Origin: Humulus lupulus
Lineage: Eukaryota > Streptophyta > Magnoliopsida > Rosales > Cannabaceae
Direction: 5' to 3'
Assembly: GCF_963169125.1 (NCBI RefSeq)
Contig: NC_084795.1
Span: 142,575,766 to 142,639,765 of the forward strand
Length of the DNA stretch: 64,000 bases
Shown one piece after another: positions 1-64,000 of the stretch (positions within the stretch are counted from its first letter, which is position 1; every line of letters begins with the position of its first letter). Both the position numbers and the translations under genes were made by a program. The notes under the pieces were generated by a model. It saw only the letters and a program-made list of their open reading frames with translations. It was not told the DNA's origin and ran no database searches.

Positions 1-511
1 AGAACTCAAATAATACAATCAGTTAGAATATAAACCAATCAAAATTGAGATTGAATTGACCTTTGGTAAACTATATGGTTTGACTAGAATAGATAATAAT
101 GGCATTTTTACTTATCCTATCTACTGAAAATATCAGTACAGTCCAATGTAACAAATACATCTGATATTATCTACTCTGCTAATGTTCTAGAAAGAACATA
201 ACACTATAATGTGTAAATAGATTATACCGTAGATTGGAAAGTTAGTGTAAATCTTGTGCACAGACTAATCTTAGGACTAACTTATTTTTTGACATATTAT
301 CATATTTATATGCCACTGTGATTATGTCACTATAAATATGATTAGTTATATGCTCGAGATTTAATAGAAGTTCATATTAAACAAATAATCATGAAAATAA
401 AACATGTGAGCAAAGTGATTGACCAAGTCAAAAATAATTTCTATTCTTTTATTGATAATAAAATGATATTACAAAGAAATTGGGTTTTAATTAGGGCATA
501 AAACCCCAACA
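1..511 (-). repeat. Copia 3' LTR, cut by the window edge
   Basis: On the minus strand this LTR starts TGTTGGGGTTTTATGCCC at 511 and is directly preceded by a polypurine tract, so it is the 3' LTR of the minus-strand Copia element to its right. Its far end lies left of base 1. The same family occurs complete as a solo LTR at 59139-60982; the shared part (about 60475-60982) is roughly 10 percent different by eye, with small indels. This copy is therefore neither recent nor the sister of that solo LTR. Confidence 0.9.
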
Positions 512-526
512 AACTCCCACTTGCAC
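512..526 (-). other. Polypurine tract of the Copia element
   Basis: The minus strand reads GTGCAAGTGGGAGTT directly before the TG start of the LTR at 511. This is where plus-strand DNA synthesis is primed in LTR retrotransposons, and it fixes both the LTR boundary and the element's orientation. Confidence 0.85.
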
Positions 527-529
527 TAA

Positions 530-1020
530 TTGAAACTAATGCCTTAATCTACTAATCCCATTTCTTAAATATGCTTATCAAATGTAGCTTCTGGTAGTGT
601 CTTTGTAAATGGACCTGGAAGATTTTCTTTAGATGCAATCTTCATAACCTCCACATCTCCCCTTGCCACATATTCTCGAATTATGTGACTTCGAGGTTCT
701 TCCGAGTTGGCTATTGCTCATGTGTTGTCACAAAACAACACGAGCAGTTTATCCATATCTGGAATAACACCAAGGTTTGAATAGAACTTCTTTAGCCCGA
801 CTATTTCCTTAGGTGCTTCAAACACAGCTATGTACTCAGCCTCCATGGTGGAATCTACAATCGCGATTGCTTTACTCTTCTCCATATCACAGCTCCACCC
901 CCAAGAGTAAACATCATTCCAGAAGTAGACTTCCTATCATCAACATCAGTTTGGAAATCGTAATCGGTGTAGCCTACAGGGTTCAGAACACAAACCTTGT
1001 AGACTAACATATAATCCCTA
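530..1020 (-). pseudogene. Copia RNase H, degraded
   Basis: Minus-strand translation across frames gives the Copia RNase H signature: GYTDYDFQTD, then a DSTMEAEYIA block containing the acidic catalytic residue, then LFCDNT, and a C-terminal PFTKTLPEATF near the PPT. The enzyme removes the RNA strand of the RNA-DNA hybrid during reverse transcription. At least two stops and a frameshift interrupt it; one TGA falls right after the CDNT motif. It directly follows the RT of the same element. Confidence 0.75.
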
Positions 1021-1054
1021 GTCCGCCTTAAATACTTTAGAATATGCTTGACTT

Positions 1055-2070
1055 CTATCCAATGTTCTGGTCATGCTTTGATGGATACCTGCTCATTACT
1101 CCCACTACATAACAGATATCTGGTCTAGTACACAACATAGCATACATTAGACTTCCAACTACAGATGCGTAAGGAACTTTTCTCATCGCATCTTCCTCTT
1201 CAGGAGTTTGGGAAGACTGCTTCTTTGTAAGATGAATTCCATGGCAGGACAGTAGACATCCTTTCTTTGAATTTGTCATTGAGAAATGTTCAAGCACTTT
1301 ATCAATGTAAGTTGCTTTAGATAGAGCTAAGAGTTTGTTCTTTATATCCCTAATGATCTGGATACCAAGAACATAACTCGCTTCACCCAAATCCTTCATC
1401 TGGAATTGAGTGCTCAACCAATTCTTCACATCTCACAATTTCTTAACATTGTTTCCAATGAGTAAGATATCATCTACAAAAAGAACCAGGAATACTACTA
1501 TTTGATTTTCCTTCAGTTGGCAAACACAAGGCTCATCAATATTTTTTTCAAAGCCATAGGTTTTGATTATTTCATCAAACCAAAGGTATCAGGAACGAGA
1601 AGCTTGCTTATGTCCATAAATGGACTTTTTCAACTTGCAAACTTTTCCTTCTTGTCCAACTACTATAAATCCTTCTGGCTTATCCATATAAATGACTTCG
1701 TCAAGCTTGCCATTAAGAAAAGTTGTCTTGACTTCCATTTGTCAGATCTCATAGTTGAGAGCAGTTGCTATGGATATTAGGATGCGAATGGACTTGAGGA
1801 TGGCTACTGAGCTAAAAAATTTCCTCATAGCCCATGCCTTCTCTTTGGGTATAACCCTTTGCCACTAATCTAGCTTTATAAGTTTCTATCTTTCCATCAA
1901 CACCTTGTTTCTTCTTGTAGATCAATTTTCACCCAATGACCTTAAAGTCACTAGGTGCTTCCACAAGATCCCAGACAAAATTTGAGTACATGGACTTGAT
2001 TTCCTGTTTCACGGCTTCGAGCCATAGTTCCTTTTCAGGGCTGGCCATTGCCTGTTTGAAAGACAATGCA
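1055..2070 (-). pseudogene. Copia reverse transcriptase, degraded
   Basis: The N-terminal part (about 1929-2070) has the Copia RT entry WLEAVKQEIKSMYSNFVWDL. The C-terminal part (1055-1429) is an open stretch of 124 codons with MKDLGEASYVLGIQI, KVPYASVVGSLMYAM and RPDICYVVGVMSRY, all typical of the Copia RT thumb and connection. Between about 1430 and 1928 the frame is broken; plus-strand tatcatctacaaa near 1470 is consistent with the degraded YVDD catalytic region (VDDIL). It copies element RNA into DNA. It is not functional as it stands. Confidence 0.85.
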
Positions 2071-2745
2071 TCATCATCACTAGTGTCACCAACAACCATA
2101 TTGGTTTCACCATCCAAACCATAGCGAACTAGGTTCCTAGAAACCATCCCACTACAACAAGGCTCTGTGACTGATTGCTTAGGAATAGTGGTACTTTCTA
2201 TATTTAAATCGACTTGCGTCTGTTGGACATGAAGATTGGGAATTTCATCATCAACTTGCGTTGATGACGATGGAACATTGGTTGGAGCCAATTCTTCAAC
2301 CATCTCCTCAATAACTTCTGTGTTGCGCAGATTGATGTTTTGGACATAGTCATTTTCCATAAAAGTAGCATTCATAGAAGTAAACACTTTCTTGTCTGAA
2401 TGACTATAGAAAAGTCCACCCTAAGTGCCTTTAGGATAGCCAACAAACATGCAAACTTCGGTTCGCGGTTCTAGCTTTCCTTTCTTTTTCCTGAGAATGT
2501 GGGCAGGACACCCCCAGATTCTATAATGACATAAACTAGGTTCACAACCATTCCATTGTTTTAAAGGTGTTTTGGTGATTGATTTGGACGGTACGACATT
2601 TAGAATTTCGTTCACAATTTCAATTGTATGTCCCCAAAATGAAGGTGGCCAAGTTGAGTAACTAAGCATGTTCTGTAGTGCTTTTGTGAGGCTCTTCACT
2701 TGTGAAGTTGCCATGATTTTCCTCTGTTTCAAACACCTTTAATTC
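2071..2745 (-). pseudogene. Second Copia integrase C-terminal region plus linker to RT
   Basis: Two open stretches (2421-2732 and 1929-2387) carry PPSFWGHTIEIVNEILNVVP, then WGCPAHILRKKKGKLEPRTE and CMFVGYPKGT, and then a spacer leading into the RT. This is the post-core and GKR-like part of a Copia integrase. It is the second such region in this element: a different FWG-to-GYP region lies at 2850-3257. The two differ in sequence type, so I infer that they come from two Copia lineages joined near 2690-2760. The downstream RT and LTR belong with this half. Confidence 0.7.
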
Positions 2746-2849
2746 CATCTAAAACTCAGTCATAATCTCCTTTTTGTGTACTGTACCTGCATCATGCAAA
2801 TCACTATCATTCTCGGCCTTCAAGTGAGGTAACTCATTTTAATCAAACA

Positions 2850-3740
2850 CAATATTTCTAGAAATAATAATCTTAGGCCTACCATTTTGATTCACATATA
2901 TTCTATATCCTTTAATGCCTAAAGGATAGCCAAGAAAAGTTCATTTAATTGATCTAGCATCAAGTTTATCTTTGGTTTGGCGCACAACCAAAAACTCTTA
3001 CGTGTTTTAGACTTGGTGCTTTCTCATACCATTTTTCATATGGAGTTTTGAGCTCTGTAGCTCGATTCGGGCTCCTATTCACCCCAAAAAGATTTTCTTG
3101 AACTCGAGCTAATCAGTAAGCATCTGACTTTGTTCAGTAAGGTGCGATTCATGTGTTCAACAACTCCATTTTGTTGTGGAGTTCTTACTACATTCTTATG
3201 TCTCACAATACCAAATTTATTACATAAAATATCAAACTCATTATTTACAAACTCCAATCATTTATCTGTTCTAAGGGTCTTAAGTTTCAGATTTGTTTTG
3301 TTTTCCACTTGATTTTTCCAAATTTTAAATTTCTCCAAACTTTCATCTTTGGTTCTCAACAAATAGGTCCAAAAACTTCTACTAAAATCATCAACTATAG
3401 AAAGGAAGTAGCACTTACCTGAATGTGTTATAACTCTACTTGGCCCCCATAGATCGGCAAGTACATAGCCTAAAATTTATTTCGTATTGTGAATTGCTGG
3501 AGTAAACTTGATCTTGTATTGCTTCCCGTAGACACAAACTTCGCAAAATGGCAATGCACAGGTCTGCAGCTTGTCAAATATGGTGTTTTGATGCAGCTCT
3601 CTTAGACCTTGTTCGCTGATGTGCCCGAGCCTCATATGCCACAACTGCATATCATTTTCTTAGCCTTTAATTACACTAGCTTCAGCTGCTGGGATTATTT
3701 CCCCTTCAAGTACATACAGTCCATGTACTTTCTTTCGTAT
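2850..3740 (-). pseudogene. First Copia integrase with GAG-pre-integrase motif, degraded
   Basis: Near 3600-3680 the minus strand gives LWHMRLGHISEQGL, the GAG-pre-integrase zinc-binding motif, followed by a CEVCVYGK-type CxxC. The core end at 3075-3257 is open for 60 codons with VRTPQQNGVVEHMNRTLL, which contains the catalytic Glu of DDE (VEHMN), and ends in FWGE. A frameshift follows, then a C-terminal stretch ending with an FLGYP-type motif at about 2900-2950. Integrase inserts the DNA copy into the chromosome. Stops and shifts make it inactive. Confidence 0.8.
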
Positions 3741-3755
3741 CATCACTAATAAAGA

Positions 3756-4060
3756 TCATTTAGTGATTCTTAGGTTCCCATTGAGTGACTTGTATCCATA
3801 TCCTTCATTTTCAAGTGCTCCTGGTGATATTAAGTTTCTTCTCAACTCGGATATGTATCTTACATTAGTTAGCACTTTGATTTCACCATTGTATTGTTTG
3901 ATTGCAACTTTTCCAATGGTGATTACGCTGAAAGAGAAATAATTCCCCATTAATACACTATCACCTTTTGTTTCTTTATATACAAAGAAAGACTCAATAT
4001 TAGGACACATATGATAAGTGCATCATGAATCAAGGATCCATTCTAAACAGTTTACTCTTT
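3756..4060 (-). pseudogene. Copia protease with a stop in the active site
   Basis: The minus-strand protease starts WILDS and continues CTYHMCPNIESFF. The expected active-site triad is D-S-G, but the Gly codon is TGA, one base from GGA, so the frame ends at 4023 right after Asp-Ser. The rest (3756-4010, 84 codons) is open and includes LTNVRYISELRRNLIS, the usual segment between protease and integrase. This aspartic protease would have cut the Gag-Pol polyprotein. Confidence 0.85.
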
Positions 4061-4628
4061 CTGATATAGAAAAAATTTCTCCTTCTGATGAGTAATCATC
4101 TTTGTTTTCTGCTATAGTTGTCGAGCCACTTCTTTGATTTCTATGATCATGCAATTGCTTGAATCCTTCAGAAGCTTGGTTTTCATGTTGAGGCCAAAGA
4201 CTATAGTTGTTTCTTGAGTCATGATTTGACTTGAAATTGTCATGATTCGACTTGAATCCTTGTTGGTTCTTCAGCAATTTGTAGAATCTTTTAATATGCC
4301 AAATCTTTCTACAATGATAGCATTGTCTAGATTCCATTCCCCTTGATTTTGAACGTGAGTGATAGGATTGATAGCTTCTTGATGAGCTTTTTTTTATGAG
4401 CTTTTTTTTTATGATCTTTCCCGAGCAATGTAGACCTCATCTTTTCTGACTTCTTTTTTCCAGCTACAATTTGAATTCATTGGATTTCAATGCTCCCAAA
4501 ATATCTTCTAGAGAAATCACATCTCTTCAATATTTGATGGCTGCTTTAACTTTTTATATGCTATAGGCATCCATCTAAGGAGTATTATTGCTTGACTTTC
4601 ATCTACTTCATGTTTGAAGTTGGAAAAA
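4023..4628 (-). pseudogene. Copia gag C-terminal half with degraded zinc knuckle
   Basis: The open part (4023-4337) begins near CYHCRKIWHIKRFY, a CCHC zinc knuckle (C-x2-C-x4-H-x4-C) whose last Cys is replaced by Tyr. Upstream, at about 4540-4620, broken frames give a QAIILLRWMPIAYK-like gag helix. Two copies of an atgagc plus poly-T word stand side by side at 4382-4418, a small direct duplication. Gag packages element RNA into particles. The N-terminal half is missing because the Tekay LTR starts at 4629. Confidence 0.75.
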
Positions 4629-6854
4629 TGTAACGCCCTGGGTAACCAAGACTGTTACACTGTGTGTTTAAGATAGTGCAAGACCTGTTAATCAGGTCAT
4701 TTGAACTAAAATGTGTTTCAAAAGTCATCTGACAAGTTAGGGTTAAACTATTTTGAATATAAAATGATTGGTTTTCATTAAAATAAGAGTTTGATATATG
4801 GGATCCCAAAAATAGGATTTATAAGGCGGAAACGACTCTCAAAAGTCAATACCGCAATAGCAAGTCTAAATGGCAAAATACAGCTTAGAGCTTTAGTTCC
4901 TGTAATTCCCTCGGTCGTGACGGTTGAGCAGTTGTCGATGTACACTCCACCCCCAGAGCTCTCCAACTCATGGTTGGTCTAGTTTTCTTTTGCCTTTACC
5001 TGCACCACGTAGCACCCGTGAGCCAAGGCCCAGCAAGAAAACCAAATTTAACAAACATAGGTAATAACAGAGCATACATAGGAAACCTTAGATCAATTAG
5101 TTCAATATCAACAAAATACAAGTTTTAAACTAGAAGACGATAAACATTTACTTTCAAGGATATAACCCAATCTGTAATATATATATTTAGGTGTCGGTGC
5201 CCTTAGGCCGAGCCCTCTGGTTATTTAGCTGATCCCAGCTAACTTAGGCCAAGCTGCGTTCAGTATGCTTATCATCAGCCTGAGCTCCCTTTGGTCATAC
5301 TTTTACATTCCACATACAGCATATAAGTTACAGAACACAAATACGTTCAACTACAGGGAATCTCAGTTCCGATCCCAACCACATGGGTGCAGTTTTCTTA
5401 CCTCGAGCCCTAAGCAATGGAAAAAGAGCGGTCCTGAGCACGATCATCAGTCCTGGGCCTTAACGGTAATCCTAATCACAAGAAATAATGGATGACTATC
5501 AAATTCTAATCCAATTAAATGTTTTGGAAACAAATACTAGCCTTTGAGACCTCAAATTCTACTAATCAGGGTAGTATAATTCATCCTGAGCGCTTAGGTT
5601 TAAATGCCCAAGCCTAAAAAGAAACCTAGGCCATGGCTGCCTAGGCGAGCCGCAAATTGGGCTTGATGGTCGCGACACGCCTCAAATCAGAGGTGCTGCC
5701 TCTTGCTTCTGGGGGGAGGCGAGCCACGACTTGCTCCCTAAGGTCGCAGCGCGCCCATAAATCAACAAGCCCTCCCAGGGCCTCTGGGCACGCGGGTCGT
5801 AGCACCCATGAGCTGGGTCGTAGCGCCCTCGCGAACCTAGAAATCCCTGGGTTTCCAACATTTTTTCCCAACTCAAAGGCCTAGAATCCAACCTAATTAT
5901 ACATCCAAACCCATATCAAGTCCAAAATTCTTAATATCACTTCAAGAACAACACATATAACCTAAAATTCTACTTCAATCTTCCCTAAACTAAAAAATTC
6001 AGAATCCACCCAAGCACCCTTAAACCAAACCAAACCCAATAGAATTCATCAATTAAAACTTAGAATCTTACCTCAGTTGATAGCCTATTCTCCTCAGAAA
6101 TTATTTGACTGATCCTAGCCTTAGTTTTCCGTAATCCTCAAGCTCAATTCCCTAGCTTTATCCTTCAAAGCATCAAAGTTTTCCAAGCCCAAGAGAGTGG
6201 GAGAGAGATTTGAGGGAAGTGTTTGAGAGTATTATGGTGGGTTCTGTCCATTCCTAGAATCAGCTGAATATACACTTTAACCAAAATATTAAAATACCCC
6301 TTAGGACAACTCAATCCTCTAATTATTCTTACGGGCAAAACAGTCATTAATCCCAATTCCTGCTAATTCCTCGAATCATCCTACCAATTCCCAATTAATC
6401 CCATCATGACCAACTAATTACCAAATACTCACTCGTGACTTGACAAACCTCAATTATACTTTAAATTTCCCAAAATACCCCTAAGCTCACCACGAGCAGG
6501 GTATTAAACCCTGTTGTGAGTATTCCGCTAATCGACTCACTAGGATCGCCTAGAGTCGTATACTACAAATATATATATATCCACATAACAATGTGGTCTC
6601 AACCATTTAACACATATAATAACATGTATGCCCTTAACGGGCCAAAATTACAGATATGCCCCTATGAACAAGAGCGGGCCCACATCCATATTTAATACTC
6701 ATACACATGCATCTAAATATATTCATATCATCATATATATCATGCATGCCACATAGTCAAACATTTAATCATTATATCATACATATATCCAGTTATGCCT
6801 TCCTGGCATGTTAATCAAGGCGCTAAAACCTACTAGCATTTTTGGGTCGTTACA
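4629..6854 (-). repeat. Tekay-type LTR1 (left end of the array)
   Basis: It runs from TGTAACGCCC at 4629 to GGTCGTTACA at 6854, 2226 bp, with the TG...CA ends of the family. Internal sequence follows on its right side, so it is the 3' LTR of a minus-strand element. It aligns by eye along its length with LTR2 and LTR3 but is clearly more diverged than those two are from each other. Positions 5636-5840 hold a CG-rich patch of GGTCGYRGC-like words. Confidence 0.85.
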
Positions 6855-6946
6855 ACTATTTTCGTCCACAAAATTTACCTAACTAACTCGAGATACTGAT
6901 CCCGCATAGCTGACTCAAGCTCCCAGATCGCTTCCTCGACCTTGTT
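6855..6946 (-). pseudogene. int1: 3' end of pol with chromodomain tail
   Basis: These 92 bases are the sequence next to LTR1. The minus strand encodes the EEAIWELESAMRDQYLE-type chromodomain tail that closes pol in this lineage. The usual AAGGAGGGGATAGT polypurine tract is altered here. The sequence is interrupted at 6947 by solo LTR B and resumes at 9960, with the target duplication TTGTT at 6942-6946 and 9955-9959. Confidence 0.75.
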
Positions 6947-6952
6947 TGTAAC

Positions 6953-7835
6953 TGTTATCCCCATTTCCTGGAAGGGCTTTGGGCCTCCGCCCTGACCCGC
7001 GGTCAGGGGACTGACTCGGCATTCGGGCCTGGCCCAGGAACTCCAGATTGGGCCCGTTTGGAAGGGTCCGGGACGTCCCTCCGGGTTTATCTTCAGCTTG
7101 GACAGTCCCGGCGATGTCCGGAGCTCCGGAACGTCGCGGCCTACGCGTCCCCATCCCAGAGCCTGGAATGGTCCGGGCCCGAGGTAAATGTAGCAGGCCA
7201 AAGGTAAACGGACCTGGATCGCCTCCTCCCCAGTTGAAGGGCCAGGCACCCAGGATCCTGAAACCGCCTCTGTTCGCGTGGGCATTGTCCCCCCACTTTT
7301 CGCCTGCAGAAAAGGCAGCATTGGGATTGTCCACTGATGTGTTAGGACTGCGCAGCCAAGTACCCTGACCGGTCTTGTCTCCTGAATCAGCCTCGTGACT
7401 CGAAGTGATCAGAGCCAAAGCGCCGTTTTGTTGGGCGAAGGCTTGTGTCTCAGGTCAACTAATTGGGCCTTAGCTGGTTTGTATTTTGTGCATTGTATAT
7501 CTTTTTGTATAGGGCCTTCACTAGAAAAGGCCCCTCTACACTTTCCTCTGATGGGCCTGGGTCAGATCCGGCCCAGACCCGATGACCCCCTCAGCTTATA
7601 AATATAAGCTGTAGAACAACATGAGAAAACAGGAAGGAAAGGGGGCAGAAACTCTGTCCAGATATAGTTAGAAAACTCCATTGTAAAAGCTTCTTCTCGC
7701 TCTAATATATGGACTCGTGGACTAAGGCTATTTAACGCCCCAACCACGTAAAAACCTCGTGTCGATTTCCCATTTTCATTATTATTACTAGCAAATAGTA
7801 TTCATTAATATAGTTGCCGAAAATCTCGGTTAACA
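6953..7835 (+). mobile_element. Solo LTR C, 883 bp, lineage unknown
   Basis: It begins TGTTATCCCC at 6953 and ends GGTTAACA at 7835, with GTAAC at 6948-6952 and 7836-7840. The duplicated GTAAC is bases 2-6 of LTR B, which proves insertion into B. It is markedly more GC-rich than its surroundings. A TATA box at 7597-7604 sets the plus orientation. I cannot tell Copia from Tat origin because there is no internal region. Confidence 0.9.
7593..7610 (+). promoter_or_regulatory. TATA box of LTR C inside a perfect inverted repeat
   Basis: TATAAATA at 7597-7604 lies in AGCTTATA-AA-TATAAGCT, two 8-base arms around a 2-base centre. It sits about 230 bases before the LTR end, a normal place for a retrotransposon promoter, and pyrimidine-rich sequence follows. 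The symmetry could let TATA-binding factors load in either direction; that is inference. Confidence 0.6.
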
Positions 7836-8894
7836 GTAACACCCTAGATAGCCAAGACCGTTACACTATTTGTTTATAAAGGTGCAAGACTTGCTAATCA
7901 AGCCATTTAGTTAGAAATGTGTTACTAAAACTGTAGTTGAACTAGGGTTAAAAGATTTTGGCCACAAAAGCTACATTTCTGATAATCAAACATTTTTACA
8001 TGGGATCCCAAAAGTAATAACATTAAAAGACAGTTTACAAAATTTCAGGAAAAAAGTACAGCTACTAGCCACTCTAAGGCAAAATAGACATTTAGGCTTT
8101 TCCCGTCCTGTATTACTCCTCCGCCATGGAGACCGATCAACTAACTATGTACATTCAGCCTCAAAGCTCTCCATCTTAGGACTGGTCCACTTTGCCCTTA
8201 CCTTTACCTGCACCACGTAGCTCCCGTGAGCCAAGGCCTAGCAAGAAAACACAATAACAGAACATAATCATCAAAGAAACAACCAGATAGCTCATACAGT
8301 ATAATCATATATTCAACATTCCAAATATTCACATTACTCAAGTATTCAGCATACCGAGTTCATCATTTCATACTAATAACCAATTCACATATGATAACCA
8401 GGGTCAACGCCCTTAGGCCGCACCCTCTATTTATCCCACTGACTCCGGCCCGCTTAAACCGAGCTCAGTAAATGTCAAGCTGTCCTCAGCTACCAGTGGC
8501 CGAGCCGTGCCCTGTGCACAAATATTATTTACGACACTCTTAGGCCATTTATCGCATGTCCCATGGCATAATACCATCTATGACATCATACATAAAGAGG
8601 GAGCTCTTAGTCCCAACACAATCACATAACTGGGTGCAGTTTTCTTACCCTTAGATTCTGATAGCTTTGTTCAATTCAACCCTCAAGCACGATCCCGTCC
8701 AGGCCCTAGCGTACACCTAGTCACGGTCACAAGTTAGAACCAAATCCAAACTTCAATTCCAAAACCTAGCCTCGAGACCAATCCCGAGCCCTCGGGAAGT
8801 CCTAATTCCACCAAACGGGGTGGTGGAATCAAACCCCGAGCCCTCGGGCAAAAACCCTAAGAAATAACCCAAAAACCCCCTTCTGGAAACAGGG

Positions 8895-8932
8895 TAGCGC
8901 TACAGCGCCATAAAGATGGCGCTATAGTGCTA
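8895..8932. repeat. Hairpin of AGCGCT/GGCGCT words in LTR B
   Basis: The left arm 8895-8911 and right arm 8916-8932 are 17 bases each around a 4-base loop (aaag) and pair at 15 of 17 positions. Three further AGCGCT words follow by 8998. It is a CG-dense patch in AT-rich sequence. LTR D has a GCGCCGCGGCGC patch at the matching place (about 54808-54925). Confidence 0.7.
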
Positions 8933-9959
8933 CAAACAGAGCCCAAAAACCACAAGGCCTAGCGCTGAGCGCCCAAAGGCTAGCGCTACAGCGCTAGTCA
9001 CAGCACAGCCAACCCTGTTTTTCCCTTCCTTCGATTTTCCCCGAGCCAAACCTCTCCAAAACTCAACCATACCCCAAAGAAACCCTACCAACATCTCCAA
9101 CTCAGCCCAAACAACCTAAACATATGAAATTCAATCACATGCACCTCAAAATAAAGGAATCACCATGGTTGAGCTTAAAGCTTAAAACTCAGCAGATCAT
9201 AGCAGAAACTTCATAACTTAAGGCTAGAACTTCTTACCTTTGATTGATGAATTCGACCTAGGTTATCTTCCACACTTCCTTAGCTTTCACTTCCTCAAAT
9301 CCTTAGGCTTAATTCTCTAGAATTCCCACAGAAACTCAGCTTAGAAAACCAATTCAATACCAAAAACCAGGAACTGAAAAACAACCTTGAACCTTACCAC
9401 AAATGGATGAACTACTCTTGCTAACTCCTCAAGCCAAACCAAGGACCCTAGCCTCAAGCTCCAGCCAAACTCTCCTTGAGTTACAGCTCCAAATTCCTTC
9501 AAGAAATGGGGAAGAACCTTAAACCGAGAGAGAGAAGAAAAGACTCCTGTTTTTCCTTCTTCTATTTCTTTCAGTTTCTACTATCCTCTAAACTTTCGAC
9601 TAAGGCTAAAAAGCAAATTGATACTTATCTCAGCTTTTAACTCAGATGACCAATTTGCCCTCCCATAAATCCTAAGCCATTAAATCATTCTAAGGGCATT
9701 TTGGTCATTACACCCAATTCCCACTAATTCCTTGAATGTCTCTAATATTTACCGCTTACTTCCCGACACCTAGCTAATCACCAACTATATTCCTCAATAT
9801 CAAATAATCTCCAATATATTTCCTAAATTCCTCAGATATCCAAATAATCATATAAACATGCTTTTAGTCATTTAAACCACATATAATCCAGTTATGCCCT
9901 CCCGTCACACTAATCAAGGCCCTCAAGCCTTTTTAGTAAATTTGGGTCGTTACATTGTT

Positions 9960-11340
9960 ATTCCTCCATAAAACTTAGAGGAATCGTCATGTTCCTCAAA
10001 ACTTTATCCTTTCTATCTAGGATCTGAACAGGTCACTCCTCATACAATAAATATGTCTGTAGTTCCAAATCCTCATACCCTAATACGTGAGTCGTATCTG
10101 AGACGTACTTCCAAAGTATAGAGATGTGGAATACGTAGTGAACTCCTGACAATGATGGTGGTAGAGCAAATCTATAGGCTACCTACCCGATCCTCTCTAG
10201 AATCTCAAAAGGTCTTATGAATCTAGGGCTCAACTTTACCTTTTTCCCAAACCTCCTTACCCCTCCTAATGGTGAAACTCACAGAAACATGTGGTCCCCT
10301 ACTTGCAATTCCAAGTCCTTACGGTTAGGATCAGCGTAGATTTTCTGTCTACTCTACGAAGCGAGCATTCGATCTCGGATCTTATCAATAGCTTCATTAG
10401 TCTTATGAACAATCTCTCATCCCAAATACTTTGTCTCCCCCATCTCGTCCCAATGAATGGGTGATCTACATCTCCTTCCATACAACATCTCGTATGGAGC
10501 TAATATAATCGTTGATTGATAACTATTGTTGTATGAAAACTCAATCAATGGGAGGTAATTACTCCAAGATCCCTCGAAGTCTAACACACACGCCTTAAAC
10601 ATGTCCTCCAATATCTAAATTGTCCTCTCAGAATGTCCGCCTATCTGAGGATGAAAGGTTGTACAGAACTTCAACTGAGTTCCCATAGCCTTCTGCAGCC
10701 CACCCAAAAACTTGGACCTAAATATGGGATCCCAATCCGATACTATAGATTTAGGAACCCCATGGAGATGTACAATCTCCCTCACATACAACTCCACATA
10801 CTGGTCTACAGTATAGGTCGTCCTCACTGGCAAAAAATGGGCTTACTTGATGTATCTGTCTACTATCACCCACACCGAGTCATGTTGCCCCACCGTCTTG
10901 GGTAAACCTCCCACGAAATCCATAGTAATATCTTCCCACTTCCACTCGAGAATACCCGAAGGCTGTAATAATCTCGTTCGTCGCTGATGTTCAGCCTTTA
11001 CCTGTTGACAGATCAAACACTTGGTCACATATTCAACCATGTCCTTCTTCATCCCAGGCCACCAATATAAAATCTGTAGATCCTGGTACATCTTCGTGGT
11101 GCCTGGATGGAGCGAGTATGGTGTAGTATGGGATTCATCAAGTATCTCTTGTCTAACCCCTATATCCATCGGAACACAGAGCTGATTCTTATATTGTAGT
11201 AAACTTGTCTATGAAATGGAATAATCCTTAGCCACTCCGGCTAGGGCATTCCTTCTAACCTCCTACAATTGCGCATCATCAAACTGACCCTCTCTTATCC
11301 TCTCTAGGAGGGTAGACTATAAAGTGATATTGGCCAACCG
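9960..11340 (-). pseudogene. int1 integrase with C-terminal domain, degraded
   Basis: The minus strand holds, from 11169 down, LDESHTTPYSLHPGT and CLICQQVKAEH (the HHCC zinc-binding region), WEDITMDFVGGLP with the first catalytic Asp, [13 protein letters not shown] with the second, and the YNNSYQSTI and GRRCRSPIHWDEMGE blocks of the core end, then a chromovirus C-terminal region of broken frames down to 9960. ORFs of 60 to 108 codons are separated by stops and shifts. It still has the Asp in ITMDF, unlike int2 and int3. It continues past solo LTR B into 6855-6946. Confidence 0.85.
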
Positions 11341-12276
11341 GCCCACAACCAGCTCTATCTTGCTCTGGTCATCTCCTCTGCCAATTCCTTCGATATCTGC
11401 TTCAAACTAAACAACCATTCTGGGCCCCTCCGGCTCAACGCATCTGCTACTACATTGGATTTTCCTGGGTGGTAAAGGATGTCACAGTCATAGTCCTTCA
11501 CCAATTCCAACCAACGTCTCTGTCTCATGTTCAAGTCCTTCTCGGTAAAGAAATACTTCAAACTCTTATGGCCAGTGTATATCCCGCAATTTTCCCCATA
11601 CAAATAATGTCGTCATACTTTTAGTGCAAACACCACCACAGTTAGTTCCAGATCATGGGTAGGGTACTGCTGTTCATAATCCTTCAACTGCCGTGATGCA
11701 TAGACAATAACCTTCTCATTCTTCATCAATACGCATCCCATTCCCAGTCTCAATGTGTCATAGTACACTACAAACTTCCCTCCCATCAAAGGGAGGCTCA
11801 ACACAGGAGCAATAATCAATCGTTGCTTCAACTCCTGGAAGCTATCCTCACATTTATCTGACCAGGTGAACTTCAGATTCTTTCGTGTCAAATCAGTCAA
11901 TGTTGTGGCAATCTTTGATAACCCTTCCACGAACCGTCTGTAATATCTCGCTAGTCCAAGGAAGCTCCTAACCTCCGAGGCATTCCTTGGCCTCGGCCAA
12001 TCCCTAACTGCCTCTACTGTGGCTGGATCTACCTTAATCCCATCTATACTAATAATATGTCCAAGGAATGTCACGTCTGGTAGCCAGAACTCACACTTCT
12101 TCAACTTAGCATACAACCGATGCTCTCTCAATCTCTGTAATACACGTCGGAGATGTTGCTCATGCTATGCCTCTGAACTGGAGTAAACTAAGATGTCGTC
12201 GATGAAGACAATCACAAACTGGTCCAAGAATTCCTTGAATACTCTGTTCATCAGATCCATAAATTTTGTTGGGGCG
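11341..12276 (-). pseudogene. int1 reverse transcriptase C-terminal part and RNase H
   Basis: Minus-strand RT is retained from just before the FIDDILVY catalytic motif (about 12181-12215) through [16 protein letters not shown] and [18 protein letters not shown]. RNase H follows with [30 protein letters not shown] and [11 protein letters not shown]. One 172-codon stretch (11613-12131) is open. Everything upstream in the element (early RT, protease, gag, PBS) is missing: at 12276 the RT sequence stops, and after removal of the Athila insert it joins LTR2 sequence at 20058. The catalytic Asp of RNase H in the first motif is kept (YYD). Confidence 0.85.
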
Positions 12277-13772
12277 TGTTGTGAATTTTCTAACAATTAA
12301 AATATGCGCAAGTATACACAGTCACAAACAAGTAATACAGTGATAAAGTATCAAAGTTCGTCTCCACAGGGACTTTTCAACTAAAATAAAGTAAAATCAA
12401 CCAAAGACAGTTTATAATACAGTAACCAAATCAAGAGAAAGGTTGTGTAATTAATTCTGGAATTAATTGTAAATAAGCAAATTTAATTAAGCTAAAAATC
12501 AGAGACCAAATGAAGTAATTCTGTGCAAATTTCAAATATGAGAAAATAGATCTGGGTGGTTAATTCCCCTCTGTTCGTTCCAGTTGCTACAGCAATGCCT
12601 CAGCAATGGGTCAGCAATTTATGTCACAGTTAACAGAATTCGTAAAACCCAGTGAGTTTTTCCCAAAACTTACTATCTATTGTTTATAACCTCCCTCAAT
12701 ACATTCCTGTATTAAAAACAGACAATAAACAATCCATCAAGCACCAAATCTTTAGGTTATGCAAGGCAGCAAAATAGTCCTATACCACTACTAAAAATCA
12801 CCTAAAACTAGGTAAGTTTCTTGCATCAATTGAATGGGTTCAGCTAGACTTCCCTTTTCCAAGTTAGATCTAACTTAATAAATGCTAAATATGGCCAGTA
12901 ATTAACATTCAATTAACATTACAGCACATTCAATTGAACTATGACATAAACAACTTCACCATGCATTCAAAATATTGATCCATACAAAGGGTTCATAACC
13001 ACCCAAATCCTCAAAAGCTTAGTTCATGTTTAATAATAGAAATACAAAACCAGTAGCCTTTAGCAAATCCATGGAGTTTGTTCACAAATTAGATAGAGAG
13101 AAAATACAATACAAAATGAAGAAGGGAGAAGAAGAAGTTAGAAGGAATTGTTGTGCTAAATCCCCCTAGTTGTCAGCTCGTGGTCCTCTTCCTCCTCTGT
13201 ACTCTCTCTGTTTTCTTTTCTTCTGTTTTCTCTCCAAAAATGGTCTCAGAAAATCAGCTGTTTCTCCTAATGGAGGCTGCTTCTTTTTCGGCTGGTCCTT
13301 TTCTCTTTTTAGGGTACTTGGTTTACCCTAATTAGCAAGTCAATTCGCACCTTGTCCTCCACGTGCCACATCACCTAGCTGACTTAATTGTACAATACTC
13401 TCGCCACCTCAGTGCCACTTATGCCTCATTAAGTCCAGCTCGCAGTTGTCACGTTTCCTTCCTGGCTCTGCCCGATGCTACGGTGATGCTACAGCATTGA
13501 GGCAGCATCAAGCCCCTTTCAAAATTCGTTGCTCCCTTTTTGATTCCAAAGTTCCCTTTCTCAAATTTTGCAAGTTTCCTTTCCTGATTAATACAACACA
13601 GAAATTTACATAAAAAACACTGAAAAATATGACAATGCAAACACAAGGTCCCTAGCTACACAGACACACTAAATTGAACACAATTACAAGAAATAAAAAC
13701 TCATTACTCTTTTGTTTGGTTCAAAAATTAAGTTTAAAGATGTGAAAATAACTCTAAATCCTAGAGTTATCA
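12277..13772 (-). repeat. 3' LTR of the Athila-derived element
   Basis: In plus coordinates it runs from TGTTGTGAATTTTC to CTAGAGTTATCA, 1496 bp. By direct line-by-line comparison it differs from the LTR at 18557-20052 at five single positions and has no indels. It carries GCTACAGCA words near 12587 and 13479. The plus-strand 60-codon and 65-codon frames inside it recur in the other LTR only because the LTRs are copies; I do not call them genes. Confidence 0.95.
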
Positions 13773-13785
13773 ACACTCCAAACTT
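13773..13785 (-). other. Polypurine tract of the Athila-derived element
   Basis: The minus strand reads AAGTTTGGAGTGT directly before the LTR start TGATAACTC, the usual Athila arrangement. An ACTCGAGGACGAG block just upstream (about 13797-13809) is also typical of this lineage. Confidence 0.85.
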
Positions 13786-15723
13786 AGCCTATTGCTCGTC
13801 CTCGAGTAATGATGACACAAAAATAAACACAATAAACAAAATAAAATACACAACTTAACAGATGAGAGATCCAAAAGATTCAAAATGGCCTAGTGAACAT
13901 GTTGCTCTCAGAAAAATGGAATTAAGTGGAATAGCGAAGTGTTTCTGCCTTAACCGTATATGCTGCCCTTCTCAAATTTAGCTCACTGGATATCACTAAT
14001 ATCTCCCCAAAGTCACCTAATCAATAGTGTATACAAGTGCATCCCACCTAACCTTGAATTTCTCTACAACTACCCTTTGATTTTTTCATTCATTATAGCT
14101 CCATAAGTTGAATTAGTGCACTCCTCTCCACTAATGTAGTCTAAACTTATCCCCTCAATCAATAGGACTTTACTAAGCTTGTAATGTAAGGCTTGGGCTA
14201 GGGTATGGTAAAGGATGTCTTTTACTAGCTTAAACCTAACCACCTCACTTGTCAAAAACCGAGCCTCTCCCTCATGATTTATCTCTCTTGAATTACTTCC
14301 CTAAACGTTTTCTACTCACAAAGACATGTTGTTGTAATATAATTCTCTTGCTATTTTTATTCTTATCTCTTTTTTTTTTTTTTTTCTTTTTCTTTGTTTT
14401 TCTTTTTTTTTTTTTTTTTGCTAAACATATTCAAAACAAGAAAGATAACACTATAATACAATTATATGATAGATAGCAAGAGAATATGCTTGATAGTATA
14501 TAATGGTACGCCTTGTGAGCTAATTCCCCACCCCAAACTTACAACCCAACATTGTCCCCAATGTGGCTAAAATGGTAATCATGAATTAGCTCGCCACAAG
14601 CTACACTCACCACACTCACCCCAAACTTAGCATGAAAATCAATTTCTGACAAGTGAGAGCAATTAAGTTGGGACATGTATAGAAAGTGTATTGTAGGGGT
14701 AATGGGTATGCATGATCGGGTTGAACACAAAAATAGGCTAATCGGCTCAAAAATTGGGTGACTAAGGGAAAATATTCGTATAAGGAAGGCTAGAAAGGCT
14801 CAAGCATCCAAAGATGGCCTAAATCATTTCTAAGGGATAAGTCTAGCTAGGATTTCGCCTCAAGGAAATGCACTAACCAATTCTAGATGCTAATATTACA
14901 TATGCAGCAGTCATTTGAAAAATTCAAAGTATGGTGGGAAAACAAAAGTATAAAACTATTGAGGAGAGACTAAAAGGAAACATCCATGATATCCCGCAAC
15001 TTAACAAGCAGAGGCAACATATAAAACCAGGCAGCAACATGCATGGAATGAATGGAAAGTATCATCATCGAGCAGAACACTAAGCCATAGGAATATATTT
15101 TAAATCTCTCAATGACACACTAAAACACACAAACAACAACAAGACAACACAGAAACATAAATCTAACAACAGAACCTAAACAGAACATAAAAACTAAAAC
15201 AACATAACACAGAACAGAAACTAAAAATAGTTAATAGGAAAGGGAACCCCCTTCACTCGGATTCCTCTTGCGATTGCTGCCCAGAGTGCTAAATGAATGC
15301 TGTAACAACTGGGCAAATCCCAACCAATCGACCAATCAAACTTTTGTAAAACCCCGATACGAAAACAACGTCAATTTCTTTTTGGACCCAGCCTAAATGT
15401 TTGCTGCCCAGTGTTGCTGACTGGTTGCTATAGCAACTGGGCAACAACTCTCCACCCCAAACTTAATTCCTCTACCCAGACTAGAACTCCACTGTAACCT
15501 TTCCATGACCTTCCTGCACAGAAAATAACACCTTCTCAGATTTAAACAGAACACTTTATTTACAGCTACTATATATATATATTTTTTTTTTCTATTTGTT
15601 TTTTTCTTTATTTTCTCTCTATTTTTTTTTATATTATGGGGTGCCTTTGATTTTGCCTCACTCTTTTCTGTTTCTGTTTCTTTTCTCTCTTTTCTTTTTA
15701 TGAGGCACCCCAAGTTACAATTT
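13786..15723 (-). other. Long 3' untranslated region, no gene seen
   Basis: About 1.9 kb without a convincing gene. It has long poly-T runs on the plus strand (14371-14420, 15585-15630). Three extra copies of the AAGTTTGGGG tract lie on the minus strand (14531-14540, 14619-14628, 15455-15464), and CCACATTGGGGACAAT is at 14551-14566. The last motif recurs downstream of the env-like ORF in the Athila at 38416, so this is the remnant of the Athila 3' region without its env-like ORF. A GCTATAGCAAC word cluster lies at 15285-15445. Confidence 0.6.
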
Positions 15724-18432
15724 TCAAGCATCCTTCAAGGAGATCGAGGTCTTTTCTCGGTTGACCTCGCCTCCCCAATAGTGTTTCAGCCTCTGGCCAT
15801 TCACTTTAAACTCTCTTCCTGAAATTTCATCACGCAAGTCCAATGCACCACACGAAAAGACTTTAATTATCAAGAAGGAATCAGAGAAACTTGATGCTGG
15901 CTGTCTGGAACTTGCTTTCATTTTAGAATTAGAGAAATACACCCGCTGCCCCACTTCAAACCTTTGGGAATGAGCTTTCCTACCACACTTCTTTTTCTTC
16001 TTTCTACGTGGCTCTTGCAAATGAGACGATGCCTTGTTTATACTTGCCCCTAGCTCATTGTTGCTCTCAAATTCTTTAAGAGATAGCCTCATCCTCACTT
16101 TCTTGCTATACCTTGTGGGTACCTCTTCCTCCATATTAGTGTTCTTGACAGTGATGGCCAAACAATCTCCTACTTCATCTGGAGAACGTATATGATTGAA
16201 TACCTTGAAAATTACTTGTTCTTCTTGAGCTCTCATTGTGAGCTCCCCTTTTTCCACGTCAATCAAGGTCCTCCCAGTAGCTAGAAATGGCCTACCCAAG
16301 ATAATTGGAACATCTCTATCCACTTCATAATCAAGAATGATGAAATCGGCCGGAAAAATGAACTTATCAACTTGCACTAGAACATCTTCAATTTTTCCTT
16401 CTGGGTGCGCCATAGAAAGATCCGCCAATTGCAAAGTAACTGTGGTTGGCCTAGCTTCCCCAATGCCTAGCTTTTTGAAAATTGACATAGGCATTAGATT
16501 AATACTAGCACCTAAGTCACATAGAGCTCTTCCCACATCTCTTCCACCAATTGAACAAGGGATTGTAAAACTACCAGGATCCTTCAATTTCGGAGGGATT
16601 TTACTCTTCAACATGGCGCTGCAACCTTCTGTAAGAGCAACAGTCTCAAATTCTCCCAATCTTCTTTTTTTCGTCAAAATATCTTTTAAAAACTTGACGT
16701 AGTTTGGCATTTGTTCCAATGCTTCCACTAAGGGAATATTGATGTGGAGCTTTTTTAACACATCCAGAAACTTCCTGAACTGCCCATCTTGCTGCTGTTT
16801 ACGAAATCGCTGAGGAAATGGTAGGGGCGGCTTTGGTACAGATTCCACTGGAACAGATTGCTGACCCGATGCTGTATCAACTGGGCCAGTTTCAGTAACT
16901 AGATTACTAGATTCTCCTTCAGTTTGGATTGAAGTGGGCTCCCCACTGCCTTTTATTTTCTCCTCAGAATTTTCCAGAATTTTTCCACTCCGTAGCGTGA
17001 TTGCCTTGCATTGTTCTTTGCCATCCCTCCTTGGATTCTCGGTGTCACTAGGCAAGGAACCTTGGGGCCTATTTTTCAGATCATTGGCTAATTGTCCCAG
17101 CTGCATTTCAAGATTACGAAGGGATGCTGCCTGACTTTGTATCACTGCATCATTCTTTGCCATATAGTCCCTCATTAGACTCTCCAAAGAATTGGATTGA
17201 GAGCCTTGAGGGTGTTGCGTTTGTGGACCCCTTGGCTGCTGAGAAAAACCTGGTGGATAAGATTGCTTCCCTTGTGCTGATACACTGCTGGAACTTGCTC
17301 CTTGACCCCCCCAAGATAGATTCGGATGTTGCCTCCAAGCTGGGTTGTACGAATTTGAGTATGGGCCACTGTTTCGGTAAAAATTCTGGTTTCCCACATA
17401 ACAAACTGCTGCTGGGTTGGAAGGGCAATTCTCAAACATGTGCCCATCTCCACAATATACACAGGAAATGTCTCCACTTTGAATAGCAGCAGCTGGCTGA
17501 ATGTTGTTCCCCAAACTCATGTTTTTCAGAATATTAGTCATGGAAGCCATTTGGGCTGTCAAAGCAGTTAATGCATCTACTTCAAGAACCCCTGCCACTT
17601 TTCTACTTTGCGGAGCTCTTGTGTTGGACCATTGATAATTGTTGCTTGCAATTCTCTCCAAAATTTCGAATGCTTCATTATAAGACTTGGACAAGATAGC
17701 ACCATTGGCCGAGGCATCTAACACCATTCTAGAAGCTGCATTGAGGCCATTATAGAAAGTCTCCATCTGTATACAGTGCGGGATGCCGTGGTGTGGACAC
17801 TTCCGCAAAAGCTCCTTAAATCTCTCCCATGCATCACTGGTTGATTCATCTTCAAGCTGCTGGAATGACATGATTTCGCTCCGAAATTTTGCATTTCTGG
17901 TGGGAGGGAAATATTTGCGCAGAAACTTTTCAGCAAGATCATTCCAATTTGTGACAGAATCAGGAGGCAAAGTGTTGAGCCATGATCTAGCTCGGTCTCT
18001 TAATGAGAATGGAAATAGCTTCAGCCTTAATGCTTCTTCACTCACTCCTTGAAGCTTAAAGGAATCGCTCACCTCCAAGAATGAACGAAGGTGGAGATGA
18101 GGATCCTCCGTTGGTATCCCGCTGAACTGCCCCACAGTTTGGAGCATTTGAAACATCACTGGCTTGAGCTCGAATTGAGCTGCTTGTATTTCTGGCCTCA
18201 CAATGCCTGGATTTAGCTCATTAAACATGGGGGCAGCGTATTCCCGTATTGCTCTGGCTCTGTCATCCGCCAAAACAATGGGATTAGTGACTTGCTGGCC
18301 ATCCCCCTCATCATCAACACGTTCAGCCATAGTGCCTCGGCTTTTAGCCTTTTGATCCTTTCTCCTTTTTCTGAAAGTTCGTTCGATCTCGGGGTCAATA
18401 GGAGCAAGTTCACTGTCCTCTTGCTGGTTCAT
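15724..18432 (-). CDS. Gag-protease fused to integrase C-terminal tail (intact 902 codons)
   Basis: I start it at the ATG at 18432; the frame also extends upstream to a TTG at 18459. Residues about 1-300 are Athila Gag, opening with DPEIERTFRKRRK. A CCHC-like knuckle CVYCGDGHMFENC (C-x2-C-x3-H-x4-C) is at about 322-334. A low-complexity linker follows, then the protease with CDLGASINLMPMSIFKKLG at about 633-651 (DLG in place of DSG, also usual in Athila) and IILGRPFLATGRTLIDVEKG. After a basic stretch (RRKKKKK) at about 805-815 the protein becomes FEVGQRVYFSNSKMKASSRQ ... FKVNGQRLKHYW, the tail that normally ends integrase. RT, RNase H and the integrase core are deleted without breaking the frame. 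Gag would form particles; the tail's role is unknown. Confidence 0.9.
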   Translation of the reverse strand: MNQQEDSELAPIDPEIERTFRKRRKDQKAKSRGTMAERVDDEGDGQQVTNPIVLADDRARAIREYAAPMFNELNPGIVRPEIQAAQFELKPVMFQMLQTVGQFSGIPTEDPHLHLRSFLEVSDSFKLQGVSEEALRLKLFPFSLRDRARSWLNTLPPDSVTNWNDLAEKFLRKYFPPTRNAKFRSEIMSFQQLEDESTSDAWERFKELLRKCPHHGIPHCIQMETFYNGLNAASRMVLDASANGAILSKSYNEAFEILERIASNNYQWSNTRAPQSRKVAGVLEVDALTALTAQMASMTNILKNMSLGNNIQPAAAIQSGDISCVYCGDGHMFENCPSNPAAVCYVGNQNFYRNSGPYSNSYNPAWRQHPNLSWGGQGASSSSVSAQGKQSYPPGFSQQPRGPQTQHPQGSQSNSLESLMRDYMAKNDAVIQSQAASLRNLEMQLGQLANDLKNRPQGSLPSDTENPRRDGKEQCKAITLRSGKILENSEEKIKGSGEPTSIQTEGESSNLVTETGPVDTASGQQSVPVESVPKPPLPFPQRFRKQQQDGQFRKFLDVLKKLHINIPLVEALEQMPNYVKFLKDILTKKRRLGEFETVALTEGCSAMLKSKIPPKLKDPGSFTIPCSIGGRDVGRALCDLGASINLMPMSIFKKLGIGEARPTTVTLQLADLSMAHPEGKIEDVLVQVDKFIFPADFIILDYEVDRDVPIILGRPFLATGRTLIDVEKGELTMRAQEEQVIFKVFNHIRSPDEVGDCLAITVKNTNMEEEVPTRYSKKVRMRLSLKEFESNNELGASINKASSHLQEPRRKKKKKCGRKAHSQRFEVGQRVYFSNSKMKASSRQPASSFSDSFLIIKVFSCGALDLRDEISGREFKVNGQRLKHYWGGEVNREKTSISLKDA

Positions 18433-18532
18433 ACACTGTAGGTACCTGAGTTTGCACAACCCGAACCAACAAGGTCAAAAACAATGAAAATAAACTGTAA
18501 AATAGTTGATAAAACAGAATTTAATTTTAAAG

Positions 18533-18550
18533 TCCCCGGCAACGGCGCCA
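18533..18550 (-). other. Primer binding site matching tRNA-Asp
   Basis: The minus strand reads TGGCGCCGTTGCCGGGGA, complementary to the 3' end of plant tRNA-Asp(GUC) including CCA as I know it. It lies six bases inside the 5' LTR end at 18557. Athila elements generally use this primer. The match is perfect, consistent with recent reverse transcription. Confidence 0.9.
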
Positions 18551-18556
18551 AAAACT

Positions 18557-20052
18557 TGTTGTGAATTTTCTAACAATTAAAATATGCGCAAGTATACACA
18601 GTCACAAACAAGTAATACAGTGATAAAGTATCAAAGTTCGTCTCCACAGGGACTTTTCAACTAAAATAAAGTAAAATCAACCAAAGACAGTTTATAATAC
18701 AGTAACCAAATCAAGAGAAAGGTTGTGTAATTAATTCTGGAATTAATTGTAAATAAGCAAATTTAATTAAGCTAAAAATCAGAGACCAAATGAAGTAATT
18801 CTGTGCAAATTTCAAATATGAGAAAATAGATCTGGGTGGTTAATTCCCCTCTGTTCGTTCCAGTTGCTACAGCAATGCCTCAGCAATGGGTCAGCAATTT
18901 ATGTCACAGTTAACAGAATTCGTAAAACCCAGTGAGTTTTTCCCAAAACTTACTATCTATTGTTTATAACCTCCCTCAATACATTCCTGTATTAAAAACA
19001 GACAATAAACAATCCATCAAGCACCAAATCTTTAGGTTATGCAAGGCAGCAAAATAGTCCTATTCCACTACTAAAAATCACCTAAAACTAGGTAAGTTTC
19101 TTGCATCAATTGAATGGGTTCAGCTAGACTTCCCTTTTCCAAGTTAGATCTAACTTAATAAATGCTAAATATGGCCAGTAATTAACATTCAATTAACATT
19201 ACAGCACATTCAATTGAACTATGACATAAACAACTTCACCATGCATTCAAAATATTGATCCATACAAAGGGTTCATAACCACCCAAATCCTCAAAAGCTT
19301 AGTTCATGTTTAATAATAGAAATACAAAACCAGTATCCTTTAGCAAATCCATGGAGTTTGTTCACAAATTAGATAGAGAGAAAATACAATACAAAATGAA
19401 GAAGGGAGAAGAAGAAGTTAGAAGGAATTGTTGTGCTAAATCCCCCTAGTTGTCAGCTCGTGGTCCTCTTCCTCCTCTGTACTCTCTCTGTTTTCTTTTC
19501 TTCTGTGTTCTCTCCAAAAATGGTCTCAGAAAATCAGCTGTTTCTCCTAATGGAGGCTGCTTCTTTTTCGGCTGGTCCTTTTCTCTTTTTAGGGTACTTG
19601 GTTTACCCTAATTAGCAAGTCAATTCGCACCTTGTCCTCCACGTGCCACATCACCTAGCTGACTTAATTGTACAATACTCTCGCCACCTCAGTGCCACTT
19701 ATGCCTCATTAAGTCCAGCTCGCAGTTGTCACGTTTCCTTCCTGGCTCTGCCCGATGCTACGGTGATGCTACAGCATTGAGGCAGCATCAAGCCCCTTTC
19801 AGAATTAGTTGCTCCCTTTTTGATTCCAAAGTTCCCTTTCTCAAATTTTGCAAGTTTCCTTTCCTGATTAATACAACACAGAAATTTACATAAAAAACAC
19901 TGAAAAATATGACAATGCAAACACAAGGTCCCTAGCTACACAGACACACTAAATTGAACACAATTACAAGAAATAAAAACTCATTACTCTTTTGTTTGGT
20001 TCAAAAATTAAGTTTAAAGATGTGAAAATAACTCTAAATCCTAGAGTTATCA
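18557..20052 (-). repeat. 5' LTR of the Athila-derived element
   Basis: It is 1496 bp and identical to the 3' LTR except at five sites: one near 19064, one near 19336, one near 19507, and two at about 19802 and 19808. It must hold the promoter for the fused ORF, but I see no clear TATA box in a fixed position. Confidence 0.95.
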
Positions 20053-20057
20053 GGGCG

Positions 20058-21294
20058 TTGGCAAAATACAAGTTTTTAGGGCTTTGTCCCTGTACTTTCC
20101 CTCGGCCATGGCAGACGAGCAGCTGAGTATGTACACTTCGCTCCTAGTGCTCTCCAACTCATGGTTGGTCTATATAACAAAATACAAGCATTAAACAAAC
20201 CATTGGTAAACAAATAATATCAAGTTTATATCCTAACCAATTATACAAATGTTCAGGGTTGGTACGCTTAGGCCGAGCCCTCTGTTAATCTAGCTGACCC
20301 CGGCTTGCTTAGGCCGAGCTGCGTTCCGTATGCTTATCATCAGTCTCGGCACTCTTGGGCCATTCATACTCATATACATAATAATCGTACAATCACACAG
20401 TACACACATTCAATTATTAGGAATCTCAACCCCATTCACAACCACAAGGGTACAATTTCCTTACCTTGGATCCCGAGCGAAGAATAAAGAACGGTCCCGA
20501 GCACGATCCTCAGTTCTGAACCTTAGCGATAAACCTACTCACAGTGTCAATGGGTAACCATTAATTACTAATCCAAATAAATGCTTAGGAAACAAATATT
20601 ACCCTCCGGGGCCTCAAATCCTACTAAACCGGATAAAAGAATTCGTCCTGAGCGCCTAGATTTGAATTCCTAAGCCTCCCCTAGCCTAAAAGCCAAATTA
20701 GGCAAAAATGGTCTAAGCGGGCTATGACCTGGCCCTGAGGGTTGCGGTGCGCCTCAAGTCATAGGCACGACCTCATGTATCTGGGGGAGGCAGGCCACAA
20801 CTTGCCCCCTAGGGTCGTGGTGCACCCTCAAGTAAGCAGCCCTCCTGCAGCATTCTGCGCATGTGGGCCGCAGCGCCGAAGAACTGGGTCGCGACGTGGC
20901 CCCGTGAACCCAAAATTTTCTAGGTTTTTTTAGCATTCTTCCTAGGCAAAACCTCAATATTCAACCTTAACAAGAACCCTAACCAAAACCAAGCTCAGAT
21001 ATGAGTCTTGGACTCTTAATCACATGTCTTAAACATAAAACATCAAGAATCTTACTGAAGCTACCATCCCAATTCAGCAGTAATTCATCACCCAAAATTC
21101 AGTCCAATTCCAGCCTAATAATCTAAATTTCTAGCAAAACAGAGACAAGACCTTTACCTCAATTGTTGCTTGAATCCTCAAAAACATTTTTCCCTCTACC
21201 AGCTTCAATTCCTGACTTCTTAAGTTTCTATTCCAGACTTTTCCCAGCTTAACCCAAGCCTTTCTCCTTCAATTTCCCTTCAGCTTCAAAGTAT

Positions 21295-21332
<38 letters not shown>

Positions 21333-21919
21333 GAGTATATTCTAAATTCTAATCAATCCTAGAGCCTTAGCTGAACCCAACCTTTATCTAATAAAGACTA
21401 ATGGCATAATGGTCATTTATCCCAACTCCCCACTAATTCCTCAAGTGTTCCTACCATTTACCAACTAATCCCATCACGTTCAACTAATTACCAAATACTT
21501 ATTCATTACTCAATAAATCTCAAAATATTCTCTAAATTCCCAAAATACCCCTAAGCTTCCCCCCAAGCGGGGTATTTTGCCCCGCTGTGACTATTTTGCT
21601 ATTCTGCTCACTAGGACCTTCTCAGGCCATATACTGCTAATATATCAACATAATAATGTGGTGTCAACCATTTATCACATATAACCACATTTATGCTATC
21701 AACGGGCCAAAATTATAGATATGCCTTATGAACGGTAGAGGGCCGACATCCATATTTAATACTAATAAACATGCATATGACATATTCACCTAATCATATT
21801 AGTCATGCATGCCACATAATCACACATTTAACCAATTAAACATGCATATATATCTAATTAGGCCCTCCTGGCATGCTAATCAAGGCGATAAACCCTATTA
21901 GCATTTTTGGGACGTTACA
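20058..21919 (-). repeat. Tekay LTR2, truncated on the left
   Basis: It aligns with LTR3 from the AAAATACAAG segment (about 28624 in LTR3) to the end GGACGTTACA at 21919, so about 245 bp are missing at the left. Its left edge is joined to int1 RT sequence through the shared bases TGG, with the Athila-derived element inserted at the joint. It differs from LTR3 only slightly in the 20990-21300 stretch. CG-rich words lie at 20717-20910. Confidence 0.85.
21298..21330. repeat. (GA)n microsatellite in LTR2
   Basis: 33 bases of pure GA repeat. The same place in LTR3 has 35 bases (57709-57743) and the LTR4 remnant has a broken version (about 61829-61886). On the coding (minus) strand it is a (CT)n tract, a common element of plant core promoters. 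Confidence 0.95.
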
Positions 21920-21934
21920 ACTATCCCCTCCTTA
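21920..21934 (-). other. Polypurine tract of int2
   Basis: The minus strand reads TAAGGAGGGGATAGT directly before the LTR2 start TGTAACG. The same tract is kept beside LTR3 at 58334-58348 for int3. Confidence 0.85.
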
Positions 21935-21954
21935 CTGAAAATTCTTCCTTGAAA

Positions 21955-23497
21955 TTTACCTAAATAACTCGGGATACTGATCCCGCATAGCTGACTCAAG
22001 CCCCCAAGTCGCTTCCTTGAATTTTCTATTCCTCCATAGTACTTTGACTAGACGAATCGTCTTGTTCCTCAAAACTTTATCCTATCTATCTAGGATCTGA
22101 ACAGGTCGCTCCTCATACCATAAATTTGTTTGTAACTCCAAATCCTCATATCTCAATACATGAGTCGTATCTGAGATGTACTTTCGAAGCTTACAGATGT
22201 GGAATATGTCATGAACCACTAATAACGATGGTGGCAGAGCCAATCTATAGGCTACCTACCCGACCCTCTCTAGGATCTCAAAAGGTCCTATGAGTCTATG
22301 GCTCAGCTTGCCCTTGTTCTCAAACCTTCTCACCCCTCGCAGTGGTGACACACGCAGAAACACTTGGTCCCCTACCTGGAACTCCACATCCCTATGCTTA
22401 GGATCATCGTAGCTTTTCTGTCTTCTCTGCGAAGCAAGCAATCATGGATTGATAACTCAATAGCTACGTTAGTTTTCTGAACCATCTCCTGTCCCAAATA
22501 CATCCTCCCACCCATCTCATCCAAATGAATGGGCGATCTACACCTCCTTCCACACATCGTATCCTATGGAGCTACTCCAATCGTGGATTGATAACTATTG
22601 TTTTATGAAAACTCAATCAACGGGAGGTAATTACTCCAAGACCCCTCGAAGTCTAACACACACGCCTTAAATATGTCCTCCAATATCTGAATTGTCCTCT
22701 CAGACTATCCATCTGTCTGAGGATGAAAGGTTGTACTGAACTTCAACTGAGTTCCCATAGCCTTCTGCAACCCACCCAAAAACTTGGAGGTAAATATGGG
22801 ATCCCAGTCTGATACTATAGATTTGGGAATTCCATGGAGACGTACAACTCCCTCGTGTACAAATCCACATACTGATCCACAGTATATGTCGTCCTCACTG
22901 GTAGAAAGTAAGCTGACTTGGTGTATCTGTCTACTATCACCCACACCGAGTCATGTAGCACCATTGTCCTAGGTAAACCTCCCACAAAACTCATAGTAAT
23001 ATCTTCCCACTTCCACTCGGTAATACCCAAAGGCTGTAGCAACGCTGCTGGTCACTGATGCTCAGCCTTCACCTGCTGACAGGTTAAACACTTAGCCATG
23101 TACTACATTACATCCTTCTTCATCCAATGCCACCAATATAATGTCCGTAGATCTTGATACATCTTCATGGTGCCTGGATGGAGTGAGTATGGTGTAGTAT
23201 GGGATTCATCAAGTATCTCTCGTCTAATACCCAAATCTATCAGAACACAAATCTGACCCTTATATCGTAGTAAACTTGTCTCTGAAATGGAGTAATCCTT
23301 AGCCACTCCAGCTAGGACATTCCCTCTAACCTCCTGCAACTGTGTATCATCCATCTGACCCTCTCTTATCCTCTCTAGAAGGGTCGACTGTAAGGTAATA
23401 TTGGCCAACCGGTCCACTACCATCTATATCCTTACTCTAGCCATCTCCTTTGCCAACTCCTTTGATATATGTTTAGAACTAAATAACTTTCCCGGGC
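21955..23497 (-). pseudogene. int2 integrase with chromodomain, degraded
   Basis: The minus strand holds LDESHTTPYSLHPGT (zinc-binding His) at about 23200, WEDITMSFVGGLP at about 22990, [16 protein letters not shown] at about 22790, QRRQKSYDDPKHRDVEFQVG and GKLSHRLIGPFEILERVG at 22256-22441, and the chromodomain-like end near 21960-22030. The first catalytic Asp is replaced by Ser (ITMSF instead of ITMDF), and int3 shows the same change. Several frameshifts and stops split it. Its link to RNase H is cut by the solo LTR at 23498. Confidence 0.85.
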
Positions 23498-24995
23498 TGA
23501 TAACTCTAGGAATTAGAGTTATTTTTATGCTTTTAAACTTATATTTTTTATCAAGATTGATTTGTGATGTTTTGTTGTAGTTTTATTGTGTTTTTTATTA
23601 AATATTAATTAAAGTAGGATAATATTAAATAGTATAGTTTAGCTGAGAAAATCTCTAAAAAATGTTGGTTTATTATCTTGATAGGTGGTCTTTGAGTTTG
23701 AATCAATTTAAGAAAGAATTCAAGTGTGAAGTGGAATCAGAATTTGAGGAATGTTGTGGCATTGCTGCAACATCGCATCCTGACATCTACTCTATTTTGA
23801 GGGTCCACGTGTGAAGCTTCTATTTTTGGTCTCTAACTTATTTTTTTTTTAACTTAATTGGGCTGAAATTAATTGATAAAATAATATTTGGGCTTTAGTT
23901 GTATCTTGGTCCATTTGTGGTAAAGAGGACAAAAATCAATTAAAAGAAAAGAGGCCCACGTGACTAAGGAATGAGGCTGACCTAAATGTAGTGATGGTCT
24001 TCTTTTCTAAGTGTGATATACACGACTGGCAGAGGAAGAAATACCCAGCCGCCTGGTGCAATTCAAGACCCCAATTTGGCAACCATTACGGTGAAGGAAA
24101 AAGGAGAGAGGAAGGAGAAAAAGAAGGAAAAGCAAGAAGACATAGTCACTTGAGACATCAATTTGGCTTGAATTTCTTACCTTTATTTCTATTTTCTTTC
24201 AATTTATTCTCTAGAATTCAGATTATGGATTGTTATTATTTGGGTGTTTTTGAGATTATGAGTATGACCTAAACTCTAAATAGGTAGGATAATTAGAACT
24301 CTAATATGTGATTGTCTTCACACTTTTATATTGATGCTTATGCAATTTGATCTTTATTCATTCAAATATTTATCATGGTTAATGCTTGCAATTGATTGAT
24401 CACCTTTAGTAGGTAATTGGGTTAATTTTTAATTTTGAAAAGGTTGAAATTAATTGACACACAATTTGAATGGTGCATGCTTGAACTCTTTGAATTTAAG
24501 ATTGTAATGATATAAACATATATTATTACCATGCATAGTCTTATGGAATTGATGCTTGAATTAAATCTTTGAAATTGAATTAGCATAGACATATGTGATT
24601 TAATTTAAAGATTAGAACCATAGTTCTTTGATGAAAGCCTATGAAAATTAACTAAAATTCTGGGCTAATAGACCACCAGTTGCTGCAGCATCAGTCCAAC
24701 AGCAGTGTCAAGGTTGCATATTAGGGGATAATTATTCTAGTTGCCATCATACCATTTGTCACTCCTTGAATCATTTTTCCTGAGTTGTTTCTTTTATTTT
24801 TCTGCATTTAATTACTTAGTTCTTAGACCACAATCTTTCTAATTAATCTTAGTGCTTTTAAATCATTTTGTTAGAACGTAGTTTCACAATTAAAACTTAA
24901 GAAAACAGTCCTTGTGGATACGATATCTGGTACTTGTTACTATATTACTTGTTGTTGAGAGTGTACACTTGCACTTAGCTTTATTTTATGCAACA
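23498..24995 (+). mobile_element. Athila-type solo LTR, 1498 bp
   Basis: It begins TGATAACTCTAGG and ends TTTTATGCAACA. Flanks are CGGGC (23493-23497) and TGGGC (24996-25000), a duplication with one change. The start matches the LTR start of the Athila-derived element in opposite orientation, and the lengths (1498 and 1496) are almost equal, but the sequences have diverged. The LTR carries TTGCTGCAACA-like words at about 23763 and 24671. It sits between RNase H and integrase of int2. The 93-codon plus-strand frame at 23991 has no recognisable domain and I do not call it. Confidence 0.85.
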
Positions 24996-26400
24996 TGGGC
25001 CCCTCCAACCCAATGCATCTGCCACTACATTGGCTTTCCCTTGGCGGTAAAGGATATCACAATCATAGTCCTTCACCAACTCAAGCCAATGTCTCTGCCT
25101 CATGTTCAAGTCCTTCTGGGTGAAGAAATACTTCAAGCTCTTATGATTGGTGTATATCTCACACTTTTCTCCACATAAGCAATGTCGCAAAACTTTAAGT
25201 GCGAATACCACCACCGCCAACTCCAAATCATGAGAAGAGTACCGCTTCTCATACTTCATCAGTTGCGTAATGCATAAGGAATAACCTTATCATTCTGTAT
25301 CAATACGCATCCCAATCCCAATCTCGATGAATTACAGTATACTACAAACTTCCCTCCCTCTGAAGGAAGACTCAACACAGGAGTAGTAATCAGTTGTCGC
25401 TTTAATTCTTGGAAGTTATTCTCACACTTTTCTGACCAGATAAACTTCAGATTCTTCCGTGTCAATTCTATCATCGGTGCAGCAACCTTCGAAAACCCTT
25501 CTACAAACTGTTTGCAATATCCTGCTAACCCAAGGAAGCTCCTAACCTCTGAGGCGTTCCTTGTCCTCGGCCAATCTTTCACTGCCCGTACCTTAGCTGG
25601 ATCCACCTTACTCCCATCTCCACCAACAATGTGTCCAAGGAATGTCACTTCTGGTAGCCAGGACTCGCACTTCTTAAACTTAGCATACAACCGATGCTCT
25701 CTCAACCTCTACAATACATGTCAGAGATGTTGTTCGTGCTCTGCTTCTAAACTCGAGTAAATCAAGATGTCGTCGATGAAGACAATCACAAACTGGTCTA
25801 GGAAGTCCTTGAACACCTTTTCATCAGATCCAAGAATGCTATTGGGGCATTGGTTATACCAAACGACATGACCAAAAACTCATTGTGCCCATACCTTGTT
25901 CGAAAGGTCATCTTCAGAATATCCTCGTCCTTGATCCTCAGCTAATGATAACCAGATCAAAGATCAATCTTCGAGAATACCGTCTTTCCCTGCAGCTAGT
26001 CGAACAGATCATTGATCCTTGGTAAGGGGTATTTGGTCTTGATGGTCAACTTATTCAATTCCATGTAATCTATACTCATTCTCAAAGTCCCATCCTTCTT
26101 CTTCACAAACAAAACTGAAGCACCGCATGGCGAGAAGCTAGGTCTGATAAACCCTAAATCTAGAAGCTCTTGCAACTGTATCTTCAACTCTTTCAGTTTT
26201 GCCAGAGCCATCCTATATGGTGCCCTCGACACTGGCTCTGTACCCAACGCTAACTCAATGACAAACTGAATCTCCCGATGCAGTGGCAGTCCTGGTAAAT
26301 CTTCAGGAAACACATCCAAGAACTCACATACCAACCTGGTCTCTCCAGGCCCCACTGGCATAACCCTGGTGGTATCCACCACACTAGCTAGAAAGCCTAT
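24996..26400 (-). pseudogene. int2 reverse transcriptase and RNase H, degraded
   Basis: On the minus strand RT begins in the 263-codon open stretch 25996-26787 with [40 protein letters not shown] and [18 protein letters not shown]. After a break it gives [11 protein letters not shown] near 25770-25790 (catalytic FIDD) and [18 protein letters not shown]. RNase H follows with [15 protein letters not shown] (the first catalytic Asp is Asn), [27 protein letters not shown] and ANVVADAL. The frame is broken at about 25705-25996 and 25259. Confidence 0.88.
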
Positions 26401-26800
26401 ATAATCTCCGTGTAATAGGTCCCTAGCCATCAATGTTGATATCATGGGTATGCGGGGTCCATGCACAGCACCTACGAAGACAAAGGGATCCTCACCCTCA
26501 GGCTCAAAGGTCACCATCTTCTTCCTGCAATCTATAGTAGCCCCATACCTGACCAGCCAATCTATCCTTAAAATCATTTCAAAATCATCCATACTCAACT
26601 CGATCAAATTTACTGATAATTCCCTACTATCCACCGTCACTGGCAATGCTCTAATCCACCTCTTAGAAACTACCAGTTCCCCTCTAGGCAGTATAGTCCT
26701 AAACCCCGCAGTATAATACTCACTAGGTCTACACAATTTATCAATTACCTTACTAGAAAAAAAATGAATGTGTAGCACCAAAGTCAATCAATACAGTATC
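26400..26800 (-). pseudogene. int2 protease with altered active site
   Basis: The minus strand reads [15 protein letters not shown], where the family has D-S-G-A-T-H: the active-site Ser is Phe. A run of A near 26752-26763 coincides with a frame change between the gag-side frame (26753-27037) and the RT-side frame (25996-26787). [20 protein letters not shown], the usual end of the domain, is intact. Confidence 0.85.
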
Positions 26801-27998
26801 TGAGGAGCTAGCACTAGAAAGTTGACTTGTCACTATCGAGGGACTAGCCTCGGACTCTACCTGTGTCAAGGTGAACACTCGAGCTAGAGTCAAGATGTCC
26901 ACCTTCCTTGGTTCCTCTATCTTTGCTATTGGGCATTCCTTCTTGAGGTGTCCCACCACCCCGCACAGATTACAAGCCTTTCCCCGACATTCGCCTGGAT
27001 GGCGCTTCTTACATCTCGTGCACTCTGGATAAATCATCCATGTCTCACACCCTCCCTGGCGACCACCCTATACATTCTAACCCCTCCTATCAGGACCAGT
27101 AATGGTCGAAGTGTCAGGGGTCTTCCTCTTCAGATAATTGGAGCCTTCGCCCCTACCAAACCTTGTGTATGGAGGCATTACCATGCGAACATCATGTCTC
27201 GCAGCATTCTCCCTCCAGATCTTATTTTCTGCCTCTTAAGTGATAAGAGTCTTCTCAACAGCTTGAGCATAAGTCGTTCCCTCAAGTACTGATGTGATCC
27301 TCACATCTCGGGCTATCATAGCATTAAGCCCTCGAATAAACCTGTCTTATCTAGCTGCATTAGTAGGCATTAAATCTTGTGTGCACTTTGCAAGCCTATA
27401 AAACTTTAGGGCATACTCAGTAACTTTCATGTTTCCCTGCACCAACTCAACAAACTCAATCACCTTCGCTGCCCTTACGAGAACGTTATAATATTTATGG
27501 TCGAACAGGTCTCTGAACCCATCCCAGCTCATAACAGTAATGTCCTGTGTTAGTGATGCCACCTCACACAAAATACAGGCATCCTCAATAAGCATATAGA
27601 TGGCACAGGCCACACTATCATTACCTTCCACCCTCATAAAGTCCAGGATGGAGGTGGTCATATTCATCCACTGTTCAGCCTTCAGTGGATCTGGTCCTCC
27701 CTCAAAGGTTAGAGGGTGTTGATTTCTAAGTCATTCATAAAGTTGCTCCCACCTGTTCCCAACCTCAGGTGGTTGTACCACTGGTACCACAGCAGGTGGC
27801 ACAATAGGTGTAGCATTCCCTGATGGAGCCTACTGTCTCAAAAGATGAATCTTCTCTTCCTAACTTTTGTAGCCGGGATTGCATATCAGCAAGTACCTGC
27901 TACCAGGTCTCAGGGTCTGACGGAGGGTTCTTGCCCTGCTCATCATCTTTAGCCTCAACCCCCGTGCTGTTTAGTCGTATTGATCTCCTTGGACGCAT
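26801..27998 (-). pseudogene. int2 gag with CCHC zinc knuckle, degraded
   Basis: The start is the ATG at 27998, followed by RPRRSIRLNSTGVEAKDDE. The gag core is at 27347-27667 (106 open codons) with NDSVACAIYMLIEDACIL and YALKFYRLAKCTQDL. The knuckle CNLCGVVGHLKKEC near 26930-26970 is a perfect C-x2-C-x4-H-x4-C. Frames change between these parts. The product would be the particle-forming protein of the Tekay-like element. It is the only gag left in the array. Confidence 0.85.
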
Positions 27999-28362
27999 AG
28001 TATCCAAGTTTATCTGCAATCAATGACTCGGCAGTCAGGCAATGATAATAGGTTAACATTCCTTCCATGGTCCATCATTGAAACTCAACCAACAATATGA
28101 AATCAAGATGAAAACAAGAATTTAAACATTCGTTCACATGCAGCAGCAATGCTAATAAGCATGCCTCATCATAATCCCACAGCAGTCAAGGGCCAGGCCC
28201 TATCAGTATCTCATGCTCCCTATTAATCATACAGATTAAAACATTTACATTTCATTTAAGCACGTAATCACATATATACAGTTACCAAACCCTGAGTCGA
28301 GCTTGTCTTTAGCGGGGAGTGTACATGCCCCGCGAGTCTTCAGGAACCCTTAAACCAAGACG
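27999..28362 (-). other. 5' leader of int2, no gene seen
   Basis: About 360 bases between the PBS and the gag ATG. Nothing coding or repeated is visible; this is the expected untranslated leader, which probably contains the packaging signal. Confidence 0.6.
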
Positions 28363-28374
28363 GCTCTGATACCA
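28363..28374 (-). other. Primer binding site matching initiator tRNA-Met
   Basis: The minus strand reads TGGTATCAGAGC, the standard complement of plant initiator tRNA-Met, three bases inside the LTR3 end. It shows that LTR3 is the 5' LTR of int2. Confidence 0.95.
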
Positions 28375-28377
28375 AGT

Positions 28378-29248
28378 TGTAACACCCCGGATAACCAAGA
28401 CTGCTACACTGTGTATTTTAAAATAGTGCAAGACTGGCTAATCAAGTCATTTGAATAATAATGTGATCCTAAGGTCAACTATCAGGTTAGGGTTAAAAGA
28501 TTTTTTATTATAAATGGTTAATGTTCATTAAAACAAGTGTTTGATACATGGGATCCGAAAAATAGGGTGTATATGGTAATTACATCCCCCAAAAGTTAAT
28601 ACAACAAAAGACTGTCTAATGGAAAAATACAAGCTTTTAGGGCTTTATCCCTGTACTTTCCCTCGGCCGTGGCAGACGACCAACTGACTAAGTACACTTC
28701 ACCCCCAGAGCTCTCCAACTCATGGTTGGTCCATTTTCTCGCTGCCTTTACCTAAACCACGTAGCACTTGTGAGCCAAGGCCCAGTATGAAAACCATAAA
28801 CATCAAGCACACATAACAACAGTAGTATTCAAGCAATCATTCTTAACTCAACCAGTTCAATTATATAAGAGAATACAAGCATTAAAATAACCAATGGTAA
28901 ACATATAATATCAAGATTATATCTTAACCAGTTACAAAAATGTTCAGGGTCGACATGCTTAGGCCGAGCCCTCTATTTATCTAGCTGACCTTGGATCGCA
29001 TAAGCCAAGCTGCGTTCCGTACGCTTATCATCAGCCCCAACACTCATAGGTCGTTCATACTCAGATACATAACGATTGTACAATCACATAGTACACATAT
29101 TCAATTATTGGGAATCTCAGTCCCGTTCACAACCACAAGGGTGCCATTTTCTTACCTCGAATCCTGAGTGAAGAATAAAGAACGGTCACGAGCATGATCC
29201 TCATTGTTAGCCTTAGCGATAAACCAAGTCATAGTGTCAATGGGTAAC
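28378..29248 (-). repeat. Tekay LTR3, left part
   Basis: It begins TGTAACACCCCGG at 28378 and is cut at 29248 by the Athila at 29249-56965. The right part is 56971-58333. It serves as the 5' LTR of int2 and, on its other side, as the 3' LTR of int3. Confidence 0.9.
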
Positions 29249-30651
29249 TGTTGAATCTATTTTATGTCACAATTAGGTGGTGGTTTAGGTAGTCTTTTAT
29301 GTTGTTTTTATTTCATTTAGTGCGATTTTACGCTTTTGTTTGCTTTTTTTTCAGCTCTGGTGAATAAAAAGGAAGATTTGAATACTTGGAGGAAAATGGT
29401 TCAAAAAGAGAAGAAAAACCCAAGTTTCAGTGTTGTTTTCTATAAAGGACGGATCCCGGATTGATTTGAAGGCATTGGTGATTTTTCGAGTTTAAAATTG
29501 CAAAGATTGAGAATTCATTAAGGGCCATGACTTAGGGAATTTGGAGTCGCGGCCAGCCTCTTCACAGAAACCGTGTGTTGGAGTCATGGCACGAGTCGCG
29601 GCATGGATTTGGAGGGCCATGACTTAGAGCGAATGCCCAGGGAAATAAGGACATGGGTCGCAGCAAGTGGACATTTGTGCTGCATCCCTCCTCAACGAAA
29701 AATGCAGTTTTGGGACACAGGTCGCAGGGCTAGAATAGCTGGGTCGTGGCCCAAATCCTTCAAAAAGAAAAATTTAGGTTATAAACGTAATTTCGAAAAG
29801 AAACAACGAGACAAGTTTTTGGTGGCTAAAATTCTTAGAGAACACTTTTGGGAGGCTTCTTCACCTGTTTGTCATCCATCTATTACTTTATGTTTGTTCT
29901 TGAATTTCTTTGTGTTTAGAATGACAGTTATGAACTAATTTTCTATTTAGGGCTGTTAATAGAATCGCTTGAATCCATATTATGAACTAATGCAATTTAT
30001 CATTTCTTCTTCATCTTCTTTTCAATTCCATGCAATCTGTGCTTGTTGATTGATTAGTGACCAGCCATCTATAGTCATTACCTGTATGTTTTTTAATCAA
30101 AATCTGAGAAGTGCGATTTGAATCTGCTTTGGTTGTTTAGGACGCAATTATAATTTGGAACGAGAGTATCTAGATTAATTGTGTGACTCTATTTTGAGTT
30201 GTTTTGATTAATGTTTCCTTTGTGATAAAAATTACCATAGAAATATAGGAAATTTTCACTTAGGTTGAGTTTATAATTCATAACATGATTATAAGCTGCT
30301 TTTGTCAACTCGTTAATTGAAATAGGAAGAAAGAAGAAGAAATTGGTAACTTGTATTAGGGATTAATAGGGAGGATAGTTGATGATATTAAATTCCCTAA
30401 TTACTCTCTTATTATTTAAATTCAAGGTTTTTTCGATACTTATTGTTTTTATTGAGTTCTTAATTATTGTTTTTGCAATTTATATTTTCTTCTGCATTAT
30501 TACAAGAATCAAAGTTTAATTGACCAAATAGAAACAAAAAGATTAATTGATTGGTAATTGGTGATTCAGTCATTGAGGACGATACATGGTTTTACCAAGA
30601 TTATTACTAATTTGCGATACGTGCACTTGCGTAGCAATAAATTTTTCAACA
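29249..30651 (+). repeat. 5' LTR of the Athila element
   Basis: It runs from TGTTGAATCTATTTTATG to TTTTTCAACA, 1403 bp. A cluster of GGTCGCGGC and GGCCATGAC words lies at 29525-29755, in contrast to the AT-rich rest. The 121-codon frame 29573-29938 lies over this cluster and looks accidental. Confidence 0.9.
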
Positions 30652-30657
30652 AGTTTT

Positions 30658-30675
30658 TGGCGCCATTGCCGGGGA
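30658..30675 (+). other. Primer binding site, tRNA-Asp type with one mismatch
   Basis: It reads TGGCGCCATTGCCGGGGA; the only difference from the site at 18533-18550 is A for G at the eighth base. It lies six bases after the LTR end. Confidence 0.9.
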
Positions 30676-30789
30676 CTATAAACTATCAATATCAGTCTAA
30701 TTAATTTTATTTCTAATTTGGTTGTTCTTTGTCTTGTTTCTAACCTATTTCCGCTGCATTTCTTTGTCAAATTCAGGTAGTTTGGTTAT

Positions 30790-32450
30790 ATGTGTAGCAG
30801 AAGAGGAGCAGATAACCTTGCTCCAGTTAATCCTGAAATTGAGAAGGTTTGCAAACAAAATAGAATAAACAAGATGTTAGCTCGTTAGACTATGGAGATG
30901 GCACAAAATGACAAGAATAATGAGGTTCCCGAGGTTGTTCAAGGTCAGGCTCCACATCCTACTACAAGGAGGCTGAGAGACTATGTACTGCCCACTGTTA
31001 CAGGAGTACAAAACTTTATAAGACGGCCAGCTGTGGAGGCCAATAATTTTTAGGTTAAGCTGGAGATCTCGTAAATGGTGCAATCCACCGTCAAATTTTG
31101 TGGTTTGCCTTCTGAAGACCCCCATATGCAAAAGGAAAATTTCTTAGAGTTGTGTGATACCTTTAAGTATAATCGGGTGAGCGACGATGCAATCAGGTTG
31201 AGGCTATTCCCAATTTTGTTGTGGGAAAGAGATAAAAGTTGGTTGAACCCCCTTCAATCCAATTCGATAAATACTTGGGAGGATTTGGCTCAGAAATTCC
31301 TTGCCAAGTTATTTCCTCCATCAAAAGCTGCTAAATTGAGAGGGGAGATTAATAATTTTTATCAGCTGGATGGTGAATCTTTGTATGACTCCTGGGAAAG
31401 GTTCAAGGATATATTGAGAAAATGTCCCCATCATGGTATAGAAAAGTGGATGTTGGTCCACAATTTTTTACAACGGGTTGTGTGGTACAACAAGAACAAT
31501 TATTAATGATGCTGTTGGTGGGGCATTCATGAGTAAAAGTGCCAATGAAGCTTATGAACTGTTAGAGGACATGGCCACAAACAATCATCAGTGGTCTGAT
31601 GAGAGGTCATTTAGGGTTCGAAAGGTAGTTGGGGTACATGAACTTGAAGCTATTACTGCTCTGACAGCACAAGTGGCCTCGTTGACAAAATAATTGCAGC
31701 AGAATACTGTGTCCGCTAATGCGATTCAGATGGAAGCTAGGTGTGAAATTTGTGGAGGTTCTCACTCTTTTGATCAGTGTCCTATTGGTAATAAAAATAA
31801 CATTCCTATGGACCAAGCTCAGGTTCAAGCTGTGGGATATTTTCAGAGGCCATTCAACAATCCATTCTCCAACACCTACAATGCTGGCTGGAGAAATCAC
31901 CCCAACTTTTCTTGGAGAAACAATCAAGGCCAGCAATCTTGGTTTCAAGGTCAGTATTATAAGAATATGCCTCAACAACAAGCAATGCATTAAGCCTCTT
32001 CATCATAATAGCCTAGGCCACAAGCTCTACCAGACAGGCCTAATGAATTACAAGCTGTGTTATTGACTCTTACCAACACTCAAACTCAATTCATGACTGA
32101 GACCAGATCCTCTATCAGAAATCTTGAAACACAAGTGGGGCAGTGGGCAAATTTGCTGAATAATAGACCTCAGGGAAACTTACGTAGCAACATTGAAATT
32201 AATCCTAAGGAGCAATGTCAGGCAATTATTATGAGGAGTGGTCAACAAATTGAGCAGTCTAGTGTACAACAATTAGTGGTTCAGAATGAAGATTTTGGGT
32301 GAAAAGTCTGATACAGTTGAGCAAGGGGTTACTGAAGATCACAAGAGTACAGAGAAAATTCCTCCAGTTGTTGTTGACCAGCCAGCCTGAGTTCCATATC
32401 CTAAGAGGCTTAGAAAAATTACTCTTGATAAACAGTTTTCTAAGTTTTTA
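30790..32450 (+). pseudogene. Athila gag, broken
   Basis: The start ATG at 30790 is followed by CSRRGADNLAPVNPEIEKV, the same opening as the ORF at 18432. Blocks include [53 protein letters not shown] and the knuckle CEICGGSHSFDQC (C-x2-C-x3-H-x4-C) at about 31743-31781. Five frames (31075-31506, 31478-31693, 31694-31993, 32057-32302 and neighbours) are separated by stops or shifts. Confidence 0.85.
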
Positions 32451-32453
32451 GAG

Positions 32454-33240
32454 GTGTTCAAAAAGCTGCACATCAATATTCCTTTTGCTGTGGATTTGGA
32501 GCAGATGCCTAATTATGTAAAGTTCATGAAAGAGATTTTGTCTAAGAAAAGAAAGATGGAAGACTATGAAACTGTGGCACTCACTGAAGAATGTAGTTTA
32601 ATATTACATAGGAAGTTGCCCCAAAAGTTGAGAGATCTGGGGTGCTTTACTATACCTTGCACAATTGAAAAATTTGAGTGTATGCATGCCTTGTGTTATT
32701 TGCGGGTGAGTATTAATCTGATGCCCTTGTCTATGTTCGGAAGACTTGGTTTGAGTGAAGCAAGACCGACAACAGTTACTCTACAGTTGGCAGATCGATC
32801 GGTGAAGCATCCACGGGGTATCATTGAAGATGTTCTTGTGAAGGTGGATAAGTCTATTTTTCCTGCTAATTTTTTTGTTCTTGATATGGACGAGTATGCA
32901 AACATGCCTATCATTCTTGGAAGACCATTCCTAGCCACGGGCCAAGCTCTCATTGATGTTCCGAAGGGTGAATTAAAGCTTCGGGTTCAAGGGGGTGAGG
33001 TAGTATTCAATGTCTTCAAGGCAATTAAGTATCGGTGGCTAGTGACTATTGCTATAGTGTGGATGTGATAGATGATGCAGTCTCGAAACGAAGGGTGAGT
33101 AGTGATGCCTTAGAGGCGGTGTTGATAGGTGGTAAGGAAGATGATGATGATGATGTCGAGATGAGAGAATATGTAAATTGGATTAACTCTTGCCAACCGT
33201 ACAGGAAGAAGTTTGAAGAGTTGGTAGAGGGACCTGAATG
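32454..33240 (+). pseudogene. Athila protease, active-site Asp lost
   Basis: The 204-codon stretch 32454-33068 has LHINIPFAVDLEQMPNYVKF, then LCYLRVSINLMPLSMFGRLG where the family and the ORF at 15724 have C-D-L-G-A-S. Asp and Gly are both gone. MPIILGRPFLATGQALIDV is kept. A second frame, 33035-33241, continues with an acidic run. It matches residues about 550-740 of the Athila-derived fusion protein. Confidence 0.85.
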
Positions 33241-33289
33241 ACCATTAACATCTATTCAGCAGCCACCGCAATTGGAATAAAAGGCTCTT

Positions 33290-34720
33290 CCAGATCATTT
33301 GTGTTATGCATACTTGGGTGAGAATGAGACTTTACTTATAATTGTTTCAGCAGACCTCTCAAAAATTGAATTGGAGAAATTGTTGAGGGTTTTACGGGTT
33401 CATAAATTGGTCATTGGGTGGACATTGGCGGATATTAGAGGAATAATTCCTTCAACAGTCATGCATAAAATTTTATTGGAGGAAGATAGCAAGCCATCTA
33501 TAGAGGCTTAGAGAAGACTCAATCCAGCTATGAAGGAGGTTGTACTTGAGCAGATCCTTAAATGCTTAGACGTCGGGATGATCTACCCAATTTTTTATAG
33601 TGCTTCGGTGAGTCCAGTACAAGTGGATCCAAAGAAGGGTGGAATTATAGTAGTAAAAAATAAAAATAACGAGCTAATTTCAACTCGAACAGTGAATGGA
33701 TGGCGCATTTGTATTGACTATCGAAAGTTAAATAAGGCAACATGAAAAGATCACTTCCCACTTCCCTTTATCGATCAGATGTTGGACAGGTTAGCTGGTA
33801 ATGAGTATTATTGCTTTTTATATGGTTACTCAGGGTATCATCGAATTTCCATCGCACCAGAGGACCAAGAGAAAACATCATTTACATGTCCCTAAGGAAC
33901 ATTTGTTTTCAAGAGAATGCCATTCGGACTATGTAATGCACCAGCAACATTTCAACGGTGCATGATGGCTATCTTTTCGGATATAGTGGGAAGGAGCATT
34001 GAGATTTTCATGGATGATTTTTTTGTTTTTGGCTCTTCGTTTGATATGTGTTTGGGTAACTTGGAGAATGTATTGAACCGTTGTGAAAAGGAAAATCTGG
34101 TGTAAAATTGGGAAAAATGCCATTTTATGGTAAAAGAAGGCATAGTACTTGGGCACAAAGTATCTAGTAAAGGTATTGAAGTGGATCGAGCAAAAATCTC
34201 AACAATAGAAAATCTTCCACCGCTCGTGTCAGTCAAGGGAATTAGAAGTTTTCTAGGACATGTTGGGTTTTACCGAAGATTCATTAAGGACTTTTCAAAG
34301 ATTTCAAAGCCTCTTTCTACTTTTTTGATGAACGGTGTTACCTTTGATTTTCACGAAGAGTGCTTGCATGCTTCTAAAGTACTCAAGGAAAAGCTAACAT
34401 CTGCACCTATTGTGGTGGATCCAAACTAAGATTTACCGTTTGAATTGATGTGTGATGCTAGTGATTATGCGGTTGGTGCGGTTTTGGGGCAGCATATTGA
34501 CAAGGTATTTCGATCTATTTACTATGCTAGTAGAACTCTTAACAATGCTCAGTTGAATTATGCCACAATAGAAAAGGAGTTGCTAGCCATAGTGTTTGCT
34601 TTTGACAAATTTAGACCCTATCTAATTAGTAACAAGATGATTGTGAACACTGATCACTCTGCTATCAAGTATTTGATTACAAAGAAAGATGCAAAGCCTC
34701 GCTTAATCAGATGAGTTCTA
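33290..34720 (+). pseudogene. Athila reverse transcriptase and RNase H, degraded
   Basis: RT appears as WRICIDYRKLNKAT near 33700, FPLPFIDQMLDRLAGNEYY, MPFGLCNAPATFQRCMMAIF at 33917 and IEIFMDDFFVFG at about 34000-34030 (catalytic FMDD). Then follow IRSFLGHVGFYRRFIKDFSK, and RNase H with LMCDASDYAVGAVL, YATIEKELLAIVFAFDKF and VNTDHSAIKYL. Stops stand between the short frames (for example after KAT, after LV at 34105 and after DPN at 34429). Confidence 0.9.
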
Positions 34721-36152
34721 TTGCTACAAGAGTTTGATATGGAGATTCGTGACAAAAAGGATACTGAAAATATGGTATTTGATCACTTGTCAGGACTTGA
34801 AGTAGAAGAGAGTCAGAATAAGAAAGCGGTGCAGATTAATGATTTCTTTCCAGGTGGACAGTTATTTGGGGTGAGTGAAAATTATGTTGTGGCTTGGTTT
34901 GCTGATTTTGTGAATTTCTTTGTTGCAAAGATTGTGCCTCCTAAGATGACGAGGCAACAATTGAAGAAATTTTACTCTAAGGTGAAGCATTACTATTGGG
35001 AAGAGCCTATTCTCTATAGGCATTGTGCTGACAAATTCATTCCTTGTTGTGTACCTAAGGATGAGATGCACTCTATTCTTGCCCATTGTCATAATTTACA
35101 ATGTGGTGGGCATTTTGGAGCCACAAGAATAGCAGCTAAGGTATTGCAAAGTGGTTATTATTGGCAAACTCTATTTAAAGATGCTAATTCGTTTGTGAAG
35201 GCTTGTGATCAGTGTCAGCACACTTCTAATATCTCAAGGCGAAATGAGATGCCCCTAAATGTGATTTTGGAAGTTGAGCTTTTAGATGTTTGGGGCATTG
35301 ACTTCATGGGTCCATTTCCACTATCTTACAATAATGAGCATATCCTGTTAGTAGTTGATTATGTGTCAAAATGGGTGGAAGTTGCTGCTACGAAGACCAA
35401 TGACGGTAAAATTGTGTTGACCGTTCTACATAAACACATTTTCACTCATTTTGGTACACCCCGAGCTCTCATTAGCGATGAAGGGAGTCATTTTGTCAGC
35501 AAACCACTTAATGCACTTCTAGCTCGCTATGGTGTTTACCACTGCATTGCATTGCCATTTCATCCCCAATCAAATGGCCAAGCTGGAATTTAAAACATGG
35601 AAGTGAAAAGTATCCTTGAGAAGACTGTGGATAGTTCGAGGAAAAACTGGTCAAAGAAGTTGGATGATGCACTATGGGCTTACAGAACCGCATTTAAAAC
35701 ACCAATAGGTATGTCTCCATTCTCTTAGCTTTTGGAAAGGCTTGTCATCTTCTAGTTGAGTTAGAGCACAGGGCATATTGCGCAATGAAAAAGTTAAACT
35801 TTGATTGGAATGCTGCTAGTGAGAATAGAATTTTGCAACTGAATGAGCTTGATGAATTTCGTAATGAGGCATACGAAAACACAAAAATCTATAAGGAGCT
35901 CACCAATGCTTGGCTTGACAAAAACCTAGTCAAAAAAGAGTTTCAACCTAGGCAGCAGGTACTTCTTTTTAATTCACGGTTGAGATTATTTCTTGGAAAA
36001 TTGAAGTCTAGGTAGTCAGGCCATTTTACTGTAGTGAGAGTGTTTCCATATGGATCAGTGGAAGTGCAAGGAAAGAATGGAGATCCTTTTAAGGTGAACG
36101 GGCGTAGGTTGAGCCATATGTCGGCAGTGCATTTGATCAAGCAAAGTCAGTA
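34721..36152 (+). pseudogene. Athila integrase, catalytic Glu replaced
   Basis: The 290-codon stretch 34721-35593 has the zinc-binding HCHNLQCGGHFG ... CDQCQH and the core motifs DVWGIDFMGPFP and ALISDEGSHF. The third catalytic position in HPQSNGQA-E is Gly here (NGQAGI) and a stop follows. The C-terminal part (35785-36015 and on) ends [20 protein letters not shown] ... PFKVNGRRLSHM. This is the region found fused to protease at 15724-18432. Confidence 0.9.
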
Positions 36153-37145
36153 ATCCTCTTGAAGCCCTTTTGAAGAAGAGTTCATCGTCCGGCTAAATGT
36201 CGTTAATGACAGCACTCGTGGGAGGCATCCCATATATTTTTATTGCTTTCTTTACTTTTTGGTCTAGTTGGAACAAAATTTTAAGTTTAATTTTTGCACA
36301 TGTAAATTATGAATAGTTGGTGTATTATTGACATATGGAATCGTGAAGAAAAAAAATGAAAAAATATATTTTCTTAAGGGCCACGGCACAGCCATATGGG
36401 GCCGTGGCAAGACCCCTACCAGAGGCATAGTGATTTTATCATGGGGGTAGGTGGGTCGCGGCATAGACCATAGAGGGTTGCGTCTCTTATACCCAGAAAA
36501 GAAAAGAAAAAGGAGGCGGGCCGCGGCCCTTGAAGCTAAAATTTTCAGAAAAAATAGGCGGGTCGCAGCACTGGAGGAGGCTAGTTGCGACGCTGGGTCG
36601 CGACAGAGCATAAAAAACCAGAAAACCATAAATTCTCTTCCACTTTCTCCTCACATTTCTACTTTTCCTCCTTTCCATACTTCCGACTTCCCCATTCTCA
36701 CCCTCAAAAACCCATTTGTTTTCTCCTTAAAACACCATTCCCCAACCATTTATCATCTCCAATCTCCTTCACTTGACCTAAAACACAAATTTTCTCCTTC
36801 ATAAAACCTTATTTTCGAAAATTCCTATCAAATACCATGTATTTCTAAAAATATTGTGGGCAAAGGAAGGAGACGAGTTAACAAACAGGGGTTTCTCACT
36901 CATGTAAGTACAATTTATCCATTTTCTTTGAATTGTCAATGCTATGTTTGTAGTTTTTGGATAAATTGTACGTGAAATTGTTATGGAGTCATTTGGTCAG
37001 TTTGTGACGGACATCGAATTGTTAATGCACTTATCAAATATGTTCATGCTATTTTGATTTTGTGGGGAAGTGAGAAAACAAGGGGAGGTTCTGCTCAATT
37101 TCTCTCAGAAAATTTGGTGATAGTCATTGTTTTTTTACTTGTGCG
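36153..37145 (+). other. Spacer between pol and env-like ORF
   Basis: About 1 kb without a convincing gene. Positions 36378-36605 hold about eight GGGCCRCGGC or GGGTCGCGGC words, like the cluster in the LTR of this element. The rest is AT-rich and C/T-rich. Overlapping frames on both strands (36264-36804) are by-products of this composition. Confidence 0.55.
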
Positions 37146-38366
37146 ATGGGTCCTAAGAGAAATCCTCCAAGGGGTGCTTCTTCAAAGAATGCTTCCTCAT
37201 CCCTGATCGAACAACCACCGCCACCACCCACTGATTTTAACACAGAAAATTCAAAATTAAGGAGGCTGCGGATTTGTTTAAAAAAATCAATGGGAAATTT
37301 GTTGTTCCAGAAAGGGGAATGGAGTATCATTTGGAACCATACCCAAATGACTCCCCCTATGAGTCAATCAAAGCTGAAATTACTCGCCGAAATTGGGGTA
37401 TAGTTTGTAAGAAAATGCAAGTGGATAATGCCAATTACTCTCAACTGTATGAGTTTTATGCAAATTTCCCCAGTCAAGATGATGAGCAAAAAGTTTTTGT
37501 TCAAGGCAAGGAAGTGCCTTCCGACATTGATTCTTTTGATACTTTTCTCCATCTTCCTACTATTCCAGCCACTAAAGATGAACATTGGCAGTTGTCTCAA
37601 TTTAGCAAAGTTGGTTATGTTGAGGTGGCAGAAACATTGACCTTGTTGGGGGCTCGATTTCATTATCATGGTGGTGAGCCAAAGCATTTATTTCGCTGGC
37701 AGTTGAATCACATTGCCCATGCTTGGGCTTATTTCGTGAGTGCTCGTATGCTGCCCAGCACTCATGTATCTTCTATTGATCGAAGCGATGTCTTTTAGTT
37801 TACGCTATCATGACGGGAAAAATAGTGGATGTGGGACGAATAATTAGGTATAGCATTCGCAACATCAGTAAATTCAACACCACTGCTGGTTTGGTGCATG
37901 GCACATTCATAACTCAGTTGTGTGAGGCTTATGAGGTGCCAATGATTGACGGAGACATAATATGGATGCCCATGAAGCCTCCACAACCTGGCCAAGCCCC
38001 TAAACGTCGTGAGGTGGAGACGATGAGGAGATTGATCATGTTGTTACAGATGCAACTGATGAGGGGGGACCCAGTGGTAGTGCATCCTTTTTGGCTATTG
38101 TGGGGCCAATTGATTACCATACTCAGGGCATGCATAATCGATTGGATTACATCATTCAACAAAATCAGTATATGATCCAGTCACATCATGCTCAAAATCA
38201 ACATTTCAATCAATATATCGAGCAACGCAGTGAGTATGAAACTCAACATGTGGATGCTCTAAATGCTCTAGTCCAACAGTGGTCGATGAGTGAGGCAGAT
38301 CAAAATACCTTTATGTATCCACTGCCATACATGCCTTACAACCCACCGCCTCCGCCGCCACCATAA
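37146..38366 (+). pseudogene. Athila env-like / putative plant transposon protein, broken
   Basis: It opens MGPKRNPPRGASSKNASSSL at 37146. A frameshift near 37260 leads into the 174-codon stretch 37274-37798 with LYEFYANFPSQDDEQKVFVQ, DTFLHLPTIPATKDEHWQL and HIAHAWAYFVSARMLPSTHV. Another shift leads to GKIVDVGRIIRYSIRNI and a Gln/His-rich end closing with a run of prolines at 38366. The middle resembles the putative plant transposon protein domain common in the third ORF of Athila elements; no membrane segment is evident, so an envelope role is not supported by the sequence. Confidence 0.7.
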
Positions 38367-39641
38367 TGATGTGGCATGTCTCTTGAGGTAAGTTTTCTCT
38401 CCTTGGTTTTCAGGTCACATTGGGGACAGCGTGAAATTATAGTTTTGGGGAGAGGCTTATTGCTTTTGCTTCATTTTTGTTTTCCTTTTCATTTAATTTT
38501 TTTATTTAAGTTTTGTCTTTAGTGTCAAACAGTTAATCCAATGAAATTTCTTCAATAATGTCATTTGTCATCACTTGTGAAATAGAAATTGTGTGAATAG
38601 TCGTGTGCTTGGTTTGATCACTCTTTGGATTAAATTTAATGCTTCTTGGAAATTTTAATATGTGTAAATGTGAGTAATGAGCATATGTTATACATGTTTT
38701 ACTTGGGTATGAGGAATGAATTGTGGAATAGGATAGAACTTGCATTGCTTGTCTTTTGAGACGAAATCCTTGATGGCATGTGTGTTGGAAAATGATCTAA
38801 ATAATTTTGTTGGAACGTTTGAGCCTTTCAAGCTTACCGATATTATTTTATCCTTAGTTTTCCTCATTGTGTCTTAATTTGTTTAACCACATTATTAAGC
38901 CAAAAATGTACCCTTTATTATTTTCCCTTGTCCTTTGAATTATGCCATAAGCTTAGAAATAAGTTTGGGGGAAAGAATTTTATTCGGTGAGATTGTTGAT
39001 ATGTGGATAAATGATGTATTTTAATGATTGAGAGAAATGTAAAAGTTCTTGCAACATCACTAATTTATGTATACCATTCGGAAAACAAAAAGAAGATAAA
39101 AAAAAGTGATAAATAATTAAATAAAGTGATGTTGAAGCATTGTTTTGTGAGTTCTCAATTGTTGGAAGGTTGGTGAATTGGTGGATGGTTATTAAATGTA
39201 AGATGGTTGGTTTGATTGGTTTTTTATGTGCTTATGGTATAATGAAGCTTAAATGTCTTTTCAATCTAAGCCAAAATGTTGTGAACCTTAATAGTATTGT
39301 TGATTCCAAAACATGTGTTGTTGACATTAGTGGAGAAAGGAAAGTATGCAAGCATGTTGAATATTGGTTAGTGGATTTTTGGTATGAGTGAGACATGTAT
39401 GATGTGTTCTAATTGTTCATTTTGTAATTTTCAAATCATATTCTAATTTCCAATTATGGCATTCAGGTTAATTGTTGGAGTGATTGGATTGAAATTCTTG
39501 TTGTAAAATGCAGTCAATATTGTGAGTGATGACAATGCGATGTGAATAATATGGAGGCTTAACTGTATGTCGATGTGTTATGTTTTAAGTTTAGTGTCGA
39601 TCTTTACTCGAGGGTGAGTAAAGGTTAAGTTTGGGGGAATT
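38367..39641 (+). other. Athila 3' region and polypurine tract
   Basis: No gene is seen. CACATTGGGGACA at 38416-38428 is followed by AGTTTTGGGG at 38441. AAGTTTGGGG recurs at 38961-38970, and the final tract AAGTTTGGGGG lies at 39627-39637, four bases before the 3' LTR. An ACTCGAGGGTGAG block stands just before it. The 83-codon frame at 39140 has no domain. Confidence 0.75.
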
Positions 39642-40801
39642 TGTTGAGTCTAGTTTATGTCACGGTTAGGTGGTGTTTTAGGTAGTCTTTTATGTTGTTT
39701 TTATTTCATTTAGTGCGGTTTTATGCTTTTGTTTGTTTGTTTTTTCTGTTTTAGTGAATAAAAATGAAGATTTGAATACTTGGAGGAAATTGGTTCAAAA
39801 ATAGAAGAAAAACCCAAGTTTTGGTGTTGTTTTCTATAAAGGATGGATTCCGGCGTGATTTGAATGCATTGGTGATTTTTCAGGTTTAAAATTGCAAAAA
39901 TTGGAGAATTCATTAAGGGCCACGACTTGGGCAATTTGGAGCCACGACTAGCCTCTTCACATAAACCGTGTGTCGAAGTCAGGGCACAGGCCGCGGCATG
40001 GCTTTGGAGGGTCGTGGCTTAGAAGAGCAAATGCCCAGTGAAATAAGGACACCAGTCGCGGCAAGTTGACAGTTGCGTCGCGGCCCTCCTCAACGGAAAA
40101 TGCAGTTTTGGGACACAGGCCACGGCGCTAGGCAGCTGGGCCACGACCCAAATCCTTCAGAAAGAAAAATTTAGGTTATAAACCGAATTTTGAAAAGAAA
40201 CAATGAGACAGCTTTTTGGTGGCTAAAATTCTTAGAGAACACTTTTGGGAGGCTTCACTTGTTTGTCATCCATCAATTTCTTTATGTTTATTCTTGAATT
40301 TCTTTGTGTTTAGAATGACAGTTATGCACTAATTTTATGTTTAGGGTTGTTAATTGAATCGCTTGAATCCATATTAACTAAAGCAATTTATCATTTCTTC
40401 TTCATCTTCTTTTCTATTCCATGCAATCTGTGCTTGTTGACTGGCCATCTATAGTCATTACCTTTATGTTTTTGAATCAAAATCTGAGAAGTGCGTTTTG
40501 AATCTGCTTTGGTTGTTTAGGACGCAATTATAATTTGGAACGAGAGTATCTAGATTAATTGTGTGACTCTCTTTCGAGTTTTTTTTATTAGTGCTGCCTT
40601 TGTGATTAAATTTACCATAGAAATATAGGATATTTTCACTTAGGTTGAGTTTATAACATGATTATATGTTGTTTTTGTCAACTCGTTAATTGAAATAGGA
40701 AGAAAGAAGAAGAAATTGGTAACTTGTATTAGGGATTAATAGGGAGAAAAGTTTATGAGATTAAATGCCCTAATTACTCTCTTATTATTTAAATTCAAGG
40801 T
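39642..40801 (+). repeat. Athila 3' LTR, left part
   Basis: It begins TGTTGAGTCTAGTTTATG and matches the 5' LTR up to the AAGGT at 40797-40801, which is the target duplication of the Tat element. The remainder is 56743-56965. The CG-rich word cluster is at 39918-40150. Confidence 0.92.
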
Positions 40802-40904
40802 TGTTAACACCGCAAATTGAACAAGATCCTGAAAGACCCAGGCCTCACGCTTACCTCGCTGAAGGTTCTATGGACTCGAGCCTAAGTGCCCAGACCCGCG
40901 CCCC

Positions 40905-41930
40905 TGTCTCGCGAGGCCATCTTGCGAGGCCGTCTCTCAGGCTATGCCTAAACGTCGTGCCTAGGTACCAAGGCCCACGCCTCCATCTCGCAAGGCCATC
41001 TTGCAAGGCCGCCTCACAGGCCATGCCTAAGTGTCGCGCCTAAGTGCCCAGGCTCGCGCCTCCATCTCGCGAGGTCGTCTCGCAGGCCACCCCTATATGT
41101 CACGCCTAAGTTCCCAGGACCGCGCCCCCGTCTCGTAAGACCATCTCACGAGGCTGTCTCGAAGACCATGCCAATAAGTCGCGCCTAGGTGCCTAAGCTC
41201 ACGCCCCTGTCTCGCGAGGCCATCTCACAGGCTATGCCTAAGCGCCGCACCTAGGTGCCCAAGCCCGCGCCTCCATCTCACAAAGCCATCTTGCGAGGCC
41301 ATCTCGCAGGCCATGCCTAAATGTCGCGCCTAAGTGCTCAGGCCCACGCGCCCATCTCGTGAGGCCATTTCGCAAGGTCGTCTCGCAGGCCATGCCTATA
41401 AACCGCGCCTAGGTGCCCAGGCCCGCACCCCCGTCTCGCGAGGCCATCTCGTGAGGCCGTCTCACAAGCAATGCCTATGCGTCATGCCTAGGGGCCCAGG
41501 CCCAAGCCTCTGTCTCGCGAGGCCATCTCGCGAGGCTGTCTCGCAGCCTATGCCTAAGCATCGCACCTAGGAGTCCAGGCCCACGCCCCATCTCGCGAGG
41601 CTATCTCGTGAGACCGTCTCATAGGCCATGCATAAGTGCCGCGCCTAGGTGCCCAGGCCCACGCCTCCATCTCGCAAGGCCATCTCGCGAGGGCCTCTCA
41701 CAGGCCATGCCTAAGTGTCGCACCTAGGTGCCCAGACCCACGCCTCCATCTCGCGAGGTCATCTCGCAGGCCATACCTAATTGTCGCGCCTATGTGCCCA
41801 GGCTCGCGCCTCCATCTCACAAGGTCCTCTCGCAGGCCATGCCTAAGTGTCGTTCCTAAGTGCCTAGGCCCGCGCACCCATCTTCCAAGGCCATCTCGCG
41901 AGGTCGTCTTGCAGGCCACGCCTCTATGAT
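40905..41930. repeat. Minisatellite with CTCGCGAG palindromes in the Tat 5' LTR
   Basis: About 13 units of 65 to 95 bases. Each combines CTCGCGAGGCC or variants with a CATGCCTAAGTGTCGCGCC segment and a CCAGGCCCGCGCC segment. Many units include two or three head-to-tail CTCGCGAGG words. Plus-strand frames of 78 to 97 codons over it (Arg/Pro/Ser-rich) repeat because the DNA repeats; I do not call them genes. Confidence 0.9.
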
Positions 41931-42459
41931 ATAAGTATAAGCCCCGCTGAAGGAGCCCTCCCCCATTTTCTAAGGAAGGTGTCACCAGCGGGGCGCGACT
42001 CCTACATGCTTATCTCACTCAAGGCTACAAATCCTCTTATATTTTGCAAAGTAAAAAGGGGCTTGGAACAAGGGTGTGTCTTGAATATAGGAGAGCAACT
42101 ATTAGGTACAAGGTACGTGTATGGGAACAGGTTGTACGACCATGAGGAGCACAGAGGCGTAACCCTGACACCCATCTCTAGCAAGTAGTGGAAGTAGGAG
42201 GAGTGGTGACATGGCCTGCATGTCTCTGACCATATATCAGAGCCGACACCACAACCACCTGTACCACTACATCTGGTGCCACCTCTCTGATGCTCGTACC
42301 AAATAAGTAGTGGAGGCGTCCTCACGGACCCTGACCATGTACCAGAGCCAACACCATGACCTTCTACACCACTACTACCTGTGCCACCACACTGACAGTG
42401 TACTTGTGTACACTCTAGTCCCCTAGGACCACAATGTATCAGGGGCCATTAGAGCCCAC

Positions 42460-42467
42460 TATAAAAG
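42460..42467 (+). promoter_or_regulatory. TATA box of the Tat LTR
   Basis: TATAAAAG, preceded by GGGGCCATTAGAGCCCAC. The same box stands in the right LTR at 56524-56531. It lies about 215 bases before the LTR end. Confidence 0.75.
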
Positions 42468-42676
42468 GGACCTCACTTCATCATTGAAGGGGGTTGAAAA
42501 ATTCTTGTAAAACCAGATTGGTCTAAGGGCAATATACGAGTTTTCTTTCTAATTTATATTTCCTATTTGCCATTTTCCTTCAAGTTTCTATACGTTCATT
42601 TGTGTTCATTAAATATTGATTTAAGTTTCTGAGTTTACCATCCATATTTCGTTGATGGGTTCTTACCGTCAACACT

Positions 42677-42693
42677 TTGGCGCTGTCTGTGGG
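42677..42693 (+). other. Primer binding site of the Tat element
   Basis: TTGGCGCTGTCTGTGGG begins within a few bases of the LTR end. The form TTGGCGCCGTCTGTGGG is the usual one in this lineage; here T replaces one C. I cannot name the tRNA with certainty. Confidence 0.7.
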
Positions 42694-42740
42694 AAGGATA
42701 AGTGCCAAGCCACTGTTCTTCCATCGACTCTGGTAGCAAA

Positions 42741-44600
42741 GATGTCGAGACGCTCTAAGCAGTTGAGAGAACCACAGGAGGTTGAGGTAAACCTCGATGG
42801 AGATCAATTGAAAGCCTCCATGAAGAATCCTCCGCCACCTGAAAATGTGCATGCATCGAAGGAGCCAAGGTTTCCCAATGGGGAAAATGAGGCCTCGTCC
42901 CCGGCCGTCCCACCTGATGAGCATCGTCTGAGGTCAGCGGCTGCCTCCGCGAGAGTCGTTGGTGAGTTCCCACCCCCAAAGCCGCCACTGGTGCAGAACT
43001 CCAGCCAGCAAGATCCGGGCCCATCGACGCGCAGGCCCGACTAGAATCCTCGAACCCATTCCATGAGCTCAAGCTCTAGGTCCCGATTTTACGAAGAGGA
43101 GATACGCGAACTCCACCAGAAGAACCAAAGGCTAGAAACAACCTTAGAGAACATACAAGAGGTGTTGAATGGCATGTTACAAGGAAATCGAACATATCTA
43201 TTCCTAGACAAAAAGAGAGAGGATAAGAGGGGATAGAAACCACGATCCCAGGGGATGATGAGAGGACTCGACTCTCCACTAGTATTACCCCCCGAACAAA
43301 GTAGCGCGAACATCCCGGACCACCGAAGCAGCCCTAGAGGCCAGAGCAGAAAAACCACGTTGACCCTCGTAACGAAGTCGAGGTCGCTTAAAGGAAAACA
43401 CCCTCAGACTTACCGGAAGACAAAGGGCGGGTAAAAGGATTGCACCTCCTATGGCACCCCAGGAAGACAAAGGAAAGGGAAACGCTAACCCGTCCACGTT
43501 GAGAGACTCGTTGAACAAGAGGAGACAAGACCTTGACACAGAAATGAGGAGCCTTCAGAGCAAGCTAATCACCGCATCTAGAGGACAAGCCGTCGATGAT
43601 GAGTTCGACCATGAGTCACCCTTCACTAAGGAAATCCAAGACATCTAGCTCTCAGCCAACTTCAAGGAGCCTCATATGACCCCATATGAAGAAAATACGG
43701 ATCCAAAGTACCATCTGGATGCTTTTAACGATCTGATGAAATTAAAGGGAGTTAGTAGCGGGGCCAGATGCCATTGATATGTTGTCACATTGAAAGGACC
43801 TGCGTACAAATGGTTCAAAAGACTCTGGCCATGGTCCATCAGGTCTTGGCAACAATTTTCTGATGAATTTCTTCAATGATATTACGCTGTGTGTGATTAC
43901 ACAATGCCGGGCACCAGCCTCGCTAACATAAACAGGGAGAAAATGAGAGTCTAAAGAGCTACATCCACAGGTTCAATATGGAGGTAGCCAAGGTAGGGAG
44001 CTTGACCCGTAGGGAGAAAAAAATGGCCATCACATCCGGAGTACGCCCGGGAAGTAAGTTATAGGATAACATGCTTAAGAGAGAGGTCACAGATTTGGAC
44101 GATTTCTACGAGCGGGTACAGAAATATATTCGTGTAGAGGATGGTCACGAGATCCTTAAGGCCGGAAAAGACCGGTCCCCACAAAAACCCTCAATCCAGG
44201 AAAGCCAAAGCGGTGCAAAGAAGAAGAGGGTCTATGACGGGACAAGAGATGATCGGCCTCAGAAGCCCCAACGCACTGATGAGCGCAAGAAGGGCCCCTA
44301 TACCTTTTATACTGACCTCACCCACGCTAGGGAACATATCATCATCATGAATGAAAACTAGGTCCCTTTCAGAAGGCCCCCGCCAATGAAAAAAGACTGA
44401 TCGAAAAGAGACCCCAGTAAATACTGCCAGTATCATAAAGATATTGGCCACACCACCGCAGAATGCACCCATTTGAAAATAGAAATCGAAGAGCTTATAC
44501 GCAGGGGCCTTTGGGCAGATACGTCCATAAAGAGAACCAAAGACCTGAAGAAGGAGCATCCTCGCCACGGGCATGAGAGGTAGCCCCAGAGGTACAAGGA
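42741..44600 (+). pseudogene. Tat gag, broken
   Basis: The ATG at 42741 opens SRRSKQLREPQEVEVNLDGD; the frame stops at 43044. The gag core at about 43640-43960 reads PHMTPYEENTDPKYHLDAF, VVTLKGPAYKWFKRLW and FSDEFLQ with stops between. A 96-codon stretch, 44071-44361, follows, then [15 protein letters not shown] at about 44425-44470, the Cys/His knuckle usual in Tat gag, and [12 protein letters not shown]. It would form the particle. Confidence 0.82.
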
Positions 44601-44779
44601 GAAGTCAGGACCATCTTCAAAGGGCCAGGATTCGAAGGCGAATCAAGGAAGGGGCAAGACAAATATGCCATGGAGACCAGAAGAAGTCCACCACCGTGCG
44701 TCTTAAGTTTGGAGCAACGCCCCTCGAAGAGTTTTAAGGGTGAGAATGACTCGATAACCTTCACCGAAGAAGACGCAAG

Positions 44780-45336
44780 GGTGTACACTTCCCCCATAAT
44801 GACCCCTTGGTGTTGACTATCCAGCTTGCAAACATGAGGGTGCATTGGGTCTTGGGGGATAATGGAAGCTCTGTGGACTACCTATATCGCCCAGCTTTGG
44901 AGAAAATGGGACTAAACATCTGGCACCTAAAGCCTTGCAATACCTCCCTGTATGGATTTACGTGAGATTCAATACAGCCCCTAGGGGCAATTGAGTTAGC
45001 CCTCACCATGGGAGAACAACCCAGACAAACAACCATAATGGCAAACTTTGTCGTGGTAGATTGGGCCTCAGCCTTCAATGCAGTATTAGGGAGACCCTCC
45101 CTAAGAGAATTGAAGGCAATAACTTCTGTGTACAACTTAGCTATGAAATTCCCAACTCCTAGGGGAATAGCAAGCGTGAAAGGAGAGCAGAAGGAAGCGA
45201 GGAAATGTTATAACACATCCCTACACAAAGCCATAAAGCCATCAGTGCCTATGGCAATGGTTGTACATGAAGGCACAAACCCGCACGAGTTGGACCCGCG
45301 AGTCGCGGAAGAACCCAGAGCCAAGCCAGTAGAGTA
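44780..45336 (+). pseudogene. Tat protease, degraded
   Basis: The plus strand reads VHWVLGDNGSSVDYLYRPAL, where the family has D-T/S-G-S-S: the active site is D-N-G. After a stop near 44965 the frame 45008-45337 continues with FVVVDWASAFNAVLGRPSLR and AMKFPTPRGIASVKGEQKEA, typical of the Tat protease end and the linker to RT. Confidence 0.85.
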
Positions 45337-45337
45337 G

Positions 45338-46195
45338 TTGAAGGAAGTCAAGGTCATGAATGAGCCATTGAGCAAGTTGAAGATAGGAAGATTCCTTCCG
45401 AGTATCGTGAAGGAGAAGCTGGTAGAGTTTTTGAAAGCAAACCTCGACGTATTTGCCTGGAGTCATGAGAACATGGTAAGAATAGACCCATCAATCATGT
45501 GTCATCACTTAAACATCGACCCAAAAGCAAGGCCTATGAGGCAGAAAAGGAGAGCACTAGACCCAGAAAGATACGCGGCCTTAAAAGAAGAGGTTGACAA
45601 GTTGAAGGCAAATGGGTTTATCCGAGAAGCATTCTACCCAATATGGGTGTCCAACCCAATTTTAGTCCCAAAGCCCAATGGAAAGTGGAGGACTTGTGTA
45701 GACTTTACTAACCTCAATAAAGCTTGCCCTAAGGACAGCTTCCCGCTTCCTAGGATAGACCAATTAATAGACACCATGGCGGGGCACGAGCTACTTAGCT
45801 TCATGGATGCATATTCCGGGCACAACCAAATACCCATGAACCCGGCCAATGAAGAGCACACTTTGTTTATAACAGACAATGGGCTTTATTGCTACAAAGT
45901 GATGCCTTTTGGTTTAAAGAACACATGTGCTACTTATCAAAGGCTGGTGAATAAAATATGTGCGAATCAAATAGGGAGGAATATGGAAGTATATGTGGAC
46001 GATATGCTGGTAAAGACGAAGAAGGCAGAAGAGCTCACAAACGACCTCAGTGAGATGTTCAGCACCCTCCAAAAATTTAGAATAAAGCTAAACCCGCTCA
46101 AGTGCACCTTCGGAGTTTCATCAGGGAAGTTCCTAGGTGTTATGGTGAATTCCCAAGGTATCAAGGCCAACCCTGACAAAATCAAGGCATTGTAG
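45338..46195 (+). CDS. Tat reverse transcriptase, longest intact part
   Basis: 285 open codons. Landmarks: FAWSHENMVRIDP at residues 40-52, NGKWRTCVDFTNLNKACPKD near 115-134, MPFGLKNTCATYQRLVNKI near 190-208, and catalytic YVDDM at residue 219 (45992-46006). The frame ends in a stop at 46193-46195 inside the thumb (PDKIKAL), where other copies continue with EMSPPRSKKEVQCL, so the protein is truncated by one nonsense change. The catalytic core itself looks complete. The first Met is internal to the polyprotein and is not a true start. Confidence 0.9.
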   Translation: MKEVKVMNEPLSKLKIGRFLPSIVKEKLVEFLKANLDVFAWSHENMVRIDPSIMCHHLNIDPKARPMRQKRRALDPERYAALKEEVDKLKANGFIREAFYPIWVSNPILVPKPNGKWRTCVDFTNLNKACPKDSFPLPRIDQLIDTMAGHELLSFMDAYSGHNQIPMNPANEEHTLFITDNGLYCYKVMPFGLKNTCATYQRLVNKICANQIGRNMEVYVDDMLVKTKKAEELTNDLSEMFSTLQKFRIKLNPLKCTFGVSSGKFLGVMVNSQGIKANPDKIKAL

Positions 46196-46855
46196 GAAAT
46201 GAGCCCACCACGAAGCAAGAAGGAGGTGCAGTGCCTAACAGGGAGAGTAGCAGCCCTCAATAGGTTCATCTCCAGATCCACTGACAAATGCCTCCCTTTC
46301 TTCAACATCCTAAAAGGGAGCAAAAAGTTCGCTTGGGATGAAGATTTCTAGGAAGCCTTCACTAAGCTAAAGAAACACCTTGGAAAACCACCCCTTTTGG
46401 CCAAACCAGAAAAAGGGAAAATTGTACTTGTATTTAGTTGTATCAAAGCATTCTATAAGTGCCGCCTTGGTCAAAGGAGAAAAGAAGCATCAGCAGCCCG
46501 TGTACTATGTGAGCAAGCGGTTGGCAAATGCAGAAACCCGGTACCCAGAAAAAGAAAAGTTAGCATACGCCTTGATAATGGCTTCACGAAAGCTGAGGCC
46601 CTATTTTCATGCTCATGCTATCTAAGTGCTCACCAACACCCCTTTGCGTCAAATCTTGCACAAACTGGAAACTTCAGGAAGGTTGTTAAAGTGATCAATT
46701 GAATTAAGCCAATTTGACATTACTTACACCCCAAGAGCCTCAATCAACGGGCAAGTACTCGCAGATTTTATAGTCGAGTTTGCACACCGACCCTATGAGG
46801 AGGGAGAAGTAGAAGAGAATGAACCAGTGGGTGAAGGGGAAAAGCAACCTAAAGT
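46196..46855 (+). pseudogene. Tat RT thumb and first RNase H, broken
   Basis: It continues the RT with EVQCLTGRVAALNRFI, then KHSISAALVKGEKKHQQPVY, YPEKEKLAYALIMASRKL and LTNTPLRQIL. A frameshift near 46440 and stops at 46196, 46349 and 46625 break it. It is the RNase H common to all Ty3/gypsy elements; the DNA-RNA hybrid is its substrate. Confidence 0.8.
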
Positions 46856-48560
46856 ATGAAGCCTCCATGTAGACAGGGCATCTAATGAAGGAGGAGTCGG
46901 CGCTGGCATAGTGATGACGAGACCTGAGGGGCACAAGATGTATTGCGCCATAAGATTCAAATTCGAAGCTTCCAACAATGAAGTAGAATACGAGGCACTG
47001 TTGGCTGGCCTGCGGCTAGCTAAGGAGTTAAAGGTAACCCATTTGCATGTCTTTAGTGACTCACAACTGGTAGTATTTCAGGTGAAGGGTGAATATCAAG
47101 CTATAGGCCCAAAAATGGCTGCATATCTCACCAAAGTGAAGGGGTATTTGGATCAGTTCAAAAAATACATAATAGAACAGATCCCAAGGGAGAAAAACAC
47201 AAACGCCAATGCTCTCGCGAAACTCGCCTCTACTCGAGACGAAGACACACTTGAGTCCATCCTTGTCGAATACCTCTCCCAGCCAAGCATAGCAGAAGAA
47301 AAGATTCACAGGATCAATAGCTCTGAGGAGTCATGGTTTGCACCCATCTTGAGGTACTTAAATGGCGGGATCTTGCCTTCGGACAAAAAAGATGCCCATA
47401 AGCTGACTTACAAAGCCGCCCAATACACCCTAGTAGATGGAGTCTTATATAAGAGAGGCTTCTATTCCCTACTCCTATGGTGTGTAGATAAGGGAGAGGC
47501 TTTACAAGAGATACACGAAGGGGAATGTGGAAATCATGCTGGGGGGCAGTCCACAGCAAAAAAGACCATCCGCCAGGGGTATTATTGGCCTACCATGGAG
47601 AAGGACACGAGCGATTTCGCGAAAAGGTGTGACAAGTGCCAAAGGCATCCAAATTACCCCAGACAGTCACCATATGAGCTGGTGAGCATGACCAGTGTGT
47701 GGCCCTTCGTTGTTTGGGGGATTGACTTGATTGGAGCGTTGCCAGCAGGGAGAGGAGGAGCAAAATATGCGGTTGTAGCAATCGATTACTTTACTAAATG
47801 GGTGGAAGTAGAGCTTCTAGTCAACATAACGACTAAGCAAATCACCACATTCGTCAATAAATTTATCGTCTACAAGTTTGGAGTACCCTACAAGATCATC
47901 TCCGACAGTGGGACGCAATTTGAAGGAGGACTATTTGAAGAATATTGCAGGGAAAAGGGAATCAAGAGGAGTTTATCCACTGTAGTACACCCACAATCCA
48001 ATGGACAAGTGGAGGCCATCAACAAGATCCTAAAAAGGAACCTGAAAACAAAGTTGGAAAAGTTGAAAGGGGCCTAGGTCGAAGAACTTTCCAATGTGCT
48101 TTGGGCCTACAGGACCACACCTCGTTCCACCACGGGAGAGATGCCTTTTGCCTTAGCCTATGGCTGCGAGGTTGTCCTTCCAATAGAAATGAAGATCAAC
48201 TCCATCTGCATACAAGCATATGATGACCAGGATAACATCGCAGCAATAGCCAAAAATTTGGACCAATCGGAAGCAAGGAGAGAAAGGGCACAACTAAGGC
48301 TGGCAACATATCAGCAATGAGCCGCAAGATACTATAATTCAAGGGTGCGAGAGAGGGCATTCAGGATTGGAGACCTCATGTTAAGGAAAGTCCTGCCCAA
48401 CACTCGAGACCCGAGCGCGGGTGTGTTAGGGGCAAACTAGGATGGGCCTTACCAAGTTGCCCAGGTTGTGCCCCCTAACACCTACAAGCTCGCACGTTTG
48501 GATGATACCATGGTACCTAGAGCATGGAACGCAGAATATCTAAAGAAATATTATCAGTAA
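46856..48560 (+). pseudogene. Second RNase H and integrase of Tat, nearly intact
   Basis: The additional RNase H begins SLHVDRASNEGGVGAGIVM just before the 388-codon open frame 46911-48077 and has NNEVEYEALLAGLRLAKEL and LHVFSDSQLV (acidic residues D, E, D). Integrase follows with CDKCQR, VVWGIDLIGALPA, KIISDSGTQFEGG and PQSNGQVEAIN, so D, D and E are all present. A stop at 48075-48077 and further stops (48318, 48438) cut the C-terminal part, which ends with NAEYLKKYY at 48558. The double RNase H defines the lineage. Confidence 0.88.
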
Positions 48561-49594
48561 GACCTCCATGTTGAGGTAAGACTGTCATTGTTCTGTCTAA
48601 CGTGCATGTTAAATGTAATAGCTATAAGTTCAACTTGGACTCCTTAATAGGTAGTAAGAACGAAGTCACAATAAGTTACCATGTACTTCACCTGTTTCCA
48701 ATGAATATGTTGTGGCATTAAATGAATATGTAGTAATGATTCTTGTTTAAGCAAAATGATTATCAAAATGCATGAATTGAATGATCAAATTGCCTACCGA
48801 AATAAATCTTGCCAACCACTTGGGGGGCAGAGTATATAGAAAGAAAAAAATGGGTCCTAAACGAGACCCTATCCTAAAAGAGACCCCTTATAAATAAAGA
48901 AGAAGACCTGGCAAGACATCCCTTGAGTTCATGAGGATTAGCTACCCTTATGAACATCAAGGAGGTCAAGAGGTCCTACAAGAAAAGCCTCCAAATAAAG
49001 GCAGATGCTTCCATGAGAGGAAGTTCCTCAGGAAGAGCACCCACCAATAAGCCTAGAGCGGCCACCAAGCCGTCTAGCCAAAAAGGGTCCTAAAAGAGAC
49101 CCTTACAAAAATAGTACTATGAATAATGACGAGAAGGATGCTTCTCGCAAGAAATAATAAGCACGCACAAAAGTATATAAAAAGGTAACTAGAACCCAAA
49201 GGGCCAACATATCCTTATAGATACAATCAAAAGGCACCAAAGAGAGACCTATCGAGCCCCTTCGTATAGGCTTCAAAGGACCTCGGGCATGATAAATAAA
49301 AAAGTATATATTTATATAAAAAAAAAAAGAACCTATCGAACCCCATTTTGTGGGCTCAAAAGGACCTCAAACATAGAGGAACAAAATCAAATAATCGCAT
49401 ATATATACAAAAAAAAAAGGTAAAAAAGGAATCGCAATAATGTAACAGGACTTATAAAAGTTCCAACAAAATAAATAAATAAATAATAAGCTCAAGAGAG
49501 CATACAGCCAAATCAAATTAAATGATAAGATCGCAAAAGCAGAATCGCAGGGCCTCCTACCGTGGGCATTCCACTCAGCCACCCTGGCAACGAC
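48561..49594. other. Spacer after Tat pol, no gene seen
   Basis: About 1 kb, A-rich, with short imperfect repeats of TTGGGGGGCAGAG-like and CCTAAAAGAGACCC-like phrases. It separates plus-strand pol from the antisense gene; transcripts from both strands would meet here. No coding frame with recognisable content. Confidence 0.55.
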
Positions 49595-49981
49595 CTACTC
49601 ACCAAAGGAGGAGAAATCGAACTTAGGATTTTGCCTCCACATTCCATAGAGGGCGCGCTCTGTGGATTTGTACTCAATTTCAGCCAAATTCACCTCTAGG
49701 AGAGTGAACCTCTCCCGCAATGTTTCAACCTTAGCTTCTGCTCCACCAAGATCGACCTCTAGGCGAGCAACCTTCTCCTGCAGCATCACGACCTTGGCAT
49801 TCACCCTCTTCTTCTTTTTTGATGATGAAGAGGCCTTCGCCAGGGCCTTCTCAAGCTTAAGCTTGGTGTCAGTAAGTTCCCTCTCGAGCTCCAGAATCTT
49901 GACCATTAGACGGTCCCTTTCAGTATTCCACGAGGAGAGGTCATGCGCTGAGTCGGCAAAGCGTTGGGCCACTGTATAAGT

Positions 49982-50057
49982 CTGCACAAGTAAAATAATA
50001 ATAATGATGATGAGCAAGAAAAAGGGGATAAGGCCAATGTAAAATGCATGAACTCAC
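49982..50057 (-). other. Intron 2 of the antisense gene, 76 bp
   Basis: The minus strand reads TGG|GTGAGTTCATG ... TTTTACTTGTGCAG|ACTTATAC. Both flanking frames are open and join at a codon border (Trp then Thr). Pyrimidine-rich 3' end, AT-rich body, plant-like length. Confidence 0.75.
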
Positions 50058-50722
50058 CCAAGCGGCGGAGCGCACAAGAGTCTCCCCAAGTTCTGACATG
50101 GCAAAATTCCCGAGATTTCTCAAATCAATCTTGGGAAGACCCTCGGCAACCTGGGTATACCATTGCCCATAAGAGGTCACCATACGACCCAACCAAGGTG
50201 CCCCCTCTGAGTCAGGGGCGCCTAGCTGAGTAGGGACAGATGACCCGCTCACCGAAGGAGGAGGGGGTGCAAAAATATCAGGAAAATAAGCCCCCGACGA
50301 ACCAAGATTGAGGGAAGCAGGAGGGAGAGCATCGTAGTCCTCAGAAAAGGGACAAACGAAGCCCCTCATCATGGCTTGTTGACTGTGGGAGTGAGAGGCC
50401 ATGTTATGGTCCATAGGGGCCAAAGGAGGGCACCCCCTGGGAGACAAAGATGATTGGCGAGGTCGCTTGTGTTCTAGGGAAACCTCCTCAGGCACCCACT
50501 CTGCATCGCCTTCATCAGAGTGATGTTCAACTAGAGGTGCCTTCTTCCTTCCCTCGGAAATGTGCCACAACGCATCAGGATCTGAAACCACAGACAAGTT
50601 GTAGTGGTTCAGGCTTGCCACAGTGAAGAGGCTAGTGGCCATATTTAGGGCAGGGTCGGTATCGAGGATTTTATCCACTGGCAATTCCTCCGACCAGGGA
50701 ATGTCAGGGTCACCGAACTCCT

Positions 50723-50809
50723 CTGCACAATCAGCACAATTGCAAATATAAGCATAAATTCCAGAATAACCACTTCAAAGCAAAAGGATGACAAGCTTGA
50801 AGCACTTAC
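50723..50809 (-). other. Intron 1 of the antisense gene, 87 bp
   Basis: The minus strand reads CCCCAA|GTAAGTGCTTC ... GATTGTGCAG|AGGAGTTC. The splice falls after the first base of a codon and the reading frame continues through EFGDPDIPWSEELPVDKIL. The next exon (50058-50722) is 665 bases, consistent in phase. Confidence 0.72.
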
Positions 50810-51880
50810 TTGGGGATGAGCGAAAGCGTTCGCGTACGTAGATGGGACCTTTTACGAAGAAAAAGTTCTGCTTCCAGGACCCCGGGTTTGAAACATATCC
50901 CTCTATGAGGGAAACCTGGGATTGGCCTTCTATAAGAAATAAAAGCCTTTGGATTTTGGGGTTGGCATGAGGCTATACATGAAGTGCACCTCCCGAGGCG
51001 TAGGAGCGTGCTGGTTGAGCTTAACGAATGCCATGTATAGGCAACTTAGGGTCAGCTAACTGTTAGGCGCCAGTTGGAGCGGGGCAAGGTCAAAGTAATT
51101 GAGTATCGTGATAAAAAACAGGTGCAGAGAAATGGTCCCACCCAATTTCAGGATATGCTCGCTCATGGCCACGCACCCCTGGGGTGGATTATCGGCCCGG
51201 CAGGTATTGGAAGGAACAAACAACTAGTATTCCTTGCCAAAGCGATATTTCATAGATAGCTCCAATAGCCGATTCTCTGACACGTTGGACACAATGGAGG
51301 ACACTAGTAAAGGACCAGAATCTTATGCCTCGGAAGCCACCTATCACCGTACTCTCTTTGCCATATCTGCAAAACCAAAAGAAAAAGGTGAGGTGGAAAC
51401 AGGGCACTTTACCCTCCATTTTTTCTTCCTATCAAGGGTCTTCCACCGAGGTGGATAGTGTGAGAACGCTAAGCAAGGGTGGACCAAAAACAAGGGTTGA
51501 GGAGAACCCGGGATGACCCCATGACAATCATAAGGGGAAAACGAGGCAGGAGGTTCAGGCGGGAGATTCCCCTCCATGAACTCCAACTCCATCTGCAGAT
51601 CTAAAAGGGTCACCCTAAGGTTTCCTATATTGTCGCTAAGGTCAAGGGGGAAAGAAACTCCATCGCCGCTCAGAACTGAGTCTATTTCACTCTCCACCAC
51701 CCAGATTTTACATCTAAGTTCAACCATATGCTTAGGGTGACGTATACGGGCCTGCCTCAAAGTGTCATAGTTTGGAAAGGGTTGTTTTCGGGGGACTGCA
51801 AGTCTAAAGATAAATCTACAAACTCGACCCCCGGAGGAGCACCAGATGATCCCTCACATGCCATGGGACCTCGTCTCATA

Positions 51881-52300
51881 CAAAATTAAGCTGCACATGT
51901 AAATGAGAGGATTGCTACAAAACACAAAGGAATGAGCTAAAAGCCTCTAGGCACAAGCGCTCTAAATGACCAACTACCAGGTATAAACGAGGGTGTGTAA
52001 GTAGGTTAACTCACAACGAGATCCAGCCAAAGCAACCCATCTCGAGTGGTGCAAATTTAGACCCAGTGAGCATAAGAGTGAAAGAAAGTATACATCAAGC
52101 AAGTAAAATCGAGTGCTTTCATGGTCGAAAGGAGGCCAAGGGTCAAAAACACCGTCGCAGACGAAGAGAAGCAAAGGGTCGAAAGTACGCGTCTGCAAAA
52201 ACAAAAGAAAAGGGTGTTTTATTCCCCAAGTACCTACATGGATATTGGCATAAAAGAAATGAACTCAAATAATAAAAGAAAATGATAGCAAAAGTGAAGT
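51881..52300. other. Upstream region of the antisense gene, no gene seen
   Basis: About 420 bases between the antisense gene and the tRNA-like sequence. The short frames on both strands have no recognisable domain. A promoter or 5' exon of the antisense gene could lie here, but I see no firm signal. Confidence 0.4.
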
Positions 52301-52301
52301 T

Positions 52302-52370
52302 GTGGGGGATTGAACCCCTTACCTCTTGAAAAGAGTAAGGATTCCAAAACCACTAGGCTGAAGAGATCAA
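52302..52370 (-). repeat. tRNA-like sequence with A-box and B-box
   Basis: The minus strand has TCAGCCTAGTGG (52350-52361), close to the A-box pattern, and GGTTCAATCCC (52306-52316), close to the B-box. The B-box lies in a T-arm-like GGGG-TTCAATC-CCCC hairpin. Between them is a strong hairpin at 52317-52340 (10 pairs, one bulge). The D-arm and acceptor do not fold well, so it is not a working tRNA; it is a tRNA-derived relic or a Pol III promoter. Confidence 0.55.
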
Positions 52371-52590
52371 GTGTAAATAATAGGCTAGATATGAAGGCCT
52401 ATTTATAGGAACCATAGGCTCATCTTATCCATCGAACCTAAGGCCTGATCAATGGTTAAGAAGGGAGCATGACACTATCCTTGGGAACAGCGGAGCACAA
52501 TGATGGGCTTACATTCACCCTCCAAATCTCGTGGACATCCTGAATGCATCGCACCTTGAAGTCCACAAGAGAGCCTGAAGACTCTCTCAT

Positions 52591-52604
52591 AGACTGGGGG
52601 CAAG
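52591..52604 (+). other. Polypurine tract of the Tat element
   Basis: AGACTGGGGGCAAG directly before the LTR start TGTGAACAC. Together with the PBS this bounds the internal region at 42675-52604. Confidence 0.85.
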
Positions 52605-53703
52605 TGTGAACACTTCAAATTGGACATGATCCTGAAAGACCCAGGCCTCATGCTTACCTCCCTGAAGGTCCTATGGACCCACGCCTAAGTGCCCAGGCCA
52701 GCGCCCCCATCTCGCGAGGCCATCTCGCAAGGTTGTCTAGCAGGCTATGCCTAAGCACTGCTCCTAGGTTCCCAAGCCCATGCCTCCATCTCGCGAGGCC
52801 ATCTTGCAAGGTTGTCTCACAGGCCATGCTTAAGTGTCGTGCCTAGGTACCCAGGCTCACGCCTCCATCTCGCAAGGTCATCTCGCAAGCAATGCCTAAT
52901 TGTCGTGCCTAAGTGCCTAGGCCCGCGCCCCTGTCTCGCGAGGCCATCTCGCGAGGCCATCTCGCGAGGCCGTCTCGTAGGCCATGCCTATAAGCCACGC
53001 CTAGGTGCCCCGGGCCGCGCCCCTATCTCGCGAGGCCATCTCGCAAGGCCGTCTCGCAAGGCCGTCTCGCAGGCTATGCCTAAGCGCGGTGCTAGTTGTC
53101 CAGGATCGCGCCTCTATCTCGCGAGGCCGTCTCACAGGCCATGCCTAAATGTCGCGCCTAAGTGCCCAGGCCCGCGCCCCCATCTCACGAGGCCGTCTCG
53201 CAGGCTATGCCTAAGAGTCGCGCGTAGGTGCCAAGGCCAACACCTCTGTCTCACGAGGCCATCTCGCAAGCCCGTCTCATAGGCTATGCCTAAGAGCCAC
53301 GCCTAGGTGCCCAGGCCCACGCCTCCATCTCGCGAGGCCATCTCACGAGGCCGTCTCATAGGCCATGCCTAAGTGTCGCACCTAGGTGCCCAAGCCCACA
53401 CGTCCATCTCACGAGGCCATCTCGCGAGGTCGTCTCACAGGCCATGCCTAAGTGCTGCACCTAGGTGCCCAAGCCCACGCCTCCATCTCGTGAGTCCATC
53501 TCACGAGGTCGTCTTGCAAGCCATGCCTAAGTGCTGTGCCTTGGTGCCCAGGCCCGCGCCTCCATCTCGCGAGGCCATCTCACATGTTCGTCTCGCATGC
53601 CATGACTAAGTGTCGCGCCTAAGTGCCCAGGCCCACGCCCCCATCTCGCAAGGCCATCTTGTGAGGTTGTCTTGCAAGCCATGCCTCTATGATATGAGTA
53701 TAT
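52605..53703 (+). repeat. 3' LTR of the Tat element, left part with minisatellite
   Basis: It starts TGTGAACACTTC. The minisatellite (about 52700-53690) has the same unit types as the left LTR but a different number and order of units. It is cut at 53703 by solo LTR D; the TATAT at 53699-53703 is the target site. The remainder is 56005-56737. Confidence 0.9.
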
Positions 53704-55999
53704 TGTAACGCCCTACTTCCTTAGAGCCATTACTAAGTGAGTTTTTAAGACAAAACAGTGTGCAATGAACTCGCTAACCGAGGTTTTGAAACAAAAGTGT
53801 GACTAATTAAAAGTTAAGGCTGTAATCTTTGAAAATGCGTCGTTTCATTAAAACTTCTATTATTAAACATTTGGGATCCCAAAATAAGGTTTGAAAACTA
53901 ATTACATTTTTGAAATAAGGTTACAGTTGAGAAATCATAAAATCATAGATTATTACAGCCATTTTCGAATAAACCCCCAACCAAAGCAGTCGGGCAGGCC
54001 GAACATGTACACGTCGCTTCACGCTCTCCGTACTCATGGTTGGTTGACTCAGTCATTGCCCTTACCTGCAACACAGAGCACCCGTGAGCCGAAGCCCAGC
54101 AAGAAAACTCATGAAAAACATAACATATGCAATGTATACAGTTTATCATAACATATAATCCACAAATAAACAAGTCAATCATTAGACTAAGCAAACACGG
54201 CCATGCCGCCCCGGAAACCTTACCAAAGCCCTGGGGTATCGGTTCTCACCGCGAGGATAACTCATGTATCCCTTGGGTCCCACCCTGACTATAGCATCCC
54301 ATGTGCTAGGTGTTACTTCCGGCTCCGCTGCCGTACCCGGCCTACGCCGCACTCGGCCCTTGCCGTTCATTCCATTACAAGCATATATAGCATAAATCAA
54401 GCAACATTCAAATATATGCCAATTTATTTAAATCTGCACCCTAACATGTAATGCAAAATATAGGGCCATGCCCGGCAATCATCTCATCATACAACATGCA
54501 ATATAGGGCCGTGCCCCGCAATCACACTATGGGCCCATGCCCTATCCTACGGGTGTTATAGTTTTCTTACCTGTACTCCGAGCCTCCTGATGCACTAAAG
54601 CCGCGAGCACGGTCCTCAAGCACGAGCCTCACCAACAACCTAGTCACAACACACAAGAAACATCCCTCATTACTAATCAACCCAAAACCACTTCCCGGGA
54701 CCAATCCCGCACTCTCGGGACTCCCAAATCCCTAAAACAATTCATCGGAAACATCCCCCGAACCCCCGGAGCAAAAGCTGAAAAATGCAAATTTCCAACC
54801 CCTGAAAATGGCCTAGCGCCGCGGCACTCCCCTCAAGGGCCGCGGCGCCCAGCGAGATGCCCCTCTCCTGATGCAACCTCGCGCCGCGGCGCCCAAGAAC
54901 AGGGCCGCGGCGCTCATACGCGAACCCAGAAAATCTGGGTTTTCTCTTGCGTTTTTCCCGAACTTAAACCTTCCAAATCACACCAAACCAATACCCAAAC
55001 CCCAAAATCAATTTAAAACCTCAAATGAACAACTTAACAACCTATAGGCACTATATACAAGATCAAAACATCAACACACCCAAGAATCCACCCCTTGATT
55101 CCTATTTTCAGCCACCCAAACCAAAACTCAAACAACTAACTCAAAACTTCAACAAAACAATTCAAGCTCTAGATTTTACCAATCAAAACAGAAATCAAAA
55201 CTTAGATGTGTCTAAAAACCTTACCTCAAATGGAGAACCTACACAAAGTCCTTGATCTCCTCCTAGACTCCCACTTCTCCTTCTCTTCTTCTTCTTGCCC
55301 TAACCTTCTTTCTCCTTCTCTTCTTCTTCTTCTTCTATTTCTATCAAGCCTCAAGTGGCATAAATGCCCCAAACCGTATACCCCTAAATCCCAGCTGCCA
55401 TTTATCTATTTCCCAACCAAATGACCATTTTGCCCTTCCTATTAACCTTTCCAAACTAAACCTTCAAGGGCACTTAAGTCATTACTCTTCTATTTAATTT
55501 CTACCATTTTCTTTCTAAAACTTGTTACTCTCAGCAGTAACTAATGGTTACCCAGGTTACTAAATCTCCAATAACCATTACCCGCTAAATCTCAACTTGA
55601 CCATAAAATTCCCGAGGTACCCCTAGGCTCCTCCCGAGCCGGGTACGGAATCCCGTTGTGACTCTTAAGTTAACTAGCTCTCTAGGACCGTCTCGGTACG
55701 TGCATCACAACAATAACACAACACTCACGTGGTACAAATCACGGAATACAATTATCACATATCAATGCAGATATGCCCAACAAGGCCAAAATTACAGTTA
55801 TGCCCTTCTAACACGATCCGGGCCTACATGCATACTAATATACATGGTCATGCATCTCAGATAAACAAATAGTCATATAACATGCTTTAAATCATAATCA
55901 TGCGTTTAATTCATAAAAAATCACACATAATTCCCATCATGCCCTCCTGGCACGCTAATCAAGGCCCTTAAGCCTTATTAGCAAATTTGGGTCGTTACA
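53704..55999 (-). mobile_element. Solo LTR D, Tekay-like, 2296 bp
   Basis: TGTAACGCCC to GGTCGTTACA, flanked by TATAT at 53699-53703 and 56000-56004. With the LTR removed, the Tat LTR reads through as it does near 41930. A dense GCGCCGCGGCGC cluster lies at 54808-54925. Its plus-left end is the reverse complement of the right end of the LTR at 61899-63013, so the two are related; I give it minus orientation for that reason. The 60- to 97-codon frames inside lack known domains. Confidence 0.92.
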
Positions 56000-56004
56000 T
56001 ATAT

Positions 56005-56737
56005 GCCCCACTAAAGGAGCCCTCCCCCATTTTCTAAGGAAGGTGTCACCAGCGTGGCACAAGTCCCACATGCTTATCTCACTCAAGGCTACAAATCCTC
56101 TTATATTTAGCAAAGTAAAAAGGGGCTTGGAACAAGGGTGTATCTTGAATATACGAGAGCAACCATTAGGTACAAGGTACGCATATAGGAACAGGTTGTA
56201 CAACCATGAGGAGCACAGAGGCGTAACCCTAACATCCATCTCTAGCAAGTAGTGGAAGTAGGAGAAGTGGTGACATGACCTGCATGTCTCTAACCATATA
56301 TCAGAGCCGACACCACAACCACCTGTACCACTACGTCTGGTGCCACCTCTCTAACGCTCGTACCAAATAAGTAGTGGAGGCATCCTCACGGACCCTGACC
56401 ATGTACCAGAGCCGACACCATGACCTTCTACACCAGTACTTCCTGTGCTGCCACACTGATAGTGTACTTTTGTACACTCTGGTCCCCTAGGACCACAATG
56501 TATCAGGGGCCATTAGAGCCCACTATAAAAGGGACCTCACTTCATCATTGAAGGGGGTTGAAAAATTCTTGTAAAACCAGATTGGTCTAAGGGCCATATA
56601 CGAGTTTTCTTCTAATTTCTATTTCCTATTTGCCATTTTCCTTCAAGTTTCTATACGTTCATTTGTGTTCAATAAATATTTATTTAAGTTTCTGAGTTTA
56701 CCATCCATATTTCGTTGACGACTTATTACCGTCAACA
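56005..56737 (+). repeat. 3' LTR of the Tat element, right part
   Basis: It matches 41943-42674 of the left LTR, with TATAAAAG at 56524-56531, and ends CCGTCAACA. It is followed by the AAGGT target copy. Confidence 0.92.
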
Positions 56738-56742
56738 AAGGT

Positions 56743-56965
56743 TTTTCTGATACTTATTGTTTTTATTGAGCTCTTAATTATTGTTTCCGTAACTTATATT
56801 TTCTTCTGCATTGTTATAAGAATCAAATTTTAATTGACCAAATAGAAACAAAAAGATTAATTGATTGGTAATTGGTGATTTGCTCCTTGAGGACAATACT
56901 TGTTTTTACCAAGATTATTACTAATTTGCGATACATGCAATTGCGTAGCAATAAACTTCGCAACA
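56743..56965 (+). repeat. Athila 3' LTR, right part
   Basis: It continues the LTR from 40801 and ends TTCGCAACA. It matches the last 220 bases or so of the 5' LTR (30429-30651), including a TTGAGGACAATACTTGTTTT segment. Confidence 0.92.
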
Positions 56966-56970
56966 GTTAC

Positions 56971-57706
56971 TATCAATTCCTAATCCTAATAAATGATTAG
57001 GAAACAAATATTAGCCTGGAGCGCCTCAGATCCTACTAAACCGGGTAGTGGAATTCATCCCGAGCGCCTAGGTTTAAATTCCTGAGCCTCCCCAAGCCTA
57101 AAAGCTAACTTAGGCCAAAATGGTCAAGGCGGGCCGCGACTTGGCCCTGAGGATCACGACATACCTGAAGTCAAAGGCATGGCCTCATGCATCTGGGGGA
57201 GGCGGGCCACGACTTGCTCCCTAGGGTCACTATGCACCCTCAAGTCAGTAGCCCTCTTGGGGCATTCTGAGCACGCAGGCGCGGTGCCCAAGAACTGGGT
57301 CATGGTGCTCCCCCGCAAACCCAGAATTTACTGGGTTTTCTCATCATTCTTCCTAGCCAAAACCTCAATATTCAACCTTAACAAGCACCCTAACCAAAAC
57401 CAAGCTCAGCTATGAGTCTTGGACTCTTAATCACATATCTTAAACATAAAACATCAAGAATCTTACTGAAGCTACCATCCCAATTCAGCAGTAATTCATC
57501 ACCCAAAATTCAGTCCAATTCCAGCCTAATAATCTAAATTTCTAGCAAAACAGAGACAAGACCTTTACCTCAATTGTTGCTTGAATCCTCAAAAACTTTT
57601 TGCCTTGTACCAGCTTCAATTCCTGACTTCTTAAGTTTCAATTCCAGACTTTCCCCAACTTAACCCAAGCCTTTCTCCTTCAATTTCCCTTCAGCTTCAA
57701 AGTATA

Positions 57707-57745
<39 letters not shown>

Positions 57746-58333
57746 GAGTACATTCTAATGATTCTAGTGAGTTCTAATCATTCCTAAAGCCTCAGTTGAA
57801 CCCAACCTTTATCTAACAAAGACTAAAAATACCCAATTCCCCACTAATTCCTCAAGTATTCCTACCATTTACCAATTAATCATGTCACATTCAACTAATT
57901 ACCAAATACTTATTCATTACTCAATAAATCCCAAAATATTCTCTAAATGACCAAAATAACCCTAGGCTTCCCCCCGAGCCGGGTATTTTGCCCTGCTGTG
58001 ACTATTTCCTTAATCTGCTCACTAGGACCGTCTCGAGCCATATACTACTAATATATCCACATAATAATGTGGTCTCAACCATTTATCACATATAATTACA
58101 TTTATGCCCTCAACGAGCCAAAATTATAGATATGCCCTTATGAACGGTAAAAGGCCCACATGCATATTTATTACTCATAAACATGCATATGATATATTCA
58201 CCTAATCATCTTATTCATGCATGCCACATAATCACGTATTTAACCAATTAAACACACATATATATATCCAATTATGCCCTCCCGACACGCTATTCAAGGC
58301 GCTAAACCCTATTATCATTTTTGGGACATTACA
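56971..58333 (-). repeat. Tekay LTR3, right part
   Basis: It resumes LTR3 where the Athila entered and ends GGGACATTACA at 58333, followed by the int3 PPT. A (GA)n tract of 35 bases is at 57709-57743 and CG-rich words are at 57120-57320. Over 200 bases (57392-57592 against 20990-21190) I see about two differences from LTR2. Confidence 0.9.
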
Positions 58334-59138
58334 ACTATCCCCTCCTTACTGAAATTTTGTCCTCAAAATTTACCTGAATAACTCAGGATACTGATCCCGC
58401 AAAGCTAACTCAAGCTCCCAGGTCGCTTCCTCGACTTTTCTATTCCTCCATAATACTTTGACTAAAGGAATTGTCTTGTTCCTCAGAACTTTATCCTCCT
58501 TCTCTAGGACCAGCACCGGTCGCTCCTCATATGAAATTTTTTTCTGTAACTCCAATCCTTATATCTCAACACATGAGTCGTATCTGAGACGTACTTTTGA
58601 AGCATATAGTTGTGGAATACATCGTGAACCCCTGACAACGATGGTGGCAGAGCCAATCAATAGGCTACCTGCCTGATCCTTTCCAGGATCTCAAAAGGTC
58701 CTATGAATCTAGGGCTCAGCTTGCCATTGTTCCCAAACCTTCTTACCCCTCGCAGTGGTGACACATGCAGAAAGACAGGTCCCTACCTGGAACTCCACAC
58801 CCGTATGCTTAGGATCAGCATAGCTTTTCTGTCTGCTCTACGAAGCGAACATTCGAGCTCGGATCTTCTCAATTGCTACGTTAGTCTTCTAAACCATCTC
58901 CTGTCCCAAATATTTACTCCCACCCATCTCATCCCAATGAATGGGCGATCTACACCTCCTTCCATACAACGTCTCATATGGAGCTACTCCAACCGTGGAT
59001 TGATAACTATTGTTGTATGAAAATTCAATCAATGGAAGGTACTTACTCCAAGACCCCTTGAAGTCCAATACACACGCCCTAAGCACATCTTATAATACCT
59101 AGATTGTCCTCTCAGACTATCCATCTGTCTAATGATGA
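58334..59138 (-). pseudogene. int3: PPT, chromodomain and integrase C-terminal part
   Basis: The PPT is kept at 58334-58348. The chromodomain-like end VKVLWRNRKVEEATWELELA lies in the open stretch 58370-58555. Integrase core-end blocks FSYNNSYQSTV and YGRRCRSPIHWDEMGGSKYL are in 58889-59086. Shifts separate them. The sequence is cut at 59139 by the solo Copia LTR and resumes at 60988. Confidence 0.85.
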
Positions 59139-60982
59139 TGTTAGATTAGCTTATACAAGATCTTTATTTATTTTCATGTATATCTAATATTAAACAAATT
59201 AATACGAGATAGCCTAAAACGTGTTTCTAAAATTGAATTCAAAGAGAAACAACGAATAGAATACTTATAGTATACGCAGTGGAATTAAAGAGTCATTCCT
59301 TTAGTTTCTCTAACTCTTGTATCCTCTCTGTCGCAGAGTATTATCAAGAAGCTGAACCGATCTTCTATTTTCTTCACAATCTTCCAATGTATCCTTAGAA
59401 CCACCTAGAATAGTGTGGGAAATTCTCAACATATGAGATAGATATAGAGAGAAGAAGAGAAAATAACAAAGATGCTTAAAAAAGGACTTGTGTTTAGAGA
59501 GAATCTAAAACTATCAGAAAATCTGACTTGTGACTTATGTTTTGACTTCTCTCTAATCACTCCTTTTATAGACTCAATTAGGCCATATAATTTAATTAAA
59601 AAATCAATAAAATAATAGCCATTTTAAAGCCCTAGGTTGAAATTATCATGGGCTTTAGGCCCGTGAAATTTCCCATTTGATTATAAGCCCATTGGACTTA
59701 AAATCAAGGCCTGTATTATTTTCTATCGATCTAATTAATTAAATAATTATTTAAATCCTTTATCAAATTAATTATTTATAATTTGAACCTTGATTTAAAC
59801 TTATTTATTAATTTAGATAGCAATTTATATTAATTAATAAATCTACCATAATTTCTCTTTTCTTCTAAAAATTACACAACTCTGTGAAACTATCCCAAAT
59901 TGACCTGGTCAACTTTGATAATTCTAATTGATGATTAAATTAATTAATTGAGACTATCTAGATGATTTTATCCAAGGTACAATGGGGACCATGGGCCTAT
60001 GAAATCAAGCTTCAATAAGTTATCATAAATCTAACAAATAAATTTACTAACTTATTAATTCCTCGTGACTCCACTATAGACTCGGAATTGTACTCTTGAA
60101 TTCATAGAACACTCTATAACAATTATAGATACGCCATTAATTATCCATTGTTACAACCATAATTGTCATTCAATCCTCTATAGACGGTCTACAATGAGAT
60201 AGGACTAAAATACCGTTTTACCCCTCATTGTATTTTATCCTTAAAACACTTAGTTCCTTATAAATGATATTTTAGTAAACTAATTTAATTACTGAAATGA
60301 GATCTCTATCATTTAACACCTTGAACCAAACTAAAAGGAAACCACAGTTTCACTTCTTCATCAGAAGCTATAGATGTTCATATCTATGATTAACACTCCC
60401 ACTCAATTATACTACCGAGTTCCCAAGATGTAAGTATGGACTAGTCCGTAGGGTAAGCTGGTAACGAACAAGTAAAAGAACTCAAATAATACAATCAGTT
60501 AGAATACTAACCACTCAGAATTGAGATTGAATTGACCTATGGTCAACTATATGATATGACTAGAATAGATAATAACGGTATGTTTACTTATCAACTGTCA
60601 ATATCGGTCCTGTCCGATGTAACAAATACATCTGATCTTATCTACTTTGCTAATGTTCTGGAAAGAACATAACACTGTAATGTGTAAGTAGATCATATCA
60701 TAGATTGGCAAGTCAGTGTAAATCCTGTGCACTGACTAATCTTAGGACTAACTTATTTTGAACATATAATCATATTTATATTCCACTGTGATGACGTCAC
60801 TATAAATAAGATTAGTTATATGCTCGGGATTTAATAGAAGTTTATATTAAACAAATTATCATGAAAATAAAACATGTGAGCAAAGTGATTGACCAAGTCA
60901 AAAAATGATTTCTATTCTTTTATTGATAATAAAATGAGATTACAAAGAATTTGAGTTTTAATTAGGGCATAAAACCCCAACA
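59139..60982 (-). mobile_element. Solo Copia LTR, 1844 bp
   Basis: TGTTAGATTAGC to ACCCCAACA, flanked by GATGA at 59134-59138 and 60983-60987. Removing it restores the integrase reading GTCT-GATGA-AAGGTT seen intact at 22710-22730. A minus-strand TATAAAAGGA lies at 59561-59570. Same family as the Copia LTR at 1-511. Confidence 0.95.
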
Positions 60983-60987
60983 GATGA

Positions 60988-61545
60988 AAGGTTCTACTGA
61001 ACTTCAACTGTGTCCCCATGGCCTTCTGCAAATCACCCCAAAAATTGGAGGTAAATATGGGATCCCAGTCTGATACAATAGATTTAGGAACTCCGTGGAG
61101 ACGTACAATCTTCCTCACGTACAACTCCGCATACTGATCCACAGTATATGTTGTTCTCACTGGTAAAAAGGGAGTTGGCTTGGTGTTTCTGTCTACTATC
61201 ACTCGCACCAAGTCATGTAGCCCCACTGTCCTAGGTTAACCTCCCACAAAACTCATAGTAATGTCTTCCCACTTCCACTCGGGAATACCCAAAGGCTATA
61301 GCAATCCCGCTGATCGGGGATGCTTAGCCTTCACCTGCTGATAGGTTAAACACTTGGCCACGTACTCCACTGCGTCCTTCTTCTTCCTAGGCCACCAATA
61401 CAACATCTATAGATCCTGATACATATTCATGGTGCCTGGATGGAGTGAGTATGGTGTAGTATGGGATTCATCAAGTATCTCTCGTCTAATACCCACATCT
61501 ATCGGAACACAAATTCCACCCCTATACCGTAGTAAACGTGTACGT
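60988..61545 (-). pseudogene. int3 integrase N-terminal and core part
   Basis: The minus strand gives [17 protein letters not shown] and [14 protein letters not shown] in the open stretch ending at 61226, ITMSFVGGL near 61240-61260 (first catalytic Asp replaced by Ser, as in int2), and part of the zinc-binding region before the sequence jumps to LTR near 61545. RNase H, RT, protease and gag are gone. Confidence 0.82.
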
Positions 61546-61898
61546 GACTCTTAATCACATATCTTAAACATAAAACATCAAGAATCTTACTGAAGCTACC
61601 ATCCCAATTCAACAGTAATTCATCACCCAAAATTTAGTCCAATTCCACCCTAATAATCTAAATTTCTATCAAACCAAAGACAAGACCTCTACCTCAATTA
61701 TAGCTTGAATCCTCAAAAACTTTTTTCCCTCTACCAACTTATTTTCCTTCTTAAGTTTTAATTCCAAACTTTTCCCAGCTTAACCCAAACCTTTCTCCTT
61801 CAATTTCCCTTCAGCTTCAAAGTATAGGAGAGATAGAGAGAGAGAATTTGTATAAGAGGAAAGAGAGAGAGAGAGAGAGAGAGAGTTGAGGACATTCT
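61546..61898 (-). repeat. Tekay LTR4 remnant
   Basis: It matches LTR3 from GACTCTTAATCACATATC (57419 in LTR3) to the (GA)n tract and GTTGAGKACATTCT. Left edge: a deletion joint with int3 integrase. Right edge: the element at 61899. The GA stretch is interrupted (61829-61886). Confidence 0.85.
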
Positions 61899-63016
61899 TG
61901 CAACGTCCCAAATTTGAGGACGTTATGACTAGGTCTTACCGCTCAGGCTCGGGGCTAGGAGTCGTGCTCAAGATTGATTTGTGTTGTCAGCTCGAGACAC
62001 CAGATAAGAGAACTGATTGTACCCGTAATACTATGTGGTGTGTTGTACTGTATGTATTTTTTATAGTTGTTTTGTCATACATGGGATCATGACTGGTCGA
62101 CAAGGGGTCGAGATCGGCGTTAAGCATGTTGAATGCAGGTTTCCAGGGCGAGACCCTCATGGGTGTTGTAAACACCCGTTCAGCTAGGACCGTGGAGCCG
62201 GGAGCGGCAAGGGGTCGAGATCAGCGTTAAGCATGTTGAATGCTAGTCGCCAAGGTGAGACCCTCAAGGGTGTTTTACACACTTGTTTGGCTGGGACCAC
62301 GAACTTGGTGCCTAGTAATGCACCCCGATCGGTGAAGGCTGTTGTTGTAGTATTGAGTTGCTATGTTATTATAGTGTTGTATTATTATGTTATCGTGTTA
62401 TCTTATTGTATTGGGTTATTGTACTACCGTGTTATGGTAATGTTGTGTTATTGTATTGATGTACTATTAGGTTGTTATGCTACTGTGCTCTTGAGTTGTT
62501 CTACTACTATGTCATTGTGCATTCTAATAGGATCTGGTATCTGTTTATTGCTATGATTAAGTATGTTTTGTTGTGGTATATTGTGATTGTATGTTGTGCT
62601 TTAAGTTCTCTTGCTGGGCCTCAGCTCACGGGTGCTCTATGGTGCAGGTAAGAGCAAGGAAATTAGGTCGAACAACCATGAGTTGGAGGGCGTGGAGCGG
62701 TGTGTACATGTTTGGTCTACCTGGCCACCACGGCTGGGGTTATTTTAAGGAACACGCGGTAAACATTCAATTTTGTCACTTTGGTCAATTGCATTGTGCC
62801 TTTAGATTGTGAATGTATTTCAAAACAGTGTTTTGGGATCCCAATGTAACATTTTTACGAATTTCAATTAAAGACCAACTCTTTGTACTTAATGTTTGTT
62901 AAATGAGTCTTTATTTTTATTCAATCATACTTTTAACCTAAAACCTCGATTAGCGAGCTAATGGCACATTTCTAATTCACATGGTAACAGCTCTAAGGAA
63001 GTAGGGCGTTACAACT

Positions 63017-63028
63017 TGGTATGAGAGC
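63017..63028 (+). other. Primer binding site, tRNA-Met type with one mismatch
   Basis: It reads TGGTATGAGAGC against the usual TGGTATCAGAGC, three bases after the LTR end. Confidence 0.85.
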
Positions 63029-63540
63029 ATGCCAAGGTTTATGTTTCCTGGAGACTGACCAAACATGTACGCTCACTGCCAGAGACAAGCTCGACTCAGG
63101 GTTGGTATTAAATCCAATACTTGTTTAACTATTTATGTGAGTTACCTTATCTGCGAGAATAGGGAGCATGATGAATATGTATGTGTTTTGTGGAAATAGG
63201 GTTTGATGATTAATGCATGAGCATTATGGTTTTGTATTGTATTATGTGTATTATATGGCTATTGTGCTGATTGGCCTTTCTATGGCTTAGCATTGTATAA
63301 GAGTATCAGGGCTGGTTGGCTAGGTTTTCGGTAGCAGATAGATTTGGAAGTTTGGGTATCCAAGGCAGTCAATTGGATCAGGCAGTGTGAATGATGGCAG
63401 CTGAGACCAGAATCATCCATCGGCCCTGGGATTGGCGGCAGGTGTTTGTTGGCATACAGGCGGGATTGTAAAGGCAAGAAGAAGAGATTAGGTGATTGAT
63501 ACAATGGGTTCCATCAGGGAACGCTGCCCTGTGAGGGTTG
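63029..63540 (+). other. Leader before gag, no gene seen
   Basis: About 510 bases between the PBS and the gag start, without a recognisable frame. Confidence 0.55.
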
Positions 63541-64000
63541 GCAACTATGGCACCAGTTATGACCTAGCCTAATGGTGGAAATATATGGGAATTATTGTAT
63601 GAAAGATTTCAAAAGTGTTAACCTCCAGTCTCTGAGGGAGGCTTGGATCCGTTTAAAGTTGAATAGTGGACAGGCATGGTTAGCCCCGTCTTCAGCTATA
63701 TAGGAGTGAAAGGAAATGATAGAGTGGCTTGTGCCACGTACGTGTTGCAGGAGGATGCCCGAACGTGGTGGGAAGTTGTATCCTAGACTCAGAATATTGT
63801 CATGGTGGGTTGGAAGGAAACTCAGACATTGGTTCAACGAGAGGTACTACGGTGACACAATTTGAGTTGTCAAAGACCGATCAGTTTATGAACTCCGTTC
63901 AGAATAGTATGACAGTGACAATGTGTGTTAGTGAGCTTTCTGGATCGGCCAAATCTGTGTATGGTTTGGTGCCAATGGTTGTGGCCCAGAAGGAGCGATC
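63541..64000 (+). pseudogene. Gag of the plus-strand Tekay-like element, partial and broken
   Basis: From an ATGGCACC start near 63547, broken frames give YERFQK near 63600, then VKGNDRVACATYVLQEDART and WWEVV, then FNERYYGDT near 63835-63860. This is the retrotransposon gag core. A stop after MAPVMT, a stop after EVVS and a frameshift near 63820 show decay. The ORF runs off the window. Confidence 0.82.

Follow-up and report, generated by a model that had tools for sequence, protein, structure and literature searches.

A Cannabaceae family of short Athila-clade retrotransposons, probably helper-dependent, that joins Gag and protease to a remodelled integrase tail

The window analysed here, a stretch of 64,000 nucleotides of the hop (Humulus lupulus) genome, carries on its minus strand a complete LTR retrotransposon with intact LTRs, TSD and PBS. 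Its 5′ LTR (TGATAAC...CACAACA; 18557..20052, minus) and 3′ LTR (12277..13772, minus), delimited by LTR self-comparison, are each 1496 bp long with 5 mismatches between them (99.67% identity), and the flanks read as the TSD CGCCC at 20053..20057 on the 5′ side and 12272..12276 on the 3′ side. Rejoining the flanks restores an uninterrupted RT reading (14 residues) of the older gypsy element that was hit, so the window element is an ordinary integrase-type insertion. The PBS (TGGCGCCGTTGCCGGGGA; 18533..18550, minus) begins 6 nt past the LTR, and its 18 bases, identical in all seven oriented hop loci examined, are of the tRNA-Asp type found in the Athila clade. LTR divergence dates the insertion to 0.27 My at 6.1e-9 substitutions per site and year, with 0.13 My as the alternative at 1.3e-8, a substitution rate for plants. 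The former rate is the one applied to hop in PMC12371157. Downstream of the coding region, the 3′ non-coding region (13773..15723, minus) is in parts 90-99% identical to the autonomous-type hop copies L025 and L029. Some Athila members have an env-like or other 3′ ORF; here, by frame length, none longer than 113 aa lies on the element's strand between the ORF and the 3′ LTR, and an envelope-less Athila member, Diaspora, has been published. Another Athila relative in the window (29249-40802, +) is full-length but old and decayed: its LTRs are 88.5% identical, and its gag-pol, spanning 30817 to 36117, is interrupted in pol by ten or more stops. Over 44 bp, at 88.6%, its LTR 3′ end/PBS region is shared with that of the young element. 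Two mutually similar arrays of ~66/79-base repeats, ~11 kb apart, occupy 40851-41922 and 52654-53680.

The coding capacity of the element is a single ORF of 902 codons from the ATG at 18432 (15724..18432, minus), which is open to 18459 and then amounts to 911 aa; the corresponding 916-aa stop-to-stop frame is the longest in the window, the runner-up having 405 aa. From its N-terminus it encodes a Retrotrans_gag domain (17740..18021, minus; Pfam, residues 147-240, E 4.5e-24), a zinc knuckle C-x2-C-x3-H-x4-C read from the sequence (17425..17463, minus), an aspartic protease domain with DLGAS inside (16285..16563, minus; Pfam Asp_protease_2, residues 633-725, E 1e-05), a family-specific linker (15979..16224, minus; residues ~746-827) and a putatively SH3-like integrase C-terminal tail (15727..15978, minus), assigned by homology and predicted fold, that has lost the GKLKSRWSGPF motif. 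Homology of the tail spans residues ~828-911, with 54% identity to the complete Cannabis polyprotein P0132 over 78 aligned residues (tblastn E 2.9e-19). An earlier note, made from the letters of this DNA, had placed Gag, a CCHC knuckle, protease and an integrase tail in this one frame, and Pfam, the knuckle reading and tblastn all agree. It was also right that RT, RNase H and the integrase core are missing from the ORF, in which Pfam found gag and aspartic-protease families only, but not that protease is joined cleanly and straight to the tail. Some 80 residues intervene, of low confidence and probably disordered in the predicted model, beginning directly after GELTMR and finishing near an RRKKKKK run (15988-16008). 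When the joint was mapped against full Athila-type copies, as the note had proposed, five autonomous-type hop loci aligned down to window 16232-16161 and resumed only from 15822 to the stop, and no DNA similarity to the linker was detectable in the five. Either something other than a clean in-frame deletion brought protease and tail together, or the joint would have to have diverged beyond recognition since. One hop protein, P0058, couples the family linker to a canonical tail.

The note had accepted that, were this the only copy with the joint, it would be a one-off deletion. A 504-base linker-plus-tail query produced 512 candidates in the hop genome, and all 40 that were scored, spread over ten contigs, matched: 12 at 99-100% identity, 22 at 93-95% and six others at 88-94%. 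The whole linker and tail were open in 27 of the 40 and broken in one or the other in 13. Among the best 40 of 1598 LTR matches, seven loci had LTRs spaced 6.28-6.39 kb apart with the linker and tail inside, bearing out the expectation of further copies with the same joint and similar LTRs, and four had a spacing of 10.8-11.0 kb, the one that was read (L029) containing pol. The same LTRs bound short elements of ~6.3 kb and long ones of 10.8-11.0 kb. Three of the seven short-spacing loci (C1:300004998, C4:242098334 and C7:21052641) are three-LTR tandems with ~6.3 kb spacing, an arrangement already known for plant LTR elements (PMC11899658, as far as the available text goes). A second full short copy, L024, has its own TSD (TGAGT) and an LTR pair 99.87% identical; its LTR is only 84% identical to that of the window, yet linker and tail are 99-100% identical between two short copies of which it is one. 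The linker was matched by 19 of 240 collected proteins, every one from Humulus or Cannabis, and the same linker and tail occur in gene models of Cannabis, the genus being known here from such models; in some of them (P0002-P0007, P0013) a predicted intron shortens the linker. In one hop subfamily (L062-L065, L067) the tail ends in KFGGGEVK, with a codon deletion common to Cannabis (KFG.GEV), whereas younger hop copies have a helper-like tail end.

In Ulmus and Citrus, a number of gene models that end in such tails seem to be spliced over a missing pol, which might have suggested that the window ORF is likewise an annotation artefact, or else a one-off deletion. We took those models to be probable splice artefacts and left them aside; the window joint, in contrast, lies in contiguous genomic DNA, 39 further scored copies match it, and L024 has a different LTR and its own TSD. 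The further linker-plus-tail copies and the 6.3-kb LTR spacing refute a one-off deletion for hop, and we regard deletion or artefact as hardly credible. Since the joint recurs in hop copies, short-spacing loci and Cannabis models, it marks a mobilised non-autonomous family. Searches of viral contigs with the ORF and P0132 found no plant relatives. Two bacterial genome contigs, attributed to Geminicoccus harenae (L001) and Solirubrobacter sp. (L002) hold a full Athila-type gag-pol, 58% identical to Cannabis P0132, probably as plant DNA contamination of those assemblies.

The Gag-protease portion was nearest to Athila-type elements, and its pol-bearing relatives have a gag-pol that we take to be of the Athila kind. 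A gag search of hop gave 868 candidates, 40 of them scored and one of these the window itself; the 20 stretches at ranks 2-21, a sample and no census, comprised 17 with pol, two short copies and one of other structure. In 13 of the 17 the pol match was one segment, stop-free in seven. A likely partner emerged in pol-bearing L029, which has LTR, LTR ends and PBS in common with the window element: identity to it is 97.4% in the window element's LTR and 100% in the leader, but only 90% in gag 1-350. That gag segment is instead 99.7% identical to pol-bearing L017, an element whose LTR can be aligned for about half of its extent, at 69%. The switch falls close to the beginning of gag, where both lineages are 98-100% similar to the window, and beyond it L017 alone is. 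On these comparisons the window copy is a mosaic, its LTR and leader apparently from one autonomous lineage and its gag from another, with the protease-linker-tail block the family's own. Triplet tests (seven triplets, 200 permutations each) set breaks in the window copy, P0001 and P0058; in six no permutation was as good as the observed pattern, and in the seventh (window, P0016, P0010) 5 of 200 were. The break in the window copy shifted with the partner, to 669/670 with P0009, 505-517 with P0012 and 397/398 with P0016, P0009 and P0012 being autonomous-type on our reading of their post-protease sequence. In Cannabis, P0001 was 99-100% identical to P0132 in its N-terminal and gag segments, but identity fell to 24% for the linker and 55% for the tail. 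Such a pattern would be expected if short and full RNAs were packaged together and template switching between them recurred, and gene conversion after insertion could be the source of part of it. There is precedent in the CR elements of grasses, where related LTR retrotransposons recombine and recombinants can be prolific (PMC4079200, available part).

In the tail tree (28 rows chosen, P0215 and P0184 dropped, leaving 26), the hop and Cannabis short forms made one clade (99/98) against 19 other tails, and the form is thus probably older than the separation of the two genera, some 20-28 My ago. In the gag tree (4 of 30 rows dropped for short coverage, and 3 of 30 in that of protease), the short forms required 5 changes, 4 of them forced by starred branches, no fewer than expected from a shuffled-label mean of 5.5. 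There the Cannabis short forms grouped with autonomous P0132 (98) and the window with hop models P0009 and P0014 and Cannabis model P0039 (97), while hop P0031 paired with Cannabis P0144 (91), so that the species were not cleanly sorted. If these groupings are a guide, the short form probably existed before hop and Cannabis diverged, and its gag has been renewed since. Separate deletions in hop and in Cannabis would also give short forms in both, but the tail clade, the common linker and the Cannabis-like shortened KFG.GEV end of hop L062-L065 and L067 make them less likely. The description of the element as a young derivative consequently needs dividing: the window insertion is young, as its LTRs indicate, and the architecture, common to Cannabis, is old.

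Whether the tail is maintained bears on how the family lives. For 37 of the 40 copies (L048, L052 and L066, with net frameshifts, omitted; stop codons skipped), codons were aligned under the guidance of the protein sequence; three subfamily comparisons then gave whole-tail dN/dS of 0.21 (0.11-0.38), 0.44 (0.24-0.92) and 0.50 (0.29-0.96), and linker values of 0.80, 0.73 and 0.71 with limits well above 1. An integrase C-terminal domain would be expected to fold as an SH3-like barrel of five strands; in an AlphaFold model of the tail a barrel persists, with weak-score likeness to SH3-like domains including that of Rous sarcoma virus integrase; the tail alone matched no Pfam family, and among PDB sequences gave one chance-level match (E 0.79). 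These results suggest a tail under weak to moderate constraint. Against this, it may be a passive remnant that supplies a native stop and drifts almost freely, the family living on Gag-protease or cis signals alone, a reading to which we give somewhat less than an even chance. It would account for tail branches several-fold longer in the short forms than in autonomous P0132 and P0144, the disappearance of the GPF motif, a hop-Cannabis tail identity of only 49%, and codon-bootstrap upper limits for the tail core that reach 0.98-1.14, with the linker not clearly different. It is also in keeping with the 13 broken copies, with the one tail stop common to the C1 tandem units L035 and L036, whose inserted cDNA may already have had it, and with a tail stop in the very young L024. 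Free drift is harder to reconcile with whole-tail dN/dS limits below 1, with a linker and tail open in both hop and Cannabis (probability 0.0012 under a neutral codon model, kappa 2 assumed), with 36 of 88 hop-Cannabis differences being conservative, above expectation (P 0.0056), and with the predicted barrel being retained.

It is considerably more doubtful, indeed improbable, that what is preserved at the end of the ORF is a nucleic-acid signal acting in cis, for packaging, dimerisation or 3′ processing, and not a protein. The last 100 bp are the sole post-linker coding DNA that aligns by blastn to autonomous-type hop copies (74-89%), from which they may have been re-acquired, and the last ~22 codons of younger copies look acquired from autonomous elements. 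Between the two main subfamilies, however, the differences in this segment are mostly synonymous (dN/dS 0.11), a sign of constraint on the protein, in part carried over from the donor helper; against the third subfamily the values are 0.42-0.43, with limits above 1.

Several published systems resemble the family in part. Closest in host are the noaCRM elements of hop, which likewise are without RT, RH and INT, have PBS and 5′ LTR in common with autonomous partners and include recent insertions, but belong to the centromeric chromovirus (CRM) lineage; in the available text a legend implies that GAG, PRO and a chromodomain are kept, and the discussion ascribes an integrase with a targeting C-terminus to autonomous copies only (PMC12371157). 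The non-autonomous subfamily of wheat Fatima encodes a gag and aspartic protease polyprotein and has an LTR that agrees at 91% with that of the autonomous form; it differs in its monocot host and in having internal regions that mostly do not resemble their autonomous counterparts, and the accessible part of the paper mentions no integrase tail (PMC3129301). RLG_Sabrina and RLG_WHAM of barley are non-autonomous, of the Athila clade, with gag intact in WHAM and Sabrina_A and a common PBS/LTR 3′ end; the sections available mention no protease-integrase-tail fusion and state that a close autonomous partner was not found there (PMC5738225). Einkorn RLG_Quinta, cross-mobilised with RLG_Cereba and dated to 28-35 My, couples GAG to an extra domain, but it is of the CRM lineage and that domain, DUF1, is of unknown function (PMC11302176, in part). 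TR-GAG elements are also non-autonomous, LTR-flanked and Gag-coding, and a copia TR-GAG transposed in ddm1; they encode Gag alone in the text at hand (PMC8704663, PMC9784723), whereas the window ORF adds protease and an integrase tail. Open-licence papers yielded no description of an Athila element that combines protease with an integrase tail, and on that point the earlier note stands uncontradicted, even if Fatima, Sabrina/WHAM and noaCRM are close analogues. What seems to be new is the combination of Athila protease and a remodelled integrase CTD, in two genera, within a two-helper mosaic that has a private block.

Taken from the sequence comparisons, the elements very probably form a Cannabaceae family of helper-dependent LTR retrotransposons in the Athila clade, which would be mobilised in helper particles and recombine there. 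The family would make its own Gag and protease, joined via the basic linker to the remodelled integrase C-terminal domain, and RT, RNase H and integrase would be supplied by autonomous Athila elements with common Gag, leader, PBS and LTRs. Its RNA would probably be packaged together with helper RNA in mixed particles, where we infer that trans-mobilisation takes place, and template switching would keep swapping LTR, leader and gag for helper sequence. The lineage would be recognisable by its protease-linker-tail block and its lack of pol, and would probably have persisted since before the hop-Cannabis split. The note had suggested that the tail may tether particles or cDNA to chromatin, or be needed to recruit a helper's integrase. 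A role for the tail in trans can be imagined, by analogy with retroviruses: HIV-1 intasomes take up surplus CTD and are stimulated by it in vitro (PMC11281638, available part). Through the shared Gag, mixed particles would form, the family's own protease would free the CTD, and the CTD would join or recruit helper integrase. We think this unlikely; if true, the parasite would contribute a capsid, a protease and one domain of an integrase subunit, and borrow catalysis.

The family that this locus represents is most likely old, recently active and exchanging parts with the complete elements that it most likely needs. Judged from the DNA of one genome, a non-autonomous Athila family has probably outlived the split of two genera, its LTRs and gag renewed from helpers and its private block kept. 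Autonomous donors of identifiable segments offer material for testing co-packaging and template switching, and the family also lets one ask if an integrase CTD can act apart from its catalytic core.
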